A stretch of DNA of 64,000 bases from NCBI GenBank assembly GCA_021292105.1, contig CM037871.1, forward strand, positions 14,300,196 through 14,364,195. Direction: 5' to 3'. This document shows positions 1-64,000 of this stretch, one piece after another. This DNA comes from Anadara kagoshimensis. Its lineage: Eukaryota > Mollusca > Bivalvia > Arcoida > Arcidae. Position numbers and translations under genes: made by a program. The stretch's first letter is position 1; each line of letters begins with the position of its first letter. The notes under the pieces were generated by a model. It was not told the origin of the DNA, did no database searches, and saw only the letters and a list, made by a program, of their open reading frames with translations.

Positions 1-154
1 TAAAGTTTTGAAAATGTCTGAGAACTTAATAGATATAAAGTATTGAAAAATGTCTGAGAAAAAATATTTTTTATGTTTCTCTTGTCTGTCTGAAGTCAAA
101 AATCGATTTTATCAAGCCTCTAAAGTAAAATTCATATACCGACAGAGGCGTGAA

Positions 155-268
155 ATATTGATTGTTTGATTAGGGTTTTACGTCTTAGTCAATAATATTT
201 CACTTATATCAAGAAGTTATCAGCTTTAGTGGAAATGACAGAAAATTTAACCTTTGGAATGCATTCAT
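155..268 (-). repeat. Fragment of a tRNA-derived SINE (SINE-2 tail)
   Basis: The stretch keeps the tail half of the SINE-2 family seen at 60901-61230: a TTTTACGTC stretch, then AATATTTCACTTATATC, then a degraded CAGCT..AGGTGAA-like segment. The tRNA-like head is missing. It lies in the reverse orientation. Confidence 0.6.
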
Positions 269-529
269 AAAATTCTGAAGTCATAGCTACTCAGTGTCAA
301 GTCTTTATAATGTCTCTCACAAAGTCCCAGAGACTTTTATTTCTAAATGTTGTAACAAAGTTGTACCATAGTTATAAAAGCTAAGAAAATTTCATTTGAA
401 ACTATACTACGAACATTTAACGTGATAGATTCAACTTTCTATTGTCAACTATTCCTATAATGCATTCACGTTTATCGTGCTTTTATCGTAGTTATGGTGT
501 GTTTGTTTTGAAATTAAAACATTAGCTAA

Positions 530-1060
530 GAGCGCTTGTGAACCTTAAATTACGAAGCAAGCCGCTTACAAATAAAATCGTTAGACTCACAAATGCCGAA
601 AGTCTCGGCCTATCAAAAGTTTTTGAACCTCATCACAATATCATATGACTTTGTAACATAAATTACCCTTGATATATTTGACGTGCTATAGTTCCATGTC
701 CCTGATTTCAGAAGTTATGAAACAATGTAGGTAGGAATACAAGATTTGCTTACACTTCCGATACACATGATCTCACTTTCCAGGTTGAAGTTCACATGGT
801 AACGCAATTTGAGTTTTTAAAGCTTTTACTTTGGTAAAGAACTTTTTATCTTGATTGGTGTGCTTGTTTTCAGTATATTTGAGTTCTATACCATAGTAAA
901 ATTTCCTTTTCGTTTACAATTTTAGTTTCAGAGATGTTGGTGGTAGCTAGCTAGGCGGAATGTTTCTGATCTTCCAGAGCACCTGTCCCTTCTTCTCTGA
1001 TGGACGTTCGCGTGTTTTACTTTATTTGCCAAAGTTCCTTTTTAAATATAATTTAAAAAT
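530..1060 (-). repeat. Degenerate copy of interspersed repeat A
   Basis: Read on the minus strand this follows the order of motifs of repeat A (best copy 13080-13610): a GCTTACAAATAAA block, a CCGAAAGTCTCGGCCTATCAA block, a CATCACAATAT block, GACGTGCTATAGTTCCATG, a GGTAGCTAGCT block and a CTTCCAGAGCACC block. It is heavily diverged and carries an insertion of about 200 bases near 660-900. Confidence 0.5.
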
Positions 1061-1540
1061 CGACCAGTGTGTGTTTGATTTAAATATATATACAATTTGA
1101 TAACATTATTACAAACACTCCTATCCGTTTGCATGGTTGTTGATTATTTTATTGATTATTAATTATTGATTGTATCTGTTCACGAGAAAGATTACTAATG
1201 TGATTGTATTTATATGTTTGTAGAATTTAACTATTTATCAATGGATAAATCGATTTCAGGTCGTTAAGTGTTTCTTTTCTCAATCTTGGAAAATGAATTT
1301 ATTTTAAGTATAAATATGGTTTAGTTATCGCTCAGTCAAAACAAACATCCTACGCATTGACGTCACAATTTACACCGTAGACATGTTGTACAACTCACTA
1401 AACTTTTTGTCAATAGTGTTTATGTCCTTTATCTTTGGTGGCTAAGTGTTCTCAAATTCGTGATGGTGGATCACGTTGCTTATCTTAGCTTAGCATAGGC
1501 AATATAATAAAAAACAAACATACTAATGCAGGTCCGAATC

Positions 1541-1850
1541 ACAATCTATAAGCAAAGTAAAAACTTTGGAACTGACAAGTCGGGTTAAATACGTGAACGT
1601 CCACCAGGGAGGCGAGGCCGGGTGCTCCGGAAGGGTAAGCATATCCTATATAGCTAGCTACACCCGCCAGGAGTGTAACCAAAATTGTGTGAATAACATG
1701 GAACTATGGGGCGTCAAATATAATCAGAGCAATCCTGGACAAAGAGACGTCAAACTTATGAACAATACTGTGATGACGACCATAAAACGTTTTGAGGGCC
1801 TTGATAAGGCTAGGCTTGCAATATCCCTTAGTCAAGATTTTTTTTTGCAT
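1541..1850 (+). repeat. Interspersed repeat A, well-preserved copy
   Basis: This plus-strand copy starts at the CACAATCTATAAGCAAAGT block and runs through GAGGCCGGGTGCTCCGGAAG, a TAGCTAGCTACACCCGCC block, CAATCCTGGACA, AATACTGTGATGACG and GGCTAGGCTTGCAATATCCC. The 99-residue open frame over it (1566-1865) is a by-product of the repeat and matches no family I recognise. Confidence 0.7.
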
Positions 1851-1994
1851 AATCAAATAAAATGACGATGATGATTATATTCCTGTATATTTATTCCATA
1901 TGAGAACGTTCCCTTGCCAAAGCTAAGATGTTATCCCCTATTCCAGTGTTATCGACCGTCCCATCATTCCATACCATTCTTGTTCAAATTACAG

Positions 1995-2100
1995 TCACAT
2001 AGCAAAGTAAAAACTTTGAAAACTGTCGAATAATATCAAACATTAAACTTCGACCAGGAAAATGGGACCAGGTGCCACGGAAGGGTAAGTACCTCGTCTT
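1995..2100 (+). repeat. Repeat A, 5' fragment
   Basis: It shows AGCAAAGTAAAAACTTTGAA followed by a degraded ACTTCGACCAGG and GTGCCACGGAAGGGTAAG. It ends abruptly before the TAGCTACACCCGCC block. Confidence 0.55.
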
Positions 2101-2326
2101 TATCGATCTGCAACCGAAAATTCAGTCTTGTATACGCATTTGTAGTCATTTGAAATATATGTATTGCATGTTGGTTGAAATGCTTTGCTTGGAGAAATGA
2201 GACTAATTAAGACTGTTCTTAAACTTTCTTAAATTACAATAATATTCACAGAAAATTTTATAGTTGTTGATAAAATGACTAGAATTAAAAATATTTAAAT
2301 GGAGATGATTCAGAAAGTTTAGACTA

Positions 2327-3323
2327 CAGGTCAATGTCAAAATTAACGTCGCCCCTACTGTGTCAAAATAAACGTCACCCTGCAGCCCTGCAATTCTGCC
2401 AGATTTGCAGCAAAAATGTTTAAACTGAAGTTCCATAATTTTTTTCTTAAAAATTTGCCCCCCTTAAATTTACAAATTGTCGTTGCATTCTCAATATCCA
2501 GCATTTCTTTCAGTTGTTGAGGTAAATTTCAGTTCTGAAACATTATTTAAAACATAGCCTCAGTTCGTTCCATTTCCTAATGGAAACACAAAAATTCCCG
2601 GCAAATAAATTAAAAACCGTTTAAAATATGACTCAAATATTTACAAAATCAGAAAGGTTTGTCATCATTTCGCGGCAGCCAAAAGGTACAGTTGAAAGAA
2701 GATTGTGGTGTCTGATCAAAGAAGCTATTAAGGCAAGTTAACATCCTTCTTTATTGGTTTCATATATGTTGATTCTGTTGTTTTTTGACATTTGTCTTTT
2801 TTAAACAACACTGATTATCCTAAAAGGCTATGGCTCCTGCCCATAATTCCAGATCTACCAGGCGTTTCCTAGAGTCTAAACAAATTCATATTTTAGATTG
2901 GCCATCAAACTCGCCAGATATGAGTCCGATTGAAAATCTGTGGGATGCTTTGAAAAGGGACGTCGCAATGGACAATCCAAAATCGTGTAACGATCTATGG
3001 GAAAGCGTCAAAAAGCATTGGTACAGGATAAATAAGAACTATCCTGAAAAGTTATACGACAGTCTTCCCAGACGTGTTCAGTCTGTTATAAGAGTTCGTG
3101 GTGCCTCAACTAAGTATTAATGGTGTTTGTTTGTACCAAGGCGATATTAAATACTTAATGATTGGTTTCTTTGTCTTGTTTTCTATTTTATAATGTCGTT
3201 CATTTACCATTTAGCTCCAAATTATAAGTTTTTTTTAAATCAAAGCTAATAAGATAATTGATTTTCGATAGGGAGACGTTAATTTTGACACAGTAAGGGT
3301 GACCTTAATTTTGACATGACCTG
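2327..3323. mobile_element. Tc1/mariner-type DNA transposon, internally deleted
   Basis: A 997-bp element has terminal inverted repeats of about 55 bp. The left one starts CAGGTCAATGTCAAAATTAA and the right one ends TTTTGACATGACCTG. It is flanked on both sides by TA (2325-2326 and 3324-3325), the target duplication made by Tc1/mariner elements. It carries only the 3' third of a transposase gene (2830-3120). Known full-length relatives are about 1.3 kb or longer, so this copy has lost the N-terminal region and is probably immobile on its own. Confidence 0.85.
2830..3120 (+). pseudogene. Tc1/mariner transposase, C-terminal remnant
   Basis: The 96-residue open frame covers the end of a DDE/D transposase. 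Residues 1-6 (MAPAHN) correspond to the usual DNAPAH block with its catalytic Asp and Asn lost. Residues 23-41 (LDWPSNSPDMSPIENLWDA) are the hallmark stretch holding the third catalytic acid in the SPIENLW region. The remainder matches the family's usual C-terminal helical tail. An in-frame stop (TAA, 2821-2823) lies just upstream. About two thirds of the protein, including the DNA-binding helix-turn-helix domains and the first catalytic Asp, is absent. The ATG is therefore a chance start and the gene is dead. The family assignment is firm; activity is excluded by the missing residues. Confidence 0.85.
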
Positions 3324-3339
3324 TACAGCTATAGATAGT

Positions 3340-4011
3340 TATATCAAGAAAATATACAGGCCCAACCCAAAAGTTTGAAGACCACTATATATAACCTTTG
3401 TAAAGCAGCAATCTCAATACTTAGTGTTTTGATAACTGAAATTTGCCAAAGAACGAATTTATCTAATATATTATATCTTCTTCAAATGACATTATAGACG
3501 AAAGGTTTAATTTTGCTCCAAGTAAACGGCGAGCGGTAAAACAAATAAAAAAACTAATGAAAAAACTTATTTTTATTTACTTTGCTTCTGGATTGATATT
3601 CGGACACGGTTTAGTATGTTTGTTCTTGATTATAAAACATGACATAATTTGTTAAAGCTGACAAACTCTGACCTTCCTATAAACAACATTAAAAGGGAAC
3701 TCCAAACATTGGGGTTGAGCAGGTATAACCATATCTGCTTTTATTAGAGCTGTTCATCTAGTCGGTCATTATGGAATTTTCAATACAGCTAAACGTGAGT
3801 CTTAGTTAGTTACAAGATAGGATAAATATCTCTAATTGAACCAAAGATTTAATCGCTTTGAGCTATAATCACTCACTGGTATGTATTTTTATACCAAACA
3901 CTCAAGTTCTATATAAATTACCATGTTTGTTTTTCTTATTATTCAGAATAAAAGGATAAACGGATATATCCAATGGCATAAAACTGATGATATTTGATAG
4001 TTATTCATTAG
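3340..4011. other. Intergenic stretch, little recognisable
   Basis: AT-rich sequence with no coding signal. The only recognisable piece is a repeat A end at about 3562-3640 (minus strand; TTTGCTTCTGGATTGATATT followed by TTAGTATGTTTGTTC). Confidence 0.5.
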
Positions 4012-4062
4012 CAGACCTGTCTGAAAGTTAAACACTAAGCTAACGCAATAGTGTCGAATCAA
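4012..4062 (+). repeat. MITE B terminal fragment
   Basis: It reads CAGACCTGTCTGAAAGTTAA ACACTAAGCTAACG, the terminal inverted repeat of MITE B, and is cut off after about 50 bp exactly where SINE-1 begins. The SINE probably inserted into the MITE. Confidence 0.65.
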
Positions 4063-4440
4063 GGAGGGCGCGGTGGCCTAATGGATAAGACGTGAGTCTT
4101 CAAATCCAGGGTGTCTAACCGCTGTGAGTTCGAGTCCCGCTCGGACCACATGTGGGAAAGTGAATTTTCCTTGCCTTTGGCCTTTACTGATTCACCTGGT
4201 ATCAGTATAATGGACTGGGGGAGTGGTACGCTTGCCTGCGGTGTACTGACTCTGTGAGCTAGCACGGTAAAGTCGACTTGAGTGTGCGCTAGTACAAGGC
4301 AGACCATACAACACACTCGCACCTCACATGCATACACAAGAAGTGTTCAAAGAATAATCCATAGAGATAAATGAAATAGTTCTCGTCGCGAATAGCTGAA
4401 AAATTGCTGCTGCGACGTTAAGCAACATTCAACCAACCAA
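4063..4440 (+). mobile_element. tRNA-derived SINE (SINE-1), full length
   Basis: The head (4063-4148) resembles a tRNA, most like tRNA-Arg: the A box GTGGCCTAATGG and the B box GAGTTCGAGTCCC are both present. The body runs from CACATGTGGGAAAGTGAATT to TGCGCTAGTACAAGGCAGAC. The tail ends GCGACGTTAAGCAACATTC followed by (AACC)n. No coding capacity is expected; transcription by RNA polymerase III and movement by a LINE partner are family knowledge. Other copies are at 37257, 45805 and 54580. Confidence 0.85.
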
Positions 4441-5032
4441 CTATTCAACTCTCAATATATATATAATCCATGTATCAATCAATCTACCCATCCTTCGATA
4501 TATACAGGTTTTTGAGCTGTTATCTCTCGTCTAAAAGCTATCTATTTTAATCACTCGGTAGCCGATATGTTTCGATTTCTTTTTGTTCGCTTAATGTTAA
4601 ACTTTTGACAGGGGTCTGTTCTGCATTTATATTAATTTAATGCCACAAAACTCCAATTGAGCGTCAATCTGCAATTTAATGCTTAGATGACACCTTTGTA
4701 ATTTATGCATACCAATGAGTGCTGATATACTGTAGAACCGTTTGTACTTTGATTAAATCCATCCAATCCGTATTAAGTTATTTCCGGGTCTAATTGCGAT
4801 TTGAATGTTTCAGATGTTACTTATAATTGCCTAGTCAAAAAGAATATTAGTTTTTTTTTCTATAATAAAGATGAATGGGATAGAAGGAGTTTAAAAATGC
4901 ATTAATGTTGTCTACTAAAATTATTATATGTTTGTAGTAGTGTGTTGAATAAACACCGATCAAATTATAACTGTTTAATATTAGTATCCTCAGAAAGCAC
5001 CGACTACAACTCCAAAATAAGATTGCGAAACA

Positions 5033-5150
5033 CATACATAACCCTCTCCGGATTAAAGTTTAAAAAGCTCAGTAACGACTTACAAAATTGGATATGTGAT
5101 CTTCTACCAAGGAAGTGAGGCCGTCTACCTCAAAGGGTAGGCGGTTCCTG
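5033..5150 (+). repeat. Repeat A, 5' fragment
   Basis: ATCTTCTACCAAGGAAGTGA followed by GGCCGTCTACCTCAAAGGGT corresponds to the GAAGTGAGGCCGGGTGCTCC block of repeat A. It runs on to CTACCTGGTTACAC and then diverges. Confidence 0.5.
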
Positions 5151-5289
5151 TCTACCTGGTTACACATTTCACCTGTCGAATAAAAATCCATAATAAAAGG
5201 AAAATGGAACTTAGCATAATTGTTGAGACAGTAGGAATGTCATCTATCCTAGTACGTTGATATAGAAAAATCAACTGCAATATCACAAG

Positions 5290-5755
5290 CACTAAACATT
5301 TTGAAGCTGAATGACAATCGCGATGTGGACTACGGTAAACTTTTTTTGTGGCAATATACATGCTTCTTCTGCTTATGAACAATTTCTTTTGCAATTTTAA
5401 CGCTTTAGTATAGATTGTTCTCACTTCAGGAACTTTGTAAAAAGAAAATTGCTTATAAATTAATTACTGATTCAGGTATATTACAAACCTAGATTAGTCA
5501 AGGTCCACTTCCAGCTTAATGGTCGTCATCACAATATTATGGATGTATCTGTGCCCCAAAGTTATTTCGAGTACGTGTGACGTCCTTTCGTTCCGTGTCC
5601 CTTTCATTCTTCATTTTATTTACAAATACGGGGACGTAGCTCGCTGAAAAGGTGGTTTTTACCCTTCCAGACACGCACCCGGCCTCACCGTCCTAGTAAG
5701 TTCGCGTATTTGCCTTATTTTTTACGTTTTCAAAGTTTTACTTTATTTAAGATTG
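5290..5755 (-). repeat. Repeat A, long diverged copy
   Basis: It shows GCAATATACATGCTTCTTCT (also at 13170), then AATGGTCGTCATCACAATAT, GACGTCCTTTCGTTCCGTGT, a TAGCTCGCTGA block, CACGCACCCGGCCTCACCGT and a final CAAAGTTTTACTTT. This copy shows that repeat A extends beyond the 430-bp core. Confidence 0.6.
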
Positions 5756-5759
5756 TAAT

Positions 5760-5870
5760 AGATAAAAAGACATCATACGTATCAATATTTTCATGATGAC
5801 GGTCATTAAACTTCATCGCCTTGATATGCTTTGGCTTGCAATATATCCCTGCGCGCTAAAACCAATGTTC
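5760..5870 (+). repeat. Repeat A, 3' fragment
   Basis: ATGATGACGGTCATTAAACTT, CGCCTTGATATGCTTTGGCT and TTGCAATATATCCCTG match the 3' part of plus-strand repeat A. It lies directly beside a minus-strand copy, so two copies are head to tail here. Confidence 0.5.
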
Positions 5871-6094
5871 ATTCAAACATTTAGATATCAGGGGGTTTTC
5901 TAAAAGTCGTGTCGTAGTCTTGTAAAGATATAAAATGTTAAACATATATTGTTGCATTGAGAAATACTTTCAAATCTGGCTACGTGCTCCCATTTTCCTA
6001 TAATGGATCATGCCTGAATATTTTTTTCAGAAGTGATTTTTAGTTTATTTAAAAATTATGGATTTTATATTAAAATATAACACATAAGATGTGT

Positions 6095-6260
6095 TGTTAC
6101 TCTGGACGCATTTGTTCCTTTCATTTGCAATTTTGGTTGCACATGTTGCGGGTGAAGCTAGCAATACTCTTCCGGAGCACCCGTTGTCTTTTTCCTGTTG
6201 GAAGTTCACACATTTAACTTAATTTAAAAATTTAAAACCATAACATTTTTTGTTTACATT
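6095..6260 (-). repeat. Repeat A fragment
   Basis: GTTCCTTTCATTTGCAATTT, ACATGTTGCGGGTGAAGCTA, CTCTTCCGGAGCACCCG and TGTTGGAAGTTCACACATTT follow repeat A in reverse orientation. Confidence 0.55.
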
Positions 6261-6789
6261 GTCTTTTTTTATTTTGATTTAAATATGGGCTGACATGTTT
6301 GCTTTTTAAATAATTTACTTTAAAATGATCTACGTTTCAATGAAACTAGCTATGTCAAATTATAAAATAGAAATCGGTAAAGAAAATATTCAGACATAGG
6401 AATAAATTATACTGTTCCCCAATAAACATTTTAATTGACAGAACGTTGGGAAAATGTCTTCTAAATGGAATATAAAAGTTATATATATATATATTCGTTG
6501 CTATCATTCAGACGTCATACGAACATCTTATTTTACAGACAATTCTAAAATAGTTTTATTATAACACATAGGTTTTTCCTCAGAAACGATGGCAATAAAC
6601 ATTGGTGAAAAGAATAATCTGCGTTCGGAATGTTGAATGTTCTCAAAATAAACAAAAAATGTATAATGACACAATACATTGTATATTGCATAATTTTATG
6701 TTTAAAATTGAAATTAAAATATGTTTAACTGTAGTGTCAGTGAGGTGAAACTTACTTTGTGACAAAAAATAATTCGTATTTCTACCTTG

Positions 6790-7130
6790 CTGCAAAATTC
6801 TTTAAGCACAAGCTGCTTACAAACAAAAATTGTTGACCAAGAGATATTGAAAGCCTAGACTTATCAAGCTCCTCAAACTTTTTATGGCTACCATTATACT
6901 TTTGTTGATCAGATGTTTATGATCGTTTACGCCCAATAATTCCATGTTCCTTTATTTTAAATTTAATTACACACCTGGCTGGTATTAATAGCTCAACAGG
7001 ATGTGCTTTCCTTTTCAGAAAACACCAGAACTCACTTGGTGGAATTTCACGTGTTTAGTCTAACTTGAAGATTCAAAGTTTTTACTTGGCTTTTAGATTG
7101 ATTTGTATGTTCGATTTTGATTTGAACATA
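6790..7130 (-). repeat. Repeat A, nearly complete core
   Basis: It begins AAGCTGCTTACAAACAAAAA and passes through AGCCTAGACTTATCAAGCTC, the CATTATACTTTTGTTGATCA block, AATTCCATGTTCCTTT and AATAGCTCAACAGGATGTGC to CACGTGTTTAGTC and AGTTTTTACTTGGCTTT. Order and spacing match the copy at 13250-13600. Confidence 0.65.
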
Positions 7131-8790
7131 GTTGCATTTTTTCCTTGTTTCATAATATACTCCATAGACTTGTCTGACCATGTTAACTATGGTTTGAAAG
7201 CAATTCGTTCTTGTCAATGACCCCATGCACGACGAGACCATAAATTGATATAAATAAAACAAGAGCTTATATGACAGTCTATCTTCCTTGATTTAACACC
7301 AAAAAGTCACTCTTACTGGCAATTACTATTCCGTAATGAACTATAATAGCTTTTTAGATTCAATTACGAGTAAAAGAATAAGTGGATGGTGTTATTTGTC
7401 TGTTTATGTGTAAAGTAAAGCGAAATCTCTCTGATACGCTATGATAGAGCGTCGTTTCACTACTTTATACAACGAATCAAGCTGTATAAAAATATTGCAA
7501 GTATGTTGCTGCATAGAAGAAAAATTTGCAAGTAGTAAAAATGAAGTCATATCATTTGTCATAAAAATTCAAATATAGCCGATATCAGTGTCGTAATTGA
7601 GGCTAAAATATGAAACAGAGCTCCTAAAATAAGTCTATCTTTCGAACTCACTAGAATAGATGATATTTAAATAATTTAAAAATTTATAATTATTTAGAGA
7701 TAAGAAGTCATCTACATATCTATATGTTGAATTAATTGGTTTAGCGATACGAAAGTCTTCTCTCCAGATTTTTTAAAGTTCTGCATAAAGCCTGCTTCGT
7801 ATTAATAAAGAAACAAACCACTAACCAATGGCGTAGTTTATCAGAAATTTGCATTACCAAACACAACAAAAATGCTGTCTATCAAAAACTGTTTTAATGT
7901 TTTTTACAGTTTATTTTTGTTTTAAAGTCCGCATAGTGCTTGCAAAATATCCAGAATGCATGTTCAGCCTTAGATGTTTGTATCTCTGATTACTACGATT
8001 AATTAATGAGGAATTTTATTTGAAATTAAAATGATGTAAAGTGCAGACAAGACAAGTCAAGTTTTTAATACGAGATAAAGTATTTAAAGCAATGTGTTCA
8101 AGTAATTCTTAATAACTCTTTAGATGAAAAACATGCGGTAACCACAGGCACTTGGGTTCAAGATAGAAAAGGGGGCTCCGTGAGTCTGTTTATATCAAAA
8201 TTGCATGTCTTGTTCTTTAATACATAGAGAAAATTAAGAAAATCTTAAAGTGCAATAAAATTAATTTATCAGTTTTCAGATATAATAAAGCATTGTTGAG
8301 TCGACCAAACTATGAATTTAAAAAAACCCCACCTGAACCCAAGTGTCTGTGACAGTGACTAACGCGTCGAATAGCATGAAACAACATTGTTAATCAACGT
8401 AGCACCTAAATAGCAATCATTGCTTGTAAGGGTTGTAAACTTTAGTACATATGAAAAATTTAAAGTTATCTATTATGCCTATTTATCAACAACTAGAATA
8501 AGTTCACAGACAGGATTATACAACGTTAATCGTCTACAAAAAAATATCAATTGAATTATCTTACCCGATTTCTCGTTTAAATGTTAAATGCTATAACAGA
8601 CATAGAGATCTTTGAGATAAGTTTGATTTTTTCCACTTTTTGGTCTGTGGCACAGATAAAAAAGAATCCCTTGTATAACGTTTGCAAATATAAAAAAAAA
8701 ATATGGATACAAATTGACTAATGGCAGTTTGGTCAAGCCTCACTTAGCAATATTGGCTATTATTGGTAAAGGGAAAAATCGAAAACGTAT
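7131..8790. other. Intergenic stretch, mostly unrecognised
   Basis: No open frame with family similarity and no tandem structure. About 7420-7575 resembles the outer part of repeat A in plus orientation (GTATGTTGCTGCATAGAAGA, then AAAATGAAGTCATATCATTT). The rest gives no recognisable signal. Confidence 0.4.
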
Positions 8791-8796
8791 CACAAC

Positions 8797-9308
8797 CACA
8801 AGATGAAATGCCATCTATAAGCCACCTATAAGCCATGCTTATAGGAGCTTATAGATTGGCTAATAGGAGCTTATAGGTGGCATAAAGTGGCTTATAGGAC
8901 CTCCATCTATAAGCAACCTATAAGTCATCTATAAGCCTGGCTTATTGGCACTCATAATTTATAACAATAAAAGAAATATTTTTTGTAATAATTATTTTTA
9001 ATATATTTATATTATTTTAAAGGTAAAAATAATAAATATGGAAATTTGTTTTCTGTATTTGTTTGTTGAAACAAACCCTTAAAGATCTTCAAACCAAATT
9101 AAAGTTCTTTAAAATTTACTTCTACTGAAAGAAGGCTTATAGGTGGTTTATAGATGACTTATATTTTGAGTGCCAATAAGCCATCTATAAGCCGGCTTAT
9201 AGATGGCTTATAGGTCATCTATAAACAGCTTATAGGTGGCTTATAGCCCTCTATAAACCCCCTATAAGCCACCTATAAACTGGCTTATAGACAGTTTTTC
9301 ATCTTGTG
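8797..9308. mobile_element. Foldback element with subrepeat arms
   Basis: A 512-bp inverted-repeat structure. The outer ends are CACAAGATGAAA (8797-8808) and its complement TTTCATCTTGTG (9297-9308); the inner arm ends are GGCTTATTGGCACTCA (near 8937) and TGAGTGCCAATAAGCC (near 9168). Both arms of about 150 bp consist of tandem variants of an 11-bp unit, GCCACCTATAA or its complement. The 200-bp centre is very AT-rich. AAC occurs immediately outside both ends (8794-8796, 9309-9311) and may be a 3-bp target duplication. No coding frame is present. Confidence 0.75.
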
Positions 9309-9424
9309 AACTTTGATATTTACGTTATGCTTTATTTTACTCGGAATTTGGTTAATAAATACGGTTAATAGAAATATTGTCAACACACTAATGCCTGGAA
9401 TTTGACGTTTGTAATCCAACGAAA

Positions 9425-9560
9425 TCCAGAGGTACTTTCTGTTCGGAGCACGCAACTTGATTCCCTTGGTAAAAATGTACCTGTTAAACTAAACTCAACA
9501 AATTTCAAAGTTGTTACTTTTCTTTTTTGATTAAAATTTAAACATAATCTGGGTCTTAAT
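9425..9560 (-). repeat. Repeat A, degenerate fragment
   Basis: GAGGTACTTTCTGTTCGGAG followed by CACGCAACTTGATTCCCTTG and TTTCAAAGTTGTTACTTT aligns with the end of minus-strand repeat A. The 80-residue frame at 9598-9840 has no recognisable similarity and I do not call it a gene. Confidence 0.4.
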
Positions 9561-9913
9561 TAAAACATAATGCATTGATTTACAAATTTAAACCTTAATG
9601 TTTATTTTAGACGATCGCCTAAAGGAGTTGCAGATTAATTTTATTATGCTTTATCCTAACATAACAGATGTGAACTTTATCCTTAAACGACAGCTTAGTA
9701 GCGAAAAGAAAGTTTCATTAATAATAACAACCACTAGACTGGTATCTATGCTTTTCGAATTAACATCCTCGAGGAAACTTATATCCCAGGAACCAATACA
9801 TAGTATTATCAGATATTACCTGATTTTCATTGTTTATTAAAATGATCAGCTTATTAAAATATAAAACTTCTGAAAAGATAAGCTTTACTTAATCACTAAT
9901 TACTGGAATCACT

Positions 9914-10320
9914 CTGTGACAGTGAAACACGCTTTATTGTCACAGAAAATCAAATTAACTTGAATAAAGATATTATTCACTTATACCTACGAGAAATCTG
10001 TATGCGCATCTGCGATGTCTAGAATATAAAATCATGCTCAGGGTAAAACGTTGGCGCTATGGGGCTTTAACATGTTAAAAAAACAAGGAAATGACGGATG
10101 CTGTTACGCGTATGACGTAAAACGTTACCAAGGACATCAATTCTGGTGAAAACATCGCCAGATTTTTGCAATGTAAAATCCCCGTAGCGCCAACATTTTC
10201 CTTTTAACATAATACTTATTTTCAGTTACAACTAGATACAAGTAGGTGAAAATAATATCAATCTGTATTCAAGTTTATTTGATTTGTTGCAAAAATAAAG
10301 AGTATATCGCTGTCACAACC
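9914..10320. mobile_element. Long-TIR MITE (family G)
   Basis: Nested inverted repeats: the outer pair (9914-9995 and 10240-10320) starts CTGTGACAG and contains AATCAAATTAACTTGAATAA and its counterpart. The inner pair is AACGTTGGCGCTATGGGG (10045) against CCCCGTAGCGCCAACATT (10176). The roughly 400-bp unit can fold almost end to end. No open frame is present. One copy only in this window. Confidence 0.65.
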
Positions 10321-11190
10321 ACACACTCTCAATTTATTTGTATAACTACGTTTTAGAATTTGCCATATATGACTTATAGAATATTTTATTATGTTCCTCT
10401 TTTCAGTCTGTCTTGCCCATGTACAAAACAATATTGTATCAAAAACCTCTTTAAGTCATTAATAGACTCGATCCACTGTGAATGATTTCAACGACAGCAT
10501 TATTAAACTTTTATATATTTGCCAATAAATCTGTCTGTGACCATGATTTAATTTGGCGGGCTGAGTTAAGGTAATATATAACTGATTTCCCTAGGTCCCT
10601 CTCTTTTATTAGAGTAAATGGTAAACTTGCCATATGTCGTGTTTATGATTGCGATTTTCTACATTTTTGTCGTGTTATAAAATTTTAGATGAAAATATAA
10701 CGAAACCATTTCATGATTTATTTCACCGTTTTATGCTGTCGTTCTTTTATTATAAAAAATCGCACTTGAAAATTTCAGCATAATTATTCTTAGATACCGT
10801 CATCACAATATTTTTTTACGAGTATGGAATCGAAAGTTACCATGGATATTTTTGACCCATACTTCTTTTTTCAATTTTGACATCAAACATGCGGATGAAA
10901 CTAGCAAAACAGATGATGCTTACCTTTCCGAATCCTAGAGTAATTCTGTCTCTAATTGTTTCATTTTGTGAAAAGGATTTATCATACAAGACCAACCAAT
11001 GGCAGGACAAATTTGTCCACAGATATAGCTACCTGAACAAGTAGTGCTATCTCTTTCGATACACACGGCCCCACGTCCGTTCTTTCTTCTCCCATATGAA
11101 AAAGGTTTGCAGAACATAAAATGATCGATGATGGATTTAATGCAGTCAATACGTTATATGAGTGTTTGAGTTTCTTATTAATTACAGTTT
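10321..11190. other. Intergenic stretch with a degenerate repeat A
   Basis: Bases 10795-10945 carry eroded repeat A motifs in reverse orientation (CCGTCATCACAATATT, AACATGCGGATGAAACTAGC, GCTTACCTTTCCGAATCC). The remainder shows nothing recognisable. Confidence 0.4.
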
Positions 11191-11225
11191 TGTTATGTTA
11201 AATTGTTATGCTTTGGTTTGGTGAG

Positions 11226-11228
<3 letters not shown>

Positions 11229-11300
<72 letters not shown>
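11229..11300. repeat. (AG)n microsatellite
   Basis: About 36 AG dinucleotides with a single phase break near 11270. Open frames on both strands here (Arg-Glu and Ser-Leu runs) are artefacts of the repeat. Confidence 0.95.
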
Positions 11301-11302
<2 letters not shown>

Positions 11303-11477
11303 GTGGTTTCACTTCCCCAGTCAGTAATGTTTCACTAATATGGAGACGTCGCCAATTAAAGGTAACGTGGCAGAGTTTTTTACCTTGCAGTGCACACAGG
11401 ACAATGTGCAGGGACTCATTTCTATATGCCAAATGTTTCGCAAAAAACAGTCACAATCAATGTTCAAGTCTTTGTTA

Positions 11478-11546
11478 GATCAAGCCGAGGTGTGAACCAA
11501 TGGGCTCCACATACGGAGTAAGCTCTCTGCCACTAAGCTACGAGAT
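11478..11546 (-). repeat. tRNA-like sequence (tRNA pseudogene or SINE head)
   Basis: On the minus strand this reads TCGTAGCTTAGTGGCAGAG (A-box-like), TTACTCCGTATGTGGAGCCC and GGTTCACACCTCGGC (B-box-like). The arms are imperfect and no SINE body follows, so I take it as a tRNA-derived relic and not a working tRNA gene. Confidence 0.5.
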
Positions 11547-11837
11547 GGAGAGATAGTGCTATGAGAGATAGGGTATTTTTAGTTAAGAAGATGACACTTA
11601 TACATGATTGCCAAAAAAACTGTTTCTCGCGGTAGCAGCTTTGATTAAGAGTTAATAACTAGAATAGACTGTCATAAGAACGCAAGTGTAGTGTATAGTA
11701 TACTTTCGTTAACATAGCAGATAGTATGTTTTGCGTTTTTCTATAATAACTATTTATTTAATTATTATTATTGCCATAAATACATTATTATTAAGACATT
11801 AGTAATGTAACAAGTGTACTCACCATTATAGAACATT

Positions 11838-12335
11838 TACAATCACATTGTTTTTGCTTCAATGCAGTGTTTGACCTCGATTCTACTTCATGACTCGATG
11901 CAGTTGAATGGAGCACGCGAGCAGGGAATTGTACCATTTAATGACGTCACTGATACTAGTACGTTATTAGTTGCCGTGACGCTGTTTTGGTACCGTAATG
12001 TCAGCCTTTGTCGGAACATTGTGGGCGTGGCCGGCGATACGTCAATGATACCGACAGTTGGAACAGTCAATTTTTAACGAGGTAGTTATAGTTGTTTTTC
12101 TTTTATGAAAAGTGTTAAAATGTCAGTTTATATTTTGTGTTTATTTGAAAAAGTTACAAATGATTGTAAATATAAGGAATGTCATTTACTTTGACTGTAC
12201 TGCATGGAGTTATGCAGTAGAATGGACTGTCTCAAATAACCATGAACGCCTTCGGCTTTCATTTAATTTGAGACAGTCCATTCTTCTGCATAACTCCATG
12301 CAGTACAGTCAAAGTAAATGTCATTCCTTAAATAT
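11838..12335. mobile_element. Hairpin-bearing element E, unit 1
   Basis: Starts ACAATCACATTGTTTTTGCT and ends with a near-perfect hairpin at 12177-12330: arms of about 65 bp contain CATTTACTTTGACTGTACTG and its complement, and the tip is GCCTTCGGC flanked by TTTCAT. A consensus TGACGTCA sits at 11943. The next unit begins directly after the hairpin, so the two are a tandem pair. Compared with unit 2, about 105 bp are missing near 11925. Confidence 0.7.
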
Positions 12336-12337
12336 GT

Positions 12338-12985
12338 ACAATCACATTGTTTTTGCTTCAATGTAGTGTTTGACCTCGATTCTACTTCATGACTCCATGC
12401 AGTTGAATGGTGCACGCGAGTTTATTCTATGTCAATATTTGACGGATCGCTGACCACGCCCACAATGTTCCGACAAAGGCCTGGCATGCTTGAATTACAC
12501 GCAAAAGGAATGAAAACTCGGCCTGAATTGTACCATTTAATGACGTCACTGATACTAGTACGTCATTAGTTGCCGTGACGCTGCTTTGGTACCGTGATGT
12601 CAGCCTTTGTCGGAACATTGTGGGCGTGGCCGGCGATACGTCAATGATGCCGACAGTTGGAACAGTCAATTTTTAACGAGGTACTTATAATTGTTTTTAT
12701 TTTATGAAAAGTGTTAAAATGTCAGTTTATATTTTGTGTTTAAATTTATTTGAAAAAGTTACAAATGATTGTAAATATAAGGAATGACATTTACTTTGAC
12801 TGTACTGCATGGAGTTATGCAGTAGAATGGACTGTCTCAAATAACCATGAAAGCCTTCGGCTTTCATTTAATTTCATTTAATAACCATGAAAGCCTTCGG
12901 CTTTCATTTAATTTGAGACAGTCCATTCTACTGCATAGCTCCATGCAGTACAGTCAAAGTAAATGTCATTCTTTAAGTATTCCCT
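12338..12985. mobile_element. Hairpin-bearing element E, unit 2
   Basis: This is the same layout as unit 1 but longer. It keeps an inner inverted pair, CCACGCCCACAATGTTCCGA (12458) and TCGGAACATTGTGGGCGTGG (12609), which unit 1 lacks on one side. The terminal hairpin (12780-12980) has its 37-bp tip, built around AAAGCCTTCGGCTTT, duplicated in tandem. No protein is encoded. A third, truncated copy is at 23288-23370. Confidence 0.7.
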
Positions 12986-13079
12986 TCACTCTTAGTCAGA
13001 AACTAGAAATCTAAATATTGCAAATCCTGTCAATTGTGTTGAATAAACGAGACATTTGGGATAACCTATTAAAGTGGAA

Positions 13080-13610
13080 ATTTATGACGCCCACGGAAGG
13101 CTACATTTGAAACTGCGACAAACGTGATGACTTCATTTTTTTTATTGTCAACCTTTCTTTTCTATGCAGCAATATACCCGCTTCTTCTGCTTATGGTGTA
13201 CTTGTTTTCAAATTAGTACGCTATGGTAGAGCTTGTACTAACTACGGGGATTTTGTACAAGCTACTTGCAAATAAATTGTTGGCTTAGGGATATTGAAAG
13301 CCTAGGCTTATCAAAGCACTCAACAAGTTTTATGGCCGTCATCACAGTTCTGTTGATAAGTTTGATGTCTCTGTGTAGGATTGCACTGGATATATTTGAC
13401 GTTCCATAGTTCCATGTTCCTTTCACAAAATTGTTAATACACATGCGGCGGGTGTAGCTAGCTCAACAGGAGGTGCTTACTCTTCCAGAGCACCCGGCCT
13501 CACTTCCAGTTCACGTGTCTAACCTGACTTGGCGGTTCCAATTTTTTTACTTCGCTTCTGGATTGTGATTCGGGCATGAATTAGTAAGTTTGTTTGTAAT
13601 TGATACAATA
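13080..13610 (-). repeat. Repeat A, reference copy
   Basis: This is the longest clean copy. In order: GGCTACATTTGAAACTGCGA, GCAATATACCCGCTTCTTCT, GCTTGTACTAACTACGGGGA, AAGCCTAGGCTTATCAAAGC, TTTTATGGCCGTCATCACAG, TGTTGATAAGTTTGATGTCT, TTGACGTTCCATAGTTCCAT, CGGCGGGTGTAGCTAGCTCA, AGAGCACCCGGCCTCACTTC, then CTTCGCTTCTGGATTGTGAT. No long frame and no obvious terminal inverted repeats; its class is unknown to me. I count about twenty whole or partial copies in the window, in both orientations. Confidence 0.75.
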
Positions 13611-15165
13611 ATTGTGTTTTTTAATTATTTCCTGATTTAAACGACATGACAAGAGGTAGAAATGGAACCTAAGAAAAAATTGTAGCGTGTTTTGATAAAA
13701 ACTTAAACTTGATAAGGATTAGTTTCAAATAAAAAGCTATCTTCTACACAAAATTATGCTTAAGTTGACAGATTCTCTTAAGTATGATGAAAATTGCTTA
13801 ACTAGCGTGTTATTTATAGTTTGGGTTGGACAGTTCGATGACTGAGTTGCATACATCTAAATAACAACGAAATTTATAAAATCATGTTACATTGTGCCAA
13901 CATTCAATTTTCTAACGCTATATAAATTGAATCATTTTTGTGGGAAAGTATGAGTATTGTGTAATAACAAACTTTTATGTCTAATAATCTTCTTTCTGAT
14001 TTCAATTTATAGATTGCTTAACTTCGTGGTAACATAAAAGAAATATTTTTGAAGAAATTGATTAAAGTTAGCAAAAACAGTCAAATACAGTACATGAAAA
14101 TCATTCAGTGCAATGTGTGTCATCAACAGATTATTGGTTTAATCCAATTTAATTTCAAATATGCCAAACACAAACAAACTTTTATTGAATATAATATAAA
14201 GATTTTTCAACTTCTGTACGGGTTGATCAACAATTTTAATAACATTCCATTTGTAGTTACGGAAGTAGAACAATAATTACGAAATAACATATTGAACAAT
14301 TTCTTTTGACTTGTATAGATTTTAATTTTTGTTTTATTTTTATATTACTATAAAATGTTTTATTGTCAAGAAGAAAAAAAATTATCTCACTGTTTCAGAA
14401 ACATAAACGTTTATATAATTCAACTTTTATTAAATATTTTTCAGAAGTCCTACCGGTTGCTCTTTATCTTCAATACCATTTGTAGATTGGAATTGAGATA
14501 CAGGAACTAATGGTATGTTTAATTTGTTCAACAAGATGAAATGGATTGATCAATAAATAAAAACAACCACGGCGTTAATGGCGTTGCTGACATTTCGTGA
14601 TAATCTGGATAAGTTTGGCTTCACGCATGCAAAATCGGTCCTTCTTCCAGTTTCTCTAGAGTTAAGAATATCCTAAATGCATCATATATGTTTCACATAC
14701 TTGTTCGATTTCTATATCATGTGTCTCCTTGGTAGTTAATATTTTTTGGATGCACGAGTTGGTTTCTTGTTTTTCTTTCTCGTTTGTAGGGTTTCTTTTA
14801 ATTTCAGCGTTTTAGAGATAACGAATAATTATTAGCCAATATATGACTAAGGCTTGATAACTGCAATCGCTGATAAAATTTTGATGATATTCAAACAGAT
14901 ATGTCGTATTTTATTCTTTTTCTTTATGAAAATAGAAAGTACCTAAACATTATTGGCGTTGATTTAAATGTTAATAAAAACTTAATGACATTATTTTAAA
15001 ATTATATGTGATGCATCTGTAATAAAACTGTACCGGAATGGTTAAAACAATGATGCTCGAAATAAAATTCGACCCATTAAGTTTAAAATTGACATGGTTT
15101 GAATATGGAGTGAAATTATGTCTTGGATACATGTATTACTCTAATAATATTAAGTTGAATGTATA
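13611..15165. other. Intergenic stretch, nothing recognised
   Basis: AT-rich, no tandem structure and no credible coding frame. The 75-residue frame at 14049-14276 is low-complexity and unsupported. Confidence 0.4.
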
Positions 15166-15167
15166 TA

Positions 15168-15352
15168 TTTGCTAAATTGTTGACTCAGGGATATTGCAAG
15201 CCTAGGCTTATCAAGGCCCTCAAAAAGTTTTATGGCCGTCATCACAGTATTGTTGATAAGTTTGATGTCTCTGTGTCCAGGATTGCCTTGGATATATTTG
15301 ACGTCTCATAGTTCCATGTTCCTTTCACACAATTTTGATTACACACGTGACA
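15168..15352 (-). repeat. Repeat A, central fragment
   Basis: TGACTCAGGGATATTGCAAG, CCTAGGCTTATCAAGGCCCT and ATCACAGTATTGTTGATAAG give the least-mutated version of this block. The copy stops at GATTACACACGTG. Confidence 0.7.
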
Positions 15353-15683
15353 ACCTGATCATTTATATGTAAATACCTGAAACAATATAAAAATGTATAA
15401 TTTGAATTTGAAAACGTAGAATCGAAGAAGCACACTTAAATGAAAGATAATACATTATATCTTACTAATTATACTAATTATATTCAGTTCTGTCATGACT
15501 GTTCCTTTGAGGTAGGATCTAATGTCATTCGAAAAACACACTTCTCACAAAACAACCTGACCTTGTTTTAAATACTAATCGTAATGAATGACGTCATTTT
15601 TTGTCATATGTCGCCCTTTGCCAGAAAACAACAAACAATGAAACCGTAAAATTAAAGAAGAAAAATACTTATTAATGTAAAAC

Positions 15684-15785
15684 TCACAATCCCAAAGTAC
15701 AATAAAAAAATTAAACTAATAAAACACGTGAACTTCCACCATTGAAGTGAGGCCGGATGCTCTGTAAGGGTAAGCACCTCCTATA
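15684..15785 (+). repeat. Repeat A, 5' fragment
   Basis: CACAATCCCAAAGTACAATA, CACGTGAACTTCCACCATTG, AAGTGAGGCCGGATGCTCTG and GGGTAAGCACCTCCTATAC. It is truncated after the last motif. Confidence 0.6.
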
Positions 15786-16017
15786 CAAATCAAAATTATG
15801 AGTAATAAGAATATGGGAACATTGAATCGTTAAATTTATCTTATTTTATATATATAAAATCTCGTTGAATCAGAGCCCGACAAGCTTATTATTTCACTAA
15901 TCTTGTTAAGTTTCCATTTTCTGTTATCGGGTTTACTTTTTATAATCCTGTCTTTTTTATATTTATACCGTATGTACTGTAGTAATGTCAGTTTTATTGT
16001 TGACACAAATATTTTGT

Positions 16018-16345
16018 TTACAATTTTTAAAGCAAACTTCTTAGGAACAAAATGTTGACTCGGAGATATTGCCAGTCTAGGTTTATCAATTGTCTTTAAG
16101 TTTTACGGTTGCCATCGCAATGTTGTTGATACGTAGTATGTCTGTATATCCGAAATGCCTATAGGTATATTTAACACTCAATGCTTCCATGTTCTTTTCA
16201 TTCTCAAATTTTCAACAATTAGAATAGGTGGTTTGTTAGAATGTAGATACTTACTTCTCGGAGTACTATGTCGCAATTTGGTGGAGGCAGGTCACGTGTT
16301 TAACTTACACTGTGCCAATTAGTACTTTGTTTGGGATATCGACCA
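16018..16345 (-). repeat. Repeat A, diverged core
   Basis: AAATGTTGACTCGGAGATAT, CAGTCTAGGTTTATCAATTG, GTTGCCATCGCAATGTTGTT and GGTCACGTGTTTAACTTACA keep the order of the reference copy. A short plus-strand end fragment also occurs at about 16885-16925. Confidence 0.55.
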
Positions 16346-17001
16346 GTAGTTTGATTGATGGTAAAGTGACTTCCTTTTCATTATCATTGAAGATTTCATC
16401 TCTCTCTCTCCCTCTCTCTCTATAATATTATATATATTACAATGTCCTTAAATATAACACGACAAAAATAATCCATATAAAAATAAACGACACATGCTAA
16501 CTTCCAGAAAAAAAGACACTGATTAATTTGCAATTGTAACAAACAAATGCATTCATGTCTTTTTTCACAAGATTACAAAACACTAAAACCAGCTATAAAA
16601 CTCATCAAAATGATTAATTTGACAGAAAAAAGAACTAACATGTATTTTAGGAGGGGTTGATATATTTAGATATGTTACGTAATCGTTCTGAGTTGATACA
16701 TTGATAAATTACCACAGGGATGAAGGGCATTCATATTTCATTGATATAGTTAAATTAAGAGCCAATTTTACATGGATTAAAACGAATTCAGCACCGCTCT
16801 TAAATCAACATATAACTTGTCCGTGTTTTATTAGAACTCATTGTTTGAATTTTTTGAGATCCATCATAAAAAACCATACCAATCTATATCCAAACCACAA
16901 TCCCAAAGCAAAGTAAAAGCTTTACTGTTTATTTAGCCTAATTCGGAGAAAGCAAGATCGCAAAATATTCTATAAATTTCAACATGGCGGGTACAAATCA
17001 A

Positions 17002-17556
17002 TGATTCTTTTATTTACATGAGCCGAGCCGTTACTAAAAATTCCTGTTTCGGCTTCATCCTTGCTTCACATATTATTTTATGCGACAAAATATAATCTGG
17101 ATAAGTGTTTACAATAGTAATTGTTTTTACGAAAAGGCGGGGTTCTTTATGTTACGTAGACATAACGGAAGAATTGACTATTTACGTATGTTAGTGCAGC
17201 CCAAGAAAAGATTGATTTTTGCGTAACCGGGATGAACAAAACTTATTTATTAAAGGAATATAGTGAACTATCTTAATGCATTTTCAAACTTTGGAAAAAA
17301 TTGACGTAATTTCAAACTTTAAATTCAACCCTTCCTTTGCCCTACCCTTCATTGAACCCATTGCGAACCTACGTAAATAATAAATGTTCTTGTTATCATT
17401 ACGTCACACGAAAGACATCGTCATTTTGTAAAAAAATTATCATTGTAAACACCCAGCCAAAATGCATTTTGGTGTATTAAAAAAATTATTATGCATGGAT
17501 TAGATCGACATTAGGAGTTTTAGCAACGGCTCGGCTCATGTAAGAGAAATGAATTT
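17002..17556. mobile_element. Long-TIR MITE (family I)
   Basis: A 555-bp element with inverted arms. The outer left arm contains TTTACATGAGCCGAGCCGTT (17013) and the right arm AACGGCTCGGCTCATGTAAG (17525). Similarity continues inward for roughly 150 bp (GTGTTTACAATAGTAATTG against its diverged complement near 17440). It has no open frame. One copy in this window. Confidence 0.7.
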
Positions 17557-20200
17557 TTGATTTTTAACCATGCTATTCAAATCTTTGAAATGTTAGCGTT
17601 GTTCTTTTTTTTGCAGCAGAGGAAACAGATAGTAGGTTAAACATTAGGTTAAATTGTTGATCAATTAATAAAATATTGTTCATCAATATGTTTTATTTTG
17701 CTAAATTTATGGGCTACTGGTTGTATTTTTTAAATAGCTGAGAGTCCTAAAATAGCACTATAATCACTAACCACTGTGTATTTACCTAAATGTTCGACGG
17801 GGTGTAGAATTGCTCATCAGTCGCCCTACGTTTGCCTTGTCTTGTCGTGTTTTGTTTGGCTGTTTTATCATTAACTTAAAAAATTCATAATAAAACTAAT
17901 CATAAATATGGTCCTTCAGTGTACAACGTAACACTCTATGACATTTCTGCAGAACTATTATTTGCATTATAGATGAAATTGCTTCAGTTTACGCTTTCCA
18001 TTAAAAATGACGTTTTTCCAGGAGTTTTCGACGTAAACGTCAGGGGATATTGATCACGTGATACGCTGGCGATTTCCATTAAAAAACTTTCGATAATACC
18101 TAGCGTTTAAACTATGGACACAAATGTATGTAATAAATATTTGTTACATAACGATTTTCTTGCTCGAAAGTGAAAAAAATGTGTCCATCACCATCTCATA
18201 CACACGTCGATGACAGATTAACCATATGATGTAATGGATAATGTAAATTGTCTAGAACAAAGAAAATACTTTACATATTTACTGCACGTGTAATTAGTAA
18301 CAACTATTTATTCACCACACAACAAGGCAATCAAAATGCTCGTTTAGGTATTTCGAGTTACACTAAATTATTATATATAAAAACGTGCATACTGGCCTCT
18401 AGTCTCATTTCCTTGCCACTGATTAAAGCTTTTTATAACTTTGTTTTGTGGATTGTGATATTAGCATTGACTGGTATGTTTGTTTTCGATTACCTAACAA
18501 TAATAAATGTTACAACATTCGTATTGCTTAGGTATTTTTTTAAACCAAACAGGTATCATTGGTGTTGCAAAGCAGCATGGCTTTTCTACTCAAAGCAAGT
18601 GTAGTTGAAAGGTTTGCAGTATTAATGATTATTTAAGAGTATCATTAATGTAGAACATGTTTATAAGGCTATTATAAGACATTAACCTGGTATTTAAAGG
18701 CACGTATTCTTTATAGAATTTCGGAATTTAATTTTGCAAAAACATTAGAAATGAATGTTGAGTACCGTTTATCAAATACATTTGTATTAGCACTCGGCCT
18801 CACTTTATTGATGGAAGTTAACGTCTTTTACGTAATTTGCAAGTTTCATAGTTTTTACTTTGTTACTTAAGGAGTTTTGGGTTAAACCTTTAGGTTTACT
18901 TTTAATATTTATTTTAATATGAATCTCCAAAAATAAACCCATCTAGCCAACAATAAAACAACAAGCAACCTGCAATTTGTCAACTAGAACAAAACTAAAT
19001 TATCAAAAAGACAAAATTTGCTTATACAAGAATACAGATAAATGTGGATTGCTTAGCACTTCTTTACTATGTTATTTATATCAAGAGGGATTAGATGTGA
19101 CAAAGATGTAACCGTTCTTTAAGCTGAAACACATTTATCAAAGCTGTACTGTAATTACCAAGACACAGATGTTTTATTATATTTTTCTATCGTTTTCCTA
19201 CATTCTTCTTTAGAATAAACTAATCGTTTCGTTTCTTTCCTTTAGGCAATACATCAATAATCTTTGACAATGAAACTAACATACAAATAAAGAAAGAAAA
19301 ACATACGGGCATCATTAAATTCATAGTTCGAAAAGTTGGACCAGATGAGTTCCGAATAATTACTCTATGGTCTACCGTTAAAGCATGAATATTTCTTCAT
19401 AAACAATCAATATCACCAAGCTGGAAGACAATTAATCTGGATGAACCCATCAGCAGAATGGTTAATTAGCTTGATACAAACTTTATCTTTCTTTAAATTA
19501 TTGTTAATATTTGCTAGCAGGAAGAAGTGTGCTTCTAATTTTTCCGGGGCCCCCAGCCTCACTTCCCGGTTGAAAGGTCACGTCGTATTAAACTATGTTT
19601 TTTTAGTTTATACTCCGATTACCAGTTTAAATGCAATTTGAACATTTAAACTGGTATGTTAGTTTTTATTATGACAATGTCTTCATCAAACAATTTATAC
19701 ATTAGATATATAATGCATTTATTACATGGTCAACTCTGATTACCATTGTATAAACCGCACCAATAGTTTTCTTTTTAGCTTCACGGAGCCTATATGAAAT
19801 TTAAACCAAAATATACAATAGTTCAAATACAAGCTAAGTAAAACTGACAAACAGAATGTTTATTTGTTTCTGAAAACATGCTCTTATGAATATACGTATA
19901 TATATTTGCTCTTATACAGGCTAAAGTTTTACAATCTTCCATAACTAGAGTATCCTTAACTTAATTTTGGAAAATTTTGACATTATTTTAGGGTTCTACA
20001 AATGCAGGATAAAAAACTTTAAAAAAATTAAAATAAATATATATATAGATGCTATAAGTTTAGAGTGAACTTCAAAATAGTATCTTAAATCCATGAATAT
20101 CTTGAAAACAAAATTATTCAGATTTTAAATTTGTCTGATTTACATAAGGAAAATATTAGTTAGGGTTGTGAAACTGGGGTCAGCTACTGTAAACAGAAAA
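17557..20200. other. Intergenic stretch with repeat A scraps
   Basis: Minus-strand repeat A fragments lie at about 18440-18520, 18785-18865 and 19495-19600 (CACTCGGCCTCACTTTATTG; GCCCCCAGCCTCACTTCCCG). The 118-residue frame at 18248-18604 overlaps one of them and has no recognisable domain apart from hydrophobic stretches, so I do not call it a gene. Confidence 0.45.
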
Positions 20201-20290
20201 AGATGGAGCTTAATTTGGTAAAATATATTTTGGTGCTTTGGAAAGCTTTTCAACATCTTCAAAATAATTTTGGTTTCATAATTTTGGTCC

Positions 20291-20338
20291 AAGCACTACT
20301 GATGAGGAATTGTATTCCGAAACGGCCGTCTTGTGCTG
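20291..20338 (+). ncRNA. Type I hammerhead ribozyme, short stem III
   Basis: All parts of the catalytic core are present in the right order. CTGATGA is at 20299-20305. Stem II is GGAAT/ATTCC with loop TGT (20306-20318). GAAA is at 20319-20322. A minimal stem III is made by the palindrome ACGGCCGT (20322-20329), and cleavage would follow the C of GTC at 20330. Stem I is formed by AGCACTA (20292-20298) and TTGTGCT (20331-20337), six of seven positions paired. Very short stem III is typical of hammerheads in animal retroelements (Penelope-like elements, retrozymes, schistosome satellite DNA); such motifs act best as dimers. No second copy and no reverse transcriptase are visible nearby, so it is probably a relic of such an element. 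Activity is inferred. Confidence 0.8.
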
Positions 20339-20399
20339 TATATAATATGATATTTAGTTGTAAATAGTATTTGTGTGTAATAAGAACTTTTCTTTTGTA

Positions 20400-21329
20400 T
20401 ACGTGCAAAAAATATATTTCCAAAGGTTAGATAGCATAATGCACCCGCCTTTCCTTAAATATAAAAGAAGATAAAGAATTACAAAAGTACTTTTAACATT
20501 AAACCGAGATCTGCTGAAGCAGCCAGCCAACCCGAAGACTATAAAGTTTGTTTATCATCAATGTTATTGACACTCATACTTTAAACGTTTGAACGCTTAA
20601 AATATTTATTATGTAGTTACAGTCAAGCACAACAAAAACCTTGAATGAAACGATCTCTCTGGTTGTGACTCCACCCTTATTTCATCATGTCACAGTAGCA
20701 AATACGTATGCGTCGTGTTATATGCCATGTGGCATACAACGCGCTCCCACTGATTTCAAAACAAAAAATATTCAAAAGTATTATTGTGTAATTATTATTA
20801 AAGATATTTACACGAATAGTAATAATTCACAATAATTGACTTAAGATGGGTGATGTTAACAAAACAAAACAATAATTTGTGCTCAAATAACGTCATGATT
20901 CAGACTTAGCTTTGACATTGTAAACAGGTATGAATAATGAGCACTTATGTAAGAGAAGAACAAACAAAACATCATATTTATTAATGAAATATGGGTTTCT
21001 TTTAACTCCTAGGATGTTTTATTAATATATCAACTTGACGTTGTTGCATAATAGTTTCATGTATTCATCATCGATGCCTAAAGAAACACATATTACGGTA
21101 AATTCTAATAACACTTTCTGTTGAAAGAATTGATTTTTTCCGTTTTTTATTTTTATTTGTGCAAACTAGGTGTTCAAATCTACAAACATTTTACTATCCC
21201 CAAAATACAACATATTGTTGTATTTTGTGTATGTTAAAGCAGCTATATCAATATAAAACTGCAGTTCACATTATAATTCTTATTTTATTCAATGTTTTAT
21301 GCTACTTTTTAAGACTATAAAGCTACGAG

Positions 21330-21330
<1 letters not shown>
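20400..21330. other. Intergenic stretch, nothing recognised
   Basis: AT-rich without tandem units or a supported frame. Confidence 0.4.

Positions 21331-21373
<43 letters not shown>
21331..21373. repeat. (TG)n microsatellite
   Basis: About 21 uninterrupted GT dinucleotides. Confidence 0.95.
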
Positions 21374-21375
<2 letters not shown>

Positions 21376-21670
21376 ATTTATAAGCCGATGGACAATAACA
21401 GCTTCTTAATTTTTAGCAGAAACAACTTACAAGGAAACACATAAAAAGATAATGATAAAGTCATATTTTACTTTGTATTTTTCCTGAGAAAAATGTAATT
21501 ACCGATTCGACTATTAAAAGCTCGTAAAATTAATTAATTACTACCTTGATCTAAGTAAGAGGTTGTTGTGGGTAGTAGTTTATGAACAACTTTATGAAAA
21601 TAAGCTGCTTCATTAGGTTTGTCTAAAAGTACGAGTACTTTAACATCCTCGAACTGTAAGTTTAGCCTGT

Positions 21671-22018
21671 AGAGTTGAGTTGAGTAATGGTATTTAACGT
21701 CCCGGTCAAGAATATTTCACTTATATCGAGCCGTCGCCAGTTATAGGTGAATGTGCAGAAATTTGTGTTTGTGCGTTGCGTGGATGGAATTATACAGCAA
21801 GGATCTTTAGCGTGCCAAGCCCGCCGTGCTACGGGACATCGTTAATTTTAATTTCCTATCCGAAAGAATTGTTAATTTCATTTTGTAATGCCGAGTGCTT
21901 GGCGAAAGAACAGTCACTACCCACACTTTCAAGTCTTGGGTCAGACCTGGCCGGAGATCGAACCCACGACCTACCACTAACGGTGAGAGCACTCTACCAA
22001 CTGAGTTACCGCAGTGGT
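21671..22018 (-). mobile_element. tRNA-derived SINE (SINE-2), full length
   Basis: On the minus strand the head reads CCACTGCGGTAACTCAGTTG with the B box TGGGTTCGATCTC. The body contains CTTTCGCCAAGCACTCGGCA and CACGCTAAAGATCC. The tail is CGATATAAGTGAAATATTCT followed by GGGACGTTAAATACC and (ACTCA)n. It has the same plan as 60901-61230. Confidence 0.8.
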
Positions 22019-22104
22019 GAAATTTAGCTTGCTGTGTGTTCTACATGCAGTTTATTCAGTTTTAATTTGTGTTCAATTGATCATAATAAAGTATATATTT
22101 AAAC

Positions 22105-22108
<4 letters not shown>

Positions 22109-22149
<41 letters not shown>
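22109..22149. repeat. Poly(T) run
   Basis: About 40 consecutive T. It could be the A-tail of a minus-strand retroposon, but no body is identifiable beside it. Confidence 0.9.
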
Positions 22150-22151
<2 letters not shown>

Positions 22152-22214
22152 GATTTGCACTTATGTTCAAAGAGCAATGACTTCAAGGAAAATGAGCAGA
22201 CCAACTCATGTTAA

Positions 22215-22330
22215 AGAGATTCGCATCTACTATCTATGTTGAAACTTTGCACGAAGTTTTGTGAAAAAGTGCTTCATAGTTTTGGAGAATATGATGCGCA
22301 TGGACGGACGGACGGAAGGACGGGAACTCT
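22215..22330 (+). repeat. Repeat ending in (GGAC)n
   Basis: AACTTTGCACGAAGTTTTG leads into GCGCATGGACGGACGGACGG. The same plan (degraded body followed by GGACGGACGGAC) appears at 45125-45405, so this is a fragment of a dispersed family that I associate with bivalve genomes. Confidence 0.5.
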
Positions 22331-22334
22331 AATT

Positions 22335-23285
22335 TAATACTAGTGCCATTTATTCCTTTATTTTTAACCAGCAGCGCACCTAACTCAGAATACTCCATAA
22401 GGAAGGAGAGTTGTACTGAGAGATAGATATGCTAGTTTTTGGATTGTGATTAGAACTTGGGACTGAAATGATGATTTTGGAGATTTAGTTTCACACCAAT
22501 TTGCTCTATATTCGATGAGCTATCAAATAGATTTTAAAATTCGTATTTTGGAATACATTTAAGAATATCTACTAGAATTGAACTTTTTTTTTTGCCGTCG
22601 TTCACATTATTGATTTTAAATCTGAATTATCAACTTATATATATTTCGTTTACCAAAATCCAGCAATATGTCAGATTAGGATGCAAGAATGGTCTTTTAG
22701 AAATCAAATTGTACGAATCTCGTGAAATCGTTTCATATGTCACGTAATGGAATAATACTATATACATTTATACACTATTATATCACTGACTTAACAATTT
22801 ATTTATGCTAAATACAGACATATAGACTGAAAAAAACGGATTAAGATTGACATTTATCCTTAAATATATTGACGAAGTTATTACTCTTTCCATAACCTTA
22901 ACGCTCGCACATTTACAAATATAAAATAAGTTTATTTTTGGAAGAGAAAAATTATGGAATAAATATTTAGGTTTCGGAGAGTAATTGACAAATAAAAAAG
23001 GCAATTTTCATTCTAGAAGAATGTCATGGGCTTATGCTTTTAATCCATTATTTTGCCAAAGGACCGAATTTGATAGGCCTTACTAAGTCATATTCAACAT
23101 GACATGAGTGCAAAAATTGTGCTGTTACGGTGTTTGTGGACAACAAGACAAACTGTGAAACATGTTTTACAAATAATAAATTTAGTTATGTTTTAAAAAA
23201 CATTTTAACATTTTTTTTTTAATTTTCAATATATGAAATCACCTCACACAAAGGATAAACTTTATCGACATATATTTACATTATT
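22335..23285. other. Intergenic stretch, nothing recognised
   Basis: AT-rich sequence; no supported frame or repeat unit. Confidence 0.4.
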
Positions 23286-23287
23286 TT

Positions 23288-23370
23288 ACAGTGCTTTTGC
23301 TTCAATGCAGTGTTTGACCTCGATTCTACTTCACGACTCGATGCAGTTGAATGGAGCACGTGAGTTTTTT
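23288..23370 (+). repeat. Element E, 5' fragment
   Basis: TTTTGCTTCAATGCAGTGTT, GACCTCGATTCTACTTCACG and AATGGAGCACGTGAG are nearly identical to 11848-11923. It ends there without the hairpin. Confidence 0.7.
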
Positions 23371-23960
23371 CACAGCGTAAGAATACACTTCAACAGGGAC
23401 CTTGACCTTTAACCTCTGCAATCACCCCATTGATCGATAGCGGTCAGTCACCAATACACATGTAAATCCGCAAGTAGATTTTTCAGCCATGCCATCGATG
23501 CTTACAAATTTATCGTTCAGTAATTGTAGTTTTAATTTTAATATGAAAATGTAACAGTTATTATTTAATTGATTATTGAATTATGAATTAATTAAAGCTT
23601 AGTAAAGTAATTATTTTTCTTGCTTCGTATGTCAGTTGTTGTATATATATATATATATATATATATATACGTTTTGAACGTTTTCATTTAGAGTAGTTGA
23701 TAGCGTGAGTTAAGCAAAACTACCGCAAACGAGGCAGCTTAAGACACGTGTCTGTTTTAGCAATCATGTATTTAATAAAACTTCATAAAAAGCGGTTTTT
23801 ATACCCACTTTATGGAATAAAAATCCATTCGTTTCCAAGTACAAACATCTGCGCATATGAGAGTTACAAAAAATCTCTTTCATTAATGCAAAAAGCATGT
23901 CGTCTGCAATTATTTCCGTAAACATGACAATGCATCTGGGTTTGTCGTAGGAAGTACATG

Positions 23961-24185
23961 AGGAGTTGAGTGAAGTTGCATGTTTTAAGTCCCAGTCAAG
24001 ATTATTTCACTTATATCAAGGCGGTCAGCTCAGGGATGGAAAGTTACTATTTAGCAGAAAATTTCAATTTTGGCAACTCAGTATACAATCGAATTAATTG
24101 TTAAACTATTAATAAGCAAACTTTATGGAGTAGTATAATTTGGTAATATTCTTTCACTTATATCGAAGCGTTCAGTTCTGGGATA
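23961..24185 (-). repeat. SINE-2/3 tail fragments
   Basis: Two tail pieces with TTTCACTTATATC and the CAGTT/CAGCTC block follow one another (23961-24080 and 24145-24185). The second is interrupted by unrelated sequence. The tRNA head is missing from both. Confidence 0.5.
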
Positions 24186-24268
24186 CTTGATCAAACATGA
24201 ATACCCATAAAAAATAACCTACCTGCGGCAAGCGAGCAGGAGAGCAGGCAAACTTTCTCAAAACTACA

Positions 24269-24388
24269 GTACAGACCTGCCGAAAGTTTAACAAATGGTT
24301 AACATACACGCGTTTAGCATCTACTCCCGAGTGGCTAAGATATGGATAGCTACAAGCCAAAAAAACTCCTCGGAGATAGCAGCTTATA
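24269..24388 (+). repeat. MITE B, half copy
   Basis: ACAGTACAGACCTGCCGAAA GTTTAACA is the terminal repeat. The inner part CCGAGTGGCTAAGATATGGA TAGCTA agrees with other copies. The right terminal repeat is missing. Confidence 0.65.
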
Positions 24389-24534
24389 ATTAGGAAAAGG
24401 TTGTCAAAATAAAGAAAATAAGGCGCTGTACTGTGTGTACAAATTTGTATCGTTACGGTGTATTATGGCGAATCACATGTAACTTTTCAACATTTTTAAA
24501 CGGACTTCCTGTGCTTATATAATTTAATTATATA

Positions 24535-24846
24535 TTGGTGTTTAACGTCCGATTTAAGAATATGTCACTTATATCGAGACTTCGCCAGTTATAGGCGAAG
24601 GCGCTTTGCGCTGGTGGCATTATACAGCAGGGTTCTTTATCGTGTCAAGCCCACCGTGACACGGGACCTGGTTTATTTAAAGTTCCCATCCGAACGAACC
24701 GTGACTGTAATTTCGTATCGCCGAGTGTTTGGCGAAAGAACAGTCACTACCAACTTTCAAGTCTTGGGTCAGACCCGGTCGGGGCACGAACCCACGACCT
24801 TTCGCTAACGGTGCCAGCACTCTACCAATTGAGCTATCACAGTGGT
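24535..24846 (-). mobile_element. tRNA-derived SINE (SINE-2)
   Basis: Minus-strand head CCACTGTGATAGCTCAATTG with GTGGGTTCGTGCCCC as B box. The body has CACGGTTCGTTCGGATGGGA and GTGTCACGGTGGGCTTG. The tail CGATATAAGTGACATATTCT is followed by GGACGTTAAACACC. Confidence 0.8.
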
Positions 24847-25106
24847 TATATTCAACTTCGTTGAATAAACAAGCAAATATAATGAATATAGTTCTCTCCC
24901 CCCCCCTTCCCGACAGTATGTATACTGACCTGGGACTTGTACTTACCTTCAAAGGACCGAAACTGCCAATGAAATGAGCAAACGAAATCGTGTTAATGAT
25001 ATTCAATTCTCTTATCAATGTTGATAATCATTTTGGACTAGATTTCAATGGATAGATAAAAGGACGAAAATTCGAGTTCAGGTTCACTTCTTTGTTAAAA
25101 AAAACG

Positions 25107-25132
25107 GGGTTGGGGTGGGAGGGGGGGGGGTT
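25107..25132 (+). other. G-quadruplex-prone G runs
   Basis: Four G runs of 4, 4, 3 and 10 are separated by one or two bases. This meets the usual G3+ loop 1-7 pattern. A C/G-rich counterpart (C9) is at 24898-24906. Confidence 0.6.
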
Positions 25133-25443
25133 AAAATTAGTTCTCAAGAATTACTTGCATCACTTGCATCAACAATCCGTTCCATATATTGTTTTGCTAA
25201 TATAGTACTTATTTTTCTCCGTAACTGGTCGAACCTGGTCTGGCCCACGTCTTGGAAGTGAGTAGCGACCGTTTTTTTATTTTTTGATAACACATACCGA
25301 ATTTTGTCGGATTAATTAAGATAAGAGATGGTCGTAAAGTACATTTAACGACCATCCTTTGTACCATTGTATAATCAATTTTGAATGTCATATGATCATA
25401 TTATTTTTTTATACTCCGGACAAGTAGAACACTTTAATCTGGT

Positions 25444-25672
25444 ATAGGAAAACAGCATTGACCTGTCCGCATCACCTTTCATTGTAAATATTCAAATACA
25501 CTGATCCACCTGAGGCATGGGTAGTGTTAAGATTCATAGTTAATACATAGGCAAAACTTGCTTGCTATATGATGTAGACAAAACAATCATCTTTGTTCCA
25601 TAAACATAAATGTAATGGTCCTAATAATATTTCAATTAAAGGTAAAGCGAACAGGTCAATTTGGTTAGCCTA
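25444..25672. mobile_element. MITE H, full copy
   Basis: A 229-bp element. The left terminal repeat is AACAGCATTGACCTGTCCGC, the right is GCGAACAGGTCAATTTGGTT. Just inside lie CACCTTTCATT and AATTAAAGGT. No open frame. Other copies: 33099, 39225, 57878. Confidence 0.75.
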
Positions 25673-25720
25673 TGTCTTAGAATCGGATTAAGATCATTAA
25701 TTAGTTTCTTAATGATGAAG

Positions 25721-25935
25721 TATAGGCCTTGTGAAAGTTAAACACTGAGCTAACGAAATAGAGTCAACGATCAGATGTCCAGCGGTCAAAATATGGATAA
25801 CTAGTTACCCGAAAAGCTACCGAGAGATAGTTATATTTAGCTGCCAAAAACTGTCGCGATAAAGCTTAAGAGCGGCTGAGACAAGCTGTCGATTCGCAAG
25901 CTTGTTGTTAAACGTTCGGCAGACCTGTACTGTAA
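25721..25935. mobile_element. MITE B, full copy
   Basis: A 215-bp element. The left terminal repeat contains GTGAAAGTTAAACACTGAGC; the right terminal repeat ends GGCAGACCTGTACTGTA. The inner part has GAAAAGCTACCGAGAGATAG and GAGCGGCTGAGACAAGCTG. No coding capacity. Confidence 0.75.
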
Positions 25936-26006
25936 AAACAAAACCCATAACCATTACTAAGCCCAAAGAATTGCTTGATAAAGGAACTATGAGGACCAAC
26001 GTAACG

Positions 26007-26384
26007 TACAGTACAAAACTGTCGAAATTTTAACACTTAGCTAACGAAAAAGGAGATGTAGCTTTATCGTCGAGATGCCAAGATACGCTCGTATAGATAG
26101 GTAGTATTTGTTTTCGCGACGTACTAATTTTCGCTTATTTCGCGGTCGTTTGTTCGCGCGAAAATTATATTATGTTGTGTGCTTTATATTGAAAATATAT
26201 TATGCAGTTTATGTGTTATACGCAGAAATGTCTTAATTTCCTTTACCACCAAAATTAATACACACGTTTACAGTAGCATCTGCCGATATATATATATATA
26301 TTATCAATCAAGCTGAGATAAGCTGACGATTCGGCACTAGTTAGTTACCTTAGTGTGTTAAACTTTCGACAGGTCTGTACTGTA
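26007..26384. mobile_element. MITE B interrupted by MITE J
   Basis: The left end TACAGTACAAAACTGTCGAA and the right end TTTCGACAGGTCTGTACTGT are 370 bp apart because a different element sits at 26101-26276. Without it the copy would be about 200 bp, the usual size. MITE J therefore inserted after MITE B. Confidence 0.7.
26101..26276. mobile_element. MITE J, nested copy
   Basis: Contains TACTAATTTTCGCTTATTTC and GCGGTCGTTTGTTCGCGCGA, ending AATACACACGTTTACAGTA. The same sequence in the reverse direction forms 52776-52993. Confidence 0.65.
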
Positions 26385-26399
26385 GTTAGCAGTTGGTAT

Positions 26400-26484
26400 A
26401 TATAGCCAGCAAGGGGACGGGATAAGCTGACGATTCGGCAATAGTAAGTTACCTTAGTGTTAAACTTTCGACAAGCTTGTAGTG
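26400..26484. repeat. MITE B, right-end fragment
   Basis: GATAAGCTGACGATTCGGCA followed by CCTTAGTGTTAAACTTTCGA CAAGCTTGTAGTG. It repeats the right end of the preceding copy, so it may derive from a local duplication. Confidence 0.6.
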
Positions 26485-26544
26485 TTTATCACTTTTTTGA
26501 TTCATTAAAAATCTTTAACTGGCAATAAACATAGAAAAAATCGT

Positions 26545-27065
26545 TATCACGTATTAACAGGCTCATAAAAAGCCAAGTTGTTTGTCGTTGTTAAGCCCAT
26601 TTTATGAGCAACAAAAACAGTTTGCAATTAATAAGCACAATTTCGTAGTTTTAAGCCTTTGTGATGTTGTTCTGTTTTTTTCTTTGATATAAAAATGTCA
26701 TGAAATATTATGGGCGGCATAAATGATATGCAATAAAAAAAATACTATTGCAATATGTATGACTTTGTGATGTTGTTTTGTTTTCTTTGATATAAAAATG
26801 TCATGAAATATTATGGGCGGCATAATTGATATGCAATCATAAAAGCACACTATTGCGATTTGTAAGCCTTTGTGGTCTTGTTTTGTTTCCTCTTTTAATC
26901 TTAAATATATAAAAATATCAGAAATTTTATAAGCAGCAAAAATGGTATGCAATCAAACACACACTATCGGTTTTTGAAAAAAAAAAACATTTGTGTTATT
27001 GTTTGGTCTTTTATATTCTTAGATATAAAAAAAAACATGTCGCAATATTTTCAGTTTGATAAATG
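26545..27065. repeat. Minisatellite, about 107-bp unit
   Basis: Roughly four to five units. The best conserved stretch is AAAAATGTCATGAAATATTA TGGGCGGCATAA, followed by GATATGCAAT and then CTTTGTGATGTTGTT. Outer units are more diverged. Spacing between equivalent motifs is about 105-107 bp. Confidence 0.75.
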
Positions 27066-27127
27066 CGATGGCATGCATATGCCATGGTTTTAAGGTTGTT
27101 GATTTCACATTTCCTTTTATACCTCCT

Positions 27128-27245
27128 CCCTTGCGGTAGCTAACTTGGTAGAGTGCTCCAAACCCTACCGGGTCTGTCCGAAGACTTGAAAGTGGGCAGC
27201 GAGCACGCGGCATTACGATATGAAAGTCACAGTTCTGGTGGAAAC
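27128..27245 (+). repeat. SINE-2 head, internally deleted
   Basis: CTTGCGGTAGCTAACTTGGT AGAGTGCTCC is the A-box region. The B-box region has been lost and the sequence jumps to CTACCGGGTCTGTCCGAAGA CTTGAAAGTGGGCAG. Truncated after CACAGTTCTGG. A second, unrelated tRNA-like A box (CATGGCCGAGTGG) follows at about 27262. Confidence 0.6.
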
Positions 27246-27460
27246 GGGGGGAGGGGGTGTCCATGGCCGAGTGGTGTTAGGCTCACGGATCACAGCGCCT
27301 ATATATAACGTTCCAACAATTTTGCTGAAATTTTTTTTTCTCTTAACTTGGCCAAATTCAATTTGCACCAGCAAGTTCCTGTATTAATCAAGTTTACGTT
27401 TTCTACCTTTGATTGTAGTTATATGTTTATTTTTTCAATGCTAATATTGTTTTGAAACTA

Positions 27461-27665
27461 ATGGTGTTTTTACGTGCTAGTCAACATGTTTCACTTATAT
27501 CGAGGCAGTCAGTTCGAGGATTATGAAAAAATGGAGTGCCCAAAGAAAACAACAGGCCTTTCTCACATTAGAATATGTCCTAAATCGGAGATTAACCTAC
27601 GAGAGTGACATTGTACATGTTATTTGTAGGCGTACGTTTTAGGCCACTCAACTAATGTACCGTAT
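27461..27665 (-). repeat. SINE-3 copy, diverged
   Basis: Tail TTTCACTTATATCGAGGCAG TCAGTTCGAGG and body GGAGTGCCCAAAGAAAAC match 39985-40308. At the right end the tRNA-like head is eroded (complement of TTAGTTGAGTGGCC). Confidence 0.5.
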
Positions 27666-28023
27666 CCCCTAAAAGTACAACTTGGCAAGCAAGTTTGATT
27701 CAGTGTTTCATGTTCAAAATTGATATTTAACTACTTAAAAAGAGATGACATCTTTATAGTCATACTTAAAATGAATTAGTAATTAAATACATTTTTGAAA
27801 TGATTAAATAAATTTCAGAGTCAAATTTTGAATTAAATTTATCTATTTGTAAATCGGCAAAGATACATCGTGTCTTAAATGCAGTAATTTATATTGGCAT
27901 CTGTAATATAATTAAACTTTAGTTAATATAAAATTGAGTAATATGACATTTTTAATTTGTGATGATACCATTAAACACGCAATAAAAAATACACTAATCA
28001 TTTATGACGATTCAGACACAAGG

Positions 28024-28360
28024 GGACCATTACGGAAGCTTAGTTGATAGAATGCTCTCTCCGTGTTCGGAAGCTCATGTGTTCGAACCTCGGTCGGTTC
28101 TGACAAAGAAGTGTTTGTTTTTTCACCAAGCAATTGATATTTGAAAAGTCAGGGGTCCTTCCGAAGATACCGTTAAAACTGATGCAATTGTCCCAAAAGG
28201 CGTTGCACGTAAGAAAACACCCCCTGCTTATTGCCCTGAACGCACTGCAAAGATAAAATTTTCTGCCACTTCACCTGTAGCTAATGATGTCTCGATTTTA
28301 TAAGTGAAATATTCTTGAGTGGGACGTAACACCAAAATCAATTGCAATTAATCAATCAAC
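28024..28360 (+). mobile_element. tRNA-derived SINE (SINE-2), diverged
   Basis: Head TTACGGAAGCTTAGTTGATA GAATGCTCTC with B box TGTGTTCGAACCTCG. Tail CGATTTTATAAGTGAAATAT TCTTGAGTGGGACGTAACAC, ending (TCAA)n. The body between them is largely eroded. Confidence 0.7.
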
Positions 28361-28559
28361 ATCGATCCATTTATCCATCCATTCATCAATCAGACATAAG
28401 GGAAAATATTGTCAACATCGCCATTGGCTGGCGGACGGATATGACAAAAACATTGTATTCACCACAACTTCGTTGCGGGGAGAAGAACTACTACAGAAGT
28501 TTTAAAAACAGTTTTGAGTGAAACATGGGATCTATTTTTTCGTTGCTATAGCTATTTTA

Positions 28560-28630
28560 GTAATCAAAAACAAACTTACTAATCAATGTCCGAATCACAA
28601 TCCAGAAGCAAAGTAAAAACTTTAGTAATG
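28560..28630 (+). repeat. Repeat A, end fragment
   Basis: AACAAACTTACTAATCAATG, then GTCCGAATCACAATCCAGAA GCAAAGTAAAAACTTTAG. This is the best-preserved version of this end and suggests that the repeat begins near AAAAACAAACTTACTAAT. Confidence 0.65.
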
Positions 28631-28731
28631 TCACGTCTGGTATCTAAATGCTAAATGGAGGCAATGAAAAACTCACATTACAAAGTGATTTACCAGTAAA
28701 CACTAAATTGTATGGCAAAAAATAGAACAGC

Positions 28732-29036
28732 TACAGTACAGACAAAAGTTTAACACTGGGCTAACGAAAAGGGAAAAAAGCACAATTATCAGTGGCTCCA
28801 GATGTGGATATATACAGTACAGACGTCGACCTGTCAAAAGTTAAACACTCAGCAATAGCAATTGTATGTCAAATCAACAGCTCATCTCGGCTCTTCGTAA
28901 CCTATCTGCAGCATTTTAGCGGTTTCTACACATCTATCTTACGACAGCTTTTCGTCCACTCTCAGTCCCTCGGTACCTGACCTCTGGTTTCTTTTTGTAA
29001 GCTCGGTGTTAAACTTTCGATAGGTCTGTACCGTAG
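28732..29036. mobile_element. MITE B: truncated copy followed by full copy
   Basis: Two left terminal repeats are present, at 28732 (CTACAGTACAGAC) and 28813 (ACAGTACAGACGTCGACCTG). There is one right terminal repeat, ending TTTCGATAGGTCTGTACCGT AG at 29036. The second starts a full 220-bp element; the first is a broken copy or a partial duplication. Confidence 0.7.
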
Positions 29037-29042
29037 CTGCCT

Positions 29043-29153
29043 AGGGAGAGAGAACACCTGAGATACATTCTGGTAAGAAGGGAATGAGAATAGCCACCGA
29101 TTGGGGACTAATCTATTGGCTTTGTGTTAAACTTTCGACAGGTCTGTACTGTG
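29043..29153. repeat. MITE B, right-end fragment
   Basis: GTGTTAAACTTTCGACAGGT CTGTACTGT closes the fragment. It starts just 7 bp after the previous copy. Confidence 0.6.
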
Positions 29154-29417
29154 CCTTGTTATATAAATGAAACATTTATAGGTTTAACACGTGTTAATTC
29201 ACAACAAATAAACATTATGTATTCCCTTGATGATGTATTAAACAAAACATGCTGGGGAGAAATCTTTATTTGAAAGATAATGACTGCAGGTTAAATAAGT
29301 TTGCAGACATATAGTTTTGGTTTTTAGATTTTATGATCAGTTTAGCGCATGCTTTGCGATATGATGATAGAAAATGCATATGTGCAAATAAATATCTTTA
29401 GGGCTAAGATGATATGA

Positions 29418-29599
29418 ACAGTCAAACATGTCTATAAAGGCCGCCCAAGGGAACCAGTAAAATTGGTCTTTATGGGCAGGTGGCCTTTATATACAGGTTC
29501 AACTAAAATGGATAAAGAACAAATGGGATACAATTCTACTGGCCTTTATAAGCATGTGGCCCTAATATAGAGGTGGCCTTTAAGGCAGGTTGGACTGTA
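29418..29599. mobile_element. MITE C, full copy
   Basis: About 180 bp. Left end ACAGTCAAACATGTCTATAA, right end GGCAGGTTGGACTGT, with the inner motif GGCCTTTATATACAGGTTCA and GGTGGCCTTTAAGG. Ends are imperfect inverted repeats. No coding capacity. Confidence 0.7.
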
Positions 29600-29935
29600 A
29601 TTATCAAATACAAACGTGCCTACTAGTATGCATGTCAAATCACAACCCAAAAGCAAAGTAAAAACAAAGACAACTAACCAAATGAACTTCAAATAGGTAA
29701 GTGAGGCCGGGTGCCCCGGAAGAGTAAGCACTCTTGTCTACCTAGCTACACCTGCCACATGTGAAATTAAAATTGTGAATGAAAGGAACATTGGGTGTCA
29801 ATTCATGTGTATCCATAGTGATTCTAGGTACAGAGAGATCGTAATTATAGACAATACTGTGATAGCGGTCATAAAAACTCTTTGAAAGCATTGATTAACC
29901 AAGGCTTGCAAGATCCCAGAGACAATAATTTAAAA
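29600..29935 (+). repeat. Repeat A, plus-strand copy
   Basis: Runs from CAAATCACAACCCAAAAGCA through GTGAGGCCGGGTGCCCCGGA, CTACCTAGCTACACCTGCCA, ACAATACTGTGATAGCGGTC to CAAGGCTTGCAAGATCCC. It directly abuts MITE C. Confidence 0.65.
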
Positions 29936-30121
29936 TAGGAGCAGTGATGTTGGGTTTTTCATTTTATTTTTCTTTATTTCGACGTCGACCTCCTCCAGAT
30001 TACGTGTCTTGCTTCGTTGTCTAAAATACCCTTTAACAGTACACTAATTGTAAAATTAAGGAATGAATGAATAAAAGAAAGCATCTAGCAGACATTGGCA
30101 GACATTATAGCCTTGACTTCA

Positions 30122-30412
30122 GAACAGACCTTTCGAAAGTTTAACATTATGTTGACGATTGTGGTCACAAGCTAGCTATTCATATCTGTTAAAACGTACA
30201 CAGGCCTAGGTGTTTTCTGTATCCTGCTGTGTGAAATGCACTGCGAGATGGTGCTTCTGATGAAAAAATAGGAATGTAAACACATTACCAGAGCAGTATA
30301 CCTGTCGACGTTTTAACACTGAGCTAACAAAAAGGAACCAAAGCTCGGCTACCTAGTGACCGAGACATATATGTGTACAAGTTACAGCTGCTTTGCAAAG
30401 TGAAATCTTTAC
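30122..30412. repeat. Two MITE B fragments
   Basis: 30122-30190 has ACAGACCTTTCGAAAGTTTA; 30291-30412 has CCTGTCGACGTTTTAACACT GAGCTAAC and CAAAGCTCGGCTACC. Both lack a right end. Confidence 0.55.
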
Positions 30413-30479
30413 GCTGCTAGAGCAATTTACTTCCAGCATATACCAAAATATATGTGCTTATTTAGTTTTATATTCTTGA

Positions 30480-31720
30480 AGTATATGTTTTGAGGCTCTG
30501 AGGGTAAGCATTCTTGTAGCAGCATGTACATAACCTATAAAAAGTTTTACAAAATGGCACAATGAAAGTCCATTAATTTTTTGTATGTATGGAAAATACT
30601 ATTTTATGATATGGGCTTAGTTTGATGCTCTGGAAGCGCATGTTTCGTAGCTCTGAGGGTAAGCATACATGTACTTGTAGTGACATACATGTTCACAGCC
30701 TATAGAAAGCGCATAACCTATACAAAATTGCACAGTGAAAGTTTCACAATGCCAAAACCATTAACTTTCCGCATGTATGAAAATACTATTTTATGATATT
30801 AGCTTAGTTTATTGCTCTGGGACCATTTGTTTAGATGCTTTGAAGGTAAGCATACTTGTAGTTGCAAACATTCACATAATGAAAATTTTATAAAATGAAA
30901 CAGTAAAATTTTCACGATAACATAACCATTAACTTTCCGCACGAATGAAAAATACTATTTTATGAATTGGCTTAGTGTGGAAGCGCGTGGCCTAGTGGTT
31001 AAGGCGTTGGACTCATGATTCGAAGGTCGTGGGTTCGATCCCTGGACCGGGCGATGTGTTGTGTCCTTGAGCAAGACACTTAATTTCACGTTGTTCCAGT
31101 TTACTCAGCTGAAAAAATAAATGAGTACCAGCAAAATGCTGGGGGTTAACACTGCGATGGACCGGCGTCCCATTCAGGGGAGAGTCTTGTACTCTCAGTC
31201 GCTTAACGCCACAGAAACCGGGATAAGCTCCGGCCTGATGGGCCTAATGGCTCGGGACAGACTTTTAACTTAGTTTGATGCTCGCTTGAAACGTGTATTT
31301 CGAAGCTCTGGTGATAGCATACTATGTAAAATGTCTATAGATAGTATTTATAAACTACGAAAATTACCGCACAGTGAAACTTCACTTTCTTAGTACGTAT
31401 ACCCTTTACGTTTCACTAATGAGTAACACTGTAGAATGATATGTGCTTACATTGATACTTTACGTCAATGTGTCTCAAAGTACTGGGTAATGCGTCCCGA
31501 GACACTGGGGTATACGTAACCATACTTGCTAGTGACATTGCCAAAAATACTTACAGAAAATAACACTTTGGAATTTTCCGTACAATAAAAACTTTACTAT
31601 GCATATGCTCCTATGCTTTTTTACACTTACATGCATATGATATGTTATCACATGTGCTTGCGTTGATGCTTTAAGCCACTGTGAGTAAGTTTTTGTAATG
31701 ACATTGTCAGACAGTATACG
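30480..31720. repeat. Satellite-like array, about 155-185-bp unit
   Basis: About six to seven diverged units. Anchors recur: GGCTTAGTTTGATGCTCTGG, a GAAGCTCTGAGGGTAAGCAT block, ACAGTGAAA and AAAATACTATTTTATGAT. Spacing is 155-185 bp. A SINE interrupts it at 30974-31263, and the array resumes afterwards with CTTAGTTTGATGCTCG. Confidence 0.7.
30974..31263 (+). mobile_element. tRNA-derived SINE (SINE-4), inserted in the array
   Basis: Head GCGCGTGGCCTAGTGGTTAA GGCG, then an anticodon-loop-like CTCATGA, and the B box GTGGGTTCGATCCCT. The body GTGTCCTTGAGCAAGACACT TAATTTCACG is a SINE core found in many aquatic animals. It ends ATGGCTCGGGACAGAC. The array motif CTTAGTGTGG/CTTAGTTTG flanks both sides. 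Confidence 0.8.
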
Positions 31721-32469
31721 CAGTAATAATCACTTTTATAAGTGTTAAATGCGGTATAAATATTCTGTTGTATATCCACAAATTGAGTGCGCATGGTAAA
31801 TGTTAAAAAATATATCAAAACTTGATGCAAAATCTAATGACCTAATAGAAAAAAAGATTTTCATTCACCCAAAAGGTAAGTTAATTCTGTATATAGATCA
31901 GTTTTTTTTAAGTTTTTAACAAAACATGTCAAAGTTATCCCTGTTGTACCTTCTCCTTCGCGACAGTCATAAATTGAGTATTTATGATGATCACACCTAG
32001 AAAAACCCGAACAACAATGGCCTACCTGACCCTAAACACCCTGATGTACCTTTGAATAAGGCCCATTTGGTGTATAAACTTGATACAATTTCCAAAATTT
32101 CCCCAAAATTCCTCTATGTACAGAATAACTGAATAAATAATGATGTTTTTATTTAAAAATATAATTTGGTTCTAGGTAAGTTTTAAATTCATTTTATTGA
32201 TAGTCAAGGTGATGGAATCATATTAATTAAAAGAAATAATTATAAATAATAAAAATCGTGTGCACTCCAAACATGGAAACACATAAGTTAAATTTGTTGC
32301 ATATGAAACGAAAATATATTCAAATGAGTATTTCACATATCCCTGGTTTTTCCTATTTTCATTTTAATCATTTCACGATAAGCGAGGATTAACTAATTAC
32401 CCGAGGAAATATTTTGACACAAGTTTCTACCGATACGATAGAGTAAGTAAATACATGTAAGTTGTAGAT

Positions 32470-32470
<1 letters not shown>
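31721..32470. other. Intergenic stretch, nothing recognised
   Basis: AT-rich with no supported frame or repeat unit. Confidence 0.4.
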
Positions 32471-32517
<47 letters not shown>

Positions 32518-32533
32518 TTAACATTTGCGTAAG

Positions 32534-32599
<66 letters not shown>

Positions 32600-32753
32600 G
32601 AAAAGTTAAGATCTAAGTAAATATATACAGTACACAGGTGTACTTTATGAGGTGAGTATCTCATGATGTATACAGAATAAACACCTGTGTAACGTACTTG
32701 GTCCGTGATAAATATTAAAATTAGAGGTCAAGAGGACAGGTCAAAGTTGTTTA

Positions 32754-32820
<67 letters not shown>
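32471..32820. repeat. Low-complexity block: (T)n, (AT)n, MITE H end, (AT)n
   Basis: Poly(T) of about 40 bases (32471-32510), then (AT)n at 32538-32597 and 32756-32819. Between them is the right end of a MITE H (AGAGGTCAAGAGGACAGGTC AAAGTTGTT, 32725-32750). (AT)n runs of this length can extrude as cruciforms and are a frequent source of assembly error. Confidence 0.9.
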
Positions 32821-32822
<2 letters not shown>

Positions 32823-33098
32823 CAAGATGACATGCACTAATAGTCAGGTGTGTTTATACTAAGTCACGTGATTTAAACAAAACACAGGTAAAATGGCGAC
32901 GTGTTACCAGAGATCGAAACGCACTCTCCCAGGTAAAACGATTCACAAATACTGAGACCAGGGGAAAATTTGACAAGTTGACCTAGAAATAATCTTGATT
33001 TTCATTTTTATTTTTGTGTACATTTATCGCGGGGTCTGTTGATTTACGGTCAAATATAGAAATGACGGGTATAAACACGTTATGAATCGTATACGTAC

Positions 33099-33330
33099 AG
33101 GCTAACAACATTGACCTGGCGGCTTGACCTTTAATTTACATATTTATCATGGTCGGACCAATACATTTTTTAAATAGCTACGAAGGGAAACAGGTTATCA
33201 ATTTGTTTTTATCATGAGAAACAGTGTTAATGTATTAGCTCCAAATATTCATGCTATCAATGTATTGGGTGGATCATCATAATGGATAATCACAATGAAA
33301 GGTCAAGCACACAGGTTAGTGTTGTTTGCA
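33099..33330. mobile_element. MITE H, full copy
   Basis: Left end GGCTAACAACATTGACCTGG CGGCTTGACC; right end AAAGGTCAAGCACACAGGTT. Length 232 bp, as for the other copies. Confidence 0.75.
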
Positions 33331-33401
33331 TATATATATGAGGACCTAAAAACTAGATTAGCCAAAAACTTTATAAAACACACACGCACATACACAAACG
33401 C

Positions 33402-33406
<5 letters not shown>

Positions 33407-33447
<41 letters not shown>
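33407..33447. repeat. (AG)n microsatellite
   Basis: About 20 AG dinucleotides, uninterrupted. Confidence 0.95.
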
Positions 33448-33450
<3 letters not shown>

Positions 33451-33558
33451 CAACCACCTGACAACCAAACTATACATAAACATGTAATTCGTTTAATTAT
33501 CCTTATCTGTATCACGTATATTGTTGCTGAGAAACATGCACTTGACAACCATGTGTAA

Positions 33559-33775
33559 CGGTCTGGGTAGCTCAGTTGGTAGAGCACTCACCTGTATTGC
33601 TGGACGTCCCCGATTCAATCTTCGATCCGGCCCTGCGATGATTTTTCCTCCTTTTTTTTACAGTTTAGTGGCCAGTGCTAGTGTAGACCTTAGAAGTCGT
33701 GGACTGTCAATTTTGAGGCCTTCAAAGTCCGTCTTAGGGCATTTGGGTGAGATGTCTCCCGTGGGAAACTAAAGT
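33559..33775 (+). mobile_element. tRNA-derived SINE (SINE-5)
   Basis: Head GTCTGGGTAGCTCAGTTGGT AGAGCACTCACC has a very clear A box; the B-box region is GATTCAATCTTCGATCC. The body includes AGTCGTGGACTGTCAATTTT and GGTGAGATGTCTCCCGTG. One copy only; a related head may be at 36672. Confidence 0.75.
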
Positions 33776-33776
33776 C

Positions 33777-33905
33777 CAATTTATACGACGAGAATTGCAT
33801 ACCTAAGTATTTTTACTCATATGTAAATTTACTCATGTAAGCAAAAGTACATTTTGCTTTGCGTTCATACATAATTTATGTACCATAAGTAAATTTGAAG
33901 TTTTC
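33777..33905 (+). repeat. MITE K fragment
   Basis: TTTATACGACGAGAATTGCA TACCTAAGTA is repeated in inverse orientation at 36606-36648. The copy continues with TTTACTCATGTAAGC and fades. Confidence 0.6.
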
Positions 33906-35010
33906 AACCAATTTTGGATAATTTTCATTCTGAACATTGAACAGTTTAGACTTGATTATCATATAAGAACGTTTCCCTACTATTTAAGCACCGATTTGAT
34001 ACTGAGCTATTATAATTACAAAGGAGCAGTTCTGCTTGGTGATCCACCATATCTGTCATATATAACAGTTTTCGAATTTAATATTAAAATACATTAAAAC
34101 TGTTATATTACATATCCTTTTAAGACTTGTTTTCTCAAGCCTCATACAAACAAACAAAATCTTACACCAGTGCAGAGCACATTTATATACTGTCAAGTTA
34201 GGGTAGAATGACACTGAATCTCCGATCTCTTTGGGTTGCTTCAAATGCCCATTGTGATGTTTGCAAAAAAAAAAAAAAAGATTGATGTCCATGTCGTGGT
34301 TGCTTGTTCTGTAAAAGGCGCTTGTGTTGTTCCTCATAACATATGTCAGATATTTAAATTAGCCCATGTCTCCTAAAACCTAGTCTGGGCCCCAAAACGT
34401 TTACACATTTTAGCTTTTTATTACATTAAAACTTCTTGTTTAACTAAGCTGGACCCCTAACTCAAATTAGTTAAGCTTCATCCCTGTATATGAAGCTGCA
34501 AATGAATTCTTTAGGGATCAGTCGAATGTTTTTATTGAACTTGATGGTGAAATTTATTTCAGTGATGTTTAAGATGATGCTTGTAATATTTGTTCTCCAA
34601 AACACTTCGTGACTACATGGCATCTCCTTTCATGGACAATTCATTGTCAAATTTGTAAAAGTAAATTTTCTTTACATTCTGTGGTTGGCTTTTGTTGCTC
34701 AAGCACTTTATCTTTGAAAACTAGTAAAACGTCAAATTCTGGTGACAGTTTATCACTAGTTTTTGTGCTTTTGTCAAATAAATCTCTTTCATTTACAACT
34801 TTTGATCTTTATTGGATAATTATTGCAAATGAATGAGGGTCCTGGTGGTTAATAGTGGTTGGCTTCTTTAACCGGTATGTGTTAGATCCCGGATTGTAAC
34901 ACCATATGTGGTGAGTGGGTTTCCCTTACTATTGGCACCTGTTTGTTAGCTCGATGCCAATACAATGAGATGTAATGTTAATCTGTGACATTGTATATCA
35001 GTGGACAACA
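33906..35010. other. Intergenic stretch, weak hints only
   Basis: A small hairpin (ATATAACAGTTTT against AAAACTGTTATAT) sits at 34059-34110. On the minus strand 34650-34810 stays open for about 54 codons with charged composition, but no motif supports a gene. A weak tRNA-like piece may lie near 34845-34905. Confidence 0.35.
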
Positions 35011-35589
35011 CTATATAAATATTACATTTCTGACAGGGTGCCAGTACATATTGTCACCTCGAGGAAGCATTGTTTGGCGAGGCGATAGCCGAGGTTGACA
35101 ATGCTTTTCGAGAGGTGACAATATGTACTGGCACCCTGTCAGAAATGTAATATTTATTTTATTACACCGAATGTTTGTTTTATTTTACCAATACATGATG
35201 TGCATCCTTCATCTTTAGTAATGTCTGTACCAATTTTCATCCAATTTATCGACAGAGAATGCCTCAAATGCCCAGTCATACATTTGAGCCAAGAAATTTA
35301 AGAAACGCATCCACGGCCCGCTTAATGATCCATTTAGTTGATGCAGGGTCTTTAGACTTTAACAAATTGCTAAGACAGTGATTGTCAACTTCGACAAACA
35401 CCATCCGTTGTTGTTACAGACGAATGTAAACAATATCAATAACAATGAGACGCTTACCGTAGACACAACTGAAAACATGTTTTGTTCAAAGCGCTGACGT
35501 GATCCAGTGAACGGAGGCAACTCGAACAAAAGTACTGTCACATAGTCACGCGCAGCGCTATGTGACATTATAAATTTTATGTGACAGTA
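35011..35589. mobile_element. Palindrome-headed element F, unit 1
   Basis: Opens with a 142-bp palindrome (35015-35156). Its arms run from TATTACATTTCTGACAGGGT to ATTGTCACCTCGA and back, with the tip GGCGAGGCGATAGCC. It then continues with about 430 bp that end TTTTATGTGACAGTA. The minus-strand peptide region corresponding to unit 2 is frameshifted or stopped here (a TGA follows the SNV residues). Confidence 0.75.
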
Positions 35590-36166
35590 TATAAATATTA
35601 CATTTCTGACAGGGTGCAAGTACATATTGTCACCTCGAGGAAGCATTGTGTGCCGAGGCGATAGCCGAGGCTGACAATGCTTTTCGAGAGGTGACAATAT
35701 GTACTGGCACCCTGTCAGAAATGTAATATTTATTTTATTACACCGAATGTTTGTTTTATTTTACCAATACATGATGTGCATCCTTCGTCTTTTGTAATGC
35801 CCATACCGATTTTCATCCAATTTATCGACCGGGAATGCCTCAAATCCACAGTCATTTGAGCCAAGAAATTTAAGAAACATATCCACTGTCTGCTTAATGA
35901 TACGCTTAGTTGATGCAGAGTCTTTAGACTCTAACAAATTGCCAAGAAAGTCATTGTCAACCTCGACAAACATCATCCGACCGTTGTTGTTACAGACGAA
36001 TGTAAAAAATATCAATAACAATGAGACGCTTGCCGTAGATACAACTGAAAACATGTTTTGTTCAAAGCGCTGATGTGATCCAGTGAAGGGAGGCGACTCG
36101 AACAAACGTACTGTCATATAGTCACGCGCGTTGCTATGTGACATTATAAATTTTATGTGACAGTAC
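35587..36166. mobile_element. Palindrome-headed element F, unit 2
   Basis: Direct tandem copy of unit 1, with palindrome at 35590-35731 and the same 3' end. Its minus strand keeps an open frame of 135 codons (35761-36168). Period between units is about 576 bp. Confidence 0.75.
35761..35976 (-). pseudogene. Fragment like the N-terminal domain of Crypton/DUF3504-type proteins
   Basis: From the Met at 35976 the peptide runs MMFVEVDNDFLGNLLESKDS, then ASTKRIIKQTVDMFLKFLGS, and ends near the palindrome after about 71 residues. A short acidic lead, then a STK-x7-F-x2-FL helix pattern, is what I know from the N-terminal helical domain of tyrosine-recombinase-derived proteins (Crypton, DUF3504, ZMYM/KCTD1-like), which are abundant in bivalves. 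The catalytic domain (Arg-His-x-x-Arg-Tyr) is absent. Unit 1 carries the same segment with a premature stop. It may be a Crypton remnant or a captured host exon. The family match is by recognition of pattern, not by a search. Confidence 0.4.
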
Positions 36167-36288
36167 AAATTGTTACATAGCTCTTATCCAATGAAATTGC
36201 TAGATTTTTACATAAGGTGTAATAATACAAATTGTTACATAGCTCTTATCCAATGAAATTGCTAGATTTTTACATAAGGTGTAATAAT
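36163..36288. repeat. Tandem duplication of a 63-bp unit
   Basis: TACAAATTGTTACATAGCTC to CATAAGGTGTAATAA occurs twice with no differences that I can see. It sits at the end of element F unit 2 and includes GGTGTAATAA, the complement of the TTATTACACC that follows each F palindrome. Confidence 0.85.
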
Positions 36289-36394
36289 AACAAATAATTT
36301 TTTTCTGGTACAAGGCAGATTACAAACACCCATATTCACTCCTGCACAACATGGACCTTAATAAACATTAACCCATAGAGATAAATAACGTGAC

Positions 36395-36650
36395 ATAAGC
36401 TCATGTGAGTAAATATTACTGTGCGTTCATACGGCACTGTAGCAAAATTTGCATACCTACTGCGTATAAAATACTCACATACTATAGCAAATTTGCACTT
36501 GGTCCCTACTAGGTGCAAATTTACTTACATGAGTAAAATTTGCGTATATGCAAAGTTGTTCATACGACACAATTTGCATATGTGAGTAAATTTGCATATA
36601 TGTAAAAAATACTTAGGTATGCAATTCTCGCCGTATAAATGGGGCTTCAA
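36395..36650 (-). repeat. MITE K, foldback-like copy
   Basis: Multiple short inverted motifs based on GTGAGTAAATTTGCATA and its complement. The right end AATACTTAGGTATGCAATTC TCGCCGTATAAA is the complement of 33777-33810. Confidence 0.6.
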
Positions 36651-36671
36651 AAATCACAGGGGATAAATGTA

Positions 36672-36745
36672 GCAATTTGAATAGCTCAATTCATGGAGAG
36701 TTTACCTATGATGCTGGTGGTCAAGGATTCGATCCTCGGTATTTT
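36672..36745 (+). repeat. tRNA-like SINE head
   Basis: GAATAGCTCAATTCATGGAG AGTTTACC resembles an A box region, and AAGGATTCGATCCTCGG is a good B box. No clear body follows. Confidence 0.5.
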
Positions 36746-37256
36746 CTCTTCCTATTTCATATGGAGCAAAACAAATACTTAGAAAATCAAACATACATGT
36801 ATGCTGCTCGATGTTTAACCACGAAGCCAACAACAATGATATTAGCAATAAAACAAGCCAGAGATACTTCTGAGTGTGGACTAACACTGGTGTAAATGTC
36901 CAGTAGTGTGGTTAATAGTACTTTTTGAGGGCCTAAACCATTCAACTGAATTAAATTTACAACCAGTAGTCCACATATATAATAAACTTAAAATAGCTTT
37001 ATGGGCAGGTATGTTTGGGATTGTCTTAATTAACCATTAAATAAATTTACAACCATTGTGTGTTTATGTCATCTATTAAAATTAAATTCTGAAACTTCAC
37101 TATAGCTTATGACGTCTCGATATAAGAGAATATTCTTGACTGATATATAAAACCCCATTCAATGAATGAATGAATGAATGAATGAATTACTTAATAAGTC
37201 ATAAAAATTAAAACAAATTGTGTTATATTTATAGTTTAATTTCCTTTATTATCAAC

Positions 37257-37558
37257 GCTCGGACCACATGTGGGAAAGTGAATTTTCCTTACCGTTGGCC
37301 TTTACTGATTCACCTGGTATCAGTCTAATGGACTGGGGGAGTGGTACGCTTGTCTGCGGCGTACTGACTCTGTGAGCTAGCACGGTAAAGTTGCCCTGAG
37401 TGCGCGCTAGTACAAGGCAGACCATACAACACACTCGCACTTCACATGCATACACAAAAATTGTTCATAGATTAATCCATAGAGATTAATTAAATAGTTC
37501 TCGTCGCGAATAGCTGAAAAATTGCTGATGCGACGTTAAGCAACATTCAACCAACCAA
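37257..37558 (+). mobile_element. SINE-1, 5'-truncated
   Basis: Starts at CTCGGACCACATGTGGGAAA, so the tRNA-like head is missing. Body and tail are nearly identical to 4140-4440, ending GCGACGTTAAGCAACATTC and (AACC)n. It lies about 175 bp before the first exon boundary suggested for the B-box gene. Confidence 0.85.
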
Positions 37559-37715
37559 CGAACCTTTATTGTCAAGCCGTTTTCACATTAATGACTTATA
37601 TTATGAAAATAATTAATATCTGTCTTTTTATTTTGCACATGTATTGTTTAGAAATTTTATATGTCTAAAACATTTAATAAATATCAGATAAAGGCTATAC
37701 AATATTATTTTTTTC

Positions 37716-37732
37716 TTCTTTGTAAATTTCAG
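37716..37732 (+). promoter_or_regulatory. Possible 3' splice site in the 5' UTR of the B-box gene
   Basis: TTCTTCTTTGTAAATTTCAG is a pyrimidine-rich tract ending in AG, 44 bases before the start codon. It suggests that the coding exon is preceded by at least one upstream non-coding exon outside what I can recognise. Confidence 0.45.
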
Positions 37733-37776
37733 GTATCTGTGTGATCTTTAATGTTGTGTAGACGTCAAAAATAAGG

Positions 37777-39120
37777 ATGGCGGAATCGCAGCAGACGTTG
37801 ATTTGCGATACATGTAAAGAAGATAACAAATGCGTTGATGCCTTGGTTTTATGTCGAGAATGTAGGGACCTTTTCTGCTGTGAATGTATGTCTATGCACA
37901 GGGCAATACGTAGCACAAAAGACCACCATCTGATACAAGTAGCCGATATAAACAGCGAAACTAAAGTGGACCCTGTGATTCCATTTTGCGACGTATGTGA
38001 AACAACAGGTAAAGGCCAAAAGAGTGCCGAATGTCTTTGCAATGATTGCCGGGATTTATATTGCCAGCCGTGCAGACAACACCACATGAAGCTAAGAGCG
38101 ACCAAAAATCACCTTCTATTTGATATATTCCAGCCTACTGTTATAACAGGCGGTTGCACAGTGGAACAGTCAATATCCGACAATAGTATTCAAGTATCAT
38201 CAGATTTCGAGGGATTCGCTTCGCAAGAAGATGGGAATGCTGTATGTGCTCAATTTGCTGTTTCCACTATAAAAAGTTCTTCGAACGAAAATGAACGGTC
38301 AGACAATCAACCAAAAGCTGCTGTCCAGATGGTGTTGAGTAAAGACGACATAGAAAAGATTTCTGTCAAAATTGTTAGCACCTTTAATGCTGCCACTGTG
38401 ACCGATGGGGAAAAATGCCACTTTAAAGGAATCGTCTGCTTATCAGATGGACTAACAATTATAGGTGATAGGTATAATTCAAAGCTTAAACTAGTTGATG
38501 GCAATGGCGGTATTATCGACGAAGCTCAAGTCACTGGTACGTTATCAGGGCTGACAAAAATATCTGACAATACTTTTGCAATCGTTCATACCCAAAATGT
38601 AACTTTTTATACGGTTGATAACAGGCGTTTCCGTGAACAGAGACATTTTAAACTCCAAGATCGAGGTCTGGGGATCTGTTATAATGGTTCCTCGCTTGTT
38701 GTCATTCATAGAGATTGCATTTCTGTGATTTCAATGGATGGGGTGCTACTAAGGCGTATTTCTGAAAAACCGGCAAACCTTAGTTGGTTTGTCTGTGCCG
38801 ATCCGGAAACCAGGGATATTTATTTTACTTCCGTGGAGACAAATATATTGCTTTGTTTGTCGGAAAGTGGTGACCATAAGTGGAGCACTTACATCAGTCT
38901 ACCACGTGCAGTATGTAGCTATGGAAACTGTTTTCTGACCATAACAGCACGTGGTGAGATCATACTTTGTACGAAAGATGGAGCTTTTAAGAAATCAATT
39001 TTCAAAGATGACAAGGAATTGGACTGTGCTGAATATATTATACATGATCCAGAAACACAACAACTATTTGTTATCAGAAAATCTAACAGTTTTGTTACTG
39101 TGCTGAAAATATCGAAATAA
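37777..39120 (+). CDS. RING-less double B-box (TRIM-like) protein with propeller-like C-terminus
   Basis: The 447-residue protein has two consecutive B-box-type zinc fingers. The first spans residues 10-51 (C10, C13, C26, C29, C34, C37, H41, H50/H51). The second spans 71-112 (C71, C74, C88, C91, C96, C99, H102/H103, H112). Residues 115-195 are low in order and Ser-rich, without the long coiled coil of classic TRIM proteins. Residues 195-447 look like repeated beta blades (SDNTFAIVH, NGSSLVVIH and similar), as in the NHL/propeller tail of TRIM2/3/56/71-type proteins. No RING precedes the B boxes, so ubiquitin-ligase activity is not expected from this protein alone. The start is well supported: ATAAGGATGG gives A at -3 and G at +4. 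The coding region is one exon. Such RING-less TRIM-like genes are greatly expanded in bivalves; the exact role is unknown, and signalling or innate-immune scaffolding is only an inference. Confidence 0.9.
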   Translation: MAESQQTLICDTCKEDNKCVDALVLCRECRDLFCCECMSMHRAIRSTKDHHLIQVADINSETKVDPVIPFCDVCETTGKGQKSAECLCNDCRDLYCQPCRQHHMKLRATKNHLLFDIFQPTVITGGCTVEQSISDNSIQVSSDFEGFASQEDGNAVCAQFAVSTIKSSSNENERSDNQPKAAVQMVLSKDDIEKISVKIVSTFNAATVTDGEKCHFKGIVCLSDGLTIIGDRYNSKLKLVDGNGGIIDEAQVTGTLSGLTKISDNTFAIVHTQNVTFYTVDNRRFREQRHFKLQDRGLGICYNGSSLVVIHRDCISVISMDGVLLRRISEKPANLSWFVCADPETRDIYFTSVETNILLCLSESGDHKWSTYISLPRAVCSYGNCFLTITARGEIILCTKDGAFKKSIFKDDKELDCAEYIIHDPETQQLFVIRKSNSFVTVLKISK

Positions 39121-39170
39121 ACACAAAAATGTGCTGAAAATACATGTAAGGGAAATAGTAATATGCTAAA

Positions 39171-39176
39171 AATAAA
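39171..39176 (+). terminator. Poly(A) signal of the B-box gene
   Basis: AATAAA lies 51 bases after the stop codon. A further AATAAA-like string (AAATAAAAATGG) follows at about 39207. Confidence 0.55.
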
Positions 39177-39224
39177 GAATCAAATACAAACGTGCTAAAA
39201 ACAAATTAAATAAAAATGGTTTAT

Positions 39225-39448
39225 TTCAACAACATTGACCTGTCCGTTTGACCTCAAGTTTGTTTGGAATATACATATCGGAAAATCCACCCATTACATG
39301 GTTAGCGTTAGGTTGCGCAGTTAATACATCAACAGTGTTAGTGTTTAGACAAAATAAACGCGTGTGTTCTATAAATATAAATGAACTCGTTTGTAATTTA
39401 TATTTAAATCAAAGGTCATGCGGACAATTCAATGTTGTTGCCTATAAA
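39225..39448. mobile_element. MITE H, full copy beside the B-box gene
   Basis: Left end CAACAACATTGACCTGTCCG TTTGACC; right end AGGTCATGCGGACAATTCAA TGTTGTT. It starts about 105 bp after the stop codon and could lie in or next to the 3' UTR. Confidence 0.75.
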
Positions 39449-39449
39449 G

Positions 39450-39984
39450 ACTGATATATTGAAATTAAATTTTGAAAAACACAATAACAATATATTAGAC
39501 CGTATGATTTAAGTATTCAAAAGGGTTGAAGTAAAATTAAGATCGATCATAATATAATTGGATACATGTAGTTTTAAGCCCTGCCGAAGTACTAGAACCA
39601 AAATTAAACACTTTGTCGTCTGGATCGTCAAAAGTGAAAAATAGAGCATGGTGCGGACTTCAAAGCCGGACAATATAATGTTTCTTGTCATAATCTAATT
39701 AGCTCAACAAATAGTCTTGTCAGTCTTTGTTTGTATTTTTATTACAAATTTTCGAAATTGTATTTTTTAATTAATTTCTTAACCCGCGAAACTGACAGCT
39801 TCGTTTCTTGTTTCCTTGGGGATAAATCAGTTTAACAGTTCTCTGTCAGTTCATTCTTTCTTGACTTAATTGATTTGTCATGTAAATAACTTTGTTTTGC
39901 TAACTGGAGAATAAAGAAGAGATTTAGCCCATGACAAATTAAATGTGCCTGGTAACGTTAAACCTTAAATAAACTGGAGTGGAG
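39450..39984. other. Intergenic stretch, nothing recognised
   Basis: No supported frame or repeat unit. Confidence 0.4.
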
Positions 39985-40308
39985 TGGATTTATAGAGGTT
40001 TTCTCCAGTCAAGATTATTTCACTTTTATCAAGATGGTTATTTCTAAAATGGTGGAGGAATCCTTTATCACTCAAAGAAAACCACTGGCAAGCAAGCTAG
40101 GAAATGTTTTGACACACATTGTTTCCCTTATATGGAGGTGGTCAGTTCTAAAAGATGGAGAAAACTTGAATGCCAAAAGAAAACTTTGACAAGCAAACGT
40201 CAAGAAACGTTTTTACACTCGGATCTTTTCCGCGTGAGATTCGAACCTAAACAGTTTGAGGAACAGTGATCCGTAATCTGGTATCTTCGAACCACTTGGC
40301 CACCGAGA
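39985..40308 (-). mobile_element. tRNA-derived SINE (SINE-3)
   Basis: On the minus strand the head is CGGTGGCCAAGTGGTTCGAA with the B box TTAGGTTCGAATCTC, most like tRNA-Leu or -Ser. The tail block TTTCACTTTTATCAAGATGG TTATTTC is partly duplicated (a second version, TTTCCCTTATATGGAGGTGG TCAGTTC, lies at 40126). Confidence 0.65.
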
Positions 40309-40940
40309 AACAACACCCCCATTTAAAAAAAACCATCAGTCATATCTATATATTGCTTTTTAGTTGACACTTTTGTCATTTTCAACTGCATAATGTATCG
40401 GCGATGGGTATATTTTATAAATCTCTTAAGGTGATTCCGTGGACAAGATAAAGTGGTTTGCGGTTTAACCAAACGCGAAGTAACGATAAGAAAAAGAAAA
40501 ACCAGTCCTCTATTACATGCACCTATTTATGATATTGCCGTTTGATATCGTCACATCAGCAATTTTCAACTGTATTGTCTATTCGCGAAGAACACTTTTT
40601 TTATCAATCTTTGTAATGGTAACGTTGTGATAGATGACGTGGCTCTCAGCGTGCGCGTATTGCTTTTCTTTAAGTGCTATTGCACCAACAACCAATAACA
40701 CCACTTCACAAACTGCTTATGCTTGATAACGTAGATTTGCGTACATGCGCAGTCAGACTGTCATGATGATAATCAGGAATAGCAAATTGCATGAGCACCA
40801 AAGACGTTCATGTCTCACCGTCTTTGTACTAGCCTAATTATTTATATTCCTTCAAAATTGTGATTATTTTTAAAAAGATGAGTCATTATACAGCACCGTT
40901 TTGACACTAACTTTATCTCTGGCTTTACACGAAGGTCACA
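40309..40940. other. Intergenic stretch with an NRF1-like motif
   Basis: Slightly richer in GC than its surroundings. CATGCGCAGT at about 40744 resembles an NRF1 core-promoter site, and TAGATGACGTGG a CRE-like site, but no gene follows that I can identify. Confidence 0.35.
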
Positions 40941-41797
40941 GTATGTAAACTCCGGTGTACGTCTTCCGGAAGCTAGGATCGTCGAAGCGACCGTGTGATG
41001 TTGATAGTCTCAATGACTGAAGTTTAGAGGTATGTAAACGCTCAAAATTAAATTGTCAAGTTTTGGATACCACTTATAATTTTGGTTGCTGAAGTCAGTT
41101 ACATTTAGACATTACAATTTGCCCGCAAATATCACCATATAATGTCAAAAAACATAATTGATCATCGACAGCCGGGGAAAAATCACCAACCTCCTTGGCG
41201 TAAGATTGAATTTTACCTTAAATTAAAGCCGATCTTACCGTTTTATAAGGTAATTGGAACAAAGAAACATCAAAGAGTTTAATACAAATCGCATATGCCA
41301 GATATACGTTTAAATATTTAACTACGACAAGTATTATTTTTTACCCGGTGTACGCTTAGCTGCAACTCTTGCAAAATCATAACAACCGCCTAGCTGGGAT
41401 TTTAGTGTACATTAGCTGCATTTATGTGAACATCTCTTCATACATAGATTTGTGTTTGGTGTTGTTGTAAAACATTGTAAAATTAATTTTGTTCTCTGAC
41501 AAAACGTTGCTTCGTGTTAACTTGTTTAAAGAATTGATTTTTCGTTGCAGACATGGACAGTGTTTTCAACTTGAAAGACAAGATGAAAGTTATTTTTAGG
41601 AACCCCAGTATTTTTCTTGCAAAATATGCAAATTTACTTCAAAATACAAATCCAACTTGGACCACCATCTGTAGATTCACAATAATTCAACAACCCGACC
41701 ATCTTATGGATATCAGTTGATTATCGTGTACATTATCGGAGTCAAAATCTTGTGAATCAACTATTTAGTGAATAAACCTTTTATTGTATTTACAATG

Positions 41798-42068
41798 CAT
41801 TTAGAATGCTACAAAAACTCTTTCTTCCCACGAACCATACGACAGTGGAACTGCCTCCCATTAACAACAGCAACAGCAACTTCATCAGAAGAATTTAGGG
41901 TCATACTTGACCACAAGGCCTTCCTCCACCAGTAACAGAGTCATTACATGTAAATATGCCTAAGAAGGTTTTTAACGGTCTTGCCATGCGCTGGAGTACT
42001 AACACTCATTCATAAGGCCTACTCCTGTACCGGAAGAAGAAGAAGAAGAAGAAGAAGAAGAAGAAGAA
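41798..42068 (+). mobile_element. LINE (non-LTR retrotransposon) 3' end
   Basis: The last 45 codons of a LINE ORF2 run up to the TAA at 41933. The motif FFPRTIRQWNCLP followed by TSSEEFRVIL is the conserved end of Jockey/CR1-like reverse-transcriptase proteins (usually FFPRTI.WN.LP...). A short 3' UTR and a (GAA)n tail of about 14 units follow. The 5' truncation to about 270 bp is typical of target-primed reverse transcription. Confidence 0.8.
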
Positions 42069-42157
42069 AACATGTACAGAATTCTTCAAGGGCAGTTATA
42101 ATGCCCATTATTTTTTTTTAAATTTTGCATTGTTTCAAGCGTCAGTAGATGAAGGAA

Positions 42158-42158
42158 C

Positions 42159-42197
<39 letters not shown>
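42158..42197. repeat. (AG)n microsatellite
   Basis: About 19 GA dinucleotides ending GATAGTTGATG. Confidence 0.9.
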
Positions 42198-42199
<2 letters not shown>

Positions 42200-42590
42200 T
42201 TGATGTATTTTCTTCATTTAAAAATCATTATATTTCATAACATGGACTGATATTCAACATCATGGTTGAACTTTCTACTACAATTGATTAAGATATATGT
42301 ACTGATTTCACAGAAATGTCCAAAAATGATTAAATTGTCATTTTTAGGCTATTTCTTCAGTCAAATAAAAATTTTAATTCCTCTCAAAATGTTATCTCTT
42401 CACTGTAAAATGTGTACCACTAACTTACATACCCTAAAGCTATGAAGTTAAGAAATAACAGTAGTTTTAAGTTGGTCATTCCTTAATGGTTATTTAATAA
42501 TGGGTTAATGTTTATGTATTGATAGGGGATTAGTATCCTGCTGTGAGTCAGAGCAAGAGAAAAATCTTAGGTAAACCCCCTATTCCTAGG
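42198..42590. other. Unassigned sequence inside the candidate transposon
   Basis: No frame, repeat unit or motif recognised. Confidence 0.4.
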
Positions 42591-42594
42591 ACTG

Positions 42595-42965
42595 TTTAAG
42601 TCATCTCCTCCAAAACTACCAGGCCAAATTTGATGAAACTTAATGACAATCATGACTTGGTGAAGGGCTTTCTGGTTTGCACAAATGAGGGAGTTATGTC
42701 CCCTTTGGGTCCTATAAGGAAAATAGTAATAATCTTTTCCTCTAAAGATACAAGAGATCCATGTGTAGCATACTTAGAACATGTAGTAATCGTAGCTGTA
42801 GGGCTCAAAATGGGGAAATGGCAAGGTTTTTGAAGGGGAAATTGCTAAACTACTATATTTGTCAGTGCATGATCTGGAAAACTATCAACTTTTTGTATAG
42901 GCATGTATATTAGAATATTGTAGGTATTAGCCTTAAGGTCATTTTGATACATATTGGGAAATGAA
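42595..42965 (+). repeat. Dispersed repeat L, long copy
   Basis: AAACTACCAGGCCAAATTTG ATGAAACTTAATGACAATCA, then GAGGGAGTTATGTCCCCTTT GGGTCCT, then TGGAAAACTATCAACTTTTT GTATAGGCATG. I recognise this phrase order from bivalve genomic sequence. The frame at 42630-42833 belongs to the repeat. Confidence 0.55.
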
Positions 42966-43579
42966 CGGCAATGATCTCATTTGCATATCCGCCATGACAG
43001 TCCGCTATGAATAATGTCTTACATGAAGGGAAATAAAAGCGAAAGAAAACAAGTTCTTTTTAAAATGTCGACAACTCCGAACTTTCACCACACACATACA
43101 TGATACCCGTAATGTTTATGTGTTAGTTTCATATCAAAATACAGGTTCCTCGGCGTGTTTAAATTTCGAAGCGTAAAGTGTGGTTGTTCTTATGTTTTCT
43201 CTTACTAAGCCAAAAAGTTCATAAGTTTTAATCTCGCCATTCTAAATACACAATCGGAAAACCAAAAGTGCCGAGGGTACATTCGATTCAATGATTTACA
43301 ACCGTTCACGATATGGAGTATTTGTTTCTGAACATTTATATGCTTGGTTCCCAGATAATTTGAAAATCTCGTATTTTCAGTAAATTCCACAAAGGGGGCT
43401 TGAACTTATTTTTAAAATTATAATAATAAAAAATTCCCCTTTAAAATTGTGTGGTATTTTCTTTGTTTAGGGAGCATTTTCTTGTTACACCATAATTAAA
43501 GTCATTTAAAAAAAGGGATATTATTTTCATTACAGATAATCAGGGCCTTCGCGATTAAGAACGTTTGCTACGACGTCAC

Positions 43580-43815
43580 AAAATATTTGTCTGGAAAACT
43601 CTCAACTTTCTGTATAAGTATGGCATTGGCGTTATCTACAATGATGAAGTTCATTGGATCAAAGGTCAAGGTCATAGATGTGTAAGAATACTGAAAGGGC
43701 TTAGTTTTTTGCCCTTATACTTTTTAATAGCTGTCCATACATTTATTGTAGTGTCATGTGCTACTTTTGAATTATATTATTTCATAAAAATTCAAAAGTA
43801 GCACATGACAGTAGC
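43580..43815 (+). repeat. Dispersed repeat L, second copy with hairpin
   Basis: GGAAAACTCTCAACTTTCTG TATAAGTATGG repeats the second half of 42595-42965. It then carries a perfect 22-bp hairpin: TGTCATGTGCTACTTTTGAA at 43751 pairs with TTCAAAAGTAGCACATGACA, loop about 15 bases. Confidence 0.6.
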
Positions 43816-44109
43816 TAGACCTTAAATATTTAGAAGTATACGGTAGCATTTTAGGATAAGTAATAATAAATTTGGAAATATCCTTACATTAGGTCCCATC
43901 TTTTGAAAATTAAAACAGTCCCTGTAATTTATGTGATTGTCCATTGACTTTCTACACGAGATATGACATCTACTGAGGTGAGCGTTAAGGTCCTTAGTCC
44001 CCTGTTTATTTATCTAATCGGTTATTATATTTTATTTTTGTCGATTGATTTAAAAAGAAAGGAATGATTAATAGGTTCTGCTACTACCAACAACACGCTC
44101 TTTTCAATA

Positions 44110-44437
44110 TATACGATAGTTCAGTTGGTAATGCGCTTGGTGTAGGAGGTCGTGGGTTCGGAACCCGGCCTGGGTTTGACCAAGTCTTAAAATGGGTAGT
44201 AAATACTCCATGAACTCGGCATGTAGAAATGAAAGTCGCCGATTCTTTCGAAAAAGACCTTAAAATCCGTTCCTTCATCTCATAGCAGGCGTGGCACCGT
44301 AAAGAACTCTACCTACACATTGTCTTTAGCGCACTGCAAAGGTCAATTTTTTTATGGCTTCACATATAGCTGGCGACGTCTCCATATAAGTGAAATATTA
44401 TTAACTTTGACGTAAAACCGCATCCAATCAATCAATC
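44110..44437 (+). mobile_element. tRNA-derived SINE (SINE-2)
   Basis: Head TACGATAGTTCAGTTGGTAA TGCGCTTGG; B box GTGGGTTCGGAACCCGG. Tail GCGACGTCTCCATATAAGTG AAATATT, ending CGTAAAACCGCATCC and (AATC)n. Confidence 0.75.
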
Positions 44438-45124
44438 TATTCATAAATAAAATGTATATTGAATGGCACCACATCCTTGAGATTAGCATAAAGTTGTGAA
44501 GGGGTTTTCTCAACCGATTATCTAAGAAAAATAGCAATAAATTGTACAATTTTCTGTACAGCTAGGCGTACATATTTTTCCACTAAATTCCCAGCTAGGC
44601 GTTCATGTTTTCATCAGCTAGGCGTACACTATCTGGAATCACCAGCGTGAAATTAAATCAACTGTCACGTTTTGGGATAAAGAGATACGTCACCTTTGAT
44701 CTTAACACTTGGTTTTTTAAATCAAATGCATTAAATGTGGTATTTATCATATCTTTATGCTCGGGAAATATAATTTATTTGACTTCTTTGAAAATATCAT
44801 TGATAAGTTGAATGATTAACAATCATTTTCTTCAAACTGAAACAATAAATGTTACCGACTGTATTCAAAACTAACTCCGCTGTTATCCGCGATCAGTTTG
44901 AGTGTAATTGTTGCAGTGAAAGTATACAAGAAAACTTACTAGCAACCAATATACTGTCACAGGACGACAGTGGAACCGTTACTGTTGGCTTTTTCTTCGC
45001 TTCGACGATCCCAGCTTCCGGAAGACGTACACCGGAGTTTACATACTTTGAAGGTGGGAGAGCGGACTGAACCTTTATCCCTCTTCATTGAAAAAGCTCC
45101 CCCTTCCCCGTTTGTAAATACTTT

Positions 45125-45405
45125 GTAAATTTAAACTAGAAAAACTGTGAGCCACAAGCTCACAAAAAATACCCCCCGCTCCCCCACATAAAAAAAATTC
45201 CATCGGATCAAATTTTTAAATAGGAGGTGCACATTTATATTTACATTATATCACAAAGATTGTGTTAAAGTTTCATGAATATCCATTGAAGGGTTTAGCA
45301 GGAGTTGCGAATAAGAGATAGGTACCCTAAGGTGTAACGGAAGGACGGACGGACAACCCTATCACTATATTACCCCACTTTTTAAGCGGGGGGGATATAA
45401 AAATA
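45125..45405 (+). repeat. Dispersed repeat with (GGAC)n
   Basis: AGCCACAAGCTCACAAAAAA, AAAGTTTCATGAATATCCAT, then GGAAGGACGGACGGACAACC and CACTTTTTAAGCGGGGGGGA. It has the same plan as 22215-22330 but is longer. Confidence 0.55.
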
Positions 45406-45804
45406 CTCTGCAACAATAATCTCGTTTGATCTAAAATGTAATCAGTATAAAGATGTAACGGATTCGCTTAAACAATTAAATCTACAATGTACAGTGTATA
45501 CAAAAAGCAATACATCATGGTCCAACCGGTTATGAAATGCATCAACTGTTTTAAGATTAAAATTGAATGGCGCGCATGCTTCTGCGTGGAACTTGGGCTA
45601 GCGCCATTTCGGGCGACTTTCAGTCGCTATATTCACATTAGTGAAAATCAACTACAAAGGTTGCCTTTTCAGCATATAGGGTATAGTAGTATCTACATGT
45701 ATGTCCCAAATGGGGTTTGATCTCAAAACCCAACCCTTGGATCTGAAGTGAAACACGTTAAAACGTAAGTGGTATCATTTCTGCTCTCTCTCTTAAACTA
45801 CAAA

Positions 45805-46152
45805 TGCCGCGATGACTTAATGGACAATACGTAAGTCTACAAATCCAGGGTCTGTGACTTCAAGTCCCGCTCAGACAACATGTGGGGAAGTGAATTTTCC
45901 TTGCCGGTGGCCTTTAATGGTTCACCCAGGGTCAGTATAATGTGGCTGGGGAGTGGTACGCTTGTCTGTGACGCACTGACTCGGTGAGCTAGTAACTTAA
46001 AGTCGCCATGAGTGCGCGCTGGTACACGGCAGACTATAATACAAACTCGCACTTAATGTACATACTTGAACTTGTTCATAGTTTTCGTCGGAATAGCTGA
46101 AAAATTACTGATGCGACGTTAAGCAACATTCAACAACAACAACAACAACAAT
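45805..46152 (+). mobile_element. tRNA-derived SINE (SINE-1), diverged full copy
   Basis: Head GCCGCGATGACTTAATGGAC and B-box region GACTTCAAGTCCCGC; body CATGTGGGGAAGTGAATTTT; tail GCGACGTTAAGCAACATTC, ending (CAA)n. Older than the copies at 4063 and 37257, judging by more differences. Confidence 0.75.
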
Positions 46153-47180
46153 CTCTAAAACTACATTAACAATTTAGAAAGAGGTTTTGTGCGATAACAC
46201 AACCTTTCAATTCCACAAATAGTCTAAAAAAAGTTGATATATAATATTGCTACGGTCTTATGAGTGTAAAAAATAACATAGAACAAAATAATTATAAAAA
46301 AAAATATGAGTCAGGTTGTTGTTCATTAATGCCGACTCATATGCCCTTTAATGTTTTGAGATGATACAAAGCAAAATATAATATAGGATTTCATTTAATC
46401 AGGTAGTTAATTAATTTTTGTTTTTGATAGAATAGTCTGAAAGACTAACGGAAATTCTTGGAATGAATATTAATATTTTTTGGCAATCGAGGCGACATAA
46501 AAATATAAAGATCAGTAGGAACGGTATAGACCTGTCGAAAGTTTAACAATGACCTAAAAGAGTTAGTGCCCTCACTTATTTGTGATTTAATCCATTAACT
46601 ATCGGAAGGTAGATTTAATTTTCCAGACACAAACTACTTTGCTTTAATGATTCAATTCCCTAGCCCAGGTTTCATAATTATTCACCCTTTAAGATTTTCT
46701 TGAACTTAAATCTAGACGATGTGAAAACATAATTTAATTTGTTTATTTTCCAAGAATTTACAGCGTCATTTTGTAGATCACTTCAAACTATTATCATCAG
46801 TATTTAGATTTGTCAAAAATACAGTATATAAATATATATTAATTGTTTCAAAAACACATTGCCAAAATTTGCTAAATTTATGTCAAAGGAAATCTTAGTT
46901 AAATTATTGTGAAACTAGAGCCTTTGCCAGTTTTCAAAGACTTACTTTGCTTTTGGAGTTTATTTGAGTAATGGTGTATAAAGTAAATGTAACGGATTAA
47001 TGACTTATCTCAGGCAAGGATTACATATTATATCTCGGAAGCTTTTCTATTTAGCTTATGAGCAATATTGAATATGTCAAAGCGATGCCATGCATAATCT
47101 TTATGCTTATATTGACCGAAGACAAAACACACTTTTTTACTATTTTTCTAACTTTATGACCAATACAGAATTGAATTAAG
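46153..47180. other. Intergenic stretch with one MITE B end
   Basis: TATAGACCTGTCGAAAGTTT AACAATGACC at 46526-46566 is a MITE B terminal fragment. Nothing else recognised. Confidence 0.45.
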
Positions 47181-47396
47181 CTACAGTACTGTCCTGTCGA
47201 AAGTTTAACACTAAGCCTCGATTCAAAAACGACAGCTTATGACGACCCCGCTTTGTATATTATACTGTAAGTAGCTGCTATATACATGTGAATCTCGGCA
47301 GCTGTTCGGTCACTACCTATCAATGCCTAAGTCCCTCGATAACTCAGTTTCGACTTCTTTTCGTTAGCTCAGTCTCAAACTTTCGACAAGAGAATA
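47181..47396. mobile_element. MITE B, full copy
   Basis: Left CTACAGTACTGTCCTGTCGA AAGTTTAACAC; right TCGTTAGCTCAGTCTCAAAC TTTCGACAAG. The final CTGTACTGTA is lost. Confidence 0.7.
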
Positions 47397-47442
47397 CTTG
47401 ATGTGTAATAAATCATTCCGTTACAGTGACGGACATACAATA

Positions 47443-48795
47443 TTTGTGTTTTATGTGTTCCATCACGTTATGTCCAATATTTAATAGAACAATAGAATAA
47501 CTGATTAAGAGTTTTCAATCATGGATATTTGAACTGTAAGCTACTTTTTTATTTTCACCGAAATAATATTAACCTCAATTCAAACTACAGTCAAATCTGT
47601 CTATAAAGGCCACCCAAGGGAACCAGTAAAAGTGGGTTTTATGGGCAAGTGACCTTTATATACAGGTTCAAATAGTATGAATAAAGAACGATTGGGAAAC
47701 AATTCAACTGGCCTTAATAGGCAGGTGGCCCTTGTATAGAGGTGGCCTTTAAGGCATGTTGAACTGTATTTGTTTTTTATGTGTTCCATTACGTTATGTC
47801 CAATATTTAATAGAACAATAGAATAACCGCTTAAGAAGTCTTCAACTATTGTAAGCTACTTCTTTTATTTTCACTACAATAATATTACCCTAAATTCAAA
47901 CTACAATCACACCTGCCTAAAAATGCCACTCAAGGGAACCAGTAAAAGAGTAAAAGTGGCCTTTATATACAGGTTAAAATACTATGAATACCTAACAATT
48001 GGGATATAGTAAATACATGGTCATTGACGGTAATAAAGGTCGTATTTGGTCGAGGCTCTGCCGAGCTTTCTACACGTTTTCGCCCCCGAGCCAAATACGA
48101 CCTTTATTCACCGTCAATGACCATGTATTTACTTTATCCTGCAACAGATACGTCCTAAATGCGTGTTATCCATCTGTTTGACTTGTTTGTTTACACTCCA
48201 AGCACAATGATACAAATGTTTACATGACGTCACGCTACCACATCACACCCGTACTTGTCATTTTCGCTCAGTCCGACGTTCAAGCACATGTAGTTCTCAA
48301 TTATTTAAATAAATAAGTACAATACGATATTATTTTCATATTTAATATATGTAACAAAATCTTAAATTCTTACAATAATAATATTAAAATAAATTTCTTT
48401 AATGAAATGTTGCAGACGTTTTTTTTGTATTTCTGCCATATTCTAAAAGTCTGGCGGAATAAAGTAACAACTTTAATTTTTCATTTTTATTTTTAAATCA
48501 TATTTATATAACTACTAACTATTGATCATGTTTATTATACTGTGTTTTGGTTACATTGAGAATGGGGGTTCATTTGGGTCAAAGGTTACGTCAAATGTTG
48601 AATGGAAAAAGTAGTGCCGTAACTGTGACGTCACAGTTAGCGCGTGGCTTTATTGGGTCAGTGACCGAATAAAGATAAGGTTTATTCGGCAGGCTTTATG
48701 ATGCCAATGTACACGTTAGTTGCAGGATAAATAATTATACTGACCTTTATAAGCAAGTGACCCTTATATAGAGGTTAAGGCAGGTTGGACTGTAT
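47443..48795. repeat. Tandem duplication containing MITE C, second unit interrupted
   Basis: Unit 1 (47443-47768) and unit 2 (47769-48795) share TTTATGTGTTCCAT, ACGTTATGTCCAATATTTAA TAGAACAATAGAATAAC and a MITE C (47587-47769; 47902-48005 plus 48735-48795). Unit 2's MITE C is split by element D. So MITE C came first, then the duplication, then element D. Confidence 0.75.
48006..48731. mobile_element. Hairpin-bearing element D
   Basis: About 725 bp inserted in MITE C. It opens with a 126-bp palindrome (48008-48133): arms AGTAAATACATGGTCATTGA to AATAAAGGTCGTATTTGG and back, with the tip CGAGGCTCTGCCGAG. After the right arm comes ATCCTGCAAC, whose complement GTTGCAGGAT closes the element at 48719-48728. 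A second, small hairpin (CCGAATAAA/TTTATTCGG) lies near 48665-48690. No protein frame. Confidence 0.7.
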
Positions 48796-49069
48796 GTCAT
48801 AAGCCATTGTCATACTATATTTTGCTTTACAATTCGGTGTTCTTTCATTATATTGGGAGTTTGATGGCGATGGTTCGGCCAAATATAAAAGGGCCTTTCA
48901 CTAGCTTGATTCGAATCCTATTCGAGTAAATCCCAACGTGATAAAGTTTTTAGTTAACTGTTTGTTGGTTGTGGGGTGTTTTTGTGGAGTTGTTGACTAA
49001 AAAACTCGCTACACGATATATAACTGACCAAGCTACACATTAAAAAAGTTTGAGTGAAATGAATATTAT

Positions 49070-49960
49070 TACCCCTTATTGATGGAATAATTCCTCGACC
49101 GTAAAACTCCATGACTGCATCGTATAAGCGAAAGAATTTTGACTGCACATAAAACACCATTACCCTATTGGTGTTGATGAAAAAATTTCGTCTTGGACGT
49201 AATACACCATACCTACATCGGTAAAAGTGAAAGGATTTTGACCGGGGAGTAAAACACCATTACACCATTGGTGTCGGTGACAGAATTTCGTCTTGGACGT
49301 AATACACCATGACTACATCGGTATAACTTAAGTGAAATAATTTTGACTGGGGCGTAAAACACATATACCCCATTGGTGTTGGTGAAGGAATTTCGTCTTG
49401 AACGTAATACGGTATATGTGAAAGAATTTTGACTTGAGTACCACTACCCCATTTGTGCTGGTTAAAGAATTTCGTCTTCGGTGTAATACACCATGACTAC
49501 ATCGGAAATAATTTTGGGGTGTAAAACAAAGTTACTTTTTTGGTGTTGGTGAAAGAATATCGTCTTGGACGTAATGCACCATGACCACATAGGAAATATA
49601 TTTTGGCTGGGGCGTAAAACAAAGTTACCGTTTTGGTGATGGTGAAAGAATATCGTCTTGGACGCAATGCACCATGACTACATCGGAAATAATTTTAGCT
49701 GGGGCGTAAAACAAAGTTACGTCTTTTGGTGATGGTGAAAGAATATCGTCTTGGACGACTACATCGGAAATAATTTTGGCTGGGGCGTAAAACAAAGTTA
49801 CCTTTTTTGGTGTCGGTGAAATAATTTCGTCTTGAACGTAATACACTATGACTGCATCGGTATAAGTGTAAAAAAAAACCCTCCATGACCACATATGTAT
49901 AAGTGAAAGATTTTTACTGGGGTCATAAAACACCACTACATGTATTTCACTGTTATTAGT
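49070..49960. repeat. Minisatellite, about 105-bp unit
   Basis: About eight units built on TTTCGTCTTGGACGTAATAC, ACCATGACTACATCGG, AATTTTGACTGGGGCGTAAA and a TTGGTGTTGGTGAAAGAA block. Units between 49500 and 49800 are shortened. Minus-strand open frames of up to 103 codons are products of the array. Confidence 0.85.
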
Positions 49961-49989
49961 GGAGGAATTTTTCTATCAAATTTTCTAAC

Positions 49990-50204
49990 ATACAGTACAT
50001 ACCAGTTTAACACTAAACTGACGAATTAATGACGAATCGACCGTTGATATCGAGCCCTCGTTCGCTGTATCTCGACAGCCTGTCGATAAATACTATCTAT
50101 CTCTTGTCCACTAGGCGTCAATATCTCAGAAACTCGGTAGCTGAGCCTTCGACTCCATCTCGCTATTAGCTCAGTGTTTAACTTCCGACAAGTCTATACT
50201 GTAG
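49990..50204. mobile_element. MITE B, full copy
   Basis: Left ATACAGTACATACCAGTTTA ACACTAAACTGACG; right AGCTCAGTGTTTAACTTCCG ACAAGTCTATACTGTAG. Inner TCGACAGCCTGTCG lies near 50073. Confidence 0.7.
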
Positions 50205-50409
50205 ATGTGCCCAAACATGTTAGAGACGTTGTCACCATGGCCAGTGTCTATTATACATGTAAAGAAATGTTATTTTGTAATAATAGTATGTAATCACTCA
50301 TATTGGAGGGGCTTATGTAAGATTGGCTCAGTCCAAATAAGCAACCCTAAAAAATAAAGTCATTATTATTATCATTATTATTATTATTATTTTTATAAAA
50401 TCTCTTAAC

Positions 50410-50945
50410 CCTCTTAATCGTATAGCTCGAATGTTCGAGAACATCTCAATAGTATAACTCGAATATTATTATCCGAGGTCTTATTGATAGTATAGTATAG
50501 CTCGAATATTCGAGGCCCTCTCAATAGTACAGCTCGAATAGTCGAGGCCCTCTTAATAGTATAACTCGAGTATTCGAGGCCCTCTAAATAGTAGTACAGC
50601 TCGAATAGTCGAGGCCCTCTTAATAGTATAACTCGAAAAGTCGAGGCCCTCTTAATAGAATAAATTGAGTATTCGAGGCCCTCTAAATAGTAGTACAGCT
50701 CGAATAGTCGAGGCCCTCTTAATAGTATAACTCGAATAGTCGAGGCCCTCTTAATAGTATAACTCAAGTATTCGAGGCCCTCTAAATAGTAGTACAGCTC
50801 GAATAGTCGAGGCCCTCTTAATAGTATAACTCGAAAAGTCGAGGCCCTCTTAATAGTATAACTCAAGTATTCGAGGCCCTTTCAATAGTACAGCTCGAAT
50901 AGTCGAGGTCCTCTTAATAGTATAGCTTGAATATTCGAGGTTGAC
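50410..50945. repeat. Minisatellite, 32-35-bp unit
   Basis: About 16 units of CTCGAATAGTCGAGGCCCTC TTAATAGTATAA with small length changes. Each unit holds the palindrome CTCGAATATTCGAG or a variant. A higher-order period of about 100 bp (three units) explains the 150-codon minus-strand frame, which I do not call a gene. Confidence 0.9.
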
Positions 50946-51375
50946 GATAACCTTGTACTAATTACACATGCCTTATATTTAAAATACCTCCACGCTATAA
51001 TTGCAAATTTAAATTTAAAAAATCGTTCTGTAGCGTTTTCTTTTTCTTGAAAATTTGATTTAAATTCAAATTAATTTCGAATTTGATCAGCTGTGCCTAC
51101 AAATAATTTTAAATTTCCCTAAGGTATTTCTAAAAACACTTTGATTAAGGAAGTAATGAACGGTTTACTGAAAGATGCTGTTGGATCAACCTGGGAGAAA
51201 AAAGAGAAAATAAATATATTTTTCTTAAAAAATAAATAATAAAAAATTTCCGTTAGGTGCATTTGATCCATTTAAACCAACGTTCTTATGATTAATATTG
51301 TTGAATTGACACAGCTGCAGTCTCTGAGTTCTTACGAGAAATATATAATTCACGGTCATATCAATGGATGTAACG
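50946..51375. other. Intergenic stretch, nothing recognised
   Basis: No supported frame or repeat unit. Confidence 0.4.
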
Positions 51376-51378
51376 GAT

Positions 51379-51379
<1 letters not shown>

Positions 51380-51414
<35 letters not shown>
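51380..51414. repeat. (CA)n microsatellite
   Basis: About 17 CA dinucleotides. Confidence 0.95.
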
Positions 51415-51417
<3 letters not shown>

Positions 51418-52055
51418 TCGGCGACATATTTCACCATTATTTTACGACAAGTTTTCAAACTCGGAGTTGTGCCGACTCCTGGCTGGAGTTGTGGCGACTC
51501 CTGGCTGCAGCTGTATTTGTACTTCAGATCTCGGTGTGTTTTGTAGTCTGAAGTTTCAAACACTTATCTATTTATATTTATAACATGAATTAACCTTACA
51601 TGTAGACTGGCGCAAAATACCTCCAGATTTTGGTTGAAATTAAAACACCAAAAATTTAAATAAGTGGGAGAAATGATACCTCTAAAAATATGTAATTGGC
51701 GCAAAAGCACGCTTCCCATATAACCCTGATTAGTCCGTTTGTTCTCGTTGCCAAGTACGCTTTTTCAGTTGTCAGTTTCTATATTCTATTTTTGTGGCCT
51801 TGAAGATCAAATTTAAGCAGTTTTTATAGGCCAAATCTAAGCAGTTTTAATACTGTAATACATTTTAATTAACCCTGTGACCTAAACCAGTCTTACAATT
51901 TGAGCAGCGGGCATATAATATGCTGTTCGGCGGTAATATCGTTGGTTTTTATTTCGGAAATTAGTTTTCCACTTGATCCGGTTAGATATAAAGAATGTTT
52001 TGTAAAGTTTTGATAATGAATTTTATCCGGTTGACCGATTCCAATTGATTTCCTG
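51415..52055. other. Intergenic stretch, nothing recognised
   Basis: A short direct repeat, GACTCCTGGCTG, occurs twice near 51473-51506. No coding signal. Confidence 0.4.
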
Positions 52056-52059
52056 CTAA

Positions 52060-52395
52060 AAATAATTATCATCAAGCACAAACGTACCGATCCCCGTTCA
52101 AATTGAAATTCCAAAAACAAAGTAAAAAATTTGGAAAATGGCAAACTAAATTAAACCTCGTGAATTTACACCAGGCAATCGTAGAGGTCGAAGACGATTG
52201 TTTCGAAAGGTAAGCACCAACTGTTTTACAACCCACACCCGCCACGTTTTTAATCACGTCTGAGAAAGAAAATGGAACTATAGGACCAGGAGAACCTGGA
52301 ATATATTCAGGAAATTTTGGATATAAAGCGGTCATATTTATCAACAATATTGTGATGACGCCCATAAAACTTTTAAATATTTATGAAAAAGCTGT
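52060..52395 (+). repeat. Repeat A, plus-strand copy, diverged
   Basis: Motif order kept: TTCCAAAAACAAAGTAAAAA, AATTTACACCAGGCAATCG, TTTCGAAAGGTAAGCACCAA, CCACACCCGCCACGTTTTTA, ATCAACAATATTGTGATGAC and CCCATAAAACTTTTAAATAT. The GC-rich GAGGCCGGGTGC block is mutated. Confidence 0.6.
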
Positions 52396-52597
52396 AAGAT
52401 TCATTATATGAATTTTTTATTTGCTTTTAAAATACATTATAACAAATAACATCATCTTAACACTTATAAAATATAGAAATTGAAATGTTAACTATTTTGG
52501 GAAAACAATTTACATTAATACAGACATGTAATTATTTTGTGTAATAAAATATCTTATAATTCCCAGTCATTTTCGCGTAGCCAATATAAATGGGTGT

Positions 52598-52735
52598 ATA
52601 TACTGTATATGTGATATATAAACCTGTATGGTGGACATTTTCGCGTTGGTAAAATTTTCGCGGTAATTTCTTTAGCGCTAAATAAGCGAAAATTTTACCC
52701 ACGCGAAAATTTCCCCATTTACAGTACGCATATTT
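52598..52735. mobile_element. MITE J-like element, short form
   Basis: An inverted repeat centred on TTAGCGCTAA: CGCGTTGGTAAAATTTTCGC against GCGAAAATTTTACCCACGCG. Outer ends are ATACTGTATATGTG and CCCATTTACAGTACGCAT. Confidence 0.6.
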
Positions 52736-52737
52736 TT

Positions 52738-52993
52738 AATGAAAGGTCAAGCTGGCAAGTCAAAGTTGTTCGCCCATATACTGTAAATGTTTTTAATTTC
52801 GTGTGTATTTATTTTAGCGGAATATGATATTTAGACATATCCGCAAAGTTAAATTTTCGCATTTTTTAAATATGCTCTATAACATAATAAGTGATATATA
52901 ATTTTCGCTTTGTATTAATTTTTGCACAAAACAAACGACCGCGAAATAAGCGAAAATTAGTACCCCGCGAAAATAAATACGTTTACAGTATAT
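52738..52993. mobile_element. MITE H fragment followed by full MITE J
   Basis: 52738-52772 is a MITE H right end (AAAGGTCAAGCTGGCAAGTC AAAGTTG). MITE J follows at 52776-52993 with ends ATATACTGTAAATG and CGTTTACAGTATATAT; its inner part is AACGACCGCGAAATAAGCGA AAATTAGTACC. Confidence 0.65.
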
Positions 52994-53209
52994 ATAATTA
53001 TACAGTAAAAACATCGTTATGACGCCCGCCGGTAACTTTGCCATCTCACTTATTGACACAGTTCTTTGAAGTTAAAAATTATATATTTTTGTTTTGTATT
53101 TATACGCCTCTCGTAGTTTATTGCCAAACCCCTGCAAGACCCCAAAATCTGAGAGAACAAAGAGTGGTGGTTGAAATCAAAGTTTAATTATATTTTACTA
53201 ATTGATATA

Positions 53210-53565
53210 TTGATTGACTGATTGATTGATTGAATGGGGTTTTACGTCAAAGTTAAGAATATTTCACTTATATCGAGATATCACCAGATATAGGTGAAGT
53301 GACAGAAATATCTACGTTTGCAGTGTGCTTAGGGTAATAATTGTGTAGGATGGATTCCTTAACCAATCACGCCTACTGTGACATATATAGGTCATCAGTT
53401 TTTAAGATGATCGCGAAGGACTCCATGACTATTATTTCTACATTCTGAGTGCTTGGCGAAAAACCAGTCACTACCTTTTATTTAAGTCTTGCTCATGCCC
53501 CACAAGGGTTCAAAACCACGACAGCCCAAAAGTAAGTGCTCTAACAACTGAAGTACCATAGTGGT
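53210..53565 (-). mobile_element. tRNA-derived SINE (SINE-2), diverged
   Basis: Tail (ATTG)n followed by GGGGTTTTACGTCAAAGTTA AGAATATTTCACTTATATCG; body TTGGCGAAAAACCAGTCACT ACC; the head complement ends GTACCATAGTGGT. It has more differences than the copies at 21671 and 60901. Confidence 0.75.
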
Positions 53566-53681
53566 CTGTAGTTTTACTGGGGCAAATAGTTACCAAAACT
53601 GAAACTCTTTATTTAGGCAGGTCCTTGGGTCTCATTGAAAAATATAGTCCAATTTTTTTTTCAAATGATCTTAATTCAGAA

Positions 53682-54247
53682 ACAGTACAGTCCTGTCAAT
53701 AATTTAACAAAAAGCTAACGAACAAGTGCCGAATCAGTAGCTCATCTCTAGACCTGGTTAGCCACAGCCAGTCCTGCCTTAAACACCACCTCTTTATAAG
53801 GACCACCTACATATATTCATGTAGATACTGACGCTGAACAAGCTGAAATTGACAATAGTATCCATGTTTAAGTGACGCATGTGAACGAATTACAAAAAAA
53901 GCAGAAAGTCATTTGACTTGATATAGGGCCAATAAACGGAAACATTGAACAGTTATGACAGGGGGTTTGAAGAAGTTACAGTCATACAAAAGGAGAAATG
54001 CAGTAGAATTGTATCCGAAATGCTCTTTATTCATGTTATTTTAACCTGTCCTTAAAGGTCACTTTTAATGGGGTGACCATTATAGACAGGTTGGACCGTA
54101 TATCTCAAACGTTTTTCGGTAGGTTCTATCTTTTCATCTCTGGGTCGATTCTCGGTCACTGTAGGTATCCAAATTGCGACTACTTGGCAGTCGAGCATCG
54201 ATTTCTATACAACACCTCAGTGTAAAACTTTCGAAAGGTCTGTACTG
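53682..54247. mobile_element. MITE B interrupted by MITE C
   Basis: The left end ACAGTACAGTCCTGTCAATA and the right end AAACTTTCGAAAGGTCTGTA CTGAC bracket 566 bp. Removing the MITE C at 53768-54101 leaves about 230 bp, the normal size. MITE C is therefore the younger insertion here. Confidence 0.7.
53768..54101 (-). mobile_element. MITE C, nested long copy
   Basis: Ends CAGTCCTGCCTTAAACACCA and ATTATAGACAGGTTGGACCG TA. It is longer (334 bp) than the 180-bp copies and has a centre not seen in them. Confidence 0.6.
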
Positions 54248-54249
54248 AC

Positions 54250-54575
54250 TTTTCAAAATCATCCTTCTTATGTCCGTGGAGACTTTTGTCTCTCAGTTTT
54301 GCAAAATCACAAAACCAACTTATCTTTATTAGTCTGATGTTTTGTCAATCTTCATTAAAAAGTCAAATTTAGATTTGACAAATTCTGAAGTTAAAACGTG
54401 ATTTTACATAATATAATGTGCGTTCAAATTCACAACACATTGTAAAAAGCAACCATTGTATGAACAAAAATCGCACTGTGTTCAGAACCATATTAATAAT
54501 GAATAAAAATGAAAAAGTCGGGAATAAGCCATTTTTTTATGTGACTAACTTCAATATTATGCTCAAGTGGTAAAG
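54250..54575. other. Intergenic stretch, nothing recognised
   Basis: No supported frame or repeat unit. Confidence 0.4.
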
Positions 54576-54579
54576 CAAT

Positions 54580-54965
54580 GAACAATTTGTGGTTGGTTGA
54601 ATTTTGCTTAATGTCAATTTTTCAGCTATTCGCGTTGAGAACTATTATTAATCTCTATGGATTAATCTATGAACAAGTTCGTGTTTGCATGTTAATTGCA
54701 AATGTGTGTTTTATGGTCTGTCTTGGACCAGCGCGCACTCCGGGCGACTTTATGGTGCTAGCTCATAGAGCCAGTACGCCGCAGACGAGCGTACCACTCC
54801 TCCAGTCACATTATACTGATACCGGGTGAACCAGTAAAAGCTACCGGCAAGGAAAATTCACTTTCCCACATGTGGTGTGATCGAGCAGGACTTGAACACA
54901 CAAGGGCGAGAGACCCTGGGTTTGTAGACTGACGCCTTATCCATTAGGCCAACGCAGTCTCCAAA
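54580..54965 (-). mobile_element. tRNA-derived SINE (SINE-1), full length
   Basis: On the minus strand the head is GCGTTGGCCTAATGGATAAG GCG, followed by the body CACATGTGGGAAAGTGAATT and the tail region ATTAATCTATGGATTAATC... The very end (GTTAAGCAACATTC) is replaced by AAGCAAAATTCAACCAACC. Confidence 0.8.
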
Positions 54966-55412
54966 TGAACAAATTGCAAAAGATCACTAAATGAACAAAA
55001 TTGCACCATGGTTACAATGAAAAGAAAATGGCTGCAATGAGCCAATCCCATAAAAAAGTTCATGTTTCGTTAAGGTCATATTATATAATTAAATTGTATT
55101 TTATTTCTCATTACAAATATGCATTCCTTTTAAAAAATAATGACTTGTCAATACAATATCTTTCAATAAGCGTCTATAACGATTACAAAATTATAATGTG
55201 TTTTTTTTTTCATTTTAGGGTTTTTTTTTTTTTTGAAAATTTTACTCATATTTTAAATGCATCTACCAATAAAATACATGTATGTACACATTAAAAGTCT
55301 GTAAAAAATAGTAGCATTAAAAAAAACTATGAAAAGAAATTACCCTAATTATATTGCAAATTTCTTTATTATCACTGTTTGTTTTAATCGAGCACACTAC
55401 TTTATGATAGAT
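54966..55412. other. 3' flank of the receptor gene, AT-rich
   Basis: Contains two T-runs (55201-55211, 55220-55235). No frame with similarity. The 3' UTR of the minus-strand receptor may extend here; TTTATT (AATAAA on the minus strand) occurs at about 55364. Confidence 0.35.
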
Positions 55413-55465
55413 AATCTTTTTTTTTTTTTTTTTTTTTGGGGGGGGGGGGGAGGGGGAGGGGGTAG
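55413..55465. repeat. (T)n(G)n tract
   Basis: About 22 T, then 13 G, then further GGGGG runs split by single A. The G part fits a strong G-quadruplex pattern. It lies about 80 bp beyond the receptor's stop codon, in its likely 3' UTR, where the transcript would carry C and A runs. Confidence 0.9.
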
Positions 55466-55540
55466 CTTCTCCTTATTTACAAAAATTAACAACAAAAAGT
55501 TCTTTGTGGCATATATATGTGTACTTACACAATGACATCA

Positions 55541-56716
55541 TCAAACGACAGTGCTTGTCTGTGATGACGTCACATTACGTCCATAATATTTTACATTGCA
55601 CCATAATTTTTGGAACAGGCAATTATGAATTGAATGGAACATGTTTTTAATCGTCGATCTGAAACGTTTGACTGTCGCAAGGTAGATAAAAATATTACAG
55701 GAATATTGGGATAATCCAATTTCGTCGATAATCTGTTTAATTAAGAAATATGTAAAATAATTTCTCCATGTAGGATCGGTAGCCATTTCTGATACCGGAG
55801 TATAAACAGAACCAATCGGTATTTCGTGTTGTATTGTATAAGCAATCGTTGCAGATAAAGTTGTAAAAATTCTGTAAAATGATACTACCAATAAAGTCAA
55901 GGTTGACGGAGAAAGGTTGGATTCACGGATACCAACTTTACAAGTACTATTTCGTCTAAGCTCTGAACTCTGTTCCATAAAAGCAATGCTTTTATTTGCC
56001 GCCCGCAATACAAATATATTGAGAACAAAAACTGTGAACGGAAAAACACCAAACATAACAGTGTCAATGGTCCAGGACCAAGTAGAGAAGAATTCCGATC
56101 GAGGTCCGGTGCAATCGTCGTTTTTAAAAATCCAACCTTCATATTGCACAGCTGAAATCATCAGAGCGAACAGAATAATGGCACAAATTTCCTTCCGTGC
56201 CCTTCTGTGACGAGAAAACCTGTCACATTTAAATGGCCGTATCGTTGATATGAATCGTTCTAGAGTAAATCCAAACACAAGTAATGGACTCATGTATTGT
56301 GTAAACATGTAAAAGATAAAGAAGACGGGACACCATATTGGAACTCCCAACGTTGGAATCATCCAAGCAAAATGCAATTCCTTGAACACGTGTAAGCACA
56401 ATAACAACAAATCACATATGGCTAACACGATAAGATACAAAGCTGAAGTGCTGTTTTTCCTCATCTGTTTTTCATTCCACACTTTAATTGTGATAATATT
56501 CCCGAAAAATCCAATGAAATACCAAAATGGCGTCACGAATCTATCCACAAACACCGCTGTAGGCGCATAAATACTGGCAATACAGTAAAACCATGGCCAT
56601 TCGTGAATGTGGGTTTCATTTGTTCCAGTAGATTGACACAACTGGGAAATATTTAGATCTTCACTAGAATTAATTGAAAAAGGCAAAAACGTCGAATTCT
56701 GCGTCGTTTCAGCCAT
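55541..56716 (-). CDS. Rhodopsin-class GPCR, orphan peptide-receptor type
   Basis: A 391-residue seven-transmembrane receptor in one exon. The N-terminal tail (1-60) has four N-glycosylation sequons (N7, N16, N22, N33). Approximate helices: TM1 61-80 with the GN pair (N73), TM2 91-113 with the family aspartate D102, TM3 126-152 with C129, TM4 176-196, TM5 214-238 with P226, TM6 270-295, TM7 321-346. C202 in the second extracellular loop can bond C129. The DRY motif is E153-R154-F155; NPxxY is N341-I-F-I-Y345, with Pro replaced; TM6 lacks the usual CWxP. These changes are common in lophotrochozoan peptide-receptor-like GPCRs (FMRFamide- or TRH-receptor-like). Ligand and G protein are unknown. 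The ATG context (C at -3, G at +4) is moderate; no upstream in-frame Met competes. Confidence 0.92.
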   Translation of the reverse strand: MAETTQNSTFLPFSINSSEDLNISQLCQSTGTNETHIHEWPWFYCIASIYAPTAVFVDRFVTPFWYFIGFFGNIITIKVWNEKQMRKNSTSALYLIVLAICDLLLLCLHVFKELHFAWMIPTLGVPIWCPVFFIFYMFTQYMSPLLVFGFTLERFISTIRPFKCDRFSRHRRARKEICAIILFALMISAVQYEGWIFKNDDCTGPRSEFFSTWSWTIDTVMFGVFPFTVFVLNIFVLRAANKSIAFMEQSSELRRNSTCKVGIRESNLSPSTLTLLVVSFYRIFTTLSATIAYTIQHEIPIGSVYTPVSEMATDPTWRNYFTYFLIKQIIDEIGLSQYSCNIFIYLATVKRFRSTIKNMFHSIHNCLFQKLWCNVKYYGRNVTSSQTSTVV

Positions 56717-56954
56717 ATGTTATCACAAAAAATAACGTTTCACCTGACGTGGACTTTTCAATGCAAGATTATCATGATTTTCACGACTTTAAAGAAATTT
56801 TATTTCAACACAGATTATCATTCCCGCGACTTCAAAACAATTTTATTCCAACACAATCTTGAAAAATATTTAAAATTCTTGTCAAGTTGAATTTAATCTT
56901 TGTGACAATTCTAAAATCTTTGCAAATTTTAACTTCCAATTAATAATAATTATT
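56717..56954. other. 5' flank of the receptor gene
   Basis: Contains a local direct repeat (AAATTTTATTTCAACACA at 56797 and AATTTTATTCCAACACA at 56840). No clear TATA box on the minus strand. Confidence 0.4.
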
Positions 56955-57510
56955 ACATAACTGTCCGTTTGAAATTATGATTAATCCTGTCCTGCTTAAA
57001 ATTAAATCTTTGAACCATAACACGGGTACAAAAAATCTTCAAATTAATGAATAAATGGTTGTCCGCTTGAAACTATAATTAATCCTGTCCAGCGAAATGA
57101 AATCCCTGAAACAATAACACAGGTCTTTGTATCAATACTCTTCAAAATAATAAATAAGTGGTTGTTCATTTGAAATTATGATTAATCCTGTCCAGCTTAT
57201 CTTTGAAACAAAAACAAAAGTCTTTGTACAAATTATCTTTAAATTTATAAATAGATGCTTTTTCCGTTTGAAATTATTATTAATCCTGTCCAGCTAACTT
57301 AAATTTGTGAAACAATAACACAAATTGATGTACTAATACAATAAGTCGTTGTCCATTCAAAATTATAATTAATCCTGTCCAGCTAACTTCAAATTTTGAA
57401 ACAATAACACAGGTCTTTGTACCAATATTCTAAGTCGTTGTCTATTTAAAATTATAATTAATCCTGTCCAGCTAATCTTTGAAACAATAATCCAGGTCTT
57501 GGCAAATTGG
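56955..57510. repeat. Minisatellite, 90-104-bp unit, upstream of the receptor
   Basis: Six units based on ATTATAATTAATCCTGTCCA GCTAA, TTTGAAACAATAACACAGGT and CTTTGTACCAAT. It lies 240-800 bp upstream of the receptor start codon, so length change there could affect its promoter; that is inference. Confidence 0.85.
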
Positions 57511-57877
57511 ATTTAAGCTATAAAATAAAATAAACATAAAATAACTTATAACATGTTGATGCAAACGACATTTGCCAGATATCGAATTAAATTCTATAGT
57601 TTCATTAAATAACTAGCTGAATAAATTGATTTTCTAAAATGAGCCAGACAACGGATAAAGATAATATATATCATATATATCTGCTGTGTAATAATGGAAA
57701 CTTCTCGCGAAAGTAAATCTGTTGTTCAGACTATCAGCTGGTTATTAGTCAAAGCCAATATAGGAAGCTGCCCCCTTAAACGCTCCTGGATATAATTGCC
57801 GTGACAGAAACATGAAACATTAGGACTTAGTCGGTTGTTTATAGAACATCATTTACGTGGATACATCGACATATAGT
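57511..57877. other. Intergenic stretch, nothing recognised
   Basis: No supported frame or repeat unit. Confidence 0.4.
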
Positions 57878-58102
57878 GTGGCGAGTTTGACCTGGCCGTT
57901 TGACTTTGTATTACAATATTAGTTTGGGCTAATAGACTATTTGATTAGGGAAGACATCATGTTACATTACCATACCACCTGTTAACCAATATTAATATCA
58001 TCTATTACATATCAACTAATGGTTTCTTAAATTACACAATGTATTATATATATTTGAATATTCAAATTAAAGGTTATTAAACGGCCAGGTCAAACTTGAC
58101 GC
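57878..58102. mobile_element. MITE H, full copy
   Basis: Left GGCGAGTTTGACCTGGCCGT TTGAC; right TTATTAAACGGCCAGGTCAA ACTTG. Length 225 bp. Only 25 bp separate it from the next MITE B. Confidence 0.75.
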
Positions 58103-58126
58103 AATTTACAACGTAAAACCGTTTAG

Positions 58127-58328
58127 ACAGTACAGACTGTCGAAAGTTTAACACTGAAATTAATGAAAAGGAGTTAAAGCTTGTCTGCCAAGTGACAAAG
58201 GTCATGATAACTAGTGACAGCAAGGCTACATAGAAAACAAATCGGCTGTCGAAAAGCTGCCGAAATATAGCCAATATGAGGTTCCAATTTGTTAGCATAG
58301 TGTCAAACGTTCGACTGGGCTTCACTAT
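58127..58328. mobile_element. MITE B, full copy
   Basis: Left ACAGTACAGACTGTCGAAAG TTTAACACTG; right TAGTGTCAAACGTTCGACTG GGC. Inner GTCGAAAAGCTGCCGAAATA TAG. Confidence 0.75.
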
Positions 58329-58492
58329 ATACCATACGCTGTGACTGTGATTTGAAGACTTTTTTGACAGGCATGGTGTTTTTTTGTGACTAATTGGAGT
58401 TTCAAACGCTACAATTATCTTGCAATTATGTCTCAGGGGGAAAAAGAAGAGCCTTGTTGAGAACCCAATTATTAAGACACCGGAGACGTAAA

Positions 58493-58700
58493 GTACAGTC
58501 CTGTAGAAAGTTTAACACTTAGCTAACAAATTAGTGGCCAATCAGATACTCAGTTTGGTCTCTTGTTAGCTATATCACTGCGACTGCATCTATCTATATC
58601 TTGCAGGCTTTCGGCCACTAACTATTCATATCCCGACCACTGGGTACCCCAGCTTTAAATCCTTTCAGTTAGCTCAGTGTTGAACTTTCGACAGTACTGC
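58493..58700. mobile_element. MITE B, full copy, reverse
   Basis: Left GTACAGTCCTGTAGAAAGTT TAACACTTAGC; right TTAGCTCAGTGTTGAACTTT CGACAGTACTGC. The inner TTGCAGGCTTTCGGCCACTA is the complement of the inner part of forward copies. Confidence 0.75.
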
Positions 58701-58931
58701 ATGTGAACTACCGCTTACATTATCGCCATTTGTGAAAACCGTCTTGATGATAATTATTATTGTCATTTTCTATCCATCACCAATATAATTATCAACTTAC
58801 ACATCCCGAAAAAATCAGAACTGTTTAATTTAAAGGCTTCGTTTATACAATGGCTGTCCCTTAGCGCCATTCAAAACAACACTGCGTTGTACCACAATTA
58901 CAATGAGAATTTCTACATATAAGAAAAATAA

Positions 58932-59165
58932 AGTACAGTACGGACCTGTCGAAAATTTAACGCTGAGATAACAAAAAGGAGTCCAAGCTCGGCTGCCGAG
59001 TGGCTGCGATTTAATTAGTTTGTGGCCGAAAAATGCCGAGACATGCATGGCAACTGCCGAAAAACTATCAAGAGAAAACTAATGAAGACGCGAGATTATC
59101 TGCCGATTCGACACTAATTTGTTCCCGTAATGTTCAACTTTCGAATTCGACAGGGCTGTACTGTA
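58932..59165. mobile_element. MITE B, full copy
   Basis: Left GTACAGTACGGACCTGTCGA AAATTTAACGC; right ACTTTCGAATTCGACAGGGC TGTACTGTA. Inner GTCCAAGCTCGGCTGCCGAG TGGC. Confidence 0.75.
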
Positions 59166-59287
59166 TTGTACTAAATGAAAACCTTTTGTTGAATTTTGCA
59201 AACGCATTTCATTATAATGCATTATAACGCATTTACATGAGCTTTGCGTTATAACTCCAATACAATGTACTTTATTTTACAATCAGG

Positions 59288-59775
59288 TGTAATGATATGA
59301 AAAATTATATAAAAATAGACCCAAACATTTTCTTTCGGTTATATTTTATATAAGGTTAATTATCAGGTCATCCTCAGGTCAATGGTCAGGTAAGCCTTTA
59401 CCTCCAGGCAATTATTAAATAACGTACAGCCTGGACATTACATGATGTATGCACCTTTGTCCAATTGACCTTACAAATTATTATATTTGGTAAAAGGTTC
59501 AGGTCATGCTCTAACCTTCTGTTACCTAACAGAAGAGTATAAAAGGTTGTCGCAGGTTTCACTCGACACACACACACACACACACACACACACCTGGACA
59601 CACGCCTGGACATCTACACACAGATTCAGCACCAGACACCATGAACTTTAGAGGACACCACAATAAAACTACTATAGAGAACAGGATCTTCTCCTTGTTG
59701 TTATTATGTCATCAAATGCAGTATCCCATCACTTCAGTACACAAGTGTTAGGGCTTACTCTTACATGGTAACTGA
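59288..59775 (+). mobile_element. Possible solo LTR or promoter-bearing repeat
   Basis: Order of signals as in an LTR: a TATA box TATAAAA at 59538, a (CA)n run at 59567-59594, and AATAAA at 59662. The boundaries TGTAATGATATG and ...CTCTTACA are suggested by the TG...CA rule, not proved; no matching target duplication. Upstream of the TATA box two AGGTCA half-sites are spaced by five bases (59365 and 59376). ATG at 59641 opens a frame of only 36 codons. Confidence 0.35.
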
Positions 59776-59899
59776 TATTTTTGCGTGGCATTAACAGGCT
59801 TTTGTTAAAGATTCACCAAAAAGTAATATGAAGTGCCATCTTAAAATGACAACATAGAGAAGAAATGGAAGTTTAGCCTCATGACATCAACCACAAACA

Positions 59900-60070
59900 T
59901 ACAACGGTCATGGTTCAAATCACAATCCCAGAAGCGAAGTTAAAGCTGTAAAAATTGGCAAATGAAGTTAAACTCTTGATCTTCTACCAAGAATGTGGGT
60001 GCTCCGGAATGATATCCGCGTTCTAAAACCTAGATACAACCATCGCATGCGGAAACAGAATTGAGAATTT
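59900..60070 (+). repeat. Repeat A, 5' half
   Basis: GGTTCAAATCACAATCCCAG AAGCGAAGT, TGATCTTCTACCAAGAATGT GGGTGCTCCGGAATGATA and ACCTAGATACAACCATCGCA TGCGG follow the plus-strand order. Confidence 0.6.
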
Positions 60071-60374
60071 AGAAAATAAAACTATTGAACGTTAAATGTT
60101 TCAAAGACTTTTTAGGATTCATAGACATCATGCTGATTTGTAATCAGCGTTCTTCGTTGTATACAGTTCCCGTAGTTGAAACAAGTTCTATGGAAGCGCA
60201 AGCAGAGTTTTACATCGAAAATTGATCATGATACACGAAATCGGTTTCTAAGATCTTTTCAAACGACCCTAGAGCAAATAGTAACCGAGAACCGGCTTAG
60301 AAACATCCCAAGCACAGCTGAACGGGAGGAAGAATTTTATATTAAACAGAGCATGCGCAACTCAATATCAAACG

Positions 60375-60455
60375 CAACATACCAATCCATGTCCAAACCA
60401 CAATTCAAAAGCAAAGTAAAAAAAACTTTCAAACAAAACTGGCAAACCTAGTTAA
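60375..60455 (+). repeat. Repeat A, end fragment
   Basis: CATACCAATCCATGTCCAAA CCACAATTCAAAAGCAAAGT and AACTGGCAAACCTAGTTAAA C. The 91-codon frame at 60176-60451 runs into this repeat and has no recognisable domain. Confidence 0.6.
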
Positions 60456-60804
60456 ACAAGAATGATAAAAAAGATTTTAAATATCATATGCAACAAAATA
60501 CTCTACAATCATCATGTATTATAAAGGTGTGTTATCTTCCAGATACACGGCTTTAACATGCATGATTGCAACCATTGATACGCCCAGGTTATCCACTGCA
60601 CGTGAGGAAATGTATTCATACATCTGCACATTGCGTGGTTTTGAAACCTTTTGAAATACGTTTGTTAAATCTAAAATGTAGTATAAATAAAATTTAAATG
60701 ATGAAAAATTTGCGAAATAAATAAAGTTTAATTTGAGAAAACAAATATTTGAATCAGTTCTCTAGTTAAAAATAAATTTGAAATAAATAAACTATTTCAA
60801 CAAA

Positions 60805-60809
60805 TAAAA

Positions 60810-60846
<37 letters not shown>

Positions 60847-61232
60847 GATCATAGACCAACTTATATTCTAAAAATAGATAGATGAGATGAGTGAGTGAGT
60901 AATGGTGTTTAACGTCCCAGCCAAGAATATTTCACTTATATCGAGACGTCGCCAGCTATAGGCGAAAGTGCAGAAATTTTGCCTGTGCGTTGCGCTTATG
61001 GCATTATACAGCAGGGTTCTTTAGCGTGCCAAGCCCACCGTGACACGGGACCTCGTTTATTTTAAGTTCCCATCCGAAAGAACCGTGACTTTCATTTCGT
61101 AATGCCGAGTGCTTGGCGAAAGAACAGTCACTACCCACTTTCAAGTCTTGGGTCATACCCGGCCGGGGTTCGAACCCACGACCTCCCACTTACGGAGCGA
61201 GCACTCTGCCAACTGAGCTTCCGCAGTGGTTT

Positions 61233-61266
<34 letters not shown>

Positions 61267-61420
61267 TTAACTATTTGACGAACTAATTGATAAATAAATA
61301 AATAAATAAATAAATAAATTGATCATAGACCAACTTATCAACTAAAATAAATTAGATAGATAGATAGATAGATGGATTAACTAATCGACTGACAAATAAA
61401 TAAATAAATAAATCAGCATC
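60805..61420. repeat. Cluster of tetranucleotide repeats around a SINE
   Basis: (AAAT)n at 60805-60845, (GATA)n at 61233-61263, (AAAT)n at 61288-61318, (GATA)n at 61352-61374 and (AAAT)n at 61393-61412. ATTGATCATAGACCAACTTA T occurs twice (60845, 61317), so part of the cluster is a local duplication. Confidence 0.85.
60901..61230 (-). mobile_element. tRNA-derived SINE (SINE-2), reference copy
   Basis: On the minus strand: head CCACTGCGGAAGCTCAGTTG GCAGAGTGCTCGC, B box TGGGTTCGAACCCCG, body CACTCGGCATTACGAAATGA and GTGTCACGGTGGGCTTGGC, tail GCGACGTCTCGATATAAGTG AAATATTCTTGGCTGGGACG and (ACTC)n. Few apparent mutations in the boxes suggest a young copy. Confidence 0.85.
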
Positions 61421-61429
61421 AATTGACAA

Positions 61430-62380
61430 GCAACTAAATGGATCTATTAATTATGATGATACTTCATATATCTTGTTCAATTACTGTATTGTATATACTC
61501 AACATACATGTAAAAGTTAAGGACCACATCAAAAACATGATTTAATTTTATAGAACGTAAATCATATCATTTCCTCATCACACGATTCGTAATGTCATGA
61601 ATGGCATTCAATTACATGGACAAATAATTTTGCATTATACAATTTTAAACAAGACCAAACTACAGACAGATAGCTATAGGTTATATATTTTCAGTTTTGG
61701 AATTTTATTTCAAATTTTACATCGGTCTCTTACTTTTTTGTCGAGAATATATTGTGATTAAACTGTAACAAATTATATAACAATATAAAGAGATATATTT
61801 ACTTTTTATATATAAAATATCATTAATTATACATGTATAACATATCATAATAATTACCTTGAGTTTTTTTTCAAACCAACAAAAACCACCCTCATACCTT
61901 TATAAAGGTTGTCTCTTCAGGATCCATCAGCTATTGTGAAAGTCTCAAAGAATATTAATACATGTTTTAAACTAAGGCGTTCCGAACAAAACAATCCTAT
62001 TTGTAAATTACTTTTGGTTCAATATGACTTCGAAGCACTTCACCTACTATGATTTCACACTAAGGCGTTATAAACATTATTTCCTTTTTAAAAACGCATT
62101 TCCTTTTTATCGATATAATATCCTCAATACACTATGTTACTGTATTATGTTTAATGCTGTTGCATGTATTTATTACGTTTTTTCGGATTATTGACACATA
62201 CTTTTAACGTATGTGATGATATAAAATGTCAAATGTCAAAAAAACCTCCAAATTAATGTTTAGAATCACCTGCATCGAGAATCAACAAATGTAAATTCAT
62301 TCTTTATTACGATTATCGTAATTGTCATGTCACTCGCACTTTAACGGTTGAAGGTTCAAGCTACTTGTAAGTTTTGAATG
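61430..62380. other. Intergenic stretch, nothing recognised
   Basis: AT-rich without supported frame or unit. Confidence 0.4.
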
Positions 62381-62384
62381 CAGA

Positions 62385-62845
62385 GATGTCGGAATATTTC
62401 ATTTGTTGATGCTGTAAGCGGAAAGTATTTAAATTTTTGATCACCGAAAGAGTCCGTTTGTTGTTGTCGTAAGCGGCAAGCATTCCGAATTCCGAAACAG
62501 TCAGTTTGTTGTTGATTTAAGTGGCAGATATTGCAATTTCTGAGAGAGTCCGTTTGTTATGGTTGTAAGCGGTAAAAATTCCGACTTCCAAAACAGTCAG
62601 TTTGTTGTTAATTTAAGTGACTAGTATTCCAACTTCCGAAAAAGTCCGTTTGTCGTTGTTGTAAGCGGCTAGTATTCCGACTTCCGAAAGAGTCCGTTTG
62701 TTGTTGCTGTAAACGGCTAGTATTCCGACTTCCGAAAGAGTCCGTTTGTTGTTGTTGTAAGCGGCTAGTATTCCGATTCCGAAAAAGCCCGTTTGTTGTT
62801 GTTGTAAGCGGCAAATATTCAGATTTCTGAAAGAGTCCGTATGAG
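62385..62845. repeat. Minisatellite, 48-bp unit
   Basis: About nine to ten units of TTCCGAAAGAGTCCGTTTGT, TGTTGTTGTAAGCGGCTAGT and ATTCCGAC. The central units keep exactly 48 bp, so on the minus strand a 16-residue motif (RNTSRLQQQQTDSFGS) repeats in frame for about 68 codons. No start context or splice signal supports translation. Confidence 0.85.
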
Positions 62846-62967
62846 TCTCCTATTTTTATGAAAGATCACCTACCATTCAAAAAATATTATGTCCCTTGCG
62901 TAAATGTTGATGCTACAGTTTTTTCATGTATTATTCCGCGTGTCAGTAAACTAATATTTAGTAACTA

Positions 62968-63170
62968 CACTACAGACCTGTCGAAAGTTTAACACAAGCT
63001 TACGAATGGGTAGTTCATATCGGACGCCTCGTTACTGATATCTCGACAAGTTTTTGGTTATAACTTTTTATTTGGCATCTGTATTTGACCATTTGCTATC
63101 AGTATCTCGGTCACTGGAAATCAATGCTTCGGCTTCTTTTCGTTCAAACAATTGACAGGTCTGTATTGTA
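62968..63170. mobile_element. MITE B, full copy
   Basis: Left ACTACAGACCTGTCGAAAGT TTAACAC; right AACAATTGACAGGTCTGTAT TGTA. Inner ACTGATATCTCGACAAG matches reverse-oriented copies. Confidence 0.7.
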
Positions 63171-63754
63171 AAGGGTTGTTTTCTACATTCCAACCTCAAT
63201 GATTCAACCTTACGTTCTCTTGTATAAAGACCTTAACATCAAAGATTATTTCAAGAACTAATCAAGCTAATATATCTGGTTTACTTCTCCTTAAGAATCG
63301 GTGTATGTATAATTATATATAGATTACTCATATGTAGTTTGTGCTATGTGGTAATAATATATTCTTAAGAGTTTGTACATTGACTGTCTATGTGGACATT
63401 AGAGGATGTCGACCATGATAGGTCATTGACATCACATCAGGAAAGATTTGTAGACTTATTTATATAATAGTTCTTTATTTATTTACTTGGTTGTTGTTTT
63501 ATTCTTGCTCTTATTACTCTGCCTTATTAAAACATTTATATTGAGATCTCACCAGTGGTACATATTTCAGATCATATCGTCTCTTACCATGCTTACCGCA
63601 CAGACACCATCTTGGATAGAATTATGTGTTATAAAGGATGGCATTGCGATTGCCAACGGTCATTGGCTATTTCTGATTAATGCCCCTACAATCTCTAAAA
63701 TAATATTATTCTCGTTCTAAGTTTAAGATTTTGGCTTTGGCGTAAAAATCCATT
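63171..63754. other. Intergenic stretch, nothing recognised
   Basis: The 77-codon frame at 63487-63720 is hydrophobic but has no recognisable motif. Confidence 0.4.
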
Positions 63755-64000
63755 GCTCTATATACTGTAGATTACTTTGAATTCGCGAGTATCAGATTTT
63801 GCGTGTCGACTTTTATGTTTCCATTTCGCGAAAATGTACATTGCGACCACAATCTATATAAATATTAAAATTCGCGATCGATTGACAATTATCCCTCTTT
63901 TTATAGACGTTTTGTCTTGTTATATGTTGATTTCACTACCATAGACAATTGCCGGCGTGTTTTTTTTTTATTTGGTTTTTCAATTTTCGCGATTCTTGGG
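63755..64000 (+). repeat. MITE J-like element, cut by the window end
   Basis: Starts TATATACTGTAGATTACTTT GAATTCGCGAG and repeats TTCGCGAAAATG- and AATTTTCGCGATTC-type motifs as in 52776-52993. Confidence 0.5.

Follow-up and report, generated by a model that had tools for sequence, protein, structure and literature searches.

The window, by which we mean the whole 64-kb stretch of DNA that was analysed, carries on its plus strand a compact hammerhead-like motif of type I layout, the parts of which are as follows.

20292–20337 (+): hammerhead-like motif, type I, 46 nt, from the sequence and an RF00163 alignment at 20293–20336 (25.9 bits)
20292–20298 (+): 5' strand of stem I, AGCACTA, by direct reading 6/7 complementary to 20331–20337
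20299–20305 (+): catalytic core CUGAUGA (CTGATGA in DNA), C3 to A9, from the sequence and the RF00163 alignment
20306–20318 (+): stem II hairpin GGAAU-UGU-AUUCC, 5 bp with a triloop (GGAAT at 20306–20310, ATTCC at 20314–20318)
20319–20322 (+): core GAAA, G12 to A15.1, from the sequence and the RF00163 alignment
20322–20329 (+): stem III, ACGGCCGU, either a hairpin of 2 bp with a GGCC tetraloop or an 8-bp helix between two copies
20323–20328 (+): CGGCCG, followed by T20329 (U16.1)
20330 (+): C17, with putative cleavage at 20330/20331, from the RF00163 alignment position and the core numbering of PMC3088659
20331–20337 (+): 3' strand of stem I, TTGTGCT, forming six pairs with the 5' strand

The original prediction had named CTGATGA, a 5-bp stem II, GAAA, GTC and a stem I paired at six of seven positions, and direct reading finds each of them in its place and in the right order, although the 47-base span given for the whole comes down to 46 nt for the motif proper. 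Every base of the core (C3–A9, G12–A15.1, U16.1 and H17) is present in the sequence and in the RF00163 alignment, and the core-adjacent pairs 1.1-2.1, 10.1-11.1 and 15.1-16.1 (A20298-T20331, G20306-C20318 and A20322-T20329) are complementary, which is a statement on complementarity only. The short stems are free of multiple mispairs; the single mispair is a U x U at the second pair of stem I (T20297 x T20332), the other six of its seven positions being paired. The strand ends leave from stem I, which is the type I order. Our motif criteria (core bases, core-adjacent pairs and mispairs) come from PMC3088659, and with its full core and matching core-adjacent positions the motif passes these three filters. 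At the level of the motif, the features of a candidate type I hammerhead that can be checked in sequence are in place.

The eight bases of stem III, ACGGCCGT (20322–20329), are a self-complementary palindrome. By direct reading, the hairpin that they can form consists of A20322-T20329 and C20323-G20328 closed by GGCC; four pairs in one molecule are impossible because the loop would vanish, and a stem III of 4+4 therefore needs two copies. The 4-bp palindromic stem III originally proposed is thus a real palindrome, but as a hairpin it supplies only two pairs. Likewise, the description of the ribozyme as complete-looking suits the core and the type I layout better than the remainder, given the two-pair stem III, a loop 2 of three bases (the triloop on stem II), the absence of any compact loop 1 on inspection of the sequence and the other folds predicted below.

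A covariance search of 81 bases against 4,227 Rfam families aligned the motif end to end with the type I hammerhead model RF00163 (model positions 1–45 of 45) at 25.9 bits and an E-value of 6.8e-5. This check, which had been suggested together with the prediction, gave a divided answer: the E-value is significant, but the score does not reach the gathering cut-off of 34. Rescaled by arithmetic, the E-value corresponds to about 1.3e-5 for one family in 64 kb and to roughly 0.2 per Gb. The motif has the core of RF00163 and the same palindromic style of stem III (consensus ACGcgCGU versus ACGGCCGU here), and it differs in its sub-threshold score, its one stem I mispair and, by inspection, the lack of a compact internal loop 1. 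Three other Rfam scans (the window at the gathering cut-off, 701 bases, and the whole window by E-value) did not report it; since scaled E-values of about 6e-4 (701 bases) and about 0.05 (window) lie within the limits of the latter two, we attribute these two omissions to stricter filters. Readings of the stretch as a small nucleolar RNA (SNORD82 at 12.9 bits, and SNORD123) or as a lncRNA (JPX_2 and FTX_2) were rejected, all four models scoring far under their cut-offs.

An A+T-rich gigabase genome might yield a few such motifs by accident, to be picked up when many windows are scanned. We estimated this expectation with a graded pattern-and-stem descriptor in an order-3 Markov simulation (14,531 windows, 1.86e9 strand-bases), which returned 70 matches at the loosest level. 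Requiring at least 5/7 of stem I to be paired left 15, and requiring at least 6/7 left four, i.e. around 16 and 4 per Gb for the last two levels. These rates leave room for an accident, as do the RF00163 score under the gathering cut-off, the fact that neither a copy nor an element was seen around the motif, and the bare core pattern: if wide gaps are allowed, CTGANGA-GAAA-GTC is no rarity in the window, with three occurrences where 0.87 would be expected (three are reached in 6 of 100 shuffles). The full form is another matter, for a stem I of at least 6/7 combined with a stem II of 5 bp or more appeared in none of the 14,531 simulated windows, whereas the motif reaches every level of the descriptor and is its sole match on both strands of the window, bearing out the claim that it stands alone there. 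The low rescaled E-value for RF00163 also speaks against chance, as does the palindrome, a form that stem III takes in many type I hammerheads from nature (PMC3088659): one of at least 8 nt was found in none of the 70 loosest simulated matches, the descriptor itself making no demand for it. A smaller simulation of 60 windows with wider loops gave two matches at the loosest level, one with a stem I of at least 5/7 and no strict one. The motif exceeds chance expectation, and we regard an accidental origin as unlikely, if still to be reckoned with.

Real DNA gave a similar picture. We searched public collections with a scaffold derived from the window itself (CTGATGAG-N6-20-CGAAACGNNCGTC) and found it at 62 loci (61 in genome_contigs and one in viral_contigs), several of which are mutually related (e.g. 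in Pseudomonas and Caballeronia) and hence do not amount to 62 independent trials. Two of these loci had only a stem I of at least 5/7, two others only a stem II of four pairs or more, and none both; the scaffold therefore occurs without the helices, and only in the window was it seen together with both of them. A strict pattern had no match in viral_contigs, a third pattern none in the public collections, and phage records showed no match to 20100–20700 at an E-value of 1e-5. Such absences say little, since the collections searched consist, by their description, of viruses and prokaryotes.

In the isolated 46-mer, the outer pairs of stem I had predicted probabilities at 37 C of 0.985–0.995 and stem II of 0.845; the core-adjacent pair 20298-20331 had 0.08 and the hairpin form of stem III 0.002. 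In 91, 201 and 401 nt of context, the probability of stem I at 37 C was 0.157, 0.0 and 0.006, respectively, and in longer predicted transcripts the hammerhead fold is mostly out-competed. The surrounding 71 bases have a minimum-energy fold other than the hammerhead, with a stability not above that of shuffled sequences (z -0.12), a further point on the side of chance. Because folding programs ignore the energies of the hammerhead core and of tertiary contacts, a poor predicted fold counts only weakly against activity. A pair of copies was predicted to gain 11.9 kcal/mol at 37 C by joining through ACGGCCGU, which 60 of 500 shuffles matched; as shuffles gain equally, the idea of a dimer leans mainly on the palindrome and on the literature on type I hammerheads (PMC6155905 and PMC3088659).

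A retained, isolated hammerhead could also serve the host, for instance in processing a non-coding or intronic transcript, and lone hammerheads conserved in amniote introns (PMC6155905) offer a precedent. The core is complete even though a parent element is not seen, which would fit such a role, but the weak folding predicted in context and the canonical loop-loop contacts, none of which were seen by inspection, do not, and no gene or exon was recognised nearby in the fragments scanned (see below). We therefore consider a host function very unlikely. A narrower version, in which the host kept for its own use a single-copy hammerhead after loss of its parent and its action depends on two transcripts or alleles joining via ACGGCCGU, appears to us hardly credible.

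Within the window we found no second hammerhead, no tandem unit and no clear copy of the flanks. The nearest thing to one was an inverted match 1.6 kb upstream (20308–20322 versus 18719–18733, 15 nt, 87% complementary), which was discarded as a decayed inverted hammerhead: the minus strand there lacks CUGAUGA and stem I, and the alignment score is 22 against a window top of 28. The 370-nt flanks on the two sides fold like shuffled sequence: z is +0.38 for one and +0.45 for the other, and 68 and 69 of 100 shuffles, respectively, reach or exceed their stability. Together with the missing second hammerhead and flank repeat, this led us to reject a retrozyme unit at this locus.

For protein-coding remains we scanned every stop-to-stop fragment of 38 aa or more within 17300–24600 (66 in total). 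Outside this stretch, 74 fragments of 55 aa or more were listed with starts before 32000, those rich in one dinucleotide being left out, and 64 of them were scanned (the 10 omitted overlap kept ones in another frame or strand). Neither the first set nor the second, which extends up to 32031, gave a match to a reverse transcriptase (RT) or GIY-YIG domain, and a nearby Penelope-like gene was accordingly rejected for the translated fragments scanned; the first set matched 16 families, all weakly, the best being a zinc finger (E 0.00019). Beyond the region of these sets, in 32000–64000 (132 fragments listed), five ORFs were scanned, and exons shorter than the thresholds escape detection. The motif itself has no link to a reading frame, the ATG inside CUGAUGA opening one of 21 codons only (MRNCIPKRPSCAVYNMIFSCK). 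The ORFs recognised by Pfam lie at least 17 kb from the motif; they are a long ORF with a B-box match (TRIM-like) at 37777–39117 (+) and one with a rhodopsin-type receptor match at 55541–56716 (-). Such gene types, along with the tRNA-like dispersed repeats described below, suggest a molluscan host.

Hammerheads are small self-cleaving RNAs, and those of this general kind are abundant in animals. Minimal type I motifs number thousands in many metazoan genomes, most of them dispersed in non-coding DNA and part of them in the pseudo-LTRs of Penelope-like elements, and they usually lack the non-conserved bases of helix III (PMC7761336). A single mussel genome holds about 5,000 type I copies, in two families without most of the archetypal loop-loop bases (PMC7229834), and inspection of the motif shows no canonical loop-loop contacts either. 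According to the same paper, a stem III of two pairs and a tetraloop has been likened to invertebrate hammerheads, and the motif resembles the metazoan non-LTR retrozymes described there in its type I order, its two-pair stem III with tetraloop and its low G+C surroundings. Those retrozymes are tandem repeats of 150–450 bp and strongly self-paired, unlike the locus of the motif, where we found neither tandem or dimeric repeats bounded by hammerheads nor, in the 370-nt flanks, strong self-pairing.

With the minimal hammerheads of Penelope-like elements (PMC7761336 and PMC11167929), which are also known as dispersed copies, the motif has in common its shortness and, as far as inspection shows, no canonical tertiary contacts, whereas theirs usually do without a helix III and here one is possible. 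Copies of Penelope-like elements carry an RT/GIY-YIG gene next to the hammerhead-bearing pseudo-LTR, and in the fragments scanned up to 32031 we found neither an RT nor a GIY-YIG match. By this comparison, helix III of the motif looks like the two-pair and tetraloop form of invertebrates rather than like an absent one. The original prediction had read the short stem III as the form of animal retroelements, among them Penelope-like ones; the Penelope-like link turns out to be loose, given what PMC7761336 says of helix III and the likeness to invertebrate hammerheads noted in PMC7229834.

Taken together, we think it likely that the motif is a minimal type I hammerhead brought in by a retroelement, either a non-LTR retrozyme or a Penelope-like pseudo-LTR, the rest of which has decayed or was never copied. 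With only 0.2 to a few such motifs per Gb expected by chance, a relic is likelier than an accident if the host genome is rich in such elements. Against this stand the score below the cut-off and the Rfam scans that did not list the motif, the lack of a copy in the window and of an element in the fragments scanned, the flanks that fold like shuffled sequence, the weak folding predicted in context, a two-copy energy gain that shuffles match and a helix III that differs from the minimal motifs of PMC7761336, which usually have none. We class the locus as a hammerhead-like motif only, one that most probably derives from a retrozyme or Penelope-like element, and do not count it as a member of either family or of RF00163 at its cut-off.

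A special case within this reading would be membership of a retrozyme or Penelope-like family that is still alive and present in many further copies across the genome. The core, the palindromic stem III and the A+T-rich context, as in metazoan retrozymes, are what such a family would show, but the window contains neither another hammerhead nor a repeat unit, so that the locus lacks a tandem arrangement, and the flanks are not highly self-paired; we find this version rather improbable.

The motif of a decayed element, as we prefer to see it, would have arrived inside the retrozyme or pseudo-LTR, with the remaining sequence lost since or left behind in copying. Should the plus strand be transcribed, stems I, II and III would hold C20330 ready to attack its own phosphate, and the RNA would be cut between 20330 and 20331. 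We infer that cleavage would work best when two copies pair via ACGGCCGU, as in tandem copies, because the hairpin form of stem III has two pairs and the sequence is perfectly palindromic; a single copy would probably be slow, weak or silent.

Dispersed minimal hammerheads being already known, the motif is a further instance without special context, one more type I member of a class counted by thousands in animal genomes (PMC7761336). It is mildly unusual in joining a retrozyme-like helix III to otherwise minimal surroundings in which no element was recognised. Were copies or conservation to turn up, the motif could contribute to dating the persistence of hammerheads beyond the loss of their elements.

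Several repeats and repeat-like features lie elsewhere in the window. One of the 64 fragments scanned outside 17300–24600 matched the DDE_3 transposase (E 1.4e-8); judging by its translation, this is probably the one at 2824–3117 (+), a Tc1/mariner-like remnant. Nested, near-perfect inverted repeats at 12170–12975 (arms of 65–68 nt, 95–97% complementary) form long hairpins that several microRNA-precursor models match under their cut-offs, and they probably represent a MITE-like hairpin transposon. Two tRNA-model matches, one just over the cut-off at 30986–31049 (+, 30.3 bits) and one under it at 61156–61227 (-, 25.4 bits), are not called as tRNAs by ARAGORN; because the latter lies in a dispersed repeat with further copies at 21665–22030 and 24513–24858, both are probably tRNA-derived SINEs. 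Tandem duplication is seen at 35008–36165, where blocks of 272 and 185 nt are each repeated at a spacing of 576 bp with 94% identity, and tandem arrays occupy 50492–50940 (periods of 32/99 bp) and 62444–62840 (period of 48 bp).
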